DNA of 64,000 nt from Pseudomonadota bacterium (GTDB lineage Bacteria; Pseudomonadota; Alphaproteobacteria; Micropepsales; Micropepsaceae): contig JAJZDZ010000006.1 in NCBI GenBank assembly GCA_021851325.1, positions 62,001 to 126,000 of the forward strand, in the 5' to 3' direction. The notes beneath the pieces were generated by a model that worked only from the letters and a program-made list of their open reading frames with translations, searched no databases and had not been told where the DNA came from. A program made the translations under genes and the position numbers. Positions 1 to 64,000 of the stretch are shown in pieces (within the stretch, counting starts at the first letter, position 1; every line of letters starts with the position of its first letter).

Positions 1-148
1 CGGTAACCAGTTTCAGCTCCGACCCATGGCAGAACTAGCGACGTTCACGAAAACGCGATAGGTCTCACGCGGTCGTGACAGCCCCGCCCGTAGACGGCCG
101 AAGCATACAGTCGCAACATCGGGTTTGCGTTTCACGTGGGAGAGTTTC

Positions 149-772
149 ATGGCAACGCCTTACGTGCTCACCTTCAAGCGCAGGTTTGCGGACAATATCG
201 GACCCTTTCTTGCAAGTGCATTTGGCATCTTGATTGCAATAGCCGCGGGGACGGCACCCGCCCAGGCGGCGATTACGGTAATGGGCAGCGGCCTGGCCCA
301 GAGCTGCTATAAAGCGGCCGAATTTGGTGGCGACGTACGGGACGGAATCAACACCTGTACCCTTGCTCTCAATCAGGAGCCACTTAACGTCCACGATCGT
401 GCGTCCACCTATGTCAATCGCGGTATCCTTCGAGCGCCGTCAAATCCAAAAGGCGCGCTGACGGACTACAACGAAGGCATCGCCCTCGACCCCAATCTGG
501 CAGAGGCCTATGTGGACCGGGGAGCGGCGCTGCTCTCACTCAAGCGCTACCATGCCGCCCTCGTGGCTATCGACAAGGGTCTTGCACTCCACGTCAACAG
601 GCCGCAGATCGCCTATTATGACCGTGCGGTGGCCCACGAGAGCCTCGGTGACATCCGAAGCGCCTATTTCGACTACCAGCATGCGGTAGCCCTGTCGCCC
701 AACTTTACCCTCGCAAAGCAGCAGCTTACCCGCTTCAAGGTGATCCGGGAGCCGGCCACCCACAACAGCTAG
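149..772 (+). CDS. Exported or membrane-anchored TPR protein
   Basis: A 207-residue protein with an N-terminal hydrophobic stretch (about residues 20-40, ending ..AQA) that looks like a signal peptide or anchor. It is followed by three to four tetratricopeptide units; GALTDYNEGIALDPNLAEAY and the two units after it are the clearest. TPR arrays mediate protein-protein contacts, so a scaffold role in the periplasm is likely, but no partner is visible. I chose the ATG at 149 because GGGAG lies 5 bases upstream; a TTG at 125 is also in frame. It stands alone and is followed by two hairpins and a terminator. Confidence 0.75.
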   Translation: MATPYVLTFKRRFADNIGPFLASAFGILIAIAAGTAPAQAAITVMGSGLAQSCYKAAEFGGDVRDGINTCTLALNQEPLNVHDRASTYVNRGILRAPSNPKGALTDYNEGIALDPNLAEAYVDRGAALLSLKRYHAALVAIDKGLALHVNRPQIAYYDRAVAHESLGDIRSAYFDYQHAVALSPNFTLAKQQLTRFKVIREPATHNS

Positions 773-828
773 TCAAGCGCCCAGCAGGCCGGCCTGACCC
801 TGCGCCAGGCGACAGATGGTTACCATTC

Positions 829-865
829 GGGGCAGAGCATGACCTTTTGAGGTCGGCTCTGCCCC
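829..865 (+). other. Long stem-loop downstream of the TPR gene
   Basis: GGGGCAGAG (829-837) pairs perfectly with CTCTGCCCC (857-865), and inside it GACC (841-844) pairs with GGTC (851-854), closing a TTTTGA loop. No T-run follows directly. It lies 10 bases before a classic terminator, so it may stabilise the 3' end of the TPR mRNA or be part of a tandem terminator. Confidence 0.6.
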
Positions 866-875
866 CTTATCTTGG

Positions 876-899
876 AGGTGGTCGCTCGACCACCTTTTT
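876..899 (+). terminator. Intrinsic terminator
   Basis: AGGTGGTC (876-883), loop GCTC, GACCACCT (888-895), then a T-run to 899: an 8-bp perfect stem plus five T. It lies about 100 bases after the TPR stop and about 200 bases before the efflux gene, so it separates the two transcription units. Confidence 0.88.
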
Positions 900-1102
900 C
901 GTGGCCTCAGAAGCACAGCCAATGCCAAACCGCCGTCTGCGCCTTGATCCTAATCCATATATTTCCCATCTGGCGGGGTACGACTGCACACCGAGGTCGG
1001 CTGGGCCTTCCGGACATGGTGGACCCTTGCGTTCAGGGATCGAGCGTTTATGAAGGGGCCGCAGCCGCCAGTGGGCCTATTTCTGTCTAGCGAGTATTTC
1101 GA

Positions 1103-2614
1103 ATGAAAAAGCTTCTTCAGGCCACCTCGATTGCTGCGCTCGCCCTCGCCTTGGCGGGGTGCGTGGTAACACCGCCGCCAGTGGCGCTGACCCAACGTGA
1201 CGTGCCCAAGTCGTTTTCTCAACCCATCGCCGCCAACGCTCCGGTCTGGCCAAAGCCCGGCTGGTGGGAAGGTTTCGGTAGCCCAGAGCTCGACTCGCTG
1301 ATCGTCGAGGCTCACCAAAACAATCTCAATCTCGCCTCGGCTGTGGCTGCGGTGATGCAGGCCAGGGCCCAAACCTACATCTCGGCCTCCGCCCTGTTTC
1401 CCAGTCTTTCGCTAGCCGGGACAGCCAGCCGCGGCAGCACGAGCACACAAGGATTTAACCTGACCCGTAACGACTTTGGCCTGTCGGGAAGCGCAAGTTA
1501 TGAAGCGAGCTTCTGGGATACGCTGCCCACGCTGCAGTCCGCACAGGAGGCCCTGAAGGCGGCACGCTTCAATCAGCAGACCGTGGCACTCACTGTTACC
1601 GCGTCAGTCGCGAATACCTATCTCGACGTGCTGGCACTGCGTCAACGTGAAACCATCGCTGATCAGAACATTCGCGCCGCCAACCGCATCCTTGGCGTTA
1701 CTGAGGCACAGGTAACAAACGGTGTGGCCTCCCGGCTTTCGCTGGCACAGCAAGAAGCCGTGGTTAACGGCCAGAAGGCCCAGGTTCCGGCGCTGCAGGA
1801 GCAGGGCAATGAAGCTCGCTTTGCGCTTGCTGTTCTCCTTGGGCGCCCACCGGAAGGCTTCAAGGTGTCCGGAGAGAGCCTCGCCGGGATCAAGGCGCCC
1901 ACGGTTGCACCCGGGCTGCCCTCGGATCTCCTCGAGCGCCGTCCCGATGTCGCCCAGGCTGAGGCACAACTCGCTGCCGCACATGCCAATGTTGATGCCG
2001 CACGAAATGCTTTCTTTCCGCAGATCAACCTGACTGCGTCCGGGGGCTATGCCTCAACCGCTCTCAGCTCACTGATCAACCCCTCAAATCTGGGGTTCTC
2101 ACTTGGCGCCTCGGTGGTCCAGTCTATTTTCAGTGGTGGTCGTCAAAGCGGACAGCTTGAACTCAGCAGGGCGCAGCAACTTCAGCTGATCGAAGCCTAC
2201 CGGACCACCGTGCTGAACGCGTTCAAGGACGTGGAAACTGCGCTCAGTCAGGTTGCGCATTACGCCCAGGAAGAAAAGTACACCGCCGCTCAGGTCAAGG
2301 CTGCAGCAGAAGCCTTCCGTATTTCCGAAATTCAGTACCGCGAAGGCGTGACCGATCTTTTGACGGTTCTTCAATCCCAGCAGACCCTGTTTTCCGCTGA
2401 GGATACCCTTGTCCAAATCAAGCTCGCGCGCATCCAGGCTGATGTCAGCCTCTATACAGCGCTGGGTGGTGGCTGGACTGAGAATCCGGCTGACATGACC
2501 CAGCCGATTCCAATTCCGGCTAAGCTTCCCAAAGCCTCCGCCCCGGCTGTCAATGCTGCGAAGAAAGCGAGCAAGGACCTGAAGAACCGAGGAATTTTGG
2601 ACTGGCTGTTCTGA
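1103..2614 (+). CDS. RND efflux outer-membrane lipoprotein, NodT/OprM family
   Basis: A 503-residue TolC-like outer-membrane factor, which forms the exit duct of tripartite RND pumps. A lipoprotein signal ends in L-A-G-C with Cys20 as the lipidated residue. Two outer-membrane efflux-protein repeats follow; LLERRPDVAQAEAQLAAAHA and the YREGVTDLLTVLQSQQTLFSAED block are typical of the family. The length is normal. No membrane-fusion or RND inner-membrane gene lies beside it, so it is an orphan here and probably serves a pump encoded elsewhere. It converges on the aldo/keto reductase gene. Confidence 0.93.
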   Translation: MKKLLQATSIAALALALAGCVVTPPPVALTQRDVPKSFSQPIAANAPVWPKPGWWEGFGSPELDSLIVEAHQNNLNLASAVAAVMQARAQTYISASALFPSLSLAGTASRGSTSTQGFNLTRNDFGLSGSASYEASFWDTLPTLQSAQEALKAARFNQQTVALTVTASVANTYLDVLALRQRETIADQNIRAANRILGVTEAQVTNGVASRLSLAQQEAVVNGQKAQVPALQEQGNEARFALAVLLGRPPEGFKVSGESLAGIKAPTVAPGLPSDLLERRPDVAQAEAQLAAAHANVDAARNAFFPQINLTASGGYASTALSSLINPSNLGFSLGASVVQSIFSGGRQSGQLELSRAQQLQLIEAYRTTVLNAFKDVETALSQVAHYAQEEKYTAAQVKAAAEAFRISEIQYREGVTDLLTVLQSQQTLFSAEDTLVQIKLARIQADVSLYTALGGGWTENPADMTQPIPIPAKLPKASAPAVNAAKKASKDLKNRGILDWLF

Positions 2615-2638
2615 GCAGGGCGGCTGCGAAGCTTAACC

Positions 2639-3607
2639 CTAAAGGTGGCCCAATACGCGGTGCGGAGCGTAAGGCGCTTCCAGCGTCTTGAGCTCGGCAT
2701 CGTCCAGTTTAAGTGTCGTTGCAGCAATAGCTTCATCAAGATGCTTCATCTTGGTGGCCCCAATGATCGGTGCTGTCACCGTCGGCTTGTGTAATAGCCA
2801 CGCCAACGCGATCTGGGCATTGGATACGCCCCGCCTTCCGGCGACTTCACTGACGGCGTCAACAACGGAAAAGTCACTTTCCTGGTACATTGCGTGGGCG
2901 AACTGATCCGACTTGGCTCTAAGTGTCTGCGCGCGCCGATTATTGGCGAGGAAGCCCCGCGCCAGCGGGCTCCAGGGAATGACGCCTATGCCCTCCGCTG
3001 CGCAGAGTGGCAACATCTCGCGCTCCTCTTCACGGTACACGAGATTGTAATGATTCTGCATGGATACAAATCGCGTCATTCCCATCGCCTTGGCTGTGTG
3101 CAGATAGGTCGCAAACTGCCAAGCATACATGGATGACGCGCCCACATGGAGCGCCTTTCCTGCTTTGACGACATCGTGGAGAGCCTCAACCGTCTCTTCG
3201 ATCGGCGTATTTGGATCAAATCGGTGAATCTGGTAGAGATCAACATACTCCATTCCCAGTCGGCGCAAGCTGGCATCGATCGCCGACATAATGTGCTTGC
3301 GCGACAGGCCACGCTGGTTGGCCGCGTCGCCCATTGGGTTGAATACCTTTGTTGCAACCACGTAGGTATCACGCGATCCTGCAAAATCACGGAGCGCGCG
3401 GCCAAGCACTTCCTCACTTGCCCCCATTGAATATATATCGGCGGTGTCAAAGAAATTGATGCCGGCGTCCACGGCCCTTCGGATCAGAGGGCGCCCATCC
3501 TCCTCATCAAGAACCCAATCGCGCCACTTCGAGGATCCGTAGCTCATTGCGCCAAGGCAGAGGCGTGTAACCTTCAATCCAGTCTGGCCAAGCCGCACGG
3601 TCTGCAT
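2639..3607 (-). CDS. Aldo/keto reductase
   Basis: A 322-residue NADPH-dependent reductase of the AKR (beta/alpha)8 family. The catalytic set is visible: Asp54 and Tyr59 in GINFFDTADIYS, Lys87 in VVATKVFNP, and His128 in DLYQIHRFD. The C-terminal part carries the cofactor-binding IPWSPLARGFL and IIGATK segments, as in the AKR11/YajO-like group. AGGAG lies 6 bases before the ATG. The substrate cannot be read from sequence. It is probably a single-gene unit. Confidence 0.92.
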   Translation of the reverse strand: MQTVRLGQTGLKVTRLCLGAMSYGSSKWRDWVLDEEDGRPLIRRAVDAGINFFDTADIYSMGASEEVLGRALRDFAGSRDTYVVATKVFNPMGDAANQRGLSRKHIMSAIDASLRRLGMEYVDLYQIHRFDPNTPIEETVEALHDVVKAGKALHVGASSMYAWQFATYLHTAKAMGMTRFVSMQNHYNLVYREEEREMLPLCAAEGIGVIPWSPLARGFLANNRRAQTLRAKSDQFAHAMYQESDFSVVDAVSEVAGRRGVSNAQIALAWLLHKPTVTAPIIGATKMKHLDEAIAATTLKLDDAELKTLEAPYAPHRVLGHL

Positions 3608-3718
3608 GCAGTGCTCCTTTATGATGAGGCTCCCGGCAGCGCATCGAACTGCGTTGCGGAGTCGATTGAAAATCTTGGTCCCCTTCGCAAGACTAGGTCT
3701 TCGACCAGCTCGCTGACA

Positions 3719-5740
3719 TCAGGGCTGATATATTAGACCAACCATGAGACGGCGGGGTTCAGCATAAAGATCAACGCCGGGCGCATCAACTTGATAGGCC
3801 ACACGGGCGTCGGTGGCATTATCAAGGGAAATGTAGGCGTCCCATGCCGGGCGCAGGTGCCAGTCGGCGCGCAGATCGAGTGTAACCGCTGAGCCAAGGC
3901 GCTGCTGGTTGAGATCGTCGTTATAGCGCGCACTTTCATATCGAACCTGTGCGGACAGACGCAGTGGATTAAGAGGGGTATAATCTGCCCCGGCGGTGAT
4001 CGTTGCAACCGGAGCCTGGGCCGGACGTTTGCCATTCAGCTTTGCGGCAGCACCATGCGCGTGGACCCGCGCATCGGTCAAAGCGAAGGCACTGTGCAGA
4101 TGGACCCGCTTAGAGAGTGCGACCGACAGCTCTCCCTCCAGGCCCAGAGCATCAATCGTGCCGGCATTCTGACGCTGCTGGAATGTCAGCTGAGGCGTTG
4201 TTGAAATGGTTACATTTGTGATGGCATTGGCAAGTTGATTGTAAAAGCCGGTCAGCGACCACGTCCAAGCGGCACGCTGACCACCCCAGCCCAGTTCTTC
4301 GCCGTAAAGCTGTTCCGGTTTCAGGTTGGCGTTCGCGTTGGTGATTACGTTTCCAACTCGAAATGGACGATAAAGTTCGTTGAGGCTCGGCACTCTAAAT
4401 CCGGCGTAGGCTGCTGCACGCACATACATCCCTCCACTCAGCCACCGCTTGATCCCAATGCGGCCCGTGGGTACGACGCCGCTGCGGCTTGACGGATTGC
4501 TAAGAGCGATGATCGCACCATTGGCGACCTTGCTCTCAATGAGGTGCCCCTGGGACGTCGCCCAGCGGTCAGCACGCACACCAGCAGTCAGGAGCCAGCC
4601 CTGGTGGCGCCAGGCACCTTCGCCATAAAGACCGGCTATGACGAGCCTACCTCCGGCACGGCGCCGGTCCTGGAACACCCCCTGAACCGGCAGGTAGAGT
4701 TCACGGGACTCGCCCGAATCATCGCGCAAATCCCCGCCCAATTCCCACCGCCAGGCCCCGGATACGCCAACCATCGCAGCGTTGGCACCCCACCCCCAGG
4801 CTGGCGTCGCATACTGATTATCCACGACCAGCGCGCTCATGTGATTAAGCGCTTCTGAGGTAAAGGTATTGCTGAGATTGCTGTTCAAAGACCAAAGCTG
4901 CAGCCGCCAGCCGGGATGGGACTGCGTAGCTGAGCGCGCCAATGCGAGGCTGGCGACCACGCCATTTGCCCGGGCCTGGCCACCAACCACACCGTTACCC
5001 CGAGCCTCGTCATAGAGCCCCAGACGCGCGGAGAAGGTGAGTCCCGCGTCCAGTGTCTCCTGGGCCCGCAACGAGCCGGACGCGCCATTGAACCATAATG
5101 GTCGGTCCGCCGCGCCCCTTTGCCCCGGCAAAACTGGAATCCAGCCGTCGGAATGCTCGGCTGAGGCGCTGGCAAAAAGGGAAAGTTTCCCGACCTTGGC
5201 ACCACCGGCAGCTCCCATCCTTGCTGTCCCAAGGGAGCCAGCCGACACATCGGCCACGCCAAGCCCCTTACCGCTGCGCTCGGTAAGCGCGATGGTACCA
5301 GTAAGCGCACCGGAGCCATAAGGCCCTGTGCCTGCCCCGCGTACAATCTGCGCCTGCCCGATATCTTCCCAGGGAAGTGCCGTCCAGATAACCCAATTGC
5401 CAAATGGATCATTCATTGGCACGCCATCCAGCAGAACCAGCGCACGTCCTGCACCAGAAGGCGCAATCGCGCGGAGCGATATTCCCTGAGTAGTCGGGTT
5501 TGCCGAAAGGCTGTCGCCGCGGCGAAACAGCGATACCCCGGGAACCTGTTCCAGCGCGGCATCAAGACGGCCAGCCTGCGAGAGACTGGCCGAGGACAGT
5601 GTGACCACTGAAAATGCACTCTGACCAACAGGCTCCGGCATGCGTGCGGCCGTGACTGTTACTGTTTCGATTGACTGCGCCTGAGCAAGTCCGACCCCCG
5701 TCAATATGCACACCGCACCAACACAGAATTGACGTAACAT
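3719..5740 (-). CDS. TonB-dependent outer-membrane receptor
   Basis: A 673-residue receptor. The signal peptide ends near ..GLAQAQ and is followed directly by a TonB-box-like ETVTVTA. A plug domain comes next (QVPGVSLFRRGDS, LVLLDGVPMNDPFGNW, IVRGAGTGPYGSGALTGTI), then a 22-strand type beta-barrel ending in LMVGLIYQP with no obvious terminal aromatic. Such receptors import iron chelates, cobalamin, sugars or other ligands using TonB energy; the ligand is unknown. No cobalamin riboswitch was recognised upstream and no transport ABC genes are adjacent. Confidence 0.92.
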   Translation of the reverse strand: MLRQFCVGAVCILTGVGLAQAQSIETVTVTAARMPEPVGQSAFSVVTLSSASLSQAGRLDAALEQVPGVSLFRRGDSLSANPTTQGISLRAIAPSGAGRALVLLDGVPMNDPFGNWVIWTALPWEDIGQAQIVRGAGTGPYGSGALTGTIALTERSGKGLGVADVSAGSLGTARMGAAGGAKVGKLSLFASASAEHSDGWIPVLPGQRGAADRPLWFNGASGSLRAQETLDAGLTFSARLGLYDEARGNGVVGGQARANGVVASLALARSATQSHPGWRLQLWSLNSNLSNTFTSEALNHMSALVVDNQYATPAWGWGANAAMVGVSGAWRWELGGDLRDDSGESRELYLPVQGVFQDRRRAGGRLVIAGLYGEGAWRHQGWLLTAGVRADRWATSQGHLIESKVANGAIIALSNPSSRSGVVPTGRIGIKRWLSGGMYVRAAAYAGFRVPSLNELYRPFRVGNVITNANANLKPEQLYGEELGWGGQRAAWTWSLTGFYNQLANAITNVTISTTPQLTFQQRQNAGTIDALGLEGELSVALSKRVHLHSAFALTDARVHAHGAAAKLNGKRPAQAPVATITAGADYTPLNPLRLSAQVRYESARYNDDLNQQRLGSAVTLDLRADWHLRPAWDAYISLDNATDARVAYQVDAPGVDLYAEPRRLMVGLIYQP

Positions 5741-6151
5741 CTGCCTTCACGCCCCCCGCGAATATGCCACCAACGCAGAGGTAAGCCTAAATCCCGGGCC
5801 GGGCTTACGTCGCGTTAAGGTTGTCCCCTGCGCTGTCCCTGCACCAAGCTGCAGTCAAGGTTCCCTGCTTTGCGATTAGCAAGCCAGCGCTCTGTATAGA
5901 TGTACAGCGAACGATGGCCGATACAACCATGCACAGCCCTGAGGCAGCACCCGATGACTGTGACTTCCTAACGCATGGTTCAAAAGACAGGCAGAGTCAG
6001 AGGGTGTTCATACCAGTTTATAAAACTAGATGCAGTTGTAGGCCCGAGCCGGACGGTTCATGCATCACCAAACCAGGAGGTACACGCCATCCCGAGAAAG
6101 CAGCGTATCCTGCAAACTCTGACGGTATCGGGGTGGGACGACCAGCCGATC
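5741..6151. other. Intergenic, leader of the TonB receptor
   Basis: 411 bases without a convincing gene. It holds GTAAGCC (5781-5787) and GGCTTAC (5802-5808), a 7-bp perfect inverted repeat with a GC-rich loop, 41-68 bases upstream of the receptor start. It could be a 5'-UTR hairpin or an operator. Nothing else was recognised. Confidence 0.4.
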
Positions 6152-7207
6152 CTAGAGATCGTCTATCACCAGCTCGGGCGAGGGCCCCACTCTTTCGGCT
6201 GCTGCAATGAAGCTGCGCAAAAGTACCGGCCAGTCGGGGTGAGGAGCGATATACTGGGTAGAAAACCAGGGCATCCCCACATGGTCAAATACGGTACCCC
6301 GAAGAAATTCGATCATGACCCGTACCGGCCAGCGAAGTCCCGCGTCACGCGTGACGGACAACGATAGCGGAGTCTGGTAGCGAATACCGATTTCCAGTGG
6401 AACGAATTCTTCGTCCACAGCCGAGCCATATGTCGGCATCATAGCAATACCGGCGCCATTACGAACCGCCTCCGCAAGGCTGCCGCTCAGATTGGTAAAG
6501 AAGGAGGTGCGCGTAACTGGCTTCTGTCGCATCCAGTGGACCCAGTTACTGACGTCACTTAGATTCAATGCCTGATCAAGCAACCGATGGTTCTTAAGCT
6601 CGTCAACAGAGTGTGGTGTTCCATATCGCTGCAGATATTCGCGACTCGCAAACGGTATGAAATGAAGCATCCCAAGACGCAGAGTGCCCCGTTCCTGATT
6701 GGTTGGTTCGTAATAATGAACATGCAGATCACATGCGTCGCGCTTTTCGGCATTAATTTCGTTAGTACCGAACAATTTCACGTCGATGTTGGGGTGGCGG
6801 TCAAAGAACAGTGAAATAAACCGCGTCATCCAATAGGTTGCGAGCGCTTCGCTCATTAATACCTTGCAATCGCCGACAAGCGCGGGCCGGGCATATCCTG
6901 GCTGGGTAGCCGCGCGTGTCAGTGCCAGTTGCGCGGCAATCACCTCTTGATAAACGCGCTGCCCTTCGAAGGTAAGGCGCGGTCCCCGCCGGTCACGCTC
7001 AAACAGCCGCGAACCAACTGCCAGCTCAAGGCGCGTGAGCCGCCGGCTGACCGTGGGCTGTGTCAGCTTTAGCTTGCTGGCAGCCTTATTGAAGCTCCCA
7101 TAGCGAATAACTTCGAGAAAGATACGAAAATCATCCCAGTCTGTATCGGTTCCTCCATCGTGCTCGATCAATTCCGCATAGCGTAGTTCGATATCCCTAT
7201 TGTCCAT
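6152..7207 (-). CDS. LysR-family transcriptional regulator
   Basis: 351 residues. The N-terminal winged helix starts at about residue 24 (DWDDFRIFLEVIRYGSFNKA, then LTQPTVSRRLTRLE), followed by the LysR effector-binding domain. It is longer than the usual 300 because of an N-terminal lead and a C-terminal tail after a VFDHVGMPWF motif. It closely resembles the LysR at 35942 in both unusual parts. It is divergent from the flavoenzyme gene at 7753, which it probably controls. SD is weak; start from domain position. Confidence 0.9.
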   Translation of the reverse strand: MDNRDIELRYAELIEHDGGTDTDWDDFRIFLEVIRYGSFNKAASKLKLTQPTVSRRLTRLELAVGSRLFERDRRGPRLTFEGQRVYQEVIAAQLALTRAATQPGYARPALVGDCKVLMSEALATYWMTRFISLFFDRHPNIDVKLFGTNEINAEKRDACDLHVHYYEPTNQERGTLRLGMLHFIPFASREYLQRYGTPHSVDELKNHRLLDQALNLSDVSNWVHWMRQKPVTRTSFFTNLSGSLAEAVRNGAGIAMMPTYGSAVDEEFVPLEIGIRYQTPLSLSVTRDAGLRWPVRVMIEFLRGTVFDHVGMPWFSTQYIAPHPDWPVLLRSFIAAAERVGPSPELVIDDL

Positions 7208-7752
7208 GTGCTACCAGCTCAGGTGCATTCGTCTGGCTGCGCAGTCGCGGCCATTTCCGCACATTTCCGAACACTAAGCCTGGTTCTTGAAAAATCAATC
7301 GTTTAAAGTACACATATCACATGAGTATACGATCTATTTGGGTTATACTTGTATCCGCAAGCGCTTGAGGGACCATAGAATTTCAGGCCGCTGTCAGCAC
7401 TTCCGTGCGCCAGGGTGAAGCAGTCAGGGTTACCGGATGCCCCCTCGTGCCCTGTAACACGCTTGAGCATTTTCTGCTCCGGCATCGGCTCTCCTAACTC
7501 CCGAATACGTCGACCGGCGCCACTTCTTCAGGGTAAATCGAGCTATAAGCAAGCGTCAGTTCAGGATCACATATCCTCCTGCAAGCGGTACCTCGGGCAC
7601 GCCTGCGGATCATGGCAACAGCTGGAATAGGTTTAACGCGGCTTTACCATTACCTTTTCCAGCGCCGTCTTGGTCCCAGGACAGCCTGAAGCCTTGCCCC
7701 CTCGATGAAGTCAAGCAGCTTGCAGAAGCGAATACAATCAGGCATCGCTGTG
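7208..7752. promoter_or_regulatory. Divergent LysR/flavoenzyme intergenic region
   Basis: 545 bases between divergent genes. Around 7320-7355 there is an AT-rich patch with GTATAC and an ATAC-TT-GTAT inverted pair, a plausible LysR binding and promoter area. No coding sequence was convincing; an in-frame ATG at 7705 is possible for the flavoenzyme. Confidence 0.35.
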
Positions 7753-9378
7753 ATGACAGAAGGAAAGAATAGATCCTTGTATGATGTCGTGATCATTGGC
7801 GGTGGCCATAATGGCCTCACCTGTGCGGCCTATCTCGCCGCCGCAGGTCTGAAGACCATTATCCTCGAGCGGCGCCATGTCGTGGGTGGTGCAGCCGTTA
7901 CCGAGGAATTTCATCCGGGTTTTCGCAACTCCGTTGCTTCTTACACGGTTTCGCTCCTCAACCCTAAAATTATTCGCGATCTGGAATTGCACCAGCATGG
8001 TCTACGGATTGTTGAACGAAAACTGGCCAACTTTCTTCCTCTGGATGATCACAACTACTTCAAGGTAGGTGATGGACGCACACAACAAGAACTGTCCAGG
8101 TTTTCTCTTCGTGATGCAGACCGTCTTGCGGACTATAATGCACGTCTCGAGCGCGTCGCCGATGCCTTGCGCAATTTGGTGCTCCAAACCCCTCCCAACA
8201 GGGTTCAGTCGCACCCAATTGAAGGACTTCGCGAACTCATACGGGCTGGCCTGACGGCACGACAGCTAGCGGCGCTAGGCATGGAATCCGAGCGTGACCT
8301 CCTGGCCCTTTTTACCAGTTCAGCTGGCCAATATCTGGAGTCCTGGTTTGATAGCGAGCCAATCAAGGCCGCACTTGGGTTTGATGGCATCGTTGGCAAC
8401 TATGCGAGCCCGTATTCTCCGGGAACAGCATATGTGCTCCTGCATCATTGTTTCGGCGAGATAAACGGAAGGAAGGGCGCCTGGGGACACGCGATCGGCG
8501 GCATGGGGTCCATCACACAGGCGATGGCCCGAGCTTGCATGCAACGCGGTGTAGAAATCCGCACCAACGTTACCGTTAGCGAAGTCGCGGTCGCCAACGG
8601 GCGCGTCCAAGCTGTTCTCACCGATGATGGTACAAAGATTGCCGCCCGCGCAGTTGTAGCAAACGTCAATCCTAAACTGCTTTATGAGAGGATGCTGGAT
8701 CCTTCGTTTCTGCCTGCAGACTTCAGGGCCCGAATAGCCCAGTATCGCTGTGGGTCTGCAACCTTTCGAATGAATGTCGCGCTGAGCGAGCTCCCATCGT
8801 TTCTCTGCCTTCCCGGAACAGAACTGGATGAGCACCACACGGCAGGGATCATCATGGCTCCCAGTCTACGCTATATGGAAGATGCCTACTTTGACGCACG
8901 ACGCCTTGGCTGGGCACGAAAGCCTATTGTTGAGATGGTGATTTCTTCAACCCTGGACGACTCGCTTGCTCCAAGGGGCTGTCACGTCGCTAGCCTGTTC
9001 TGCCAGCACATGGCGCCAGAACTGCCTGACGGATCGAGCTGGGATCAGAGGCGCGAGGAGGTGGCAGATCTGATTATCGACACGGTCACGGGCTTTGCGC
9101 CCAACTTTAAGGGATCGGTGCTCGCCCGACAGATCATGAGCCCAACAGATCTGGAACGCACGTTTGGTCTTGTTGCCGGTGACATATTCCACGGAGCGCT
9201 TGACCTGGGCCAACTCTATTCCGCCCGCCCCGTCCTTGGACACGCCAACTATCGGGGACCTGTCCGGGGCCTTTATATGTGTGGATCCGGTACCCATCCT
9301 GGCGGTGGTGTCACCGGGGTACCGGGACACAATGCGGCACGCGAGATAATACGTGACGCTCATCGTCGCCGCCTTTAA
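7753..9378 (+). CDS. FAD-dependent oxidoreductase, PYROXD2/phytoene-desaturase-like
   Basis: 541 residues. A Rossmann dinucleotide fold lies at the N-terminus (YDVVIIGGGHNGLTCAAYLA, with the ERR motif ending the second strand). The typical C-terminal FAD segment is GLYMCGSGTHPGGGVTGVPGHNAAREI. This is the NAD(P)/FAD-dependent oxidoreductase group related to carotenoid desaturases and PYROXD2; the substrate is unknown, but a hydrophobic or isoprenoid compound is likely. Start: ATG 7753 gives the usual short lead before the Rossmann fold. ATG 7705 would add 16 residues. Neither has a strong SD. Confidence 0.88.
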   Translation: MTEGKNRSLYDVVIIGGGHNGLTCAAYLAAAGLKTIILERRHVVGGAAVTEEFHPGFRNSVASYTVSLLNPKIIRDLELHQHGLRIVERKLANFLPLDDHNYFKVGDGRTQQELSRFSLRDADRLADYNARLERVADALRNLVLQTPPNRVQSHPIEGLRELIRAGLTARQLAALGMESERDLLALFTSSAGQYLESWFDSEPIKAALGFDGIVGNYASPYSPGTAYVLLHHCFGEINGRKGAWGHAIGGMGSITQAMARACMQRGVEIRTNVTVSEVAVANGRVQAVLTDDGTKIAARAVVANVNPKLLYERMLDPSFLPADFRARIAQYRCGSATFRMNVALSELPSFLCLPGTELDEHHTAGIIMAPSLRYMEDAYFDARRLGWARKPIVEMVISSTLDDSLAPRGCHVASLFCQHMAPELPDGSSWDQRREEVADLIIDTVTGFAPNFKGSVLARQIMSPTDLERTFGLVAGDIFHGALDLGQLYSARPVLGHANYRGPVRGLYMCGSGTHPGGGVTGVPGHNAAREIIRDAHRRRL

Positions 9379-9630
9379 CCCGCTCCATCGGCGGAGGCAG
9401 GGGGACGCCCAAGCCCCACCCTGCAGGCGAGTGCAGTCTATACTGAGCCCAAACTGAGCCCAGCGGTTGTTCCCCGACCTTCAGCCAGAAGGAACTTTTG
9501 AGCCGGTACCCCCCGGCACAGAACCCCTCCTGCTGCATTGATTTGACTTTCACTTTAGGAGAAAGTGATAACTGACAGATTGTCACAGCCTCAAGCGCTG
9601 TGCATTTTTGAACTGAAATGGAACTGGATC

Positions 9631-11121
9631 ATGGAGCACTTCGATACCATCATTGTCGGCGCAGGACTTTCCGGCATTGGGGCAGCCTGGCATCTCCAAA
9701 ATCGCGTTCCGGGACGCAGCTTTGCCATCCTCGAAGGGCGAGAGGCAATCGGAGGCACCTGGGACTTGTTTCGCTACCCGGGCATCCGCTCTGATTCGGA
9801 CATGTACACGCTTGGCTACCGCTTCAAACCCTGGCGTAACGCCAAGGCAATCGCAGATGGTCCATCGATACGTGCCTATGTGCGGGAGGCCGCGAGCGAG
9901 AACGGCATAGACCAACACATTCGCTTTCGTCACCTTGTCCGCTCCGCGAACTGGGACAGTTCGCGGGCACTGTGGACGGTCGAAGCCGAGGTCGGAGTGG
10001 AGAAGAAGCGGGTACAATTTACCTGCTCCTTCCTTTTTATGTGCTCGGGGTATTATTCATATGAAGAGGGCTACAGGCCGGACTTTCCGGGCATGCAAGA
10101 TTTTTCCGGCAGCATCATACATCCGCAATTCTGGCCCGAAGATCTGAATATTCATGAAAAGCGTGTGATCGTAATTGGATCCGGCGCAACTGCCGTTACT
10201 CTCGTGCCAGAACTTGCCAAAGATGCAAGCCAGGTCACCATGTTACAGCGGTCACCGACCTACGTAGTTTCGCGGCCAGCTCAGGATAAATTCGCCAATT
10301 GGCTTCGCGAGCATCTTCCCGCCAACCTGGCCTACGGTATCACCCGCTGGAGAAATGTCCTATTTGGCATGTATTTTTACAGACTGGCGCGCCGTCAACC
10401 ACAAAAAGTGAAAGAGCGCCTGCTGCAGATGGTCCATGACGAGCTTGGTCCGGACTTCGATGTCAAAACCCACTTCACGCCAAACTACAATCCTTGGGAC
10501 CAGAGATTATGCCTGGTTCCGGACTCCGATATGTTTGAGGCCATTCGTAAGGGCCGCGCACAAATTGTGACAGACCACATTGAGCGCTTTGTAAAGGATG
10601 GCATACTACTGAAGTCGGGAAAGGTTCTGTCAGCGGACATTATTGTCACCGCAACAGGACTTAAGCTCGAGGTACTCGGTGGCATGAAGGTAAGCCTGGA
10701 CGGACACCCAGTCGATATGTCGAAGACGCTTTCCTACAAGGGCCTGATGTATTCGGACATACCAAACCTTGCGTCATCGTTTGGGTACACAAACGCGTCC
10801 TGGACACTGAAGTGCGACCTGACGTGTGAATACGTATGCCGCATACTCAATCATATGTCGGAACACGGCTATGTTCAGGCTACACCACGCCTAACAGATA
10901 CATCGGTCGGAGAAGAGCCTTGGCTAGACCTAAAAAGTGGCTATATCCAGCGCGCCGCCGCCTACCTGCCCAAGCAGGGAAACAAAAAGCCTTGGAAGCT
11001 CTATCAAAACTACGCTCTTGATCTCGTAAGCCTCCGCTTTGGACGGATCGATGATGGAACAATCGAGTTCAAAACAGCTCAGTCACATCCCCTCACGACC
11101 AGCAAACTTGCGGCGGAGTGA
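9631..11121 (+). CDS. Flavin monooxygenase, Baeyer-Villiger type
   Basis: 496 residues. The FAD Rossmann motif is at residues 8-15 (IIVGAGLSGIG) and an NADPH Rossmann motif at about 179-188 (VIVIGSGATA). Between them FSGSIIHPQFWP (158-169) matches the FxGxxxHxxxWP fingerprint of Baeyer-Villiger/flavin-containing monooxygenases. These enzymes insert oxygen next to a ketone or oxidise heteroatoms. An in-frame GTG at 9565 has AGGAG only 3 bases away; ATG 9631 fits the family start better. It lies 250 bases after the PYROXD2-like gene in the same direction, so the two may act on one compound class. Confidence 0.9.
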   Translation: MEHFDTIIVGAGLSGIGAAWHLQNRVPGRSFAILEGREAIGGTWDLFRYPGIRSDSDMYTLGYRFKPWRNAKAIADGPSIRAYVREAASENGIDQHIRFRHLVRSANWDSSRALWTVEAEVGVEKKRVQFTCSFLFMCSGYYSYEEGYRPDFPGMQDFSGSIIHPQFWPEDLNIHEKRVIVIGSGATAVTLVPELAKDASQVTMLQRSPTYVVSRPAQDKFANWLREHLPANLAYGITRWRNVLFGMYFYRLARRQPQKVKERLLQMVHDELGPDFDVKTHFTPNYNPWDQRLCLVPDSDMFEAIRKGRAQIVTDHIERFVKDGILLKSGKVLSADIIVTATGLKLEVLGGMKVSLDGHPVDMSKTLSYKGLMYSDIPNLASSFGYTNASWTLKCDLTCEYVCRILNHMSEHGYVQATPRLTDTSVGEEPWLDLKSGYIQRAAAYLPKQGNKKPWKLYQNYALDLVSLRFGRIDDGTIEFKTAQSHPLTTSKLAAE

Positions 11122-11284
11122 ATTAAAGCCTCCCTATTGAACCTGGTGCATGATCACCATATAGCCGCTTCCATCGGAACACGTGGCCACTGTTAGTCCG
11201 CTTGCGGATATCTCTGAGTTCAAAGAAGCTTTGTGCCGCCCAACGGCGATAGTCACCACCAGCGAGCGGCCATGCCCATCTCGT

Positions 11285-13063
11285 TCAGCCGAGGGTGCTC
11301 CTAGAACCTTCCGCCGGCCCCATCAGACGGTGCACCCTTTCCACAAGGGGCGCTGCGCCTGACTCCCAGGGCGCCACAAAAAGCCCCAATCGTCTCATCA
11401 GCTGCCCCACCCTGACACTTTCAGTCAACGCAGCCAGAGGGATAGCCAAAACCGGGCCCGCAAGTACGGGCACCAGCCACCAAGCATATTGCGGAAGAAC
11501 TTTCCAAATAACACCTGCCGCTAAAAGGCCCAGGACCGTATGTGGCAAAAACCGGCGTACCAGAACACCCAAGGCGGAGCTAGCCTCACTGCGTCGCTGG
11601 CTATTCCACCCTGAATTCCGTCCCATTAGGATGCTGAGCACAAAGCCTGTTTGAGAGAGCATCATGATGGGTGCCAGAAGCACCGAGAACAGGTTTTCAA
11701 CCATCACACTGAGAAGAACTGAAGCCGTGCCCCCATGGGCACGGCGAAGCTGTTTGCTCCTAAGAACCAGTGCCGTCGCAACCAGCTTAGGCACGAACAG
11801 AAGCGCAAGCATTGCTCCAAAGAGCGTCAGTAGCGCGCCGGTATGGGAAACTGGCCAGGATAGTACAGGATGGGATCCGACAAAGCTGAATGGCACAAAT
11901 GGCTTCTGTTGCAGTGCCACGACAGCAGAGGCAAGAAGTAAAAGAAGCCATAGAGGTGACGCCAGATACGACATGATCCCCGTGGTGAGATGCCAACGGC
12001 TGGAGGGACGGAGTCCTTGCGCGAAGAGAAGTTTCATATGCTGCAGGTTACCCTGGCACCAGCGTCGATCGCGTTTGAGATGCTCGATCAATCCTGGAGG
12101 AGGCTCTTCGTAGCTACCGTCCAGATGCGAAGCCATGTGAACTTCCCATCCCGCACGACGTAGCAGCGCCGCTTCCACAAAATCATGGCTCATGATTTCG
12201 CCGCCCAGAGGCGCCCGCCCTGGCAGCGTCGGTAAACCGCAATTTTCGGCGAAAGCTCGAACGCGTATTATCGCATTATGGCCCCAATAATTTCCATCTC
12301 CGGAGAAAATCGAACTATATCCAGCGGCGTACAAAGGACCGTAGACGCTTGAAGCGAACTGCTGCATGCGCGCGAACAGAGACTGCCGTCCAACCAGCTG
12401 GGGCGCGGTCTGAATGAGGCCTGCCTTGGGATTGGCGTCCATCAGCCTGGTGAGTTCAACAAGTGTCTCGGCGGTCATCAGGCTGTCAGCGTCAAGAACA
12501 ACCATGTAGTCATAATGGCCACCCCAAGTTCTGCAGAACTGAGCCAGGTTTCCGCTCTTCCGGCCGGCATTTGAGGTACGGTGACGATAGAAGATATTGA
12601 TCTGCGCTTCCCAAACTGTGCGGACCTCCAGGTAGGCAGCCTGCTCGGCAACGAGATGTTCCTGTCCGTAACTGTCACTCAGAAGAACCACGTCGAAGCG
12701 GTCGAGCACCTGATGTTCGGCCAGACATCCAATCATCGCCTTAAGCCCAGCAAACAGGCGCCCGCACTCTTCGTTACGTATTGGAAATAATAAGGCAACT
12801 TTCGCCGTTGATTTTCGCAGCGAGGGGTCGAGCCCTTTGGGCCGGGACAGACCCAGATCATCCCTGCCCCACAACAGCGTCACCGCCCCCGACATGCACA
12901 GCCAAAATGCTGCCGCAATCCAGAGGAACAAAATTGTGACAAGCGAAAAATAGAGCCATTTCTCACTGGTGAACCCATCAACACGCAAGATGCCAAACAA
13001 ACTGGTGCTAGCCGCTGCAGTCGACGCTATCACCAGGCCACTAAACCCCCAACGCGATGTCAT
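11285..13063 (-). CDS. opgH: Glucan biosynthesis glucosyltransferase OpgH
   Basis: 592 residues, an inner-membrane GT2 enzyme that makes the beta-1,2-glucan backbone of osmoregulated periplasmic glucans from UDP-glucose. Visible: two N-terminal membrane helices (about 9-29 and 37-66), the GT2 core with LLSDS (Asp130) and VVLDADS (DxD at 191-193), KRDRRWCQGNL as the Q/RxxRW element, then several C-terminal helices. It lacks the long cytoplasmic N-terminus of enterobacterial OpgH (about 850 residues). GAGG lies 7 bases before the ATG, and the start overlaps the stop of the upstream small ORF as ATGA. Confidence 0.95.
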   Translation of the reverse strand: MTSRWGFSGLVIASTAAASTSLFGILRVDGFTSEKWLYFSLVTILFLWIAAAFWLCMSGAVTLLWGRDDLGLSRPKGLDPSLRKSTAKVALLFPIRNEECGRLFAGLKAMIGCLAEHQVLDRFDVVLLSDSYGQEHLVAEQAAYLEVRTVWEAQINIFYRHRTSNAGRKSGNLAQFCRTWGGHYDYMVVLDADSLMTAETLVELTRLMDANPKAGLIQTAPQLVGRQSLFARMQQFASSVYGPLYAAGYSSIFSGDGNYWGHNAIIRVRAFAENCGLPTLPGRAPLGGEIMSHDFVEAALLRRAGWEVHMASHLDGSYEEPPPGLIEHLKRDRRWCQGNLQHMKLLFAQGLRPSSRWHLTTGIMSYLASPLWLLLLLASAVVALQQKPFVPFSFVGSHPVLSWPVSHTGALLTLFGAMLALLFVPKLVATALVLRSKQLRRAHGGTASVLLSVMVENLFSVLLAPIMMLSQTGFVLSILMGRNSGWNSQRRSEASSALGVLVRRFLPHTVLGLLAAGVIWKVLPQYAWWLVPVLAGPVLAIPLAALTESVRVGQLMRRLGLFVAPWESGAAPLVERVHRLMGPAEGSRSTLG

Positions 13064-13299
13064 GAACGGGCCTCACTACCCGCGGGCGCCCGCGCAGCGC
13101 GCGCACTGCGCTGTAGCAACAGCCACAATGCACCCAAAGCACGGCCCGGGGTCCAGGACAAAATTGTCTGTTCAATCATGGAGATAGACTGAATTTCCGG
13201 CATCGCCGTAAACCCCGGTCCAAGTTCGGCTACATGCCTCGAGCCGGCTTCGGCGGGGTGTAAGATGACGTCAAAACTCTTGCCGGTGTACAATTGCAT
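13060..13299 (-). CDS. Small protein translationally coupled to opgH
   Basis: 79 residues, no recognised domain. A strong GAGGAGG lies 10 bases before its ATG, and its TGA overlaps the opgH ATG (ATGA), so it looks like a real first gene of the opgH operon. Its second half (from AMPEIQSISMI onward, with basic Arg-rich end) resembles in position and composition the segment that precedes the first membrane helix in long OpgH proteins, as far as I remember them. It may be a detached OpgH N-terminus or a separate small protein. Confidence 0.55.
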   Translation of the reverse strand: MQLYTGKSFDVILHPAEAGSRHVAELGPGFTAMPEIQSISMIEQTILSWTPGRALGALWLLLQRSARAARAPAGSEARS

Positions 13300-13500
13300 T
13301 ACGAGTTGTCCTCCTCAGATGCAGATGGTAGTTGGGCTCTGGTTTGCAAAGGTCGGCGTGGTCACTGCGTTCTTTCTCGAAGAGCCCACAAATGCGGCGA
13401 CAATCTGGCCGCGGCTTGGCAGACCAACGGCGGCTCTCCGCCCATGCTCAGCCTTCCGGCAGTAGGAATGAGATGGGCATCGCGGATCTGAATTGGAGGA

Positions 13501-15084
13501 ATGAGCGCTTTGGCTACAGATCGCAGAACCTTCCTGGCCGGAAGCATAACCTCGACCATATTAGCCATACTGGGATCCAACCCTGCATACGCTTTCACGC
13601 GGCAAAGCGGATTGGTGCTTGGTCGAGCACAACCGTTCAGCTTTGAGCGCCTACTTCACCTCGCCCAGCATCTTTCACGCTCTGCCTATATTGCGCCTAG
13701 GCCACCAGCTGCCGCCCTTGTTCAATCCCTCGATTTCGATCTTGTGCAGCAGATTTCTTACAAACCGAACGACGCTCTCTGGGCGAAGGGACCTGGCCAT
13801 TTCCCCGTTCGGTTCTTTCCGCTCAATCGCTTTGACAATATCCCTGTAACCGTTCACGTACTCGATGGCGAATATGCTCGCCCGGTCATTTATCGGTCAG
13901 ACTACTTCAACTATGGCGACACTGGCCTCGCTGCCAAACTCCCTCCAGATATAGGGTTCTCGGGGTTCCGTATAATGGATGGCCCAAAGAGCAATACCGA
14001 CTGGCTGGCATTTCAGGGAGCAAGTTACTTCCGTACCGCGGGAGCCGAAAATCAGTATGGATTGTCTGCCCGCGGGATTGCAGTTGACACCGCCCTTTCG
14101 ACGAAGGAGGAGTTCCCGCGCTTCAGCCAATTCTGGATCAGCGAACAGCCAGACCAGCCTCACGTTGTGCTTGTCTATGCACTTCTGGAGGGACCCAGTC
14201 TGACCGGCGCGTACAAAATACGTTCCATTTTTGGCCCCCGGGGCGCAGTGATGGAAATAGAGGCCCAGCTCTTTTTTCGTCAAGATATTAGGCGCTTGGG
14301 AATAGCACCGCTAACCAGCATGTTCTGGTACGGTAACACCGATTACTGGAAGCGGACGGACTGGCGGCCAGCTGTGCATGATAGCGATGGTCTTTCTCTC
14401 TGGACGGGACACGGTGAACGTATTTGGCGTCCACTGAACAACCCTGCCACGCTTCAGGTTAACTCGTTCGAAGACGTCAATCCAAAAGGCTTTGGTCTGC
14501 TGCAGCGCGATCGTGCGTTCTCCAATTATGAAGATGATGGTGCATTCTATAATCGTAGACCCAGCGTATGGGTGGAACCGCTCGAGCCCTGGGGACCAGG
14601 GGTAGTGCAATTAGTTGAAATTCCGACCAGCGATGAGATTCACGACAACATCGTCGCCTATTGGTTACCCAAGCACGCCATAAAGGCTGGAAACCAGATG
14701 AGGCTAGCATATCGCCTGTACTGGCAAAATCATCAACCCTTTCGTCCCAAGCACGTTGCCGAAGTAGTTGCTACCCGGATCGGAGAGGGCGGTATTCCGG
14801 GACAACCGGCCAAAGCAAATGTGAGAAAGTTCGTTATCGATTTCTCGGGGGGGCCACTTTCTACCATGAAAAGGCGGTATGATTTGAAGCCGGTTGTCAC
14901 GACTTCACGTGGTACGCCAACGGGCCTTGCGGTGATACCGGTACGCGGCACAAAAATCTGGCGTGTCTTTTTTGATTTGCCAGTTGAAGGCACAGCCCCG
15001 ATCGACCTTAGATGTTACATACCGCTTGGCACTGGAGCCCTCACCGAAACCTGGCTCTACCAATATTTTCCAGGCCCACTCTAA
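13501..15084 (+). CDS. Periplasmic glucan biosynthesis protein, OpgG/OpgD (MdoG) family
   Basis: About 527 residues. The N-terminus has a twin-arginine signal (DRRTFLAGS.., hydrophobic run, ..AYA), as OpgD does, so export folded by Tat is likely. The MdoG beta-sandwich domain follows (FDLVQQISYKPNDALW, RFFPLNRF, SGFRI, FFRQDIRRLGIAPLTSMFWYG, and a C-terminal Ig-like part). These proteins branch or modify the glucan made by OpgH. GGAGGA touches the ATG at 13501; a TTG at 13510 (start MATDRRTF) would have ideal 9-base spacing. It is divergent from opgH. Confidence 0.92.
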   Translation: MSALATDRRTFLAGSITSTILAILGSNPAYAFTRQSGLVLGRAQPFSFERLLHLAQHLSRSAYIAPRPPAAALVQSLDFDLVQQISYKPNDALWAKGPGHFPVRFFPLNRFDNIPVTVHVLDGEYARPVIYRSDYFNYGDTGLAAKLPPDIGFSGFRIMDGPKSNTDWLAFQGASYFRTAGAENQYGLSARGIAVDTALSTKEEFPRFSQFWISEQPDQPHVVLVYALLEGPSLTGAYKIRSIFGPRGAVMEIEAQLFFRQDIRRLGIAPLTSMFWYGNTDYWKRTDWRPAVHDSDGLSLWTGHGERIWRPLNNPATLQVNSFEDVNPKGFGLLQRDRAFSNYEDDGAFYNRRPSVWVEPLEPWGPGVVQLVEIPTSDEIHDNIVAYWLPKHAIKAGNQMRLAYRLYWQNHQPFRPKHVAEVVATRIGEGGIPGQPAKANVRKFVIDFSGGPLSTMKRRYDLKPVVTTSRGTPTGLAVIPVRGTKIWRVFFDLPVEGTAPIDLRCYIPLGTGALTETWLYQYFPGPL

Positions 15085-15224
15085 ACCGTCAACGTGCTCT
15101 TGTTCTGTCTCCAAGTCATCAGCGGTGCTGCTTGCCACAAGATGCGGCGGTACCGCTTCCTTGGCTTTGTTGCCGCCCTGTCAGAAGCACCCTGCTTCCG
15201 AAGTTCTGCCCGCAATGAGGGCTC

Positions 15225-16175
15225 TCAGATTTTTTGCGTAATCCAACAGAACGAATATGCGAGAAGTACTCCGGCAAAAGGTCCAAGAATCCAGCCACGG
15301 ATAACTCCGCCGATTACTTTACGATCAATGGTTTCCCGTCCGCGCGCTACCCCAGCACCGGCCATTGCCCCAATTAAAGCCTGATTCATCGACGTGAAAT
15401 ATCCCGCGAGCACCACGGTAAGTACTACCGTAGCCTGAACCAATTGCGCTGCTGTAGCCATCGGCATGTCAACCTTAACGACATCGAAAGCTACGCGTTC
15501 CAGCAGTGGCTTTCCCCAGGTGAGCACGCCCACAGCAAGACCGGCACCACCAAGTGCCCCGGCCAACAAGGGCCCAGATATCCCGGTCGTAAGGAAAACT
15601 GCTGTGGCATTGGAGACATCATTTGCTCCCATCGCGAGCGAAGCAGCACCTCCAACGATAACGAGGCCGCGGCCGATCATGCCGGCATTGCCGCTGCTCG
15701 CTAATTGAGGCAGTAGATCTAGACATTTTGTAAATGCATAACCTAATGCGAAGGCGACGAATGGAGCTGTAATCCATAGCGCAACCAACCGTAAGACCAT
15801 GCCCCAGTGGATAGCTAGCCCTCGTGCCAATCCTGCACCGATAATGGAGAATACTAGAATTTGAATCGTAGAAGTCGGTACACGACGCTGAGTGAACAGA
15901 GTCGTAAGAACGAATGCCGCTGCCAAAATAGAGATCGCAGTCAAAGTCCCCAAATGGGTCGCGACCAAAATTCCGTGGCCAATATTGAACAGGACCCTAT
16001 GGCTAAGAAATGTGGCGCCCAAAAGCGTAAGCGGCGCCATTAGCCAAAGAGCTGGCATTAGTCCGATGCTACCTGTGGCATGCGGCATACCCATACAGGC
16101 GCCCGTATAATGTGCGCCCATGCTCCAGGCGAACGCCACTGCGAGAAGTATCAACATGATTGCCGCGATACTCAT
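15225..16175 (-). CDS. Inorganic phosphate transporter, PiT family
   Basis: 316 residues, about ten hydrophobic segments. The second signature repeat is intact (MGANDVSNATAVFLTTG, central region). The first repeat position has MGAHYTGACMGMPHATG, without the Asn-Asp pair. Such asymmetric PiT members exist. It should be a cation-coupled phosphate (or related oxyanion) symporter in the inner membrane. No PhoU-like gene adjoins and no Pho box was recognised upstream. The SD is unclear. Confidence 0.85.
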   Translation of the reverse strand: MSIAAIMLILLAVAFAWSMGAHYTGACMGMPHATGSIGLMPALWLMAPLTLLGATFLSHRVLFNIGHGILVATHLGTLTAISILAAAFVLTTLFTQRRVPTSTIQILVFSIIGAGLARGLAIHWGMVLRLVALWITAPFVAFALGYAFTKCLDLLPQLASSGNAGMIGRGLVIVGGAASLAMGANDVSNATAVFLTTGISGPLLAGALGGAGLAVGVLTWGKPLLERVAFDVVKVDMPMATAAQLVQATVVLTVVLAGYFTSMNQALIGAMAGAGVARGRETIDRKVIGGVIRGWILGPFAGVLLAYSFCWITQKI

Positions 16176-16930
16176 GGCTTCTCGGTCACCCCACTCCGGT
16201 TGTTCCGCAGCTCTCTCTTCATTCTAGGTGATAGTTGGGGCGTTACGGAAGCCGTGCCTGGTTTTGCGCGATATCCGAACAGTCCATGCCACCTTTTACT
16301 GAGCAAGCTAGTTACCTTTGTCTTTACCTCTGCCGGCAACTGCTCCCAGTCGCCAAGCGTATATGACCCAAATCTATGTCCCTGCCTGCGGGTCGGTCCC
16401 CTTTTCCAGACCTGGAAAATTTCAATCCACGGAACAGTTACGCTCCCCCGGTTCGGTTCTATGGCAAAGCACCCTCCGGTGACCTACCAATATCAGGGAC
16501 GTCGTAGATAACCTTGAGCACGTGGCTTGAGGTTTCCCGCACCGCGCGCAGCGGGCCCCTAGCAGCGCCTCCAAGCGGGCTTTTTGCGATCCCCACAATG
16601 GCCCCTCCGATGCCACCGGGCGGCGGGCATATTTCCCCCTGCACGTCCCTAAAAGGCTTCCAGACCCTCTGCCTGCCCCGGTATATAATAAAGAGCGGCG
16701 AAAATTCCCGTTCCCTGCCTCATCTAGACACTTGATTCCTTTTCCACTGCCTGATCTCGTCCTAGCATTAGAATAAAGGCTGGCAGCATGATCTATGAGC
16801 TTTTGAGAGGTTCCGCATTGGGGGCGCTCGCCCACCTTGATTCAGCAAGTCCTAAGTATCCAAGATCTTTGGCGCGCCCTGGCTCTGATTTCTGAAGCCT
16901 GAGATTTAACCCGTATCTGTGAGGGACACT
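16176..16930. other. Intergenic region with no convincing gene
   Basis: 755 bases between the divergent PiT and PAP2 genes. Apart from the palindrome at 16402-16419 and a TATAAT-like hexamer around 16683, nothing was recognised. ORFs on both strands have poor composition and no SD. Confidence 0.4.
16402..16419. promoter_or_regulatory. 18-bp palindrome TTTTCCAG-AC-CTGGAAAA
   Basis: A perfect 8-bp inverted repeat with a 2-base centre in the region between the divergent PiT and PAP2 genes, about 227 bases from the PiT start. It has the symmetry of a repressor or activator site; the cognate protein is unknown. Confidence 0.4.
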
Positions 16931-17488
16931 ATGAAATTCCGAGTTCTCGTGGCGGCTCTTGCCTGCCTAACGGGCTTTACTTTGCCTGCGCAGGCGTCTT
17001 CCAGTGTCAAGGCGCTTGGCCAGGATGTTGCACTTGCCCTACCGGTTATCGCTGGTGGAATTACGGTATGGCGCAATGATTGGATTGGCCTGGCGCAAGC
17101 GACTGTGTCAGGAATTGCCACCGTTGGAACGGTCTATGCATTAAAACATTTTGTACACGAATGCAGACCATTTGCCATGCCATGCCATGGCCATAGTAAC
17201 CTGGATTCCTTTCCGTCCGGCACCTCGGCTGTAGCTTTCGTGCCGGCACAGTACCTCTGGCAACGCTATGGGTGGAAGTTTGGCGTACCGGCATATGCTG
17301 CAGCCGCATTTGTTGGCTATTCGCGTGTCGAGAGCGGCGAACATCACTGGTGGGACGTCGTCGCGAGCGCGGCTATTTCGTTGGGATACAATGAAATCTT
17401 TACGACCCGATACCAGCCACGGGGACTTTCCACTGGCCTCTCAGCCGGACCAGGTGGTGCATATATGTCCCTGAAATACAGGTGGTAA
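16931..17488 (+). CDS. PAP2-family phosphatase, periplasmic/membrane
   Basis: 185 residues with a cleavable signal (..LPAQA). The three PAP2 motifs are present: K72-x6-R79P80, P95-S-G-T98, and S131R132-x5-H138-x3-D142. The family hydrolyses lipid or diphosphate phosphoesters. In motif 2 the usual His of PSGH is Thr, which may alter proton transfer or specificity; His138 (the nucleophile) remains. AGGG lies 5 bases before ATG 16931, favouring it over the in-frame GTG at 16919. Confidence 0.87.
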   Translation: MKFRVLVAALACLTGFTLPAQASSSVKALGQDVALALPVIAGGITVWRNDWIGLAQATVSGIATVGTVYALKHFVHECRPFAMPCHGHSNLDSFPSGTSAVAFVPAQYLWQRYGWKFGVPAYAAAAFVGYSRVESGEHHWWDVVASAAISLGYNEIFTTRYQPRGLSTGLSAGPGGAYMSLKYRW

Positions 17489-17801
17489 TGATCGTTGACT
17501 TCTTCCTTTACACTTTGGCGCTGATGCTCGAAGTCCTTCTGCGATCACCTTTGGCCACAATTGGAGCCGCGTAGTGTCAGTTGTCGCTGGTCGAGAAATG
17601 GCGAAGAGACGATAAGAATTGGGCATGCGTCGCTGTGGCTCGCAATCTTAGAGATCAGCGGGTTGGCCCTGTAAGGCAGTGTCGCCCGCCGGTCCAAAAG
17701 CCAATGTCACACCTGAGACCATCTTCAGGACACCCGCATCGTCTCTGATCGCGCGGAATCCTTCCAGAAACAGGAAATTCTGAGTTTATGCATTTTGCAG
17801 A

Positions 17802-17838
17802 GGGCACCGCTCAGTGCACGAAGCCTTGAGCGGTGCCC
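17802..17838. terminator. Inverted repeat between convergent genes
   Basis: GGGCACCGCTCA (17802-17813) and TGAGCGGTGCCC (17827-17838) form a perfect 12-bp stem with a 13-base loop. It lies between the ends of the PAP2 and S9-peptidase genes, close to the latter. It lacks a T-run, so it is either a hairpin protecting mRNA ends or a weak bidirectional terminator. The rest of 17489-17892 shows nothing. Confidence 0.5.
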
Positions 17839-17892
17839 AGCGCTGCGCCTTATGGCAGGTAACGCCTGGAAGCGCCATAGATTTGCAATAAC

Positions 17893-20220
17893 TCACTTAT
17901 CAAGCGTCTTTGGCATCCCATCGAATTCATGCGGAGGCGTGTTACCTGCCAGATATTTAACAAAGAAATCCCAGCAACGACGGGTTATGTAAGGCGTGTG
18001 AGATCCGTAGTGATGATGCTCGTTGGGAACCACGAGCATGCTGAAATTCTTATTCGCATTCATCAGTGCATTGACCATCAGGTAGGTATTGTTTGGCGGA
18101 ACATTGTCATCAATTGAACCTGTTACCAGCATCAAGTGACCTTTTAGATTCTTTGCCAGCAGCTCACTCGCCTGGTTGTCGTAATTGGTGGTACCGTTTT
18201 TGTGCTTAACCAGTGGCCCTTCCCATCTTTCACCCCAATCGTAGATATAATCGCGGTTATCGTAATTTCCGCTTTCGGCCCACCCGACCTTAAAGAAATC
18301 CGGATAGTGGAGCATTGCTGAGACCGTAGCATTGCCCCCGCCTGAATGACCCCAAATTCCCACCCGATTGATGTCCATCCATTTATATCGTGCGGCGAGT
18401 TGCTTAATGCCTGTAATCTGGTCAGGAATAGTGTCGTCACCCATGTCGCCATACCAATAGCGCTGAAACTTGGCCGACCGGTACGGCGTTCCCATGCCAT
18501 CGATAGTAACTACGATGAAGCCGAGTTCAGCCAAGGCCTGATGACTGCCGCGCTCTGAACGGAAGCTGAAAGTCGCGATGGAGCCAATTTGCGGCCCTGG
18601 ATAAACAAAATCGATGACAGGGTATTTCTTATGGGGATCGAAGTTGGTTGGCTTGTACATGAGGCCATAAAGGTTCGTCTTTCCATCCCGAGCTTTTACG
18701 GTAAATGGAATTGGCGGTACCCAGCCAATCGCCTTCAGGCGGGCAAGATTCGTCTTTGCTATGGTCGCAATTATGCGTCCACTTTTCGCTGACCGAAGAA
18801 CCGTGACCGGTGGAGAAGTTGGCGTTGAGTAGGAATCGACGAAATATTTTCCGTGCGGAGACATCGTTATGATGTGGTCTGCCGCTTCTGGCGTTAGCAA
18901 GGTCGTCTTGCCGGTGTCAATGTTAACCTTGAATAGTTGTCGGTAATAGGGATTAATCCCCGGTGTCCTTCCTACGCCGACGTACCAGAGGGTGTCAGTC
19001 TTGGCGTCCACGTGGGGAACCTGAATTACATTACCTTTGCCAGTGGTAATGGGGTGCAGCATCTTTCCCGTTTTGAGATCGTACAGATATAGGTTGATCC
19101 AGTTGTTCTGCTCGGTCGGCCAAATGGCTTCTTCCTTTTCCGCGAGATACTGCCAGTCAGGGCGACGGTACCATCCCTGATAGTAGTCCTCGGCGCTGTA
19201 TTGGAACGCCGTACGCACAACGCCAGTAGACGCATTGGCAATCCGGAACCATTCGTGCCGCTGGTTGCGGGAAGTCGACACAAGGGCAAATGTCTTGCCA
19301 CTGGGAGACCAGCGAATGTCATTCCAGCTACCAAGCCGTTGCTCAGGAGCCATCTTAAGCGGAATTACCTTATGACTAGCGACATCGATCACAGCCGGAT
19401 GGATCATAAAGACATGCTTGTCACCTGGTAGAGGATAGGGAATTGTCTTCAGCTTGGGATGCCCCACACGCGTCGAAACCGTGTAGAAATCCTTAACCTT
19501 ACGTTGGTCCTGTCGAAAGGCCACCAGCATCTTTGAATTCGGGGACCAGCGCACTATTGCCGGGCCATCTTTTCTGTTTCCATAACCGTAATTCTTCACA
19601 CCATCAGTGGTGAGCTGGGCCACCTTCCCGCTGGAAGTATTACGAATCCACAAGTTCCAGTTTCGAACAAAGACCTTAAATTTGCGGTTTGGTGATCGAG
19701 CATGCCGACCTATAGGAAATTCCTCGTGGTGATGCACCGCATTTGCCGGCTTGGCCTTTGCCGTACAAACACCGGGACCAGACAGGTCACATAAAAACTT
19801 GGCTTTTCCCAGTTGAACTTCAAGCTTGCCATCCGCGAGGTGATGAAAGCCAAAACCGTAGGCCGGCCATTTGGTTGGGCTCATGGGCTTTCCGCGAGCC
19901 TTACCTAATGCTGCGGCAAGTTTGACCGGATTGAAGGCCTGCCTCACCTTCCCAGTCACCGCATTCATTTCAAGAATAGCGTCCCCTTTGGCTCCATGAT
20001 CTCGATACCAAAAGTGTGTTCCATCGATCCACTTGACGCGCTGGACCTCATGATCGACCAGCGGATCGACAAAATGGCCTACCAGCGGATCAGTGCTATC
20101 AAGAAGAAATTTTGCCGCTCGCGCGTAGTCTGCATTTGTTAACTGTCGCGCTTGGGCCAGAGTTGGAAGCCCCCCTAAAAGCGCAATAAGTGCAACCCGT
20201 GCAATACGGTTCGATTTCAT
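17893..20220 (-). CDS. S9 family peptidase, dipeptidyl-peptidase IV-like
   Basis: 775 residues with a signal peptide (MKSNRIARVALI.., ..AQA), so it is exported. The N-terminal part is the DPP-IV beta-propeller (repeated W-P-S-G/N blocks such as RWSPNSKMLVAF and RWSPSGKTFALVS). The C-terminal alpha/beta-hydrolase carries the triad Ser626 (GHSGGG), Asp704/705 (SIDDN) and His735-737 (EHHHYG). It removes dipeptides or cleaves after proline. AGG lies about 10 bases before ATG 20220; an upstream ATG at 20286 would bury the signal peptide. Confidence 0.93.
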   Translation of the reverse strand: MKSNRIARVALIALLGGLPTLAQARQLTNADYARAAKFLLDSTDPLVGHFVDPLVDHEVQRVKWIDGTHFWYRDHGAKGDAILEMNAVTGKVRQAFNPVKLAAALGKARGKPMSPTKWPAYGFGFHHLADGKLEVQLGKAKFLCDLSGPGVCTAKAKPANAVHHHEEFPIGRHARSPNRKFKVFVRNWNLWIRNTSSGKVAQLTTDGVKNYGYGNRKDGPAIVRWSPNSKMLVAFRQDQRKVKDFYTVSTRVGHPKLKTIPYPLPGDKHVFMIHPAVIDVASHKVIPLKMAPEQRLGSWNDIRWSPSGKTFALVSTSRNQRHEWFRIANASTGVVRTAFQYSAEDYYQGWYRRPDWQYLAEKEEAIWPTEQNNWINLYLYDLKTGKMLHPITTGKGNVIQVPHVDAKTDTLWYVGVGRTPGINPYYRQLFKVNIDTGKTTLLTPEAADHIITMSPHGKYFVDSYSTPTSPPVTVLRSAKSGRIIATIAKTNLARLKAIGWVPPIPFTVKARDGKTNLYGLMYKPTNFDPHKKYPVIDFVYPGPQIGSIATFSFRSERGSHQALAELGFIVVTIDGMGTPYRSAKFQRYWYGDMGDDTIPDQITGIKQLAARYKWMDINRVGIWGHSGGGNATVSAMLHYPDFFKVGWAESGNYDNRDYIYDWGERWEGPLVKHKNGTTNYDNQASELLAKNLKGHLMLVTGSIDDNVPPNNTYLMVNALMNANKNFSMLVVPNEHHHYGSHTPYITRRCWDFFVKYLAGNTPPHEFDGMPKTLDK

Positions 20221-20878
20221 GTGCGACAAACCTCTATGTTGGCGGTGATTCGTAGACACTCGGCGTGAACGGAGACGCTTTCGCAATCAGCGCCCTGGTA
20301 CAACAATTTGTAACTATTATATTTTGCAGACGGGTGGTGGCTGATGCCCATCGCACCATGCGTCCCACTCATTTGGGTTCAATGTGCCCCCATTGCCTCC
20401 CAGCTGCTTAAGTATGGCAAGTCTGGCGCGGCGATCAAACACAGAAGTTGGCACATCACTTCACAAGCTGTTGTTTGGCGACACCTTTTGCGCCATGGAA
20501 CAGAGCCTTCCCTGCCTTATCGATGAGGCAGGGAGCAGGGACTGGTTATGCCTTGCGTCCGCCCACGCCGGTCTCTTGCGGTCCGAGGCGCAGAAGGTCT
20601 CGCCGGCCGTCCAAATGGTCACTTGATAACTGCCCCCCCGGCAAATAGCGCTTCGGGTACTATCGCAAGGGCTCAAAGCACCGAGTGAGCCCGCGGCCCA
20701 ATGGCCCGCGCTCGCGATCTTCCTGACGCTAGGCTAACCTTGCCCGTGGAGATAGGGATAGGGAGGTCGGGAGCAGATTATTTTTCGGCAGCCACATCCA
20801 AATGGGCAGCGAGCGGGCTCTTAACGGACGAAACCCCCCGGAAGCGGATCCAGCGTCCGGCTGAAACATGGACCCCCG
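20221..20878. other. Intergenic, divergent promoters
   Basis: 658 bases between the divergent S9 peptidase and DUF6249 genes. A 9-bp perfect inverted repeat TCCCTGCCT (20509-20517) / AGGCAGGGA (20526-20534) with an 8-base loop is the only structure I see. No credible gene. Confidence 0.35.
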
Positions 20879-21253
20879 ATGTCTGATACCCTCGTCGTAT
20901 TCGGCAGCTTCACCCTTATGGTGTGCGTACCACTAGGCTTGGCTTTCTATTTCCGTGCCCGTAATCGGCGCACCGTACTCGACGCCATCAAACTGATCAT
21001 GGAGCGTGGTGAACCGATTGCCCCCGAACTGATCGAGGCATTGGTGCAGGACAGGGCTTCGCCTTACGCGGATCTTCGTCGAGGCATCGTTTTCCTGTCG
21101 ATCGCGGTGGCGACCGTGGTGTTTGCCGTGGTACTGGGAAAAAGTGACGCTATTCGCCATCTCCTGGGTATAGCGGCGTTTCCTGGTCTGATCGGGCTGG
21201 CTTATATTGGCCTGCACGTCTTTGCATCCGACGCGCGCGCAAAAAGGTCTTAG
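20879..21253 (+). CDS. DUF6249-type small membrane protein
   Basis: 124 residues: one N-terminal helix (5-24), a basic linker with RARNRRTVLDAIKLIMERGEPI, then two helices (about 68-85 and 93-113). This is the pattern of the DUF6249 proteins that often precede ECF sigma genes. Function unknown; an accessory role in membrane-signal control of the sigma factor is plausible. It ends 13 bases before the sigma start. SD is poor. Confidence 0.7.
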   Translation: MSDTLVVFGSFTLMVCVPLGLAFYFRARNRRTVLDAIKLIMERGEPIAPELIEALVQDRASPYADLRRGIVFLSIAVATVVFAVVLGKSDAIRHLLGIAAFPGLIGLAYIGLHVFASDARAKRS

Positions 21254-21266
21254 GCGGGAACTTTTG

Positions 21267-21830
21267 GTGCGGCAGAACCTGACCGGTGTGATCGATTCGG
21301 AGCTGGTGTTGCGCGTGCAGGCAGCGGGTGATCGCGCAGCCTATGGAGAGCTGGTACGTCGCCATCAGGGCGCATTGCGTGCCTTCTTGTGGCGGCTGAC
21401 CGGTAATGCCGCCCTCGCCGACGATCTGGCGCAGGATACGCTGATCAAAGGTTATGAAAGCATCGCCACCTATCGTGGTCAGGCAGCCTTCCGCAGCTGG
21501 CTGTTTGCCATCGCCTACCGCGCTTTTCTGCGAGGGCGGCGTAAGGCAGCGCGCTATACCCGCGCGCTGGACGCTGCAGCAGAGGGCGTACCCCCGCCGC
21601 CTGCACCCGATCCTGATATGACGCTTGATCTGCAGCGCTACTTACTGACACTTGATATCGAGGAAAGAGCGGCCCTGCTACTCTGCGATGCCTGCGGCCT
21701 GTCGCACAGCGAGGCAGCCGCAGCGATGGCAATGCCGCTAGGCACACTGAAGACCTATGTTCAACGGGCAAGGGGCAAGATGCGCGTGGTGCTGAACACC
21801 CGGGAGGATATCTCATGCAGGATCGCCTGA
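21267..21830 (+). CDS. ECF-type RNA polymerase sigma factor
   Basis: About 187 residues. Sigma region 2 (YGELVRRHQGALRAFLWRLT, LADDLAQDTLIKGYESIATY, FRSWLFAIAYRAFL) and region 4 (LDIEERAALLLCDACGLSHS, MPLGTLKTYVQRARGKMR) are joined by a short Pro-rich linker with no region 3, as in group 4 sigma factors. Start taken as GTG 21267 with GGGAA 6 bases upstream; a TTG one codon earlier is possible. It overlaps the next gene by 16 bases, which signals translational coupling with a putative anti-sigma factor. Confidence 0.9.
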   Translation: MRQNLTGVIDSELVLRVQAAGDRAAYGELVRRHQGALRAFLWRLTGNAALADDLAQDTLIKGYESIATYRGQAAFRSWLFAIAYRAFLRGRRKAARYTRALDAAAEGVPPPPAPDPDMTLDLQRYLLTLDIEERAALLLCDACGLSHSEAAAAMAMPLGTLKTYVQRARGKMRVVLNTREDISCRIA

Positions 21831-22117
21831 GCGAATTGCTGCGCAATGATCACATCACGCTGAGCGTGGCCCTCGAGCAGCCGCCGCTGACAGATGCGGT
21901 TCTATCACGGCTCGCCCGACGCCAGCGGCGGGAGCAGATTGCCTTGGGTCTGGCGGTGCTGGTGGGCTTGGGGTTGGCAGCCTGGCAGTTACCGGCACTA
22001 AGGTTCCTTCATTTACCGACCTTCGGCTTTGCCGTGCGCGATCTCTCCCTGCTGGCGGGCACGCTGGTGATTGGTGCAACGGTAGCCGTCTTTGGCTGGA
22101 GCCTGAGCGAACGCTAG
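21815..22117 (+). CDS. Putative membrane anti-sigma factor
   Basis: 100 residues: a soluble N-terminal half (about 1-40, cytoplasmic) followed by two membrane helices (about 42-60 and 76-95). GGGAGG lies 7 bases before the ATG inside the sigma gene's end. Position and topology fit a small anti-sigma protein that holds the ECF factor at the membrane; there is no zinc-binding anti-sigma motif. The function is inferred from context. Confidence 0.65.
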   Translation: MQDRLSELLRNDHITLSVALEQPPLTDAVLSRLARRQRREQIALGLAVLVGLGLAAWQLPALRFLHLPTFGFAVRDLSLLAGTLVIGATVAVFGWSLSER

Positions 22118-22716
22118 GCGCTTTCGATTCGGTTCACCAAAGCTTCAAGTGCCGTTAGAATTACCTCGTCGGTGACGAGATCCGGAAAGAATGCCCGCTG
22201 GTACAGTAGGCCATTCATCAACGCGTGAACCGCGATTGCAAATTGCAGCGGCGGCAAAGGCAGTTCGCCCTTCTTTGCAACCGCTTCGACGTTTTCGGCA
22301 GATTTGCGGTACCTTTCCTCGGCGAAAACGCGTAGGCGCGTGCGCACGGTCTCATGCATCAGCGCGTAACGATCGAGCTCGATCAAAAATCTCATTTGCT
22401 TGACAGCTTCAGGCGTTGTCGCCGCGGCTTGCTTGACGAGAGTGCTCAACTGATCGCGCAGTGGCGCATCCACCGTGAAGATTGGCCGCGGCCGGACAAC
22501 GCGCTCAAGGGCCACAGCCACAATGAGATCCTCCTTATTTTTGAAATTTCCATAGATTGCGCCCTTGGTCAGGCCGGCGTGGCTGGCGATCTCATCGAGA
22601 CTGACCGCGGCAATGCCATGACGCTGAAACAGCTCCACCGCTGCGTCCAGCAGGCGCGCGCGCGTGCGTGCCCGTTTGGGGCTGAGCGTTTGGGGGGGGC
22701 GCTTTCGATTCGACAT
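22114..22716 (-). CDS. TetR-family repressor
   Basis: 200 residues. The N-terminal HTH is textbook: RARLLDAAVELFQRHGIAAV, then LDEIASHAGLTKGAIYGNFK, NKEDLIVAV. The C-terminal ligand domain is helical. Its stop overlaps that of the convergent putative anti-sigma gene by 4 bases. It is divergent from the hydrolase gene, with only 55 bases between the starts that carry an array of inverted half-sites, so it very probably represses both genes. Confidence 0.93.
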   Translation of the reverse strand: MSNRKRPPQTLSPKRARTRARLLDAAVELFQRHGIAAVSLDEIASHAGLTKGAIYGNFKNKEDLIVAVALERVVRPRPIFTVDAPLRDQLSTLVKQAAATTPEAVKQMRFLIELDRYALMHETVRTRLRVFAEERYRKSAENVEAVAKKGELPLPPLQFAIAVHALMNGLLYQRAFFPDLVTDEVILTALEALVNRIESA

Positions 22717-22728
22717 TGGCAGCAGAAT

Positions 22729-22761
22729 ATACTATCAGTATTTTATACTCACGGTATAAAA
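22729..22761. promoter_or_regulatory. TetR operator array in the divergent promoter
   Basis: Half-sites ATACT (22729), AGTAT (22737), ATACT (22745) and GGTAT (22753) alternate in orientation at an exact 8-base period. TTTTATAC (22741-22748) and GTATAAAA (22754-22761) form a perfect 8-bp inverted repeat. The array overlaps TATACT -10-like hexamers (22728, 22744) and abuts the hydrolase SD (AGGAGG, 22761-22766). Confidence 0.75.
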
Positions 22762-22771
22762 GGAGGTGGGC

Positions 22772-23815
22772 GTGCGCAAAATCCTACTTTGGGCTGTGGC
22801 AGGCTTCGTTGCCCTCCTCATCTTGGTTCCCGCCTACTGCGCCTATGAATATCAGGCCGCGCTGCGCATCAATCCTGCGGTCGGCATCGATGAGGCGCGC
22901 TTCATCAAAATCGGTGGCATTGAACAATGGATACAAATCAGGGGTGACAACCGCAACAATCCGGTCCTGCTCTGGCTGAACGGTGGCCCTGGCTTTTCAA
23001 CGATCCCCTATACGCTTCTTTCCCGCCGCTGGGAGCGCGCCTTCACCGTCGTCATGTGGGACCAGCGCGGCGAAGGCAAGACCTTCGAAAGATCCGGTAC
23101 GCGTGTTGCGCCGACCATGACAATTGCCCAGATGACGAAAGACGGCATTGCCGTGGCCCAATACATTCGGGCACTGCTCCACAAACGCAAGATCATCCTG
23201 CTCGGACATTCATGGGGGTCCATTCTAGGCGTGCATATGGTGCAGGAACGACCCGATCTCTTTTCGGTCTATGTGGGGACCGGCCAGATTGTGAATCTCG
23301 AAAAGGATTCCGAGGCCTCGTATCCGCTCGTCCTGGCGCATGCCCGCGCCACCAACAACACCAAAGCTATTGCGGAGCTCACGGCTGCAGGGCCACCACC
23401 ATACCCTGCGAGCGACATGAGGAAATGGGCCTGGGTGAAATGGGCAAATGCGTTCGACCCCAAACCTAACCTTACGCTCACCCCTGCTCTGGGCTGGCTG
23501 CTTATGCGGCAGCTTTTGTCGCCGGCCTTCCCACCAGGCGCGCTATTTTCCCAGAAAGTCATGTGGCAGGAAATACTGCGCGATGATTTGAGCAAGGATG
23601 TCGACTTCGCGGTTCCTGTCGTCATCATTCAAGGCTCCAAGGATCTCGTCGCTCTGCCGCCACTCGCCCGCGCCTGGTTTGCGCAAATCCACGCCCCTTC
23701 AAAGCAGTTTGTGACCATGGAGGGCGCAGGTCACAACGCAATCCTTTCGCGACGACGGGCATTCCTGCAGATCCTCATCAAAAAAGTCCTACCGCTCGCC
23801 CACTCTCAAAGATAA
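22772..23815 (+). CDS. Membrane-anchored alpha/beta hydrolase, proline-iminopeptidase-like
   Basis: 347 residues. An N-terminal hydrophobic segment (RKILLWAVAGFVALLILVPA) anchors or exports it. The hydrolase fold shows the oxyanion loop WLNGGPGFS, the nucleophile elbow LLGHSWGS, an Asp in IIQGSKDLVALPP and a His in MEGAGHNA. MWDQRGEGKT resembles proline iminopeptidases and related epoxide/ester hydrolases. I use GTG 22772, 5 bases after AGGAGG; GTG 22766 overlaps the SD. It is under the divergent TetR gene. Confidence 0.9.
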   Translation: MRKILLWAVAGFVALLILVPAYCAYEYQAALRINPAVGIDEARFIKIGGIEQWIQIRGDNRNNPVLLWLNGGPGFSTIPYTLLSRRWERAFTVVMWDQRGEGKTFERSGTRVAPTMTIAQMTKDGIAVAQYIRALLHKRKIILLGHSWGSILGVHMVQERPDLFSVYVGTGQIVNLEKDSEASYPLVLAHARATNNTKAIAELTAAGPPPYPASDMRKWAWVKWANAFDPKPNLTLTPALGWLLMRQLLSPAFPPGALFSQKVMWQEILRDDLSKDVDFAVPVVIIQGSKDLVALPPLARAWFAQIHAPSKQFVTMEGAGHNAILSRRRAFLQILIKKVLPLAHSQR

Positions 23816-23834
23816 ACGCGTTTGCTTCACCAAT

Positions 23835-23853
23835 CGGGCCAATTTTTGGCCCG
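23835..23853 (+). terminator. Hairpin after the hydrolase gene
   Basis: CGGGCCAA-TTT-TTGGCCCG, a perfect 8-bp stem with a 3-base loop, 20 bases after the hydrolase stop. There is no T-run after it, so its termination strength is uncertain. Confidence 0.5.
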
Positions 23854-24019
23854 CAGCCGTCACGCCCCTGGCACGAACAGAATACCGGGCGGCTTCGGCG
23901 GATCGACACTATCAGAAGGCATTGGCAGGGCCGGGCCGCAGGCTCCGCTCGCTCGAACGCCGGCTTAAGCGGATGAGCGGGCAGACTCGCCGGTCGCTGG
24001 ACTTCTATTCCGCATTTGA

Positions 24020-24214
24020 AATCTGCGCCAGGTCGTGAACCAGGACCCCAACAAATCGATGGCCGACATTGCGCTCACCTCCGGCTAATCGGACCAGTCC
24101 CACATGGGCCGTGCGGTTCGGTGCGCGACAGGGTTTACACCGGCCCGACTTAACAAAGCGATCCAGACCGAAGAACCGTTTTGGTGGTATCACCTGCGGG
24201 GCGAACGTTTCTGA
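24020..24214 (+). pseudogene. Remnant of an AraC-family HTH domain
   Basis: In frame from 24020: LRQVVNQDPNKSMADIALTS, G, stop (TAA 24086-24088), SDQSHMGRAVRCATGFTPAR, then a short tail to TGA at 24212-24214. This is the second HTH of an AraC regulator (typically ..DIALASGFSDQSHFSRAFRRATGxTP..). The TAA sits where Tyr or Phe is expected, so one base change could have made it. No N-terminal domain precedes it in frame, since TGA lies at 24017. It is a decayed fragment. 24215-24646 shows nothing further. Confidence 0.75.
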
Positions 24215-24646
24215 AGCCGGTCTATCGCAAGGCCGACATTCCGGTCGCTCAGCTAAACGGCCGCTTTGTGTACAAACACCGCCTCTCGGTAAGAACGCCG
24301 TTCATGGGAGCTCTCGGCCCAACTTTGCCGTTGCCAACCCGCTCGGGCATTGCCACCTGTTGGCGCTTAGCGGACATTGCATCGGGCGACCGCTTTGGAT
24401 GCAGCAGACACATAGCCGACGCGTTAGGTGCACCGAGAAATGAGCATCAAGACCGCACATCTGGTGTACGTCCGCCGTAGTTGTACCACGTCGCTCTCCG
24501 CGGACAGCGAAACCAGATAGCGCTGCATTATAGCATAACATATTGGTATTAAATCATTATTTCTCTGGCGGGCCGCGACCGACGATGATGAGCGCCATGT
24601 CTACGCCATGACCCTATAGCCGCCGTTGGGCGGTTGCGCCCATCCG

Positions 24647-24674
24647 CAATTTCCGGTAATCTTTCCGGAAATTG
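24647..24674. promoter_or_regulatory. Inverted-repeat operator of the VapBC-type pair
   Basis: CAATTTCCGG (24647-24656) and CCGGAAATTG (24665-24674): a perfect 10-bp inverted repeat with an 8-base spacer, ending 23 bases before the antitoxin ATG. TA complexes usually bind such sites to autorepress. Confidence 0.75.
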
Positions 24675-24697
24675 GCGCAAGGAATAGGAAGGCATGT

Positions 24698-24982
24698 ATG
24701 GCAAGTAAACCAAAGTCTTCTGTCGCAACCCATCGCGCACGCAGAGAGCGCCAAGGCTTCGTGCGGGTCGAGGTCAATGTCCGCAAGGAGGATGCAAGCC
24801 TAGTTCGCCGGGTCGCCTCCGCTTTGTCCGATCCCTCGCGTCAAATCGAAGCGCGCAATCTCCTGCGGCAACGCTTTGCCGAGCCGCCGAAGGTGAGCTT
24901 GAAGGCGTTGCTGGCGTCTGCGCCGCTCGATGGGGTCGACCTCGATCGGAGCCGTGATCTCGGCCGCGACGTCGATCTATGA
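24698..24982 (+). CDS. Antitoxin of a VapBC/FitAB-like pair
   Basis: 94 residues, basic N-terminus (MASKPKSSVATHRARRERQG) then a ribbon-helix-helix-like segment FVRVEVNVRKEDASLVRRVA, and an acidic C-terminal tail (LDGVDLDRSRDLGRDVDL), which is the usual toxin-neutralising part. The family is not one I can name exactly. GGAAGG precedes the ATG, and the TGA overlaps the toxin ATG (ATGA). The inverted repeat upstream fits autoregulation. An in-frame start at 24626 would run through the operator and is unlikely. Confidence 0.82.
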   Translation: MASKPKSSVATHRARRERQGFVRVEVNVRKEDASLVRRVASALSDPSRQIEARNLLRQRFAEPPKVSLKALLASAPLDGVDLDRSRDLGRDVDL

Positions 24983-25407
24983 GCTACCTCATCGATACCA
25001 ACATCATTTCGGAGGTCCGGAAAGGCGAGCGTTGCGATCTGCGGGTTTCCGCCTGGTACGCCTCGATCGCCGACGAGGATCTCTTTCTGAGCACGCTTGT
25101 CCTTGGCGAAATCCGAAAAGGGGTTGAACTTGCGCGCCCCCGAGACGCAGGCAAAGCAGTCGCGCTCGAACGCTGGTTGCGGGAGGTGGAGACCGCATTC
25201 GATGGACGCGTGCTCGGGATCGACAACGCGGTGTCCGATCAATGGGGCCGCATGGCCGCCACAAGGCCTGTTCCGGTTATCGATGGGCTGCTCGCAGCGA
25301 CCGCGTTAGTCAATGGCCTGACGCTCGTGACGCGCAACGACCGCAATGTCGCGGGCCTGGGTACGATGGTGCTTAATCCATTTGCCGAGGGGCCAAATCA
25401 CCATTGA
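24979..25407 (+). CDS. PIN-domain toxin, VapC/FitB-like ribonuclease
   Basis: 142 residues, the normal size of PIN toxins. The acidic metal-binding residues are visible: Asp6 in MSYLIDTNIISEVRKG, Glu in TLVLGEIRKGVEL, Asp in RPVPVIDGLLAATAL and the late Asp/Asn in LVTRNDRNV. VapC enzymes cut specific tRNA or rRNA loops when freed from the antitoxin. Its ATG overlaps the antitoxin stop. Confidence 0.93.
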   Translation: MSYLIDTNIISEVRKGERCDLRVSAWYASIADEDLFLSTLVLGEIRKGVELARPRDAGKAVALERWLREVETAFDGRVLGIDNAVSDQWGRMAATRPVPVIDGLLAATALVNGLTLVTRNDRNVAGLGTMVLNPFAEGPNHH

Positions 25408-25629
25408 TCGTAGCATCGGCCGGACACGGACGGCACAGCGGTCAATGGCGTAGAATCGCAAGGTAGCGGAGACGGCGGACGTCAAGCTCGCAGTCCAAGA
25501 CATTGAATATGTACACCTTCAATTGTCCTGAACGAGCTGAGGTACGCTTTGACTTTCATTTTATAGGGCATAGTCCCCATAACCAATACACCAAACTTGC
25601 CTGACGTTGTTGCATGGCTATTTGCAATC

Positions 25630-25947
25630 TCAAATCGCAATCCTTGTTTCGATCACGTCATAGTTAGCCTGTACACCGTTGTCGGAGGTTTCCAGAAGAC
25701 CAGCCATCGTTAGCGCCTGAACGTCTGCGTGAACGTTGCTGTAGTCGCGCCCAAGTGCCTTCGCTAGCGCCCGGACACTCCCCACCTGGTGCCGCCGGAC
25801 ATAGTGTAACAACTCCATGCGCTTCCCCGTCAAAACACGGGCCAACGCGTCCCAACTCTCAAACGCGATGCGGCGCTCATGGAAAGACTCTCCGCGCTCA
25901 GCACGATGCCAAGCATCAACAAATCTCCGAGACGATTCTTCTTCCAA
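25630..25947 (-). CDS. TumA/HVO_A0114-like HTH antitoxin-type regulator, orphan
   Basis: About 105 residues: SSRRFVDAWHRAERGE, FESWDALARVLTGKRMELLH, then the MarR-like winged helix VGSVRALAKALGRDYSNVHA, DVQALTMAGLLE. This family is usually the antitoxin partner of TumE (DUF6516) toxins. Here no TumE-like ORF precedes it. No ATG sits at the family start: in-frame options are TTG 25947 with a G-rich SD, or TTG 26022. The natural start may have mutated to ATA at about 25971. Intact domain, uncertain expression. Confidence 0.65.
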   Translation of the reverse strand: MEEESSRRFVDAWHRAERGESFHERRIAFESWDALARVLTGKRMELLHYVRRHQVGSVRALAKALGRDYSNVHADVQALTMAGLLETSDNGVQANYDVIETRIAI

Positions 25948-26176
25948 TGCCCCACCCCCCGAAATCTTTATATTGCTCTGTGGAGCGGCCCCGAAAAGGT
26001 ACCCCGTCGCTGGTGGGCCCAAGGTATTGAAACGGCGATCTAAATCTCTTGACCGCCGGGGTCCCTACCGGCGCCGATCGGCCCCCCGCTGCAAGGGAAA
26101 ATTCTTTCGCCAATTCAATCCTTTATCGCGGTTCGGCGATGGGGTCCCCATTCGGTGCTGATTTACAACCAACTTT

Positions 26177-26186
26177 TGTCATGACA
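26177..26186. promoter_or_regulatory. Palindrome TGTCATGACA upstream of tacA
   Basis: A perfect 10-bp palindrome 42 bases before the TacA start. TacA-TacT complexes autorepress their promoters, so this is a candidate operator, but the site is short and may be chance. The remaining 25948-26228 shows no other feature. Confidence 0.4.
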
Positions 26187-26228
26187 TTGTCTGGCAATTT
26201 TACTAAATTAGGCGGTCAGGAGATAGCC

Positions 26229-26513
26229 ATGCCAAAACATGCAACCCGTTCGGAAAAGCTGGATCTGCGCCTTACCCCAGACGCAAAGCGGACCCTTTCC
26301 GCTGCGGCCGCGGCCTCCGACCGCTCGGTTAGTGAGTTTGTGTTGGAAAGCGCACTGGCGCATGCCAAGGAAACGCTGCCGGACAGGCACAAATTTTTGC
26401 TCGATGAGTTGCATTGGGAGGCGTTTCTGACGGCGCTTGATGCCCCGACACCACCTATGCCGCGACTGAAGCGGTTACTCAACGAGTCGAGCGTCTTTGA
26501 CGAGCACAAATGA
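26229..26513 (+). CDS. DUF1778 antitoxin, TacA-like
   Basis: 94 residues. An N-terminal ribbon-helix-helix (EKLDLRLTPDAKRTLSAAAA, SDRSVSEFVLESAL) and a C-terminal toxin-binding tail (FLLDELHWEAFLTALDAPTP) define the DUF1778/TacA family. AGGAG lies 7 bases before ATG 26229. It overlaps the acetyltransferase start (ATGA). It neutralises and co-represses with TacT. Confidence 0.93.
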   Translation: MPKHATRSEKLDLRLTPDAKRTLSAAAAASDRSVSEFVLESALAHAKETLPDRHKFLLDELHWEAFLTALDAPTPPMPRLKRLLNESSVFDEHK

Positions 26514-27007
26514 CGGCTATGCGGATCGAGAAGCTCCACGCCCGGCACATCCTGGAGCGCTTCGATTGCGGGAAGGAGGCGCTCAATCGTTTCCTCATTC
26601 GCCATGCATTACAGGCACAGTTATCCAACGCTTCTCGGACCTACGTCGCGGTAGAGGAGCACCGAGTCATTGGGTATCACACACTGGTGGTTGGCGAGAT
26701 CGAGTTCGACCAGGCATCGGAGCGACTGAGGAAGGGGCTCGCCCGCTACCCTATCCCTCTCATGGTGTTAGCGCGGCTTGCCGCTCATGTGGAACGCCAG
26801 GGCCAGGGTATTGGCGCCGGCTTGCTCAAGGATGCGCTCATGCGCACCATGAACGCGGCAGATATCGCAGGGATACGAGCTATTGCTGTGCATGCGAAAG
26901 ACCACGCGGCTCGGCAGTTCTACGAACATTTCAATTTCCAACCTTCGCCCACAGACCCGCTGCATCTGTTTCTCCTGATTAAAGACATGAGGGCCCTGAT
27001 TTCATAG
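26510..27007 (+). CDS. GNAT-type toxin, TacT-like
   Basis: 165 residues, GNAT fold: FDCGKEALNRFL start, acetyl-CoA loop RQGQGIGAGLL (R/Q-x-x-G-x-G/A), and the catalytic Tyr in ARQFYEHFNF near the end. TacT toxins acetylate the amino group of charged aminoacyl-tRNAs and stop translation. ATG 26510 gives the overlap with TacA; ATG 26519 is an alternative. tRNA-Ser follows 115 bases later on the other strand. Confidence 0.93.
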   Translation: MTAMRIEKLHARHILERFDCGKEALNRFLIRHALQAQLSNASRTYVAVEEHRVIGYHTLVVGEIEFDQASERLRKGLARYPIPLMVLARLAAHVERQGQGIGAGLLKDALMRTMNAADIAGIRAIAVHAKDHAARQFYEHFNFQPSPTDPLHLFLLIKDMRALIS

Positions 27008-27122
27008 CAGCTCGCATTCATCGCCTCATGCAGCGCGGGCGACAACCTATGGTGACGCAGCCCCATTATAAAAATGGGCATACGCCATATCAGTCTGTAT
27101 ACAGATTTTCCGTGTGACGAAC

Positions 27123-27212
27123 TGGCGGAGAGGGAGGGATTCGAACCCTCGATACCCTTGCGAGTATGCCGCATTTCGAGTGCGGTGCTTTCAACCGCTC
27201 AGCCACCTCTCC
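27123..27212 (-). tRNA. tRNA-Ser (CGA)
   Basis: Reading the minus strand: acceptor GGAGAGG pairs with CCTCTCC, D-arm GGCTGAGC, anticodon stem CCGCA/TGCGG with loop CTCGAAA (anticodon CGA, 27176-27178), a long variable arm typical of class II tRNA-Ser, T-loop GGTTCGAATCC, and encoded CCA at 27123-27125. 90 bases. Confidence 0.95.
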
Positions 27213-28133
27213 TGACCGCAGCTCCCACGACTTTGGCACCTAAGCACTGAATTTTCGCCAAGTCACGGTAACGCCTGAACCGACACAGCACCAAAAGCAC
27301 CCATACGTTTCAGGCCCGGGTTTCTACCCGTCCCTGCGCTTCAGGACAAGAGAAATCAGCCGGCATGATAACCAGGGGAGATGACCTCATTTACCACCAA
27401 AATCCTGACCTCCAGCCGATTTTGGGCAACCTGACGTAAGACTATCACCAGAGGATGCACATTAACCCGCCCGGGACCGCGCCCAGTTACCGGTCACCAG
27501 ATAACCGCGGACGAAATCAGAATAGCCTCTTTTCCGAGCATAGACTTAGGAATTCTCCATCACCAATTCAAACTTGGGGCATAGGGCCAGCCACCATAAC
27601 CTAACATTTCCCGACAATTAAAGACTCGGAATCTGGTAAGACGCACACGACGCCGACGCCTGCGAGCCAACACAAAAAGCTCTCGATGACCACTCTACCC
27701 ACTCTGCACAGTAAGAACCATCAAGCATCCAATCCTCAATCGGATCCACAATACCGCATCTCTGCGACTTCCGTGAACATGCCTTCCAACACCAATTAAA
27801 CGAAATTCTATGGAACACCAAGGCACTCCCGGTAGCCTAATCGAGGCATATTCGCCATATATAAATCTAATGGTCTACCGTTCACGTATCACTTAGATCA
27901 TCCCCAGTTGCGGTCGATCAAAATTCAGGCACTCGACCACGTTACCGTCACACAGCATCGATGCACGAGAAGCAACACATTTAACATTAGATACTTTGAT
28001 ACAATGGCGCGAGATGCAGACACAAATGCATGGCGTAAAGCCCGGAACCCTCTACAGCGGCAACGTTTGAAAACCGCCGTATATCAAACAGCGCAACCCA
28101 AAATGAGTGCTATAAGCTATGCGGCTTCGTAGC
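27213..28133. other. AT-rich gene-poor stretch
   Basis: About 920 bases upstream (5' side) of tRNA-Ser with lower GC than the flanks. ORFs of 67 and 74 codons (27618-27821 minus, 27908-28132 plus) have no SD and no recognisable motif. No transposase or integrase fragment was recognised, nor a copy of the tRNA 3' end. Confidence 0.35.
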
Positions 28134-28186
28134 CCAAGCGTGTGCCCAAAGACAGCATTTGATGACCTCAAAGGACACACGCTTGG
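28134..28186 (-). other. Large hairpin 3' of the small membrane ORF
   Basis: CCAAGCGTGTG (28134-28144) and CACACGCTTGG (28176-28186) are an 11-bp perfect inverted repeat; beyond one mismatch the stem continues with CC/GG. The loop is about 25 bases. On the minus strand it begins 57 bases after the stop of the small ORF. It could be a transcript end or an element of its own; no T-run follows. Confidence 0.55.
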
Positions 28187-28242
28187 AATTAGGAATTACG
28201 GCACAACTCTCAAGCCATACCGTATCTGCCCTAAACCTGATA

Positions 28243-28377
28243 TTACTGAATAATAGACGCCACTGAAGCAAGTGCGAGCAGCCAGGTTAAGGCACCAATT
28301 GCAAGTGTCAGCATTCCATCGATCCGATCTTGCAGAGGACGGAACACAAGATGCTTCTTGCTAACTATCGTACCCAT
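28243..28377 (-). CDS. 44-residue single-helix membrane protein
   Basis: A short ORF: start MGTIVSKKHLVFRPLQDRID, then a hydrophobic helix from GMLTLAIGALTWLLALASVA to SIIQ-stop. AGGAG lies exactly 7 bases before the ATG, which with the basic N-terminus and clean helix argues for a real gene (N-in topology). No family recognised. It is divergent from the winged-helix/PD40 regulator at 28511 and is followed by a large hairpin. Confidence 0.65.
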   Translation of the reverse strand: MGTIVSKKHLVFRPLQDRIDGMLTLAIGALTWLLALASVASIIQ

Positions 28378-28510
28378 GTACTTACTCCTTTCGAAACGCG
28401 ATGACTAGGCACGTCACCGCTATCAACGATGATCGCATCCGCGTCTGAGATGAAAGAGTGGGAATATGACGTAAGGGTGATTGTTTGCCGTTGCATCTTA
28501 TAAGGCGATG

Positions 28511-30637
28511 ATGAGTGACAATAAGAGGTTTTCAGCGATGGCGGACAAAATCGAGCTCGCTCGCGAGCCTGACTTCTCACTTGGCTCGCTCAGAATTTCG
28601 CCCTCAACACGCCAGTTGATAACCGAGCACGGGACTGAGCTAGTAGAACCGCGCGTCATGCAGGTGCTTATATGCCTTACCCGGGCGAATGCCGCTGTGG
28701 TGTCCAGAGATCAATTAATTACTACATGCTGGAACGGGCAGGTCGTAGGTGATGACGCCATTAATCGCTGCATTTCTCGGCTACGAAAATACGCCGCAGG
28801 ACATGAGCCGCCGCCATTTACCATCGAAACCATACCACGCGTTGGTTACAAACTGACGGCGAATAACACCAGCACATCGCCACACAATTATCTCGAAAGC
28901 GACATCGCTCGATTTGGCCGAGCCTGGATATTTGAGCATTTGAGACATGTCCGCAGGGTAAACAAATTTATCCTTAGTGCGCTGACCATTATCCTCTTCC
29001 TAGCGACAGCAACTTGGACCCTGCGGTCTGCCAAAAGATGGACGGTTATGGAAAGCAGACCACTCTTGACAACAAATCAACTCGAAGAAGAACCAGCAAT
29101 ATCTCCTGATGGATCCATGATTGCATACGTCGCGGGAACAAATGCCCTTGCCCGCCGGATATATATCAGGCGCCTAAGTCGTGCCCAGCGAACTGCCATC
29201 AGCCCCAAAGATTATTACGCCGGGTCGCCAAACTGGTCTAACGATGACAAACGCATTGCATACGCTACATTTCGTTCCGGTGAACGATGTCACATTTATA
29301 TTGCGCATCTGGGTGAGGAAACAATTGATGAAGTAGGACACTGTACGAACAGGCAACATACTTCGCTCTCATGGGATCGAGCTTCTGGTTTAATATATTA
29401 TGTTGATCGAAGGTACCCAGACGGACCCGACACCATCCTAAGCCTAGACCCATCTACGCACGCCGTAAAACCAGTCACTAATCCACGTCACGATATTCCG
29501 GGCGATCTTGAACCCGCCATCGCACAAAGCGGAAAATACCTCGCATATATCCGTCGGCTTGGGTCCACAAATGACGAAGTGCGCATAACGAACTTAAGTA
29601 CGGGCCGCGAGAGAATTCTCGGGGTTATAAGAGGGCTGAAGTCTATCGCCTGGACCTGGGATTCCGAAACTGTTCTTGCCAGCGTCTCAGATGGAGCAGG
29701 ATCCGAGATTTGGGCCCTGCCCTTGAGCGGTGATCAACGGTATCAGATTTACGCCAGCTCACAACTAATCAATCGGCTGGCCTCCGGTCCCCGGGGCCTT
29801 CTCGCGGCGGAAATCGAGGTGAGCCGGAAAAAGTTAGCACTCGGATCGCAAGTTCCGGAACGCGTAGTCCACACTCTGGATCCTTCAAACGGCTCGACCT
29901 ATTCGCCTACATATTCCAAGAACGGCACGTTAGCCTTCATCTCAAATCGCGCTGGTTCTAACGCAATATGGGCTGCAACCCCACACTCCGTTCCAAAACA
30001 AATATTTGATGGAGGCATGGCTTTACTCGACCGCTTGATTTGGTCACCCAACGGTGAGCAACTTGCCTTTGTTTCCATGGAGAAGGAGGTTGCTTCGATC
30101 AACGTAATTTCCAAAACCGGCAAGACTATCTTCGTAGGACGAACTCGAAGCATCGGTTATGGTATGCCGACGTGGACGTCAGATGGAAGGGCCCTTATTG
30201 TCGCTGACAGGCCGGTGACCGATGCGCAGGAACGCCTTACCAGGATTTCTCTATTTCATATCACTGTTGCACCTCCGGGTTGGCAAAGCGTTACGTCTTT
30301 TCAGAGGAAAGTTTATGCCGTACGATCGGGCGAAAGGGGTATATGGCGTATTGATAGTGGTGTGCGGCAGATCACCCCAAATTATCCCCGCAACCGGATC
30401 TCGCAACTCATCTTCTTCCGGGATAGCGTCTTAATCCCCGAGTTCGAATCGGTGATACCTGGCATTCTTGCTCAGCCTCTTTCTGGTGGCATCCCAACAC
30501 ATTTTTCCTATACCCCAGGAGCAAGCAGCGACACAGGCTTCGCCGTCGACCCCCGTTCAGGCGATATCGTTTATGTAACAGATATCCTAGAAAACGCGCA
30601 CATTGACCTCATGCATCTTCAGCTCCGCAGGTGGTGA
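28511..30637 (+). CDS. Membrane-bound winged-helix regulator with PD40 propeller
   Basis: About 708 residues. N-terminal OmpR/PhoB-type winged helix (LGSLRISPSTRQLITEHGTE, VEPRVMQVLICLTRANAAVV, AINRCISRLRKYA, TIPRVGYKL), one membrane helix (FILSALTIILFLATATWTL), then a periplasmic beta-propeller of TolB/PD40 repeats (EEEPAISPDGSMIAYVAG, GSPNWSNDDKRIAYATF, RLIWSPNGEQLAFVS). It is a one-component CadC-like sensor: it reads a periplasmic signal and binds DNA directly. Start uncertain: ATG 28511 (AAGG upstream), 28508 or 28538. The target may be the divergent small ORF. Confidence 0.88.
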   Translation: MSDNKRFSAMADKIELAREPDFSLGSLRISPSTRQLITEHGTELVEPRVMQVLICLTRANAAVVSRDQLITTCWNGQVVGDDAINRCISRLRKYAAGHEPPPFTIETIPRVGYKLTANNTSTSPHNYLESDIARFGRAWIFEHLRHVRRVNKFILSALTIILFLATATWTLRSAKRWTVMESRPLLTTNQLEEEPAISPDGSMIAYVAGTNALARRIYIRRLSRAQRTAISPKDYYAGSPNWSNDDKRIAYATFRSGERCHIYIAHLGEETIDEVGHCTNRQHTSLSWDRASGLIYYVDRRYPDGPDTILSLDPSTHAVKPVTNPRHDIPGDLEPAIAQSGKYLAYIRRLGSTNDEVRITNLSTGRERILGVIRGLKSIAWTWDSETVLASVSDGAGSEIWALPLSGDQRYQIYASSQLINRLASGPRGLLAAEIEVSRKKLALGSQVPERVVHTLDPSNGSTYSPTYSKNGTLAFISNRAGSNAIWAATPHSVPKQIFDGGMALLDRLIWSPNGEQLAFVSMEKEVASINVISKTGKTIFVGRTRSIGYGMPTWTSDGRALIVADRPVTDAQERLTRISLFHITVAPPGWQSVTSFQRKVYAVRSGERGIWRIDSGVRQITPNYPRNRISQLIFFRDSVLIPEFESVIPGILAQPLSGGIPTHFSYTPGASSDTGFAVDPRSGDIVYVTDILENAHIDLMHLQLRRW

Positions 30638-31023
30638 GATTTGCGCACATGCATCACTAAGCGCTGCCATCTACCGCGTCTACGTTCATAAATGCGTACG
30701 TTGCTGTACGCCCTACCCTGCAGCTAATTTTCGTTTCTGTGCGTGTCGCAGAGCGGCTGGTAAAAAGCGACGATCGTTTGACTTACTAAAGACCAATCTC
30801 TTCTGGTACATATGCGCGGGTTAAATGAGAAGCACCCCTATAACGCTTTTCGGGAGTAGCTCGCCGTCACCACCTTTTAGGAGCCATTGCCATGCGCGCT
30901 AAGCGGGTGGCTTCTACAAAGCGCTTTTCCGCTGTAATATGGCATCAAAGCTGACTTCACTGGCGCTGCGGAATGTGGCATGCATGCATAATTATACTTA
31001 TGCAGACAGGGAACCAGATACCC
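30638..31023. other. Intergenic before the GST gene
   Basis: 386 bases. A 20-codon ORF at 30892-30954 has AGGAG 8 bases upstream but no other support. No terminator or clear promoter seen. Confidence 0.3.
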
Positions 31024-32175
31024 ATGCCAACCTATCGGCTCTTCGGTACACCGGCATCACTGTATACCGGCAAGGCCCGCAGCTACCTGATAAAGCAGCG
31101 TATCGATTTCGAAAATAGGGCTGCAGGTGACCCCCATTTTCGTAGTAAAATTTTACCCAAGATCGAACGCTGGATCATTCCAGTGCTCGAATGTCCTGAC
31201 GGCACCCTGGTGCAGGATAGCTCGGAAATTATCGAGCACTTTGAACGTACCAGCAATGTACGTTATCCCGCCAAACCAAAGACTTCGCAACATCAGCTTA
31301 TTGGCCAAATATTTGAGCTCTTTGGCGGCGAAGGCTTGCTACGTCCAGCTATGCATTATCGCTGGAATTTCGATCACGCCAATTTGTCATTTCTGAAGGC
31401 GGATTTTCCGGCAGCTCTGGCGGCACCAAATGCGACCGCCGATGAAAAGAACGCAGTCTTTGAGATGGCTAGTCAGCGCATGCGAAGGGCCATGACAAGC
31501 TTCGGCGTCACTACAGATACAGCAAAGACGATTGAGGAAGCATATAGTGAATTCCTCCAACTTCTTGATACACATCTCCAAGGTTCGCCATATCTGCTCG
31601 GTGGACGACCTACCATCGGTGATTATGGATTAATTGCGCCGCTTTACGCTCACCTTGGACGTGATCCGTTCCCTGCTCAGTTGATGAAGAGCACGGCGCA
31701 TCGGGTTTGGCGCTGGGTCGAACGTATGAATGCCCCCGATCTCGATAGCGCAGAGTACGGTGCAATTGCTCCGGAACTGTTTAACAATGATGAGGTACCT
31801 GAGAGTCTAAAGGATCTGCTGCGTTTTGTCGCCAAAGACTATCTACCCGAAGTTGAGGCGTTTGTAGGCTTCACTAATGACTGGCTGAGCCTACACCCCG
31901 AAATTGAGGAGGGAACAAGCGGCCTTTCACGGAGTCAGGACCGCGTCATTGGTCAGGTGGAATTTATCTGGCGTGGCCATCCCATAAGGGTTGCCGTGTT
32001 GCCCTACCGGCTCTACCTCCTGCAGAAAATTCAAGCTGTGTTCGATCAAGCTTCGCGATCCGAGCAGGACAGAATGCGTGCGCTTTTAAGCGAAACCGGC
32101 CTTGGAAGGCTGTTGGAGTTGCGTACCCAAAGGCGCATCGTGCGCAAGAGTAACCTGGAAGTGTGGAGCGGGTAA
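31024..32175 (+). CDS. Glutathione S-transferase family protein
   Basis: About 383 residues. N-terminal thioredoxin-like GST domain (YRLFGTPASLYTGKARSYLI.., IIPVLECPDG, LVQDSSEIIEHFE), where the D-S-S-x-I element binds glutathione. A helical C-terminal domain includes YLLGGRPTIGDYGLIAPLYA, the N-capping GDY/GD motif. It is much longer than the usual 200-230 residues, with about 130 extra C-terminal residues. Start ATG 31024 chosen from domain position; SD is weak. Function, beyond thiol transfer or binding, is open. Confidence 0.85.
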   Translation: MPTYRLFGTPASLYTGKARSYLIKQRIDFENRAAGDPHFRSKILPKIERWIIPVLECPDGTLVQDSSEIIEHFERTSNVRYPAKPKTSQHQLIGQIFELFGGEGLLRPAMHYRWNFDHANLSFLKADFPAALAAPNATADEKNAVFEMASQRMRRAMTSFGVTTDTAKTIEEAYSEFLQLLDTHLQGSPYLLGGRPTIGDYGLIAPLYAHLGRDPFPAQLMKSTAHRVWRWVERMNAPDLDSAEYGAIAPELFNNDEVPESLKDLLRFVAKDYLPEVEAFVGFTNDWLSLHPEIEEGTSGLSRSQDRVIGQVEFIWRGHPIRVAVLPYRLYLLQKIQAVFDQASRSEQDRMRALLSETGLGRLLELRTQRRIVRKSNLEVWSG

Positions 32176-32228
32176 AAGCGCTTGTTTTGCATCTGGAGTG
32201 TGGTCTTCAGAAGCATCCGCTGATCGCG

Positions 32229-33044
32229 CTACGGACCACCGGCGAGCCACTGGATGCCCAGCCGCGCGGCAAGTGGCTGCTTTAGCTTGTCGCCAATGGA
32301 CACCATCTGCTCGGAAAATCCAAAAGGTGGATTGATGACGAGGAGGCCTGCCGCGCGCATGCCTTGACCAGGCTCTTCGCGGCTGATTTCGAGCCGCAGG
32401 AGAGAAGTTGCCCCCGCAGAGAGCAGTTCTCCGCAAAAGCTTGCTGCTCGAGCGGCCGATTTGATCGGATACCAGACCATATAAACACCCGTCGCAAATT
32501 TGCGAAGGGCAGCAATTACGGTACCGGCAAGCACCTGAAACTCATCTGCCGCTTCGAACGGCGGATCTACAAGAATGACCCCCCGACGTTCATACGGCGG
32601 CAACAGCGTAAGAAGCCGGCTGTAGCCATCCGCAATAAGAACCTGCGCCCGCGGGGCAGGAGCGAGTTCCTTGGAGAGGGCGGCGGCTTCCTCCGGGTGC
32701 TTTTCGATCGCAACAAGACGGTCCTGGGGTCTCAGGAGGCGGGCGGCGATGAGAGGAGAGCCGGGATACTTCGAGGCCCCGGCGGCACGGACAAGATCAA
32801 GATAGGTGGCGAGGCCTTCCGGAAGGGGCTCCTGCAAATGTCGAATCTTCTCAATTCCGGCCAGGGCCTCAGATGTCTTGGTTGCCTCGGCGCCGAGCAG
32901 ATCGTACATCCCGCGGCCCGCATGCGTGTCGATAACAACGAAGCCCTTTTCCTTGCGCTTCAAATATTCGAGGATAGCCACCAAGGCAATGTGCTTGGCG
33001 ACATCGGCAAAGTTTCCGGCGTGATAGGCGTGACGATAATTCAT
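32229..33044 (-). CDS. rlmJ: 23S rRNA (adenine-2030-N6)-methyltransferase
   Basis: 271 residues. The start MNYRHAYHAGNFADVAKHIA is the RlmJ hallmark. The SAM-binding DTHAGRGMYDL (39-50) and the catalytic D160-P-P-F motif are present. It methylates N6 of A2030 in 23S rRNA. Length is standard. It is divergent from the MBL-fold gene, 63 bases apart. Confidence 0.96.
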   Translation of the reverse strand: MNYRHAYHAGNFADVAKHIALVAILEYLKRKEKGFVVIDTHAGRGMYDLLGAEATKTSEALAGIEKIRHLQEPLPEGLATYLDLVRAAGASKYPGSPLIAARLLRPQDRLVAIEKHPEEAAALSKELAPAPRAQVLIADGYSRLLTLLPPYERRGVILVDPPFEAADEFQVLAGTVIAALRKFATGVYMVWYPIKSAARAASFCGELLSAGATSLLRLEISREEPGQGMRAAGLLVINPPFGFSEQMVSIGDKLKQPLAARLGIQWLAGGP

Positions 33045-33107
33045 GGCGATAGCTATAGCGCCTGCGCAGGGATTCGTTAAGATGCAGAAAATTTAAGGAA
33101 AATGGTC

Positions 33108-34412
33108 ATGGCCGATTTGCTCGCTCTATCCAGCCGTTACATTGATCAGGGCATTTACGAGGGTCCGGCCTCGGTCAATCGTATCAACGGCCAGCTCTCA
33201 GAGGTCGGGGACGGTATTGCCATGGTTGAAGCATTCAGCCATGTGGTCGCGCTGAAGAGCGAACAGGGACTGGTGCTCTTCGATACCAGTCTGGAAGCCT
33301 TCGGTGGCCAGATTCTGACCGCGCTGCGTGGCTGGAGCGATGATCGGATCTCCACAATAGCCTATACCCACGGACACGTGGATCACGTTGGCGGTGCCGG
33401 CGCGATCCTGGCCGAGGCTGTCGAGAGAGGGCATCCCCGTCCACAGGTTATCGGGCACGAAAATGTAGCCCATAGGTTTGCGCGCTACCATCTTACCGAC
33501 GGCTACAACGCGACCATAAATGCGCGACAATTTGGTGGCGCCCCCGGCAAGACCAATGGCTTCATTTCGGCAGGAATGACGAAACATTTCGGTCCTAAGG
33601 AGTGGGTCACGCCGGATCATGAATTCTCCGAGCGCATGGGTCTGGCGTCCGGCTCTCTCCGCTTCGAGCTCTTTCATGCGCGCGGTGAAACCGATGATCA
33701 TCTGTGGGCCTGGCTGCCGGCCAGGAAGACCATAATCGTCGGCGATTTTCTCATCTGGGTGTTTCCCAATGCGGGAAACCCACAGAAGGTACAGCGCTAT
33801 CCTCTTGACTGGGCAGCTGCACTACGCGCGATGGCTGCACTCGAGCCAGAACTGCTTCTGCCTGCACACGGCCTGCCGATTGCCGGCGGCAAGCGGATCG
33901 CGCAGGTGCTCGACGATTGCGCCACGGCTCTCGAAGTAGTCAGCCAACAGACCCTTTCCATGATGAATGCCGGTCTGCGGCTGAACGATATCGTACACAG
34001 CGTGAAGCTACCCTTGGCGTTGATGGAAAAGCCCTATCTGCGCCCGGTCTATGATGAGCCAGAGTTTGTTATCCGTAATCTCTGGCGCCTTTACGGCGGC
34101 TGGTACGACGGAAATCCGGCCAATCTCAAACCGGCAGCCGATCAGGCATTGGCACGGGAAATTGCGCAGCTGTCCGGAGGCGCAAGAGAGCTCATCGCGC
34201 GGTCCAAAACATTGAGTGATGCCGGCGAGCATCGGCTCGCCTGCCACCTTGCGGAGCTCGCCGCGCTCGCCGCCCCGGAAGATCGCTCGGTCCATGGCGG
34301 ACGAGCCGAAGTCTACGAGGCCCGGATGAAGAGCGAATTATCGCTGATGGCACGAGGCATATATGGTGACGCTGCCCGACAATCGCGGGAGGCCGCCGGA
34401 AAAAATTCCTGA
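33108..34412 (+). CDS. MBL-fold hydrolase, alkyl-sulfatase-like
   Basis: 434 residues. The metal site T-H88-G-H90-V-D92-H93 is intact, with further His and Asp ligands in HARGETDDHLWAW and LLPAHGLPI. The segment RNLWRLYGGWYDGNPANLKP is the dimerisation domain typical of SdsA/YjcS-type alkyl sulfatases, but the C-terminal SCP2-like domain is missing (these run to 620+ residues). So it is a short member, substrate unknown. ATG 33108 has AAGGA about 8 bases upstream; ATG 33102 is inside it. Confidence 0.87.
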   Translation: MADLLALSSRYIDQGIYEGPASVNRINGQLSEVGDGIAMVEAFSHVVALKSEQGLVLFDTSLEAFGGQILTALRGWSDDRISTIAYTHGHVDHVGGAGAILAEAVERGHPRPQVIGHENVAHRFARYHLTDGYNATINARQFGGAPGKTNGFISAGMTKHFGPKEWVTPDHEFSERMGLASGSLRFELFHARGETDDHLWAWLPARKTIIVGDFLIWVFPNAGNPQKVQRYPLDWAAALRAMAALEPELLLPAHGLPIAGGKRIAQVLDDCATALEVVSQQTLSMMNAGLRLNDIVHSVKLPLALMEKPYLRPVYDEPEFVIRNLWRLYGGWYDGNPANLKPAADQALAREIAQLSGGARELIARSKTLSDAGEHRLACHLAELAALAAPEDRSVHGGRAEVYEARMKSELSLMARGIYGDAARQSREAAGKNS

Positions 34413-34642
34413 CCCCGGCCACCGTGATTTCAGAGAGCTTGGTTGCAACTATTCCTTTCGCAGGCAGCCTAGTGCGTATCATCTTTGCTTGCCTAGTCCA
34501 TCCGTCTGCATAGTACGGTTCGGCTCGGCGCGCGAAAGGCAGCGAGACTTCAATTAAGCTGTCGCAAATGGGACATCAGGCCTATGCCGATGCATCATGC
34601 GGGAGAGGATATCGCGCGTTGAGCCGCAGGTTCCAAACCGCG

Positions 34643-35851
34643 CTAGTGCGGATTGGTCGCCGGCCGTACTGCTGAACTTTCAAGCAGGCACGGCTCATCC
34701 CATTTACCCTCGGGACGCAGCAGCACATAAGGATTGGAATGCATACTGAGCGCCTCGGGATGGGGTTCAAGCTCACCCCACATCAGCACGTATTCATGAT
34801 CGGAAAAGACGAGTTTGTGGTTGCTTTCGAGGAGCTTGAAGCCAAACCGGGTCCAGTAATTGATCAACCGCTTCTGGACGTGGCCATAGACCTTGCGGTA
34901 GCCCTTGCGCCGCAGGAATTCCAGCGTTTCTCGTACCAGCTCCTTAGCCACTGGCGTGTTGCGATACCGCGGTAACACCGAAACCCTTTCGATCTTGGCG
35001 AAATCCGCAAAATAGCGCAGGCGAAGGGTAGCTGCGGGCTCCCCCCCGACCAAGCCCAACATGTGGGTCGCGGTACGATCGTTGCCGTCGAATTCCTCTT
35101 CGTAAGGGCACTGCTGCTCGATGAGATAGACAGCGGAGCGAATGGCCAAAGCCCGCTCCACATCCTCGCTGGTACGCGCAACCTTGACATCACATGTCGG
35201 CCGCTGCGGGCGAACTCTGGGTTCTCTCATCTTGAAGGCATCTGCCGCTCCCCCAAAAATAAAGAGGCCCCCGAGCCCATCATTTTCGGGATTGACGGCA
35301 CAAAATCCCTGGCGCCGCATCAGATTAAGGCCAGCCTGTGTGCCGGCCCGGGCATACAGCGGCGCGCCTCTGCAGATCCTGCCCAGAGAAATCGTAACCA
35401 TGGGCGTCGCCCGCGAAGACAGTCCCGGGGCCACCACGAGCCAGATATAAATGGCTTCGGGACGCTCATCGGTACTGGCGAGGAAGGCAAGGTCAGGATC
35501 CAGCGGATTAAGGCGTCCATCAATCAACGCCTGCGCACCAATAGTATTGAGCAGCAGAAAACCATAATATGCCAACAGTGGGCTTTCTGATTCGGCCGGG
35601 TATACGCCCCAGAACGAATAGGCATTGTGGTTGAGGACGCGGATGACAACCTCGTCCGAAGCAATGGTCTTCAGTTCCGGATGGGCGCGGGTCAGCGCAA
35701 ACGCCTCGTCCAGCTCGCCAACCGCCATTGGCCGGACCTGGATTGGTGTTTGTTGCGGATTGCTGTCGGCACGGGGCAGGTCAGCGGGCGGAGCCACCGA
35801 GGCAGTACAACCTGAGGACTCAGAAGAGATCGCAAAGAGTTCGTCTTTCAT
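34643..35851 (-). CDS. GNAT-family N-acetyltransferase with N-terminal extension
   Basis: 402 residues. The C-terminal third holds a GNAT fold (ATLRLRYFADFAKIERVSVL, YRNTPVAKELVRETLEFLRR, YRKVYGHVQKRLINYWTRFG). The first 200 residues form another domain which may be a degenerate second acetyltransferase. Substrate unknown. Start ATG 35851 is placed behind a G-rich SD; ATG 35875 is too near its SD. Divergent from the LysR gene at 35942, 90 bases apart, a likely target. Confidence 0.82.
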   Translation of the reverse strand: MKDELFAISSESSGCTASVAPPADLPRADSNPQQTPIQVRPMAVGELDEAFALTRAHPELKTIASDEVVIRVLNHNAYSFWGVYPAESESPLLAYYGFLLLNTIGAQALIDGRLNPLDPDLAFLASTDERPEAIYIWLVVAPGLSSRATPMVTISLGRICRGAPLYARAGTQAGLNLMRRQGFCAVNPENDGLGGLFIFGGAADAFKMREPRVRPQRPTCDVKVARTSEDVERALAIRSAVYLIEQQCPYEEEFDGNDRTATHMLGLVGGEPAATLRLRYFADFAKIERVSVLPRYRNTPVAKELVRETLEFLRRKGYRKVYGHVQKRLINYWTRFGFKLLESNHKLVFSDHEYVLMWGELEPHPEALSMHSNPYVLLRPEGKWDEPCLLESSAVRPATNPH

Positions 35852-35941
35852 ACCCAGCCCCCCAAGAACCCACATCTTCCTATAGCGATGTGCGTCTTCC
35901 AGGGAGGCAGGCTAAACCGATCGAAGGGACGGTAAGAGCGC

Positions 35942-36976
35942 ATGATTGCGCATGGGGCCATGCTGAAACTAGACGTGCCGGGTGGCTGGCCGGAGTGGGA
36001 CTGGGACGACTTTCGCGTCTTTGTCGCAGTGGCCCGGCATGGCAGCTATACCAGGGCGGCCCGGGAATTGGGTTGGACCCAGTCGGCGGTTAGCCGGCGG
36101 ATAGCGCGGCTGGAGCAGAGCCTGTCCTTGCGCCTGTTCGACCGCTCGTTCCGAGGTACTCAGCTTACTTCGGAAGGCGAGAAGCTGTTTTCTTACGCGA
36201 ATGGCGCCGAACTCATGCTTTCACGCGGGGTCCGCAGCGTTCGCGACGCCGTCCAGCGCCTGGATAGCGACTGCAATATGCTGCTCGGAGACGGGATCGC
36301 CAGCTACTGGATGCCGATGTTTCTACCGGCATTTCTTGCCCGTAACCCGGCCATCGCGCTCAATCTTTACACTGCACACAACGCGCATGCAGCTGGCACC
36401 CAGGTCTTTGATCTGGAGATCCAGTACAGCCACCCCTTGACCGAAGATGTGGTCGCCCTCCCCCTGGGCACGCTGCACTTTATGCTATTCGCGTCGCAAG
36501 ACTACCTGATGCGCTACGGGGTACCCTCGTCGTTGCGTGACCTGCGCCATCATCGCCTCACTGACACCGCGTACCGCCTGAGCGATCGAGGCTCATTTGC
36601 AGCCTGGGCGGGTCTGGACCGCGAGGCGGTGGTCGCTACAAATTCCAGCGTGGTCATGGGTGAGACAGTCCGTGCCGGCGGAGCCATCGGCCTTCTGGCA
36701 ACCTACGCCGCACTGATCGATCCGCGTCTTGTGCCTCTCTTACCAGAGGCCCACTTTCGCGTACCGGTCATGCTGTGCTTTGAGCGAGAAACTGCCAAAA
36801 AGCCCGCCGTGCGTGAAACCATCGACTTCCTGAAGAATGCCGTATTCGATCGCAATGCCATGCCATGGTTCGCAGACGAATTTCAGCGCCCAGCCAAGAA
36901 CTGGCGCAAAATTCTAGATGAGCATTTGGCCAGACTTGATGCAGACAATACACGTCCACATCTGGCCAGCATCTAG
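35942..36976 (+). CDS. LysR-family regulator, paralogue of the one at 6152
   Basis: About 344 residues. HTH: WDWDDFRVFVAVARHGSYTR, WTQSAVSRRIARLEQSLSLR. The effector domain shares with the first LysR the elements YWM-F-F-RNP, LGTLHFMLFASQDYLMRYG, LSD..W and VFDRNAMPWF. Such a pair marks one subfamily with a long C-terminal tail. The start may be 35942 or 35960; no good SD at either. The regulated gene is probably the divergent GNAT gene. Confidence 0.9.
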   Translation: MIAHGAMLKLDVPGGWPEWDWDDFRVFVAVARHGSYTRAARELGWTQSAVSRRIARLEQSLSLRLFDRSFRGTQLTSEGEKLFSYANGAELMLSRGVRSVRDAVQRLDSDCNMLLGDGIASYWMPMFLPAFLARNPAIALNLYTAHNAHAAGTQVFDLEIQYSHPLTEDVVALPLGTLHFMLFASQDYLMRYGVPSSLRDLRHHRLTDTAYRLSDRGSFAAWAGLDREAVVATNSSVVMGETVRAGGAIGLLATYAALIDPRLVPLLPEAHFRVPVMLCFERETAKKPAVRETIDFLKNAVFDRNAMPWFADEFQRPAKNWRKILDEHLARLDADNTRPHLASI

Positions 36977-37286
36977 AATACCGGCTCTTGCCGCGCAAAA
37001 TTCCTGCGCCTTTTGTACAGGCCAAGTGCGAATTCGTGCCTGCAATCAGGCATAGCACCGCAACAATCATCTCGGGCATTGGTAGCTACGATCTGACTCC
37101 AATGCCACAATCAGAAACGACTGTGCCGTGCCCTGGGATTAAACAAACTGGATTGCCGGCATTGCGACAGTAATTTTCAGAACCATAAAGTATCCAGTGG
37201 ATTTTCGCTGCCATGAACATCGACAGCATCCAGGCAAAGCGCGTCGACTTCTATGGCGCTCGCCCAATCGTCCTTGCGCCTTGAAC
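36977..37286. other. Intergenic between convergent genes
   Basis: 310 bases between the ends of the LysR and enoyl-CoA hydratase genes. No T-tailed hairpin or ORF worth calling. Confidence 0.3.
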
Positions 37287-38093
37287 TCACGCTCCAGTGA
37301 ATCTCGGCGGCCGCCTTTCCAAGAAATGTGCGACACCTTCCTTGAAATCTTCACAAGTTAAGCTGATAGCCATCTCGCGATCAGCTTCAGCCATCGAAGC
37401 CGCAAGGTTCTCGAGCAATCCATTCCAAAGCTGTCGCTTAATGATACGCGTGGATCGCGGGGAGACAGTCTCCGCCAGATCGCGAGCATAAGATTGCGCT
37501 TCCGCGACGGCATCGCCAGCTACGCGATCAACCAGACCAATGCGGTAGGCCTCATCGGCGCCAACGGCGCGAGATGAGTACATAAGATCCAGTGCCCGGC
37601 TGTGGCCAACAAGGCGCGTCAACATCCAGCTTGTGCCATGCTCAGCTATCAGACCGCGCTTGGAGAAGGCGGTGACAAACTTCGCTCCCTCGGCGGCAAA
37701 GCGAAGATCGCAGAAGAGAAGGAGTGCAAGGCCGAGGCCCGCTGCGGGACCATTAACCGCGGCGATGATTGGCTTGTCAATTGCTGGCAGCCAAGTCATG
37801 GGGTGTTTGAAATCATCGCGACCGGCGGGATCCACCGGGCTGAAGGCGGCCTTCCCAGTTTCACCCCTTGAGCTAATCGCGCTCAACGAGGCCATGTCCG
37901 CGCCAGCACAAAATCCCCTTCCCGCTCCGGTCAGAACGATTGCACGTACGAGCTTATCCTCCCGGGCTTCCTCCATCGCCTCACGCAACTCCCGACCCAT
38001 AGCGGGAGTCCACGCGTTAAGTCGGTCAGGCCGGTTCAAGGTCACGGTCGCCACACCGCGATCCACGGCATAAAGAACTTCGTTATAGCTCAC
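37287..38093 (-). CDS. Enoyl-CoA hydratase/isomerase family protein
   Basis: 268 residues of the crotonase fold. ATVTLNRPDRLNAWTPAM, the first oxyanion-hole strand AGRGFCAGADMASL, and the second NGPAAGLGLALLLFCDLRFA are intact; FSKRGLIAEHGTSWMLTRLV carries a Glu at the catalytic position. It hydrates or isomerises acyl-CoA double bonds, as in beta-oxidation. Start: GTG 38093 with GGAGG 5 bases upstream, better than the ATG at 38117. Confidence 0.92.
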   Translation of the reverse strand: MSYNEVLYAVDRGVATVTLNRPDRLNAWTPAMGRELREAMEEAREDKLVRAIVLTGAGRGFCAGADMASLSAISSRGETGKAAFSPVDPAGRDDFKHPMTWLPAIDKPIIAAVNGPAAGLGLALLLFCDLRFAAEGAKFVTAFSKRGLIAEHGTSWMLTRLVGHSRALDLMYSSRAVGADEAYRIGLVDRVAGDAVAEAQSYARDLAETVSPRSTRIIKRQLWNGLLENLAASMAEADREMAISLTCEDFKEGVAHFLERRPPRFTGA

Positions 38094-38602
38094 GACAACC
38101 TCCAGAATTAGTCGCAACGGACTTGGCTACTCGGCGCAGAGCACAGCATGCTCTTCCCGCCAGGAGCCACCAGACCGCGAACAAGAGCTTTCGGCCCTGG
38201 TAAAGACCAATTACCCGCCATGACATCAATCACACACTGCTTAATCTCTGAAATTGCTGAAATGAACGACATGCCATTCGTAATTACAAATCCTGCTTCA
38301 GGAAAGCAGCAATCTACCGTTCGATGCTATCGCCCGCAGCAACCTCTTTCAAGCGCACAGGAAAAGCCGCCGTTAACGTATCATCAATTCGAGTCGCAGT
38401 TTCGCAGCGGATTCGTGTAAATTTGGACAAGAATCGTGGAAACCACCATGTCGTCTTCGTCTGTGCGCCGTCGCTATCGGTGGTGTCAGAAGTATTGAGG
38501 GCAATGCCGTATCTTTCCCGCCGCATGCCGTAATACTAGGATCATTCAAGACCTGGAGAAGATGTCCCGGGCTGATCCTGCATATGTCCGAGGAGAGGCA
38601 AC
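38094..38602. other. Intergenic, divergent promoters
   Basis: 509 bases between the divergent hydratase and amidohydrolase genes. Several ORFs of about 70 codons on both strands lack SD and motifs. Nothing else recognised. Confidence 0.3.
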
Positions 38603-39871
38603 ATGAATTCTCTAACAACAGTCGGTGCCAGCTCAATCCTTGAAAATCTCGGCAACGTGCTCCCCGATCTGGAACTCCTATACAAGGATCTGCACGCCCA
38701 TCCGGAGTTATCTATGCACGAGACCCGTACTGCAGGGATTGCCGCGGAATGGCTTCGTAAACAGGGATTCGAGGTGACGACGGGTGTAGGAAAAACCGGC
38801 GTAGTTGGTCTGCTGCACAATGGGAGCGGCCCGACAATCATGCTGCGTGCTGATATGGATGCGCTGCCCATCGCTGAATCGACAGGGCTTCCTTATGCGA
38901 GCAAAATGACCTGCGCGGACGCCGACGGAAAGACCGTGCCTGTCGGGCACATGTGTGGTCACGATATTCACGTGGCATGGCTGGCGGGTGCCTCCGCGCT
39001 GTTTGCAAGGGCCCGGGAGTCCTGGCGGGGTACGTTAATGGTCGTCTTCCAGCCTGGCGAGGAGACCGCGCAAGGCGCCAAGGCCATGTTGGCTGACGAT
39101 TTCCTCATTCGTTTTCCAAAGCCGGTAGTCGTCCTCGGCCAGCACGTCATGGTCGGAAAAGCTGGTGACATCGCAGGAAGTGCGGGCCCCATCACCTCAG
39201 CGGCAGATAGCCTACAGATCAGGCTGTTTGGCCGGGGCGCACACGGGTCGATGCCACAGGCTGCTATTGATCCGGTCGTCATGGCGGCGGCGACAGTCAT
39301 GCGGCTCCAGACCATAGTTTCGCGGGAGCTCGCCGCAGCAGAGACAGCGGTCGTGACGGTTGGAGTCCTACAGGCAGGATTCAAAGAAAACGTTATTCCA
39401 GACGAGGCGATTATCAAGCTGAATGTCCGCACATTCGATGAACAGACACGTCAACGGGTGTTGGCCGCCATCGAGCGGATTGCCAATGCCGAAGCCGAAG
39501 CCTCCGGCGCTCCCCGCAAACCAGAGATCACCACACTTGATCGATATCCGCTCAATTTCAACGACGAGAAGGCGAGCAAGCGTATCGCTGACGCATTCCG
39601 CGCTTATTTCTCGCCTGAGCGCGTACACCACACCGGACCCGCTCCAGCGAGCGAGGACTTCGGTTGTTTCGGAACAGCCTGGAGCATTCCTTCAGTTTTC
39701 TGGTTTGTCGGCGGTACTGACCCTAAGACCTATGCAGCGGCCAAAGCGTCTGGAACGCTTAATCGACTTCCGGTTAATCATAGCCCTCAGTTTGCACCGG
39801 TTATCCATCCGACCCTGGAAGCCGGAGTGGAGGCATTGGTCGTCGCAGCGCTCGTATGGCTGGGACCCTAG
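38603..39871 (+). CDS. M20-family amidohydrolase, hippurate-hydrolase-like
   Basis: 422 residues. Metal ligands and catalytic features of M20D enzymes: DLHAHPELSMHE, RADMDALPIAE, GHMCGHDIHVAWL, FQPGEETAQGAKAML (Glu-Glu), and APASEDFGCF near the end. A dimerisation domain sits in the middle (GRGAHGSMPQAAIDPVVMAA). It hydrolyses N-acyl amino acids or similar amides. AGAGGC lies 4-5 bases before the ATG. The TRIC gene follows 17 bases later, so they probably form an operon. Confidence 0.94.
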   Translation: MNSLTTVGASSILENLGNVLPDLELLYKDLHAHPELSMHETRTAGIAAEWLRKQGFEVTTGVGKTGVVGLLHNGSGPTIMLRADMDALPIAESTGLPYASKMTCADADGKTVPVGHMCGHDIHVAWLAGASALFARARESWRGTLMVVFQPGEETAQGAKAMLADDFLIRFPKPVVVLGQHVMVGKAGDIAGSAGPITSAADSLQIRLFGRGAHGSMPQAAIDPVVMAAATVMRLQTIVSRELAAAETAVVTVGVLQAGFKENVIPDEAIIKLNVRTFDEQTRQRVLAAIERIANAEAEASGAPRKPEITTLDRYPLNFNDEKASKRIADAFRAYFSPERVHHTGPAPASEDFGCFGTAWSIPSVFWFVGGTDPKTYAAAKASGTLNRLPVNHSPQFAPVIHPTLEAGVEALVVAALVWLGP

Positions 39872-39888
39872 ATAGGTTGGGATCTGAA

Positions 39889-40566
39889 ATGCAAAGTCCA
39901 AAACCCGAAGTGCTGCTGCTCGTGCTGAATCTCGCCGGTACCTTTGTGTTCGCGCTTAGCGGAGCGACAGCTGGCGTCAAACGGCAGCTCGATCTTTTTG
40001 GCGTCTTGGTGCTTTCGTTTGTGGCAGGCAATTTCGGGGGACTGACACGTGACGTCCTGATCGGATCCGTTCCACCCGGTGCGGTCAGCGACTGGCGGTA
40101 TTTGGCGGTATCTCTGCTTGCCGGTGTGATCACGTTCTACTGGTTTCCGGCAATCGACCGCTTGAGCAGCCCGGTGCTTGTGTTCGATGCGGCGGGACTG
40201 GGATTATTTGCTGTGTCGGGGACACAGAAGGCGCTTGGGTTTGGCCTTAACCCGTTCATGGCCGCGTTACTTGGGATGCTTACGGGCATTGGAGGCGGCA
40301 TGGCTCGCGACATCCTTCTGGCCGAAGTACCGACAGTTCTCCGGGCTGACATATATGCGATTGCCGCTCTGGCAGGCGCCATGACCGTTGTCGTAGGCCA
40401 GTATCTTCACCTGCCCGCAGCTGAAGCCACCATTGGCGGCGCCGTTCTTTGTTTTGGCCTGCGGCTTATGGCCATTCAACGAGGGTGGCATCTTCCGGTA
40501 ATGAGACGGCCTGATCGTCAGGACCCGCCGCCTGGCTCACCGAATGGCGAGATGGACGGCCAATGA
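39889..40566 (+). CDS. Trimeric intracellular cation (TRIC/UPF0126) channel protein
   Basis: 225 residues, about seven membrane helices in two repeats, each with the glycine motif: GGLTRDVLIG and GGGMARDILLAEVP. FALSGATAGVKR and FAVSGTQKALGFG mark the repeat starts. The bacterial family forms homotrimeric K+-permeable channels. ATG 39889 has GGGA 7 bases upstream; 39856 would overlap the amidohydrolase stop and disrupt the lead. The C-terminal tail is hydrophilic. Confidence 0.9.
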   Translation: MQSPKPEVLLLVLNLAGTFVFALSGATAGVKRQLDLFGVLVLSFVAGNFGGLTRDVLIGSVPPGAVSDWRYLAVSLLAGVITFYWFPAIDRLSSPVLVFDAAGLGLFAVSGTQKALGFGLNPFMAALLGMLTGIGGGMARDILLAEVPTVLRADIYAIAALAGAMTVVVGQYLHLPAAEATIGGAVLCFGLRLMAIQRGWHLPVMRRPDRQDPPPGSPNGEMDGQ

Positions 40567-40767
40567 AGGCATGCGTGAATTGAGGCTGTCATGACCTGCC
40601 TAGCCGCGGTGATGTCATCGCATCCCACACGATGACCCTGTCGCCTCTCATGGCACCCAAAGACCGTAGACCTTGTGCACCCGTCAGGCAGCAGTCGTGG
40701 CCAATGCCGCAGCGGGATAGCAAGCACTCGCCCGTGCGTCGATCTACCTTGCCAACATGGAAGGGGG

Positions 40768-40854
40768 TGGTGCCCAAGGTCGGACTCGAACCGACAAGCC
40801 CTTGCGGGCGCTGGATTTTGAGTCCAGTGCGTCTACCAATTCCACCACTTGGGC
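40768..40854 (-). tRNA. tRNA-Leu (CAA)
   Basis: Minus strand: acceptor GCCCAAG pairs with CTTGGGC, D-arm GTGGAATTGGTAGAC, anticodon stem CTGGA/TCCAG with loop CTCAAAA (anticodon CAA), variable arm GCGCCCGCAAGGGCTT, T-arm TCGGTTCGAGTCCGA, and encoded CCA at 40768-40770. 87 bases. Confidence 0.95.
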
Positions 40855-41232
40855 AGCCGGACAGCTATAGCGGCTGACACGCCATTCGCCAAGATCTGCC
40901 GGGGCGACTTTGCACAATCAATTCCTGCATCCACCGCTGCTGGGGAGCTGGAGCACATGAGCTCCTCCTGCGGACGCCCTAATCGGTGGTATTCGATACC
41001 GATTTGTCCAATACCCCACACGGCTCAATAGCGGGGTTTGCCTTCGGGACCACGCAGGCGGCCCCACGGTGTCCTGAAGGCTGGCCTGAACCCATCTGCG
41101 GCTGGCAGAGGAAGGCCAGCTCAGGTTCCAGCGTCAGGGCCACGGAGCCCAGAGGCAAGGTTACCTTTAATCGGCATGGTAGAGCGCGCCAGTCCGGGGG
41201 CCCGGGCGCCCTCAGTCTTTTGCCAAAGCGGT
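40855..41232. other. Intergenic upstream of tRNA-Leu
   Basis: 378 bases. AATCGGT (40981-40987) / ACCGATT (40998-41004) is a 7-bp inverted repeat between the tRNA and YkgJ-like genes. No gene seen. Confidence 0.3.
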
Positions 41233-41598
41233 CTAGTTCGTATTGTCCGTCAGCGCGATGAAGTCCGGGTCATCCTGGGTCTCGCGCTCGATCCGCAGAA
41301 ATTCATAATATCCGCACTTGCCAGTGGGATAAGCGCGACAGATGGCCGGGCGTGCCGTGTAGACCGTGCAACGGCGCTCCTCGGTATCAAAGAATTGGCA
41401 AATGCGACCAAAATACTTGTCCTTCTTGCGCCGCATCGAATATTTGACACCATATCGCTCAGCCGTGAAACGCGCCTTTGCCTCCTTGAAGCTGAGAGCG
41501 AAGTGCTTGGCCAGGCGCTCCACATCGCGCTTGGTCAGGGCGATCAGCGGATAGGAGCAGCAATAGCCCGGGCATTTCGAGCAATCATAGGATGGCAT
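41233..41598 (-). CDS. YkgJ-family cysteine cluster protein
   Basis: 121 residues. The Cys pattern CSKCPGYCC (Cys6, 9, 13, 14), then CQFFDTEERRCTVYTARPAI and CRAYPTGKCGY, defines the YkgJ/UPF0153 zinc- or iron-binding cluster family. RPAICRAYP is its signature. Biochemical role unknown. It follows bioD by 42 bases in the same direction, so it may be co-transcribed with bioFD. Confidence 0.9.
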   Translation of the reverse strand: MPSYDCSKCPGYCCSYPLIALTKRDVERLAKHFALSFKEAKARFTAERYGVKYSMRRKKDKYFGRICQFFDTEERRCTVYTARPAICRAYPTGKCGYYEFLRIERETQDDPDFIALTDNTN

Positions 41599-41640
41599 AG
41601 GTGCAAAGCTTTCCTGTGTTGGGCTTCAGCCGATAACATC

Positions 41641-42306
41641 CTAAAGTGGCCGCAGCAATGCAGCCAGCGACGAAATATCGCCATCGCGCGCCAGCGGGAG
41701 AACCGGAATATCCGGAGCAAAACGGGCGATCGCCGCAGCAGTTTCGGCAAGCGGCACAGGCGCGCCGCCGCAATCATTGATTATCACCACGCGCGGCCGG
41801 AGCTTGACGGCGGCCAGCGCCTCAAGGGCGGTCAGCGTGTGGCTGATACTACCCAGATACCCACCAGCTACGAGCACGCTGGGGATTGCCAGTTCAACGA
41901 GCCAGTCCCTGACCGTATGCACCCCATCAATCGGCACCATTACCCCACCCACACCCTCAACCAGGAGCAGACCCTTGTGGTTCGCTATCCGTTGGCGGCA
42001 GAAGGCGATGAGCTCGTCAAAGGCGATGGAACGGCCCTCGCGCGCGGCAGCCATGTCGGGTGACAGCGGCGCCGCGAACCGCCACGGCGAAATCCGTGCC
42101 AACGTCTCTGGAGCAAGGGGCTCTTCCATAGCAGCGAGAAGAACGCCTGGATCGCTCAGTGCCGGATCAATACCTGGAAAGCCGCTGACCACAGGCTTCA
42201 GGGCGCAGGCGGTTTCACCTGCGGCGCGGAACGCACGTACCAGCGCCGCAGTGACATAGGTCTTGCCGATATCGGTTCCCGTTGCGGTGATAAAATAAGC
42301 ACTCAT
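41641..42306 (-). CDS. bioD: Dethiobiotin synthase
   Basis: 221 residues, P-loop ATGTDIGKTYVTAALV (Lys15, Thr16) at the N-terminus, KPVVSG, and the LLLVEGVGGVMVPI block. It closes the ureido ring of dethiobiotin using ATP, CO2 and DAPA. Overlaps bioF by 4 bases (ATGA), so they are translationally coupled. Confidence 0.96.
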   Translation of the reverse strand: MSAYFITATGTDIGKTYVTAALVRAFRAAGETACALKPVVSGFPGIDPALSDPGVLLAAMEEPLAPETLARISPWRFAAPLSPDMAAAREGRSIAFDELIAFCRQRIANHKGLLLVEGVGGVMVPIDGVHTVRDWLVELAIPSVLVAGGYLGSISHTLTALEALAAVKLRPRVVIINDCGGAPVPLAETAAAIARFAPDIPVLPLARDGDISSLAALLRPL

Positions 42307-43493
42307 GCAGAAAGCCTCGCTGCGTCTGCCGTCGTCATGGGAGCTGCACCGTTAAGGATCCGGGTTCGAATTATCTCGGCGAGACGAACGACATCGGTAT
42401 CGGCATGCAGCGCACTGAATGCGATCCGCAGCCGGGCGGTACCGGCTGGAACCGTGGGCGGTCGGATGGCGACGACGGCAAATCCCATCTCTTCCAGGAT
42501 CGACGAGGCGCGCAGCGCAGCCGTCTCCTCGCCCAGCACCAGAGGCACGATCGGGCTTTGCGCCTCTGCGAGGCCGAGCGCGCCGGTGAACAGGCGAGCC
42601 TTGGCCAGTGGCGCGGCGACCCGTTCAGGCTCCTTGCGAATGATGTCGAGCGCCGCTATGGCCGCAGCAATCTGTGCCGGGGGAAGCCCGGTCGAGTAGA
42701 TCAGCGTCCGCGCCCTCGTGCGCATGAGCTCAATCACCGGCCGGTTTGCGCACAGATATCCGCCATAGGAGCCCAGCGCCTTCGATAAGGTGCCCATCTG
42801 CAGGTCCGGGATCACGCCCATGGCCGCTGCCGAGCCAGCACCAGCGCCCAGAACCCCAAGCCCATGCGCATCGTCGCTCATCAGCCAGGCATCAAATCTG
42901 GCCGCCAGGCGCACAAGAGCAGGCAAAGGCGCAAGATCGCCGTCCATCGAAAACACGCCATCGGTCAGAATAAGGGCACGGGCATGGGAGGCGCGATGGC
43001 AGGCTAGGAGTTCTTCAAGATGGGTGACGTCGTTGTGGCGAAAGACATGCAGCTGGGCCTGCGACAATTGTGCCCCTGCCCACAGACAGGAATGGCAAAG
43101 GGCGTCGGCAAAAATCACGTCGCCAGTACCAACTAGACTTGGCACTATGCCAGTGTTGGCCAGATATCCGGAGCCAAAGACACAAGCGTCGTCTGTTTTT
43201 TTCAGCTGCGCCAGCCGCTGTTCGAGCTCACCATAAAGTGGGTGATTGCCAGTCACGAGACGGGAGGCCCCGGCGCCCACGCCGTAGCGGTCGATGGCAG
43301 CTTTGGCCGCCGCTTTGAGCTGAGGATGTGCGCTGAGGCCGAGATAATCGTTGCAGGAGAACGATAGCAGGCGACGGCCGCCACGGACAATCCACACGCC
43401 TTCGCGCGCAGTATCCCGCAAGCGGCGACGGAGCGCTTGCGCCTCGAGCGCCGCCAGCTTCTCCTCTGCGTAAAGATCCAGGGATCCTGCCAT
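42303..43493 (-). CDS. bioF: 8-amino-7-oxononanoate synthase
   Basis: 396 residues, PLP-dependent alpha-oxoamine synthase: [68 protein letters not shown], and the PLP Lys in [15 protein letters not shown]. It joins pimeloyl thioester and alanine. First gene of the leftward bio unit, 85 bases from bioB. Confidence 0.96.
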
Positions 43494-43506
43494 CCCGATA
43501 CCCCGC

Positions 43507-43533
43507 TTGCACCTCTGTCGTAGCCGATATAAT
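43507..43533 (+). promoter_or_regulatory. Promoter for bioB
   Basis: TATAAT at 43528-43533 with TTGCAC at 43507-43512 (15-base spacer; CTTGCA gives 16). It lies in the divergent bioF-bioB region about 45 bases before the bioB ATG. No BioR-type or BirA-type site was recognised. Confidence 0.5.
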
Positions 43534-43578
43534 GCCTGTAGCCTGCCGATCCAATCCCGTTACTCGGAGGACCTGCCC

Positions 43579-44553
43579 ATGAACGCCCCTGTGAATCTTG
43601 ATGCAGGAAAACTGCGCCACGATTGGAGCCGGCAGGAAATTGCCGACCTCTTTGCCCTGCCCTTTTCGGAACTGATCTATCGCGCCCATACTGTTCACCG
43701 GGCCCGCTTCGACGCAAGCGAGGTGCAGATCTCCACGCTGCTGTCGATCAAGACCGGTGGCTGCCCGGAAGATTGTGCCTACTGCCCGCAGAGCGCGGCC
43801 CATGACACTGGCGTCAAAGCTGAAAAGCTAATGGAAATCGAGGCAGTTCTGAGAGATGCGCGTGCCGCGAAGGAGGGTGGTGCGACCCGCTTCTGCATGG
43901 GCGCGGCCTGGCGCTCCCCCAAGGACCGAGACCTTGATACGGTCTGCCAGATGGTTGAAGGCGTTCGCGCCCTGGGCATGGAGACCTGTGTCACGCTTGG
44001 CATGCTCACGGCCATGCAGGCAAACAAGCTGAAAGCAGCCGGGCTCGACTACTACAACCACAATCTCGACACCTCACCCGAATATTACGGCGAAATCATC
44101 AGTACACGTACCTATCAGGATCGTCTCGACACGCTCACTCATGTGCGGGACGCCGGCATTAACGTCTGCTGTGGCGGTATTGTGGGAATGGGGGAGACCC
44201 GCAATGACCGCATTGGCATGATTCATGCGCTGGCGACACTGCCAGTCCACCCCGAAAGCGTACCGATCAACCTGCTTGTGCAGGTCGAGGGTACACCTGT
44301 GTCCAAGGGACAGGCGGCCGATATCATTGAATTTGTCAGGACCATCGCCGTCGCCCGCCTGACCATGCCCGCCTCCATGGTGCGACTGTCAGCTGGTCGC
44401 GAAACCATGAGTGACGAGGGCCAGGCCCTCGCCTTTTTTGCCGGAGCCAATTCCATCTTCTGCGGCGCCAAGCTTCTGACCACCCCCAACCCTAGCCGCG
44501 ATCGCGATACCGCACTTTTTGACCGCCTTGGCATCCGGGCCATGGCGCTCTAG
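43579..44553 (+). CDS. bioB: Biotin synthase
   Basis: 324 residues, radical SAM enzyme that inserts sulfur into dethiobiotin. The 4Fe-4S ligands are C62-PED-C66-AY-C69; further hallmarks are [13 protein letters not shown] and the 2Fe-2S region [38 protein letters not shown] is 7 bases before ATG 43579, which discards longer starts at 43507. bioA follows after 14 bases. Confidence 0.97.
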
Positions 44554-44567
44554 CCCATCGCTGTCGG

Positions 44568-45833
44568 ATGAGTAGCCATCCCCAGTGGTATGACAGCGGC
44601 CTTGGCCATATCTGGTTGCCCTACACCCAGATGAAGACGATGCGCCCGCCACTTGCGGCAGTGCGCACTTACGGCTCGCGAATCGTTCTTGCCGATGGCC
44701 GGGAACTCGTCGACGGGGTGGGCTCGTGGTGGACCGCCTGTCACGGGTACAGCCATCCCCATATTGCGGAGAAACTCAGGCAGCAGCTCAACCGCATGCC
44801 ACATGTCATGCTGGGCGGGCTCGTGCATGAACCCGCACTGCGACTGGCTGAGCGTCTGTGTGCACTCCTGCCTCCCCCGCTGACGCGGGTATTCTTTTCC
44901 GATTCGGGCTCCGTGGCCGTTGAGGTCGCGATGAAGATGGCCCTGCAATATCATCTGAACGCAGGAACGAAGGGGCGCACCAAATTCGTCGCTTTCAGGG
45001 GTGGCTATCACGGTGACACCCTGGGCGCGATGGCGGTCTGCGACCCCGAAGAGGGCATGCATGCCCTGTTTTCGGGCATTCTTAACCAGCATTTCATTGT
45101 TGACCTGCCCCGTGATGAACAAACCGCGGCACAGTTTGAGGCCGTGATTGCCCAGCACGCCGACGAGATTGCCGCCATCATCGTCGAACCCTTGGTACAG
45201 GGCGCGGGCGGAATGCTGTTCCACGATGAGCAATGCCTGATACGCATCCGCGATGTCGCCAGGCGCCATCAGGTTCTCCTCATTGCCGACGAGATCTTTA
45301 CCGGATTTGGCCGCACCGGACCGATGTTCGCCTGCGACGTCTGCGATGTCGTGCCGGACATCATGACTCTGGGAAAGGGACTTTCGGGCGGCACCCTGCC
45401 CCTGGCCGCCACAGTGGCGAGTTCGGAAGTCTTCACCAGCTTCTGGTCAGATGATCCAGGCCAGGCGCTGATGCATGGCCCGACCTTCATGGGCAATGCC
45501 CTGGCCTGTGCCGCCGCCAATGCCTCGCTTGATCTGTTCGAGGTAGAACCCCGTCTCGTTCAGGGTGCAGAGGCAGGCAAGACCATGGCGCACATGCTCG
45601 GCCACGCTCTCACCCTTCCTGGGGTTGTCGATGTCCGCGTACGCGGATGCATCGGAGTTGTCGAGCTTGAGAGGATTGAAGACCTCAATGCCCTGAAGCA
45701 CGCCTTCGTTGATGAAGGCGTGTTTGTTCGGCCATTTCGCAATATTGTGTATCTGACCCCGGCGCTGAATATCGCCCCGGACGATCTGGAAAAACTCTGC
45801 ACGGCCATTTTGGCCGTGCTCAGGCGGCGTTAG
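44568..45833 (+). CDS. bioA: Adenosylmethionine-8-amino-7-oxononanoate aminotransferase
   Basis: 421 residues, class III PLP aminotransferase. HIWLPYTQMKTMRPPLAAVR, the FRGGYHGDTLGAMAVC block, ADEIFTGFGRTGPMFACD, and the PLP Lys in TLGKGLSGGTLPLAATV match BioA. It makes 7,8-diaminopelargonate from the bioF product with SAM as amino donor. Together with bioF, D and B it completes the late pathway; no bioC/bioH-type gene is here. Confidence 0.96.
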   Translation: MSSHPQWYDSGLGHIWLPYTQMKTMRPPLAAVRTYGSRIVLADGRELVDGVGSWWTACHGYSHPHIAEKLRQQLNRMPHVMLGGLVHEPALRLAERLCALLPPPLTRVFFSDSGSVAVEVAMKMALQYHLNAGTKGRTKFVAFRGGYHGDTLGAMAVCDPEEGMHALFSGILNQHFIVDLPRDEQTAAQFEAVIAQHADEIAAIIVEPLVQGAGGMLFHDEQCLIRIRDVARRHQVLLIADEIFTGFGRTGPMFACDVCDVVPDIMTLGKGLSGGTLPLAATVASSEVFTSFWSDDPGQALMHGPTFMGNALACAAANASLDLFEVEPRLVQGAEAGKTMAHMLGHALTLPGVVDVRVRGCIGVVELERIEDLNALKHAFVDEGVFVRPFRNIVYLTPALNIAPDDLEKLCTAILAVLRRR

Positions 45834-45935
45834 ACTGGCGGCCTGCGGCCAACCTCGCAAGATTGCATTGACAGAAGTTAGGACGAACTGACGCGACCAC
45901 GATATCCCTGATGGCGGAGCAAGCACATCTTCGTG

Positions 45936-46385
45936 TCAGGATTGTTCCTGACCCAGGCGGGCCACGACGCGCCGGCGCGCTTCGGTGCGCGTGATGTCGT
46001 CCACGTAAATCAGACCGGCGACCTTTCTGATCAGTGCGTCCTCTTCAGGCTCGAGTACACCGTCGGCGTAAACCACTTCCCACAGCATCTCGATGACCAG
46101 GGCGCGCTCGCCAGGCGTCATCTGCTCGAAGATGGCATGCGTGTAAGGCTGCAACTGTACCAGATCGCGCTGCTTTTCCTCTGCACGGGCAAGCAGGCTT
46201 GCGCATTCGTCCGGCGCCATCCCGAAGCATTGCCCCAGAAGACTTTGGATCATGACGCGTTCGTGATCGGCAAAGTGGTCGGACCGGCTCGCTGCCTCGA
46301 CAAGCAGCGTTGCCACCGCCAGCCGTGGATCAGGCGCCTTTGGCACCTGATCCGCACCAAGAAAATGCATCAACTGCTCGAACAT
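45936..46385 (-). CDS. TerB-family protein
   Basis: 149 residues, an all-helical TerB domain: AVATLLVEAASRSDHFADHE, then RALVIEMLWEVVYADGVLEP, EEDALIRKVAGLIYVDD with acidic repeats like a metal-binding DxxxxxxE pair. Linked to tellurite resistance in plasmid systems, but in proteobacterial chromosomes of uncertain role. Solitary. It converges with bioA. Confidence 0.88.
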   Translation of the reverse strand: MFEQLMHFLGADQVPKAPDPRLAVATLLVEAASRSDHFADHERVMIQSLLGQCFGMAPDECASLLARAEEKQRDLVQLQPYTHAIFEQMTPGERALVIEMLWEVVYADGVLEPEEDALIRKVAGLIYVDDITRTEARRRVVARLGQEQS

Positions 46386-46438
46386 ACGTCGCGATAGACC
46401 CTACTTACCTGACCGGAAACGTCTGGGCACAACAGGTG

Positions 46439-47821
46439 CTAGTGCGTCGTCTCCGGCAGTTTGGTTACGAAAGAGCCGGCGGGGCCGGGAAACTCTACCG
46501 GACTGGCATAGCCGGCTTTCGAAACCGAGGAAACACCGAAGAACCAGTCGTCGATTGTAATATTTTTTAACGTCAGGCTGGTTGCTTTGCCCGCGTTGCG
46601 ATGATGGGTCCAGTAAGGCGCAATGGTATTGCGCCACCACACTTCATAGGACGCAGCACCAGGAGCCCTGGACCAGCTGACCACCGTGTTATGGCTGACT
46701 GCACCTTTGATCGACAGATGGCGGGGCGGTGGCGGAGCCATGGCCAGCGCCGCCATGGTTAGAATGTTCAACGTCGTCACGCGCGCCAAATAGGGAAAAT
46801 CAATAAAGCGCTCGAGGTCACCGTACTGGATGCCGTTCTGGAAACGCACGTCCTGGTGTTCATGGTCATAGTTTTCGATAGCCTCGGTGAACCGTACCGC
46901 AGGAAACCCGGCCGCGAGCATGGCAACCTGGTCGCCACCGCGCGAATAACGGTCCGTGCGATAGATCATGTGTGCGGAAAATCCCGGCATGTAAGCCTGT
47001 GCCAGGCCTGCGACATAGCGGTCTAGTTCCCGCGAGGGGCTATCCACCTCGCCCCCATTGTAGCGCCGTATTGCTGCCTGTGCCGGTGTCTCCGTCGACT
47101 TGGTGCCTTCCGAGAACACCCGGACATAATTGGTGATGCGCTGACCGTTATCCCCCAAGGTGCCGCCGATGATGTCGTTGTTGAGGTCCGCTTCAACCTG
47201 CCAGTGCTGGGCAAGCGCGTATTTGGCCAGAAGTTTGCCGCCATAGAGATCCTGCTCCTCGCCCGAAAGCACCGCAAAAACCAGTGTCGCCGGAAACCGG
47301 TGCTGGGAGAGCACCTTCGCGGCCTCGATAACCGCGGTACTGCCCGAACCATCGTCATCAGCACCTGGAGCATTGGAGGTGGCATTCATGACATTGGTAA
47401 CGCGGCTATCGAGATGGCCGGAGATCACGATGACCCGTGACGGATCAGTGGTGCCAGGCAGCACTGCGAGCACATCCTTGATCTCGGTCGGCTTGGGAAT
47501 CCGGGGGCCGGTGACAACATCGGTCGGCGTCTCGATCTTCAGGCAGCCGCCGCACTGCTTGGATATCTGCGCGAAATGCGCTTCGACCCAGCGCCGCGCG
47601 GCACCGATCCCGCGTACCGGCGAGGTGGTGGTGGAGAGCGTATGCCTGGTACCAAAGGAGACCAACTTGGTCAGAACAAGCTTGAGATCCGCGGGCTTAA
47701 CGGCATGGGCCAAAGTCGCGAGCAGGCGGTGATCCTGCAATGGCGGCGTGGGCGTGACCTGCGCCTGGGCCATTGTCACCGCAGAAAGGGCAACCAGCCC
47801 TGCCATCCATGCCCGCTTCAT
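46439..47821 (-). CDS. M28-family exported metallopeptidase
   Basis: 460 residues with a signal peptide (MKRAWMAGLVALSAVTMAQA). The zinc ligands are in VIVISGHLDSRV (His, Asp), APGADDDGSGS (Asp), LSGEEQDLYGGKLLA (Glu-Glu), and YDHEHQDVRFQNGIQY (His late). A C-terminal fibronectin-III-like domain (VVSWSRAPGAASYEVWWR) follows. It is an aminopeptidase or glutaminyl-cyclase-like enzyme of the periplasm. GGAGG is 6 bases before ATG 47821; a longer start at 47878 would bury the signal. Confidence 0.92.
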   Translation of the reverse strand: MKRAWMAGLVALSAVTMAQAQVTPTPPLQDHRLLATLAHAVKPADLKLVLTKLVSFGTRHTLSTTTSPVRGIGAARRWVEAHFAQISKQCGGCLKIETPTDVVTGPRIPKPTEIKDVLAVLPGTTDPSRVIVISGHLDSRVTNVMNATSNAPGADDDGSGSTAVIEAAKVLSQHRFPATLVFAVLSGEEQDLYGGKLLAKYALAQHWQVEADLNNDIIGGTLGDNGQRITNYVRVFSEGTKSTETPAQAAIRRYNGGEVDSPSRELDRYVAGLAQAYMPGFSAHMIYRTDRYSRGGDQVAMLAAGFPAVRFTEAIENYDHEHQDVRFQNGIQYGDLERFIDFPYLARVTTLNILTMAALAMAPPPPRHLSIKGAVSHNTVVSWSRAPGAASYEVWWRNTIAPYWTHHRNAGKATSLTLKNITIDDWFFGVSSVSKAGYASPVEFPGPAGSFVTKLPETTH

Positions 47822-48111
47822 CCCGTCCTCCCCCGTTGGAACCCTTGGACAGTGGCGCGCCGCAAGGGTGTCCGGCAAGTCACAGATGCTCGATTATGAC
47901 AACGCATCCACGGTGTTTGAGGGGAGGCAATCCTGGCTGGCTGCGCCCTCTCCACCAGCCGAGGTGAGCACAAGACCTTGTCCAGGCGGCTGGCAGGGGG
48001 GCCAGATGCCCCGGGCGGATGGGACGGCCCCACCGCGTGCCTCGCGGCGGCCTTTCCTTCGCGGGCCTATGGGTTTATGAGCCCCTCGCTGCCGCAACCC
48101 TCGAGTCGACC

Positions 48112-49710
48112 ATGACCCTGCGCCCCATTCGCCGCGCTCTGCTCTCTGTTTCCGACAAGACCGGCCTTGCCGAATTTGCCCAAGGCCTTGCCCGCCATGG
48201 TGTTGAGCTGATCTCCACCGGCGGCACTGCCAAGAGCCTGAGGGATGCGGGCCTCAAGGTGCGCGATGTGGCCGAAGTAACGGGATTCCCCGAAATGATG
48301 GATGGCCGGGTCAAGACCCTGCATCCCAAGATTCACGGCGGATTTTTGGCCCTGCGTGACAAGCCTGACCACGCTGCGGCGATGCAGGAACACGGCATCG
48401 AGGGTATCGATCTGCTCGTCTGCAACCTTTACCCCTTTGAAGCCACGGTCGCCAAAGGTGCTTCCTATGAGGAGACCATCGAGAACATTGACATCGGCGG
48501 CCCTGCCATGACCCGTTCGGCGGCAAAGAACCATACCTGGCTGACCGTGGTCGTCGACACCGAGGACTACCCCCGGGTGCTGGCGGAAATGGAGGCCCAT
48601 CACGGTGCCACCACCTATGGCCTGCGGCGCAAGCTGGCGCAGATCGCCTACGCCCGCACCGCGGCCTATGATGCAGCGGTTTCCGGCTGGTTGGCGGGGC
48701 AACTCGAGCTGGGGGGGGATGAGGAGCCGCCGCGGCGACGCAGCCTCGCTGGACATCTCAAACAATCCCTGCGCTATGGTGAGAACCCGCACCAGCGCGC
48801 CGCTTTCTATGTAACCGGCGAAGCCCGTTTTGGCGTCTCCACGGCCCGCCAGCTTCAGGGCAAGGAGCTCTCCTACAACAATATCAACGACACTGACGCA
48901 GCCTATGAGCTTGTCAGCGAGTTTGATCCGCGCGAGGCCGCAGCCTGCGCCATCATCAAGCACGCCAATCCCTGTGGCGTGGCAGTGGCCGCAACCCTAA
49001 AGGACGCCTATGTCAAAGCGCTGGCATGCGACCCGGTCAGCGCCTTCGGCGGCATTCTTGCCTTTAATCGCAAACTCGATGCCGTGACGGCCGAGGAAAT
49101 TTCCAAGCTGTTCACCGAGGTGATCATCGCGCCAGATGCAGACCCCGAAGCCCAACGCATTCTGTCCGCCAAGAAGAACTTACGGCTGCTGATCGCAGGT
49201 GGCCTCCCGGATCCGCGGAACGGTGGCGCCAGCTTTCGCAGTGTGGCGGGCGGCTTCCTCGTGCAGACCCGCGATCACGCCCATATCGGGCGGCAGGATT
49301 TGCGTATCGTCACCAAACGCCAGCCTTCCGAGCAGGAAATCGCCGACATGCTGTTTGCCTTCACCGTGGCCAAGCACGTCAAATCCAATACCATCGTTTA
49401 CGTCAAGGACGGCCAGACCGCGGGCATCGGCGCCGGTCAGATGAGCCGTGTCGATGCCGCACGCATTGCCTTCATCAAGGCACAGGATGCAGCCAAAGCT
49501 GCAGGCTGGCCCGCGCCGCTGACCCATGGCTCCGCGGCAGCCTCGGATGCATTCTTCCCCTTCCCGGATGGACTTCTGGCTGTCGCCGAAGCTGGCGCAA
49601 CAGCAGTGATCCAGCCCGGCGGCTCAATCAATGACAGCAAGGTGATTGCAGCGGCCGACGACGCCGGCCTCGCCATGGCCTTTACCGGGATTCGGCACTT
49701 CCGCCACTAA
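48112..49710 (+). CDS. purH: Bifunctional AICAR transformylase/IMP cyclohydrolase
   Basis: 532 residues, standard. The N-terminal MGS-like IMP cyclohydrolase ([42 protein letters not shown]) is joined to the AICAR transformylase ([56 protein letters not shown]). It makes the last two steps to IMP. Start at ATG 48112 by family length; SD is poor. No ZTP riboswitch was recognised upstream. Confidence 0.96.
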
Positions 49711-49727
49711 CGGGCCGCGGATCAGCC

Positions 49728-51236
49728 TCAGACCGCCTCGGCGCGGCTCTCTCTGACGCTGACTACCAGCCATATAAGGCCGATCACCAGAAAGAATGCG
49801 ATCGCAAGCATTCCACCGCGCTGACTGTGGGTGGTGACAGTCAGGATCGATACGCCAAGCGGCGCAAGAAAGGTGGTTGATGTTCCTGACAGCGAGAAAA
49901 TCCCGAAGAACTCGCCCATGCGCTCGGGAGGCGCAATACGTGCCAGCATGGTCCGCGAGCTGGCATAGGCCGCGGTGATGCAGGTTGCACCGATGTTGAG
50001 CACCGCCAGAAAGATCAGCTCGGGAGGTGTGTTGAAGATGGGAAAGCGCCAGAGCGGCGGGGTGTGCAGGTTGTAGTGTATGAACCAGAAGATGCGGTCC
50101 GGGCCCATGGTCAGGCTGAGCAGCGATGCGACGATGGTTCCACTCAGGCTGATGATCAAAGTTGGCTTGGAGCCGATGCGATCGTCCAGCCAACCGCCCA
50201 AAAATCCTCCCATCACGGCGAATACCGAAAGTTCAAGGCCATAGAACGCCATCTGTACGGCGCCCCAGTGGAACGTGCCTGCAGCATAGATACCGCTGAA
50301 CGTGAGTACCCCGGTCATGCCATCATTGAAGACGGCGCGGGATCCAAGATAATGCGCGACGTTTCGGTAGTGTGAGAGGCTGCGCAGGGTACGCAGCACC
50401 GAACGCACGCCCTGGCGCACCGCCCCTAAAAGTCCGAGACGCAGGCTGGGCTGGTCGGGTGTGAAGAGAAAAAGCGGCACGCTGAAGACCGCCAACCACA
50501 CTGCAGCCAAAGGTCCCGCCAGACGTTCCGGTTCATGCAGAGCCTGACTGATGCCGAACAGGGGGTGAGCCGGAACAATGGCCCAGTGCACCCGCCCAGG
50601 AAGCGACAGCGCGATTAGCATGAAGCCAAGCAAGAGAATGCCCGCGACATTGCCGAGGGCAAGACCAAGGCCGGACAGGCTGCCAACCCGTTCGGTGGGA
50701 GCGATCGCCGGCAGCATCGAATTGTGGAAGACCGCGGAGAATTCATACGAGATATTGGTCAGAGCGACCGCCGCACCAATGGCAATGATGAGTCCGGTAC
50801 TGGCATGGGGCAAAGCGTTCCAGAGCAGCAGCATGCCCAGAACCATAAGTACGGTATAAAGCAGCAGCCAGGGCTTGCGTCGTCCGCCGGCATCGGCAAC
50901 CGCACCCAGAAACGGGGCAAGAACGGCGATGATGAAACCCCCGGAAGATGCAATGTCACCCCAGATGGCCTGGCCGCGGATCGGATCACCGACCACCACG
51001 GTCGAAAAATAGGGGGCGAAGATATAAATTGTGATCAGCAACACGTAGGGGTTGCGGGCCCATTCATACATGGCCCAGGAGATCTGCCCGAGCAGACTGG
51101 CCACTGGCTGTCCCGTCGTCGACACCCCCTCGGGAGGGGTCAGCAGCCGGGACAGGAGGCGGCCTGCTGCAACCTCGCCGCCGAGATAGGTTTCTTCTGG
51201 AACAATGGGAGAGCGGTCCTGCGGTTCATGATCCAT
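49728..51236 (-). CDS. MFS transporter, UMF1/Atg22-like
   Basis: 502 residues, about 12 membrane helices. The opening ISWAMYEWARNPYVLLITIY and GDIASSGGFIIAVLAPFLGA VADAGGRRKP are the UMF1/Atg22-like MFS signature. C-terminal helices end in LVVSVRESRAEA. Substrate unknown. Its ATG lies inside the end of the SH3 gene (11-base overlap), so they are coupled. SD is weak. Confidence 0.85.
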   Translation of the reverse strand: MDHEPQDRSPIVPEETYLGGEVAAGRLLSRLLTPPEGVSTTGQPVASLLGQISWAMYEWARNPYVLLITIYIFAPYFSTVVVGDPIRGQAIWGDIASSGGFIIAVLAPFLGAVADAGGRRKPWLLLYTVLMVLGMLLLWNALPHASTGLIIAIGAAVALTNISYEFSAVFHNSMLPAIAPTERVGSLSGLGLALGNVAGILLLGFMLIALSLPGRVHWAIVPAHPLFGISQALHEPERLAGPLAAVWLAVFSVPLFLFTPDQPSLRLGLLGAVRQGVRSVLRTLRSLSHYRNVAHYLGSRAVFNDGMTGVLTFSGIYAAGTFHWGAVQMAFYGLELSVFAVMGGFLGGWLDDRIGSKPTLIISLSGTIVASLLSLTMGPDRIFWFIHYNLHTPPLWRFPIFNTPPELIFLAVLNIGATCITAAYASSRTMLARIAPPERMGEFFGIFSLSGTSTTFLAPLGVSILTVTTHSQRGGMLAIAFFLVIGLIWLVVSVRESRAEAV

Positions 51237-51714
51237 CCTGCGCAAGCGATGCTCCCCAGATCCTCGTCTTGTTAATCCAGCCAGAGTGACCATCAACGCT
51301 GACGTCGCAGACCTCTGCCTTACAGCGACGGAGCTGCGCAATGACACCCGGCGCCGCCAGTGCCACCACGGACGCGCCGGAGGCAGAGCTTTCCCGCAAG
51401 GGTGCGTCACGGCCACCCGTGACCAGAACGGTACGATGGGATGACAGCATGGCGACATGCACCCAGCCTACGGTGCCATCCGAAAACCGTACCTTACGCC
51501 AGACATCGTATTGGGCGGTGATGATGACCGGCAAGCCTTTGCGGTGGTAGACCCACAGAATGCGATAATCGTAGCCCGGACCCTGACGTAAGAACACCTT
51601 GTCAGAGGACAGGCTGGCAAAACGGGGAAGCTTTTCCGGCTGGCTCTGGGCGCGGGCAGCGCCCCAGAGCAGGGGCAGGACGAGGGCAAACATGGCGAGG
51701 CGATAGGTGGTCAT
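51226..51714 (-). CDS. Exported SH3-domain protein
   Basis: 162 residues, a signal peptide (..LLWGAARAQS) then an SH3-like fold: DKVFLRQGPGYDYRILWVYH, and a second part DAPLRESSASGASVVALAAP, CDVSVDGHSGWINKTRIWG, with SH3b features. It probably binds cell-wall or protein ligands in the periplasm. Often found beside a D-glycerate-type dehydrogenase, here divergent with 149 bases between. Start by signal peptide; TTG 51750 is also in frame. Confidence 0.85.
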   Translation of the reverse strand: MTTYRLAMFALVLPLLWGAARAQSQPEKLPRFASLSSDKVFLRQGPGYDYRILWVYHRKGLPVIITAQYDVWRKVRFSDGTVGWVHVAMLSSHRTVLVTGGRDAPLRESSASGASVVALAAPGVIAQLRRCKAEVCDVSVDGHSGWINKTRIWGASLAQDGS

Positions 51715-51863
51715 GGATGCGAACCTGCCAAGACCCGCGGCTGTGAGCAAGACAACGTTATGTCACCAATCGCTTGCTTTACGTTAGGATTGCCCGCCAC
51801 AGTAGACATGGAAGACCCTAACCGCGCCCCGGGCGCCCTCTAAGCCGGAGTTTCAAACCGTCC

Positions 51864-52850
51864 ATGCCCGCGACCAAGCCGCTCGTGATCGTAACCCGCA
51901 AGCTGCCGGATGCGATCGAAACGCGCATGCGCGAACTGTTCGATACCCAGTTAAATCTTGAAGACCGGCCAATGGACGAGGCCGCGCTGATCGACGCGCT
52001 CCAGCGAGCCGACGTGCTGGTACCGACAGTTACCGACCGCATAGATGCCAAGGTCCTGATGCGCGCCGGCCCCCGCCTGAAACTGATCGCCAATTTCGGC
52101 ACCGGCGTCGACAATATCGATGTCAAGACCGCGCTCGAGCGGGGAATCACCGTGACCAATACGCCGGGCGTCCTCACTGAAGATACTGCCGACATGACCA
52201 TGGCGCTGATGCTGGCGGTGCCGCGCCGGCTGGTCGAAGGCGTAAAATGTCTTGAAGCGGAAGAGTTTCATGGCTGGTCACCCAACTGGATGCTGGGGCA
52301 TCGCATCTGGGGCAAGCGCCTGGGCATACTGGGCATGGGACGTATTGGCCAGGCCGTCGCGCGCCGGGCGAAAGCCTTTGGCCTCCAGATCCATTACCAC
52401 AATCGCAAACCGGTCCACCCCGATATCGAGCGCGAGCTGGAAGCGACCTATTGGGACAGTCTTGATCAGATGCTGACACGCATGGACATCGTCAGCATCA
52501 ACTGCCCCCATACCCCGGCCACCTATCATCTGCTCTCCGCCCGCCGGCTGAAACTGATGAAGCCGAGCGCCTACATCGTCAACACCGCCCGTGGCGAGGT
52601 GATTGATGAAAATGCACTGGCGCGCCAGATCGAGGCTGGCCAGCTGGCTGGAGCGGGACTTGACGTGTTCGAACATGAACCCGCCGTCAATCCGCGCCTG
52701 CTCAGACTGAAAAATGTCGTGCTGCTGCCCCATATGGGATCGGCGACCCTCGAAGGACGCATCGATATGGGGGAGAAAGTCATCATTAACATCAAGACCT
52801 TCGTCGACGGTCACAAGCCGCCGGATCGGGTCATCCCGGCGATGCTGTAA
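51864..52850 (+). CDS. D-2-hydroxyacid dehydrogenase, glyoxylate/hydroxypyruvate type
   Basis: 328 residues. Rossmann fold KRLGILGMGRIGQAVARRAK in the middle, catalytic Arg in NTARGEVIDE, Glu in GLDVFEHEPAVN and His in VLLPHMGSAT. TNTPGVLTEDTADMTMAL is the typical NAD-dehydrogenase signature. It reduces hydroxypyruvate or glyoxylate with NAD(P)H. The SD is weak; ATG by family length. Confidence 0.93.
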   Translation: MPATKPLVIVTRKLPDAIETRMRELFDTQLNLEDRPMDEAALIDALQRADVLVPTVTDRIDAKVLMRAGPRLKLIANFGTGVDNIDVKTALERGITVTNTPGVLTEDTADMTMALMLAVPRRLVEGVKCLEAEEFHGWSPNWMLGHRIWGKRLGILGMGRIGQAVARRAKAFGLQIHYHNRKPVHPDIERELEATYWDSLDQMLTRMDIVSINCPHTPATYHLLSARRLKLMKPSAYIVNTARGEVIDENALARQIEAGQLAGAGLDVFEHEPAVNPRLLRLKNVVLLPHMGSATLEGRIDMGEKVIINIKTFVDGHKPPDRVIPAML

Positions 52851-52876
52851 ACGGCGGCGATGGCGCCAGGTTTGGC

Positions 52877-53626
52877 TCAGGCGTCGTACACCACCACGTT
52901 CCAGAAGCGGGCACGGTGACTGCCACTGCGCTGATAGCCGGCAGCGGCAAGCACGCGACCGATCATGAAATTGAAATAGCCATGCCCGACAAGAACGGCA
53001 GCACCGCGCGCATCGGCATGGGCCACAAGACGGGCCGCGGCGCGCTTGGCGCGGCTGTGCGCGTCCCCAGGCCCCTCGATTCCAGGATGAAAACCGACAT
53101 ACCACAGTCCGCGCGACAGAATCGCCCATTTGGGCACGCCCATGCGCAGAAACGGAATCGGTGGCGCGCCCAGCGGCGCTTCGCAGAATAAAGCCTCCTC
53201 GCACAACTGCGCTTGCGGCAACAGCCGCGCGCCGCTTTCGCGGGCCCGCGGCCGGTCCGAAGTGAAGACCCGATCCACCCCCTCCAGGTGTGACAACAGC
53301 GCGCAGAGTTCCGCGGGTGGCGTACTCTGCGGATTGAGATGGGCCTGGTCGTAGGCGTCGATATAGGCGCGAAAGTCGCGATGACCGGTACGCGGGCGCA
53401 GGTCAATATGGGGCTCGCCGTGACGGATGAGCACGATACGCCGCTGAACGGCCGAGCTGACCCTGGCGCGCGGATGGGGCAGGAAATCGTGAACCGGCAG
53501 CCCCGATAATCCCACCGAGGCTTCGTCGTCCCATGTGTCCTGCTGCGTCTCGGCGACAGGCGCAAATTTTGGCGGCAAATTAGCTGTCATATCCTCGTTG
53601 CAGCCGAGCGGCTCATATGCACTCAA
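52877..53626 (-). CDS. Histidine phosphatase family protein
   Basis: 249 residues. The phosphate-binding RHG motif is VLIRHGEPHID, the later His is in AVLVGHGYFNFMIG, and RVFTSDRPRARESG supplies the second Arg. A phosphoglycerate-mutase-like fold; likely a phosphatase of unknown substrate. The N-terminus is extended by about 60 residues before the fold. ATG 53626 or 53590 are candidate starts. Confidence 0.87.
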   Translation of the reverse strand: MSAYEPLGCNEDMTANLPPKFAPVAETQQDTWDDEASVGLSGLPVHDFLPHPRARVSSAVQRRIVLIRHGEPHIDLRPRTGHRDFRAYIDAYDQAHLNPQSTPPAELCALLSHLEGVDRVFTSDRPRARESGARLLPQAQLCEEALFCEAPLGAPPIPFLRMGVPKWAILSRGLWYVGFHPGIEGPGDAHSRAKRAAARLVAHADARGAAVLVGHGYFNFMIGRVLAAAGYQRSGSHRARFWNVVVYDA

Positions 53627-53686
53627 TGGAACAACGCGTCCCCGTACCTTCTAGCACGACCCGAACGCCAAGACAGGAGAGTGAGC

Positions 53687-54475
53687 ATGCATAGCCTCGA
53701 CGGCAAGATCGCGATCGTTACTGGCTCTGCCAGTGGCATTGGCGCAGCCACGGCCATCCGCCTGGCCGCCCGTGGCGCCCGCGTGCTTGTCAATTACTCC
53801 AAGAGTGCCACGGAGGCCGAGGAGGTGGTTGCGACAATCCGCGCTGCCGGTGGCACCGCCGAGGCGGTGCAGGCCAGTGTCGCCCACGACGCCGACTGCC
53901 GCAAACTGGTTGAAGCCGCAGTCACACGCTGGGGCGGCGTCGATATTCTCGTCAACAACGCCGGAACCACAAAGTTTGCCGCCCATCAGGATCTCGACGC
54001 CCTTTCCGCCGAGGACTTTGCCCAGATCTATGCGGTCAACACCATCGGCCCGTTCCAGATGGTGCGTGCCGCCCGCAGTGCGCTTTCAGCCCATGGCAGC
54101 GGAGCCGTCGTCAACGTGTCCTCGATTGCCGGGGTATTGGGAATTGGCTCCTCAATCGCCTATGCCGCCTCCAAAGGCGCACTCAACACCATGACCCTGT
54201 CACTGGCGCGGGCCCTGGCTCCAGCCATCCGCGTCAATGCCGTATGTCCCGGCTTCGTTGCCACTGGCTGGTTCGAAAAGCGCTTTGGCAGCGAGCAGTA
54301 CGAGGAGTTGGTGCGGCGCCAGGCCGAATCAAGTCCGTTGAAGCGGGCCGGCCGGCCGGAGGATATCGCCGATACAGTGGTGTTTCTTGCCAGCCCCGAG
54401 TCCGCAAACATCACCGGAGAATGCCTGATCAACGACTCGGGGGTTCACCTGACGCTGGCCAGCGGACGATCCTGA
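53687..54475 (+). CDS. Short-chain dehydrogenase/reductase
   Basis: 262 residues. NAD(P) motif TGSASGIGAATAIRLA (near residue 14), NNAGTTKFA, catalytic Ser in SSIAGVLGIGSS and Y-A-A-S-K in IAYAASKGALNT. Classical SDR, substrate unknown. AGGAG lies 7-8 bases before ATG 53687; GTG 53681 is too close. Confidence 0.93.
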   Translation: MHSLDGKIAIVTGSASGIGAATAIRLAARGARVLVNYSKSATEAEEVVATIRAAGGTAEAVQASVAHDADCRKLVEAAVTRWGGVDILVNNAGTTKFAAHQDLDALSAEDFAQIYAVNTIGPFQMVRAARSALSAHGSGAVVNVSSIAGVLGIGSSIAYAASKGALNTMTLSLARALAPAIRVNAVCPGFVATGWFEKRFGSEQYEELVRRQAESSPLKRAGRPEDIADTVVFLASPESANITGECLINDSGVHLTLASGRS

Positions 54476-54687
54476 TGCCTGTTGTGCGGGCAATTGCCCA
54501 GCCGCTGGCCATACTCGGCGCACCATTAATGACACGCTGCGGCTAAACTGAGAGATCCGGGTCAGGAACGGACAGTCTCCCGGGCCAGAGCACTTGCCAG
54601 CTCCCCGATGCTTCGGAACCATGGTCATGCTGCAGCGCAAAATTGCGCTTGCAGCGGTGACCAAGATCAGGCTGAAGGAGTTCTGTC

Positions 54688-55746
54688 ATGGCCAACAGAT
54701 TGACGACGCTGCTCATGGGGACGGGCTGGCTACTCGCGTCGATGTCGACGGCCAGCGCCGGCGCCATCCTTGCCAACCCCAAACCCATCACCCTCGCATC
54801 GGGGTTCGGCGACATCACGGTGAGCGGACAGCTTACCGGTCTTGCCTATGCCCAGAGCAATGCCAGCCATACACAGCCGGGCGACGCGTCCGCCAGTCTC
54901 GACCTCAGCAACGCCCTCATCACAGTGCAAAAGAGTTCCGGCTTTCTCCAGTTCTATGCCCAAGCCGGTCTTTATTCCTTTCCGACCGTGGGCCAGCCTT
55001 ATGAAAATTCCAGCAGCCAGAACAGCCTGCTCGGACCAGTTCCGGTCGCCTACGCCAAGCTGCAGTTTACCGACGCATTGTCGCTCGAAGCCGGTAAGCT
55101 TCCCACACTGATCGGCTCCGAGCTTGGCTTTACACCGCAGAATATCACAATCGAGCGTGGCCTGCTGTGGTGGCAGGAACCGATCGTGAGCCGTGGCCTG
55201 CAGCTCAATTATGCCAGTGGTCCCCTGTCCGTCTCACTGTCCTGGAATGATGGCTACTACAGCAACATCTTCAACAGCTTTTCGGGACTTCTGTCCTATG
55301 CCATCGACGCTTCCAACACGTTTGCTGTCGATGCGTCGATCACACCGGACACGCGAACCAGTCTCGGCCACCAGATCTACAATGCCATGTACACTTACAG
55401 TCACGGCAAGTGGAACATTGGCCCCTATCTGCAATATGAACGCTACGCCCGAGCTTCGGGCTCCGACGTGGGGCTTGGGCTCCTGGCCAGCTATCAGCTG
55501 ACACAGCAGTGGAGCCTGAACGGTCGTGCCGAGTATGAAACCTCCGGCAATGGCATGGCACTCAGTTACGGTCCCCGCAGCAAGGCCTGGTCTCTCACCT
55601 TCACCCCGACCTGGCAGCAGGGGATCTTCTTTGCCCGCGCCGAACTTTCCTATGTCGGCCTCGGCCATCAAAGCGCGGGCTTTGGTCCTGCGCTCACGCA
55701 GGCAAGCCAGGTGCGGGCTCTGTTTGAAACCGGCATCGTGTTCTAG
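54688..55746 (+). CDS. BBP2-type outer-membrane beta-barrel porin
   Basis: 352 residues with a signal peptide (..ASMSTASAG). Alternating beta strands, TVSGQLTGLAYAQSNASH, GKLPTLIGSELGFTPQNITI, YINPVVSRGLQLNYASGPLS-like elements, and a C-terminal aromatic strand (..FETGIVF), point to the BBP2/DUF1597 putative porin family. AGGAG is 7 bases before ATG. It precedes a GH1 enzyme in the same direction and could supply its glycoside, which is inference. Confidence 0.84.
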   Translation: MANRLTTLLMGTGWLLASMSTASAGAILANPKPITLASGFGDITVSGQLTGLAYAQSNASHTQPGDASASLDLSNALITVQKSSGFLQFYAQAGLYSFPTVGQPYENSSSQNSLLGPVPVAYAKLQFTDALSLEAGKLPTLIGSELGFTPQNITIERGLLWWQEPIVSRGLQLNYASGPLSVSLSWNDGYYSNIFNSFSGLLSYAIDASNTFAVDASITPDTRTSLGHQIYNAMYTYSHGKWNIGPYLQYERYARASGSDVGLGLLASYQLTQQWSLNGRAEYETSGNGMALSYGPRSKAWSLTFTPTWQQGIFFARAELSYVGLGHQSAGFGPALTQASQVRALFETGIVF

Positions 55747-55833
55747 CCTGCACCCTCCTGCAGGTGTTCAGGAACGGGCTTGCACCCGGCGCGGAAGCGA
55801 TGAAAGCTTGCCCCGATGTTCGGGGACGCGATC

Positions 55834-57057
55834 ATGGCAAAATTTCCGCGCGGGTTTCTGTGGGGAACGGCGACCGCCGCCCACCAGGTCGAGGGCAACA
55901 ATTGCAGTAGCGATCTGTGGCTTCTGGAACATCTGCCCCACGGACTGTTTGCGGATCCCTCAGCCGATGCCTGCGACCATTATCACCGCTACCGCTACGA
56001 CATCGCACTGCTCAAGGGACTTGGCTTTAACTGCTATCGCTTCTCAATCGAATGGGCGCGCATAGAGCCTGAGGCCGGCAGCTTTTCGCGTGCCGCCCTT
56101 GATCATTACCGGCGCATGATCGCCGAATGTCATGCGCAGGGCATCATACCGATGGTGACTTTCCACCACTTCACGGCACCCCTGTGGTTTGCCATGGAAG
56201 GAGGCTGGGAGAATGCGCGCAGCGTTGACTGGTTTGCGCGCTATTGCGAACAGGCGGTCAAGGCTCTGGGCGACCTCATCCCCTTTGCCTGCACGATCAA
56301 CGAAGCCAATATTCCGCTCATGATGACGCTGATGCGCGCCGCGAGCAAAGCCAATGATGCCATCGCGCGCAATCATCAGCTGGCGGCACAAAAAACTGGT
56401 GCGCAGCGCTTTTCCACCTTTCTGACCGGCGATGGCCAGGCTGCGACGCCGCATCTGCTTGCCGCCCATCGCAGGAGCTATGATCTCATCAAGGCGCACA
56501 GCAATGCCAAGGTTGGCATGACGCTATCCCTCAATGAGTTTCAGGCCGCGCCTGGTGGTGAGGAGTTGTGCGCAATGGCGCGCAGCCAGATCAACACACA
56601 GTTCCTCGAAGCCGCCCGCGGTGATGATTTCGTGGGGGTCCAGACCTATACGCGCGTGCGCATCGGCGAGAGCGGCCCCCTTTCTCCTGAAGAAGGGGCC
56701 GAACGCACGCAGATGGGCTATGAGTTCTATCCCGAAGCCCTGGAGGCGACCTTGCGGGAAGCCGCCCGCGATGCCGGTACCCGGCTCATCGTGACGGAGA
56801 ACGGCATCGGCTGCGCCGACGACCAGCGGCGCATCGCCTACACCGAGAGGGCCCTCAAGGGCGTCGAGCGCTGCCTCCGTGACGGCCTGCCAGTAGATGG
56901 CTACATCCACTGGTCTCTGCTCGACAATTTCGAGTGGCTGGAGGGCTACCGCCCGACCTTCGGCCTGGTGGAGGTGGACCGTCAGACCCAGGCGCGCACC
57001 CCCAAACCAAGCGCCTACTGGCTCGGGACAATCGCAAGGAGGGCGCAGGGCCAGTGA
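55834..57057 (+). CDS. Glycoside hydrolase family 1 (beta-glucosidase-like)
   Basis: 407 residues, shorter than the usual 440-480. Start MAKFPRGFLWGTATAAHQVE is the GH1 N-terminal signature. Acid/base Glu157 lies in TINEAN (usual TFNEP, so Phe and Pro are replaced), nucleophile Glu in LIVTENGIG. WSLLDNFEWLEGYRPTFGLV is the sugar-binding end. No signal peptide: cytoplasmic. GGGG precedes ATG 55834 by 7 bases; 55816 is the longer alternative. Confidence 0.92.
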   Translation: MAKFPRGFLWGTATAAHQVEGNNCSSDLWLLEHLPHGLFADPSADACDHYHRYRYDIALLKGLGFNCYRFSIEWARIEPEAGSFSRAALDHYRRMIAECHAQGIIPMVTFHHFTAPLWFAMEGGWENARSVDWFARYCEQAVKALGDLIPFACTINEANIPLMMTLMRAASKANDAIARNHQLAAQKTGAQRFSTFLTGDGQAATPHLLAAHRRSYDLIKAHSNAKVGMTLSLNEFQAAPGGEELCAMARSQINTQFLEAARGDDFVGVQTYTRVRIGESGPLSPEEGAERTQMGYEFYPEALEATLREAARDAGTRLIVTENGIGCADDQRRIAYTERALKGVERCLRDGLPVDGYIHWSLLDNFEWLEGYRPTFGLVEVDRQTQARTPKPSAYWLGTIARRAQGQ

Positions 57058-57236
57058 GGTCCTGGGGGCGCGAATCAGGACGCGGCATTTCTCCCGGCTT
57101 GGACGCAGCAGCGCAGGCCTGGCCTGCAGGCTGGCGAAGATACACAAGCCACTAGCCTCTGAGCGCCCGGGGGACTATCAGAGGGGCCCCATTGTATTTT
57201 TGCCGCGGACTCGCGGCCACTGTCAGAGAGGATTCC

Positions 57237-58220
57237 ATGAAAGCTCCCATCCGCGTTGCCGTAACCGGCGCCGCCGGCCAGATTGGCTATGCCCTGCTGT
57301 TTCGCATTGCCGCCGGCGACATGCTGGGACCGGATCAGCCCGTAATTCTGCACCTGCTCGAAATCACCCCGGCCCTCAAAGCGCTGGAAGGCGTGGTCAT
57401 GGAACTCAACGACTGCGCCTTTCCGCTGCTGCACGGCGTGGTCGCCACCGACAGCGCGGATGTCGCTTTCAAGGACGTCAGTTATGCCCTGCTGGTCGGC
57501 GCCCGTCCCCGCGGTCCGGGGATGGAGCGCAAGGATCTGCTGAGTGCCAATGGCGCCATCTTTTCACCTCAGGGCAAAGCCCTGAACGCCCATGCCAAGC
57601 GCGACGTCAAGGTGCTCGTGGTCGGCAATCCGGCCAACACCAATGCGCTCATCGCGATGCGGAACGCTCCGGATCTGGCGCCGTCCTGCTTCACGGCAAT
57701 GCTGCGGTTGGATCATAATCGCGCCATCAGCCAACTGGCTGGCAAGACCGGCAACCTCAACAGTGACATCAGGAAGGTCATCGTCTGGGGCAACCACTCC
57801 TCGACGCAGTATCCTGACCTGCATCACGCCACCGCTGCGGGCAAGCCGGCACTCAGCCTGGTGGAACGCAGCTGGTATGAGAACGACTTCATTCCCACCG
57901 TGCAGAAGCGTGGTGCTGCAGTGATCGCAGCGCGTGGCGCATCCTCCGCGGCTTCGGCCGCCTCCGCCGCGATCGATCACATGCGCTCCTGGGCGCTGGG
58001 AACGCGGGACGGTGACTGGGTCTCGATGGGCGTTCCGTCCGACGGGTCCTATGGCATCGCGCCTGGCATCATTTTCGGCTTTCCTTGCACCACAAGTGGC
58101 GGGCGCTATCAGATCGTGCAGGGGCTTGAGCTGAGCGCATTCTCCAAGAGCCGACTGGCCGAAACCGAGAAGGAACTGCGCGAAGAGAGTGCCGCCGTAA
58201 GCGCTCTCATCGGCGGCTGA
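57237..58220 (+). CDS. mdh: Malate dehydrogenase
   Basis: 327 residues. NAD-binding [20 protein letters not shown], substrate Arg in [38 protein letters not shown] and catalytic His in [14 protein letters not shown]. This is the cytosolic-type MDH with the [17 protein letters not shown] loop, not the LDH-like type common in alphaproteobacteria. AGAGG is 5-6 bases before ATG 57237. It reversibly oxidises malate in the TCA cycle. Confidence 0.96.
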
Positions 58221-58235
58221 ACCACAGGCAGGGCG

Positions 58236-58835
58236 TCAGGCGGTTGTGATGCCGAACGCGACCGCCCCCTGCTGCCGGCCCAGTTCGCGGAAGCCGTAAC
58301 GGCGATAAAACGCGCAGGCACGGGTATTTTCGTCCGCGACAATGAGGTGCAGGGCCTTTGCACCCTGCTCGGCGGCCAAGTCCCGGAAGCGGTCAATCAG
58401 CCGACGACCCCAACCCTGGCGCTGCAGGCGGGGCAGCAGATTGATATGCAGATGCGCCGGGTAGGATCCCGACAGTGCAGCTGGGGTCAGCTGGGGAGCA
58501 TGAAGCTGGCGCAGCCGCGCCCGCTCCGCCGGACTGGCGGTCGCCAGCGATAGCGGGTAACGGCGCTGCAGGGGCGGCCACCAGGAGCTGGCGCAAGCTT
58601 CCTCAAAGGCGCGGGTGTCGCAGACACCCACCACATAGCCCCCCACCCCACCCTCATCCTCAACGACAAGGCAACATTTTGGTGCGAGCTCGACATAGGC
58701 TCCAACATAGATGTGGCCGAGGAGATCTGGATGGCGATAGAGCCGGCGCGCATCACCGCCGACATTGCCGGTGCGAAGACAGATCTCGTAAAGTGCGGGT
58801 CGATCTTCGTCTGCGACCCGTCGCAGCTGCGCCAT
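58236..58835 (-). CDS. GNAT-family acetyltransferase
   Basis: 199 residues. Start MAQLRRVADEDRPALYEICL, acetyl-CoA loop RLQRQGWGRRLIDRFRDLAA, then LHLIVADENTRACAFYRRYG with the terminal Tyr. Similar to eukaryotic-like OGA-type acetyltransferase domains with the ARLRQLHAPQLTPAALSGSY element. Substrate unknown. Its start is 56 bases from the divergent ChbG-like gene. Confidence 0.9.
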   Translation of the reverse strand: MAQLRRVADEDRPALYEICLRTGNVGGDARRLYRHPDLLGHIYVGAYVELAPKCCLVVEDEGGVGGYVVGVCDTRAFEEACASSWWPPLQRRYPLSLATASPAERARLRQLHAPQLTPAALSGSYPAHLHINLLPRLQRQGWGRRLIDRFRDLAAEQGAKALHLIVADENTRACAFYRRYGFRELGRQQGAVAFGITTA

Positions 58836-58890
58836 GTCCGCCTCCTGCGTACCAGGCCAGGATAGCGACGAAATCAGGAGCCCTCAAACG

Positions 58891-59736
58891 ATGACGCGAA
58901 GTGCGGTAGGCCAGGGTGCGCACAGCGAGAGACTGCTGATCATCAACTGCGATGATCTGGGCTCAAGCCATGCGGCCAATGTGGCGATTGTTGATGCGTT
59001 GCAGCGCGGCATCGCCACCAGTGCGACGCTGATGGTCCCCTGTCCATGGGCCTATGAAGCCGCGCAGATGACGCAGGCGTATGATGTCGGAGTTCATCTG
59101 ACCCTGACCTGCGAATATCCGCTTTATCGCTGGCGTCCACTTACGGGCGCCGCCTCGCTCATGGATCAGGATGGCTTCATGCCGGCGACCGTCGCCGAAG
59201 TCTACACCAAGGCGCGGCTTGAGGATGTGGAGCGCGAATGCCGTGCCCAGATCGAGACCGCAATCAGCTGGGGGGTCGATGTCACCCATCTGGATGCACA
59301 TATGGGCACGATGCAGATCCATCCGGGCTATCATGACATCTATCTGCAGCTCGCCGCACACTACCGTCTTCCGGTGCGTATGGTCGGCGAAGCGGACGAC
59401 GAGGCGCTTGGCTTTGCACCGCGGCAGAAAGCCCGCGAGGCCGGCATCGCCTTTACCGATCACTTCGTGATGCCGGTCTGGGGCGAACCCACCTTGCCCC
59501 AATTCCGCGCCAGCATTCCTGCTCTGGCGCCCGGCATCAGCGAGATTTTTGCCCACCCGGTCGCAGACGGTCCGGAGCTGCGGGCCTATGATCCCAAGCA
59601 TGCCGATACCCGCGCCGGCGACTATCTCACCCTGACCGATGCCGGGCTTGCCCGGCTGCTCGAGGACAACGCCATCGGCTGCATCAGCTTCCGCCCCCTG
59701 CGCACCAGAATGCGCCAGGCCATGGGCGAAACCTGA
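58891..59736 (+). CDS. ChbG/HpnK-family carbohydrate deacetylase
   Basis: 281 residues. The metal-binding LIINCDDLGSSHAANVAIVD start and HLDAHMGTMQIHPGYHDIYL (His, Asp, His) are the YdjC family signature. It deacetylates N-acetylated sugars, such as chitin oligosaccharides or hopanoid precursors in the HpnK branch. No hopanoid genes are adjacent, so the substrate is open. AGGAG is about 10 bases before ATG 58891. Confidence 0.9.
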   Translation: MTRSAVGQGAHSERLLIINCDDLGSSHAANVAIVDALQRGIATSATLMVPCPWAYEAAQMTQAYDVGVHLTLTCEYPLYRWRPLTGAASLMDQDGFMPATVAEVYTKARLEDVERECRAQIETAISWGVDVTHLDAHMGTMQIHPGYHDIYLQLAAHYRLPVRMVGEADDEALGFAPRQKAREAGIAFTDHFVMPVWGEPTLPQFRASIPALAPGISEIFAHPVADGPELRAYDPKHADTRAGDYLTLTDAGLARLLEDNAIGCISFRPLRTRMRQAMGET

Positions 59737-59916
59737 AACCGGGCACCGCTAAGCCGGCAAGGCTCTGCGGTCCTGGCCGCCGCCAAAAGCGGGATCCGTC
59801 GCGGACAGGAGGCCATCCTCCCCCGCGCCGGACACATAACAGCTGCCCGTTCTGCCACAACCTGCCACCAAACCCGGTCCCCCGACTTAAGCACAGGATA
59901 TCCTGGAGTGAGCGCA

Positions 59917-60486
59917 ATGCGTTTTGGCCCAGCCCTTGTTCTTGCCGCAGCCCTGCCCCTTTCAGCAGCCCTGGCGCAAACGGCGACCGTCCGGCCCTTT
60001 CATGCCGTGGAAGTGCATGGCGGTGGCGAGGTCATTCTGCGCCATGGGACGAGCCAGCGGGTGACCCTCCTTAAGGGTGATCCCAAAACCGCCGAAATCG
60101 AAGTGGACAGCCAGGGCACGCTCCACCTCTCCCCTTGTGCACGGCCGTTACGCTGCGTCTGGCACACCGGCCCGTTCGAGGTTGAGGTAGTGACCCCGAC
60201 GATCACGTCAGTCGAGGCCTATGGCGGCGGCGAGGCCCGGGCCGAAGGTGCATTTCCGACCCAGCCAAACCTCAAGGTCAGGGTTTATGGCGGTGGCGAA
60301 GCCGATGTGAAAGCGATTCCGGCACAGAAGGTGGAGGCGGATATCCGTGGCGGTGGTGCCGCCCGGGTCCATGCCCTTGAGACCCTGGTCGCCGATGTGC
60401 GCGGTGGCGGCGACCTGCATTATTGGGGCCATCCCCATATTACCTCGGATGTCCGCGGCGGCGGCAGCATCGCCCCCGGAGACTAA
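59917..60486 (+). CDS. Exported GIN-domain (DUF2807) protein
   Basis: 189 residues with a signal peptide (MRFGPALVLAAALPLSAALA). Six GGG turns at residues 35, 103, 125, 145, 163 and 181, the last five 18-22 residues apart, give a beta-helix-like fold typical of the GIN domain (putative autotransporter adhesin, head). A likely periplasmic or surface binding protein. GGAG lies about 8 bases before ATG 59917; GTG 59908 is the alternative. It converges on folC. Confidence 0.87.
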   Translation: MRFGPALVLAAALPLSAALAQTATVRPFHAVEVHGGGEVILRHGTSQRVTLLKGDPKTAEIEVDSQGTLHLSPCARPLRCVWHTGPFEVEVVTPTITSVEAYGGGEARAEGAFPTQPNLKVRVYGGGEADVKAIPAQKVEADIRGGGAARVHALETLVADVRGGGDLHYWGHPHITSDVRGGGSIAPGD

Positions 60487-60515
60487 AGGGCTCGCCAGCA
60501 CCGCGCAGGTCGGCG

Positions 60516-61835
60516 TCAGGAATTTTCCTCGAGCACCTTGCCAGCCAGGTAGAGCGAGCCGCAGACGAGAATACGCGGCGCGCTCTGGCTGTCGGCGATC
60601 CGCGCCAGCGCACTGACCTGCAGCATGGCATCCTCCAGATCATCGGCGGGGCTGGCATCAAGGCCCGCCCTGCGGGCGGCATCGTAGAGTTCACCTGCGC
60701 CCAGGCTCGCCTCAGCGCCTGCAATCCCCACCGTAACCACATGGCGGACAAGACCGCGAAACGCGGCGAGGAACCCGGACGCGTCCTTGGTCCTCAGCAT
60801 GCCGCAGATCAGGTAAAGCGGCTTGGGGCTCTTTTCCTCAAAATCGGCCAGAGCCCGGGCAATGGCATGCGCACCATGCGGATTATGCCCACCGTCGAGC
60901 CAAACTTCAGCACCGTCCGGCGCCGTCGCGACAAGCGGGCCACGCACCAGACGCTGCAGACGCGCCGGCCACTCGACACTGCGCAATCCGGTTTCGATCG
61001 CGCTGTCCACACCCCAGCCCCGGCCGGCATGGCGCAAGGCGGCAATGGCGGTGGCGGCATTCTCGATCTGATGGGCGCCCGCAAGCCGCGGCAGGGGCAG
61101 ATCGAGCAGGCCGCGCTGGTCCTGGTAAACCATACGGCCATGTTCCTGATGGGCGAAAAAATCCTGCCCAAACACATAGAGGGGCGCACTGAGGGCATCG
61201 GCGGTGCGGGCGATGACATCGCGCGGCACATCATCCTGGTTACCGACCACAAGGGGCACGCCGCTTTTGATGATCCCGGCTTTCTCCGCCGCGATGCCCG
61301 CAATCGACTCGCCGAGGAATTCGGCATGATCAAGTCCGACAGGGGTAATAACGGTCATGGCGGGACGCACCACGACATTGGTCGCATCAAAGCGTCCGCC
61401 GAGCCCAACCTCGAGCACCAGGGCATCGGCGGCGACCCGCGAAAAGGCGAGAAATGCCGCGGCAGTGGTGATTTCAAAAAAGGTGATGGGCTCGCCAGCA
61501 TTGGCGCGCTCGCATTCCTCCAGTACCGCGGCCAGCTCTGCCTCTGTAATCAGCTGACCGGCGATCCGGATACGCTCGTGAAAATGCACGAGATGTGGCG
61601 AGCTGTAGACGTGGACCCTGAAGCCCTGTGCCTCCAGCATGGCACGGGCGAAGGCGCAGGTTGATCCCTTGCCATTGGTGCCGGCGACGTGAATGACAGG
61701 CGGCAGGGCCTGCTCGGGATGACCAAGCCGTGCCAGCAACCGTTCGATGCGGCCAAGGACAAGGTCGATCCTTTTGGGATGCAGGCTGAGCAGCCGCTTG
61801 AGGATCTCGGAGCTCGCGGGACGCTCGGTGATCAT
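60516..61835 (-). CDS. folC: Dihydrofolate synthase/folylpolyglutamate synthase
   Basis: 439 residues, P-loop [51 protein letters not shown] and the Mur-ligase C-terminal [13 protein letters not shown]. It adds glutamates to folates. Starts on the accD stop (ATGA), fourth in the trpB-trpA-accD-folC block. Confidence 0.96.
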
Positions 61836-62767
61836 CGCGCGGTGGGCACCGCCGCTGCGGCACGACTGGTTTCCGCCGAAATGGTCGCCGGAACCTGCAG
61901 CGGACGCGGCTTGGGTTTCTTGGTCAGGATATGGATCAGGCGTGACAGCGTGGCACGCAGGTCATGACGGTGAACCACCATATCGACCATGCCGTGATCG
62001 CGCAGATATTCGGCGCGCTGAAACCCCTCCGGCAGCCGCTCGCGAATGGTCTGCTCGATGACACGTTGTCCGGCAAAACCGATCAGCGCTCCGGGCTCGG
62101 CGATGTGCACGTCGCCCAGCATGGCATAGGAAGCCGACACCCCACCGGTGGTGGGATCGGTGAGGACCACGATGTAGGGAAGACCAGCTTCCTTGAGCAG
62201 ATCGACACCAATCGTCACCCGCGGCATCTGCATCAAGGACAGCAGCCCTTCCTGCATGCGTGCGCCACCTGCCGACACGAACAGAACAAAGGGACGCTTT
62301 TCATCAACTGCCGCCATCATCGCGCGAACCAGGGCCTCGCCCACGCCCATGCCCAGCGACCCACCCATAAAATCAAAAGGCTGGACTGCAGCCATGACGG
62401 CAAGACCATCAAGCGTACCGCGTGCCGCGACCAGAGCCTCCGACAGGCCGGTCTTGCTGCGCGCTTCCTTCAGCCTTTCGGTGTAGCGCTTGGAATCACG
62501 AAACCGCAGCGGATCAGTCGCAACGTCCGGGGCGGGCAGCGTTTCGTAGACGCCACCATCAAAGAAGCTGCGTAAGCGATCCGCAGCACCAATGCGCATG
62601 TGATGACCGCAGCGCGGGCAGACATAGAGCGCTGCATCCAGATCACGATGAAAGATCATCTCGCCGCAGGCAGGACATTTGCGCCAGAGATTTTCCGGGG
62701 TGTCCGAGAGGCGGCCGGCCATCAGGTTTTTAAACCGTGGACGGACGAAATTTGTGATCCAGTTCAT
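61832..62767 (-). CDS. accD: Acetyl-CoA carboxylase carboxyltransferase subunit beta
   Basis: 311 residues. N-terminal zinc ribbon [20 protein letters not shown].., [10 protein letters not shown] (CxxC-x15-CxxC), then the carboxyltransferase fold ([60 protein letters not shown]). Works with AccA to make malonyl-CoA. It follows trpA by 18 bases. Confidence 0.97.
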
Positions 62768-62785
62768 GGCCTCATCCTAGCACGT

Positions 62786-63607
62786 TTAGCCGCGTGCTCC
62801 ATGCACTGCAGCGGCCAGTTCCCGGCAGAATTGCAGGGTATGGGCAAGCAGGTCCTCGTCTTTGCGGCCTTCGTCATGGGCGGCACCAATACGGGTAACG
62901 ATCGCCGAGCCGACGACGACGGCGTCGGCGAGCCGGGCGATGCGTGCCGCCTGTTCGGCGGTCTTGATACCGAAGCCAACCGCGACCGGCAGCGGCGAGG
63001 CCTTGCGCACCCGGGCGATGGCCGCCTTCACCGCGTCTTCGGCCACCTCTTTGGTTCCGGTAACCCCGGCCACCGACACATAGTAAAGGAAACCACTGGC
63101 ATCCTTGGTAATCGTCCGCAGGCGGTTCTCATCCGAGGTTGGTGTCGCCAGCCGCACCACATCAATGCCATGGGCAAGGGCAGCGCTGCGCAGGCCGGCA
63201 TCTTCCTCCGGCGGCAGATCGACAGTGATCAGCCCGTCCACCCCGGCCGCAGCCGCATCGGCAACGAAGCGGGCAACGCCATAGGCATGGATCGGATTAT
63301 AATAGCCCATCAGTACCAGCGGGGTCTGCGCATCGTGGCGGCGAAACCCCGAGACCAGCGCAAGAGTCTTTGAGAGGTTCATACCTCCGCTCAGAGCCCG
63401 CAGGGAGGAGGACTGTATGGCGGGACCGTCGGCCATGGGATCAGAAAACGGAACCCCGAGCTCGATGATGTCGGCACCGTGCGCCGGCAGCGCCCGCAGC
63501 AAGGCCTCGGTGAGGGCGCTCGTGGGATCACCGGCGGTGATGAACGGAATGAATGCGCTGCGTTGCGCGGCCTTCAGGCTGGCAAAGCGGGCGGCAAGAC
63601 GGCTCAC
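62786..63607 (-). CDS. trpA: Tryptophan synthase alpha chain
   Basis: 273 residues. [20 protein letters not shown], catalytic Glu in [20 protein letters not shown] and Asp in [12 protein letters not shown], with the phosphate-binding [13 protein letters not shown]. It makes indole from indole-3-glycerol phosphate and channels it to TrpB. Starts on the trpB stop (ATGA). Confidence 0.97.
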
Positions 63608-64000
63608 AATGTTTCTCCCAAGGCTGCAGCTACCGAGAACACGTCCTTGTCGCCGCGCCCGGACAGCGCCAGGACGATGATATCGCTGGGCTTCATTTTG
63701 GGCGCCACCTTGAGGACATGCGCGATGGCATGCGCGGGCTCCAGGGCGGGGATGATCCCTTCCAGGCGACAGAGCAGCATGAAGGCTTCAAGCGCTTCGT
63801 GATCGGTGATGCTGTGATACTGGACGCGGCCGACATCACGCAGATACGCGTGTTCGGGTCCCACGCCCGGATAATCAAGCCCCGCGGAGATCGAGTGCGC
63901 TTCGGTGATCTGCCCGCCTGCATCCTGCAGCAGATAGGACAGCGAGCCGTGCAGCACTCCCGGCACGCCGCGGGCCATCGTGGCGGCATGGTGGACGGTA
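63604..64000 (-). CDS. trpB: Tryptophan synthase beta chain, C-terminal part
   Basis: The window edge cuts this gene: 132 codons remain, up to the TGA overlapping trp[33 protein letters not shown] and [19 protein letters not shown] are the PLP-binding C-terminal end of TrpB (the glycine-rich phosphate site and SGRGDKD). The start lies beyond 64000, so the ATG at 63978 is not the start. Confidence 0.96.

Follow-up and report, generated by a model that had tools for sequence, protein, structure and literature searches.

A small open reading frame divergent from a PD40 regulator gene

The locus lies in a stretch of DNA of 64 kb, analysed as a whole and called here the window, and comprises a 44-codon ORF, the gene of a transmembrane transcription regulator on the opposite strand, the region between them and a hairpin 3' of the small ORF. 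The start region of the small ORF reads AGGAG, TAAGTAC and ATG in order, and the AlphaFold2 model of the 44-residue protein showed one helix, from residue 5 to residue 43, in agreement with the preliminary description of a short ORF with a well-spaced AGGAG and one transmembrane helix. According to the positive-inside rule, the protein would have a cytoplasmic N-terminal tail of about 20 residues, a membrane helix at residues ~22-43 and almost no C-terminal tail. When ATG ORFs of 30-80 codons were selected in the window for a 19-residue segment with a mean hydropathy of >=2.0 and for an AGGAG placed 5-9 nt upstream, the small ORF was the sole one retained, with an expected number of 0.03 per 64 kb in first-order Markov sequences.

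Table 1 Features of the small ORF/regulator locus and of loci with related regulators
Feature	Position	Strand	Description
Hairpin 3' of the small ORF	28134..28186	-	strong; arms CCAAGCGTGTGTCC / GGGCACACGCTTGG; no T-run
44-codon ORF, predicted single-helix membrane protein	28243..28377	-	runs 28377->28243; product MGTIVSKKHLVFRPLQDRIDGMLTLAIGALTWLLALASVASIIQ
Divergent intergenic region	28378..28537	.	160 bp long in each genome; ungapped, 65% identity
Shine-Dalgarno AGGAG	28385..28389	-	7 nt before the small-ORF ATG; AAAGGAGTAAG identical in the relative
16-bp block	28475..28490	.	minus-strand sequence CGGCAAACAATCACCC, unchanged between the two genomes
Transmembrane transcription regulator, 699 aa	28538..30637	+	Trans_reg_C 37-106; membrane helix ~143-161; PD40 repeats from ~174
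~190-residue proteins	L019:641-1261, L028:625-1209, L030:627-1211, L031:631-1191	minus	divergent from PD40 regulators

The regulator exhibited a Trans_reg_C winged helix (PF00486, E 2.5e-10) and PD40 repeats (E 1.6e-24), with a hydrophobic helix at residues 143-161 in an AlphaFold model of low confidence (pLDDT 44); the positive-inside rule would place its C-terminal PD40 part on the periplasmic side. With a winged helix and a single helix followed by a sensor part, it is a ToxR/CadC-type transmembrane transcription regulator, and its matches to the NCBIfam CadC and TolB models were far under the cut-offs. The 44-residue protein matched no Pfam or NCBIfam family, and the initial statement that the pair belongs to no known family therefore holds for the small ORF but not for the regulator. 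We placed the regulator start at 28538 (MADKIELA...) because its ortholog, which starts with MPDKIQLA, has an in-frame TAA just before this position. This stop ruled out the longer N-termini from 28481, 28508 and 28511, and the gap before the regulator, initially given as 133 bases from a start at 28508/28511, is thus 160 bp. No paralogue of the regulator was found in the host genome at E 1e-5, which argues that the pairing with the small ORF is specific. In one relative (G008:C329), three related PD40 regulator genes stand in tandem (L012, L025, L032).

In the window, the small ORF is followed after ~1 kb by a tRNA-Ser(CGA) gene, and an identical tRNA sequence is found beyond the ORF in the relative; the tRNA gave the only gathering-level Rfam match nearby, none being obtained in the small ORF/regulator pair. 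Adjoining this tRNA, on the + strand, a GNAT acetyltransferase gene (26510-27007) follows an overlapping ORF (26049-26513) which, by reading, resembles a DUF1778-type antitoxin, so that the two probably form a TacAT-type toxin-antitoxin pair. A VapBC-like toxin-antitoxin arrangement, with a small ORF (24626-24982) overlapping the gene of a PIN-domain protein (24979-25407), was also observed on the + strand.

Conservation in a second genome and evidence for coding

A search for homologues beside the same type of regulator, proposed in the preliminary description, returned one ortholog of the small ORF genus-wide (G005:C134, locus L003), of 43 codons, with the 53% identical product MGTIAGAKRLRVRPQQEVIGDLLTLAVGTLAWFLSLASIAILI. 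In this MAG of the same genus, "Alphaproteobacteria bacterium REEB323", contig JAGWRJ010000329.1 carries an ortholog of the regulator (59% identical), which the small-ORF ortholog adjoins across a gap of 160 bp, identical to that of the focal locus. Between the two small ORFs, 14 substitutions fall at the first codon position, 9 at the second and 24 at the third, with no frame-shifting indel, giving a dN of 0.34, a dS of 1.25 and a dN/dS of about 0.27. In neutral simulations with the same mutation load, 0.17% of the sequences retained the observed identity without a stop. Codon phase was seen in the substitutions of both the small ORF and the regulator, whereas those of the 160 bp between them showed none (17/19/20 by phase). 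An overlapping minus-strand ORF at 28365-28580 was rejected, its intergenic part being without codon phase and its frame carrying a stop in the ortholog. At the DNA level the small ORF is no better conserved than the intergenic DNA (64% versus 65% identity). Because its substitutions are codon-like, the small ORF is very probably translated and a genuine coding gene, as judged from a test made on one sequence pair.

The 16-bp block of the intergenic region is a candidate operator or promoter element, and could be part of the regulator's own promoter. One exact copy was found in the host genome, with six more at 1-2 mismatches and 0 for the reversed control; a simple scan revealed no sigma-70-like promoter. 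At the other end of the small ORF, the hairpin exhibited a fold z of -4.8 in the window, and the relative has a weaker equivalent (-1.7) in the corresponding position. It is probably an mRNA 3' end or processing structure; given the missing T-run, it is a candidate terminator only. Conservation between the two genomes reaches the hairpin and then fades, with a drop within ~160 bp past the small ORF, so that the transcription unit would consist of a promoter, the small ORF and the 3' hairpin, which suggests a short monocistronic mRNA.

The relatives of the host genome place it among the Alphaproteobacteria. The small ORF was present in 2 of the 69 genomes of the genus and 2 of the 96 of the order, and a search of 385 genomes sampled from the class gave no convincing match besides the two known. 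The gene is restricted to its lineage. Elsewhere the 44-mer gave weak matches (E 0.02-1), most of them inside long open frames, which we regarded as noise, together with a partial match within a 669-codon frame of G277 in the 385-genome search (E 3.3e-4).

Genes beside related regulators

The comparison covered 28 loci carrying related regulators. In 11 of them (L010, L011, L018, L020-L024, L029, L049, L051), a urcA-like frame was found upstream of the regulator on the opposite strand, counting L011, where the nearest gene is a sub-threshold UrcA match, and L049, where the match is weak and the frame overlaps the regulator. At four other loci (L019, L028, L030, L031) the divergent gene encodes a protein of ~190 residues with an N-terminal hydrophobic, signal-like segment; none of these proteins reached the cut-off of a Pfam or NCBIfam model, and the identity between the L028 and L019 proteins is 40%. 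The 44-residue membrane protein takes the same position at the focal locus and in its ortholog. Judging from this gene order, control of a divergently transcribed exported- or membrane-protein gene would be common among such regulators.

Pairs of a urcA-like gene and a winged-helix regulator gene, the regulator often with PD40, extend across the genus and into sphingomonad-type records. In the host genome the single urcA-like gene found is located elsewhere than the focal locus, and inspection by eye of the short locus around it revealed no winged-helix regulator. In Caulobacter, uranium induces UrcA, a periplasmic protein of unknown function that is controlled by UzcRS (PMC8963506). The pairing of urcA with PD40 regulators is thus a matter of gene order, as the Caulobacter gene is controlled by a two-component system and not by a PD40 regulator (PMC8963506).

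A probable local target of the regulator and its comparison with known systems

The small ORF is probably the gene of an inner-membrane protein that is a local target of the divergent PD40 regulator. The regulator would sense something periplasmic via its PD40 propeller, bind the shared 160-bp intergenic region and switch on the small gene, as may be the case for the urcA-like and exported-protein genes beside its homologues, and the 44-residue protein would then act in the inner membrane. We infer its translation, its control by the regulator, its topology and its role in the envelope from the sequences. The preliminary description had suggested that the small protein might be either a membrane partner of the regulator or its target. 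The link itself is supported, since a second genome carries the same pair with the gap of 160 bp unchanged, and a target is favoured over an obligate partner because a divergent urcA or exported-protein gene stands at this place beside many related regulators.

It is quite improbable that the small ORF is not a gene but a chance frame within conserved regulatory DNA or a small RNA. Its DNA identity does equal that of the flanking intergenic DNA and two sequences only were compared, but the codon-phase bias, an amino-acid identity above the neutral expectation, the conserved Shine-Dalgarno and helix and the intact frame all argue for coding. A type I toxin-like or stand-alone hydrophobic peptide, placed beside the regulator by chance, would agree with an isolated short hydrophobic ORF followed by a strong 3' hairpin; this explanation is very improbable, as synteny and gap are fixed, the host genome holds no further copies, the Shine-Dalgarno region shows no unusual degree of structure (z -0.97) and no antisense promoter was detected by a simple sigma-70-like scan.

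The small helix might also bind the membrane helix or the propeller base of the regulator and tune or stabilise it, as a feedback or co-component partner like MgrB for PhoQ or ToxS for ToxR. Its strict adjacency to the regulator in two genomes and its resemblance in size and single-helix form to MgrB, of 47 residues (PMC8404706), are consistent with this, and an associated protein is known for several transmembrane regulators (PMC10269533). We consider such a partner rather unlikely, because known co-components are encoded downstream in the regulator operon and have domains in the periplasm that are often lipocalin-like (PMC9214523), whereas the small ORF is divergent and its product lacks such a domain, and because the divergent genes beside homologous regulators are of quite different kinds. 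A minimal two-gene module, in which the PD40 regulator induces the 44-residue protein and this feeds back in the membrane, as a new type of co-component replacing the UrcA-type target, is unlikely.

As a probable local target of the PD40 regulator, the small gene belongs to a pair whose larger member shares with ToxR/CadC-type regulators an N-terminal OmpR-type winged helix, one membrane helix and a periplasmic C-terminal part, the latter differing in being a PD40/TolB-like propeller. The 44-residue protein has neither the downstream operon position nor the periplasmic lipocalin-like domain of ToxS/VtrC-type co-components. It resembles small regulatory membrane proteins such as MgrB in its length of less than 50 residues, its one helix and its genetic link to a membrane sensor, but MgrB targets a histidine kinase and its periplasmic tail is functional (PMC8404706). 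Small membrane proteins are routinely missed by annotation, and here a previously unlisted gene for one is evolutionarily supported and has a likely regulator at hand.

The protein also differs from UrcA (TIGR04433), to which it gave no match at E 0.1: UrcA is an exported protein of ~100 residues with an N-terminal signal segment, whereas the helix of the 44-residue protein forms its C-terminal end and the protein is too short for a signal peptide plus a periplasmic domain of ~80 residues. What the two share is the divergent position of their genes beside related regulators. Of more use as a lead than the small gene is the broader association of urcA with winged-helix regulators, which offers a testable regulator-target link for a family whose function the literature describes as unknown.
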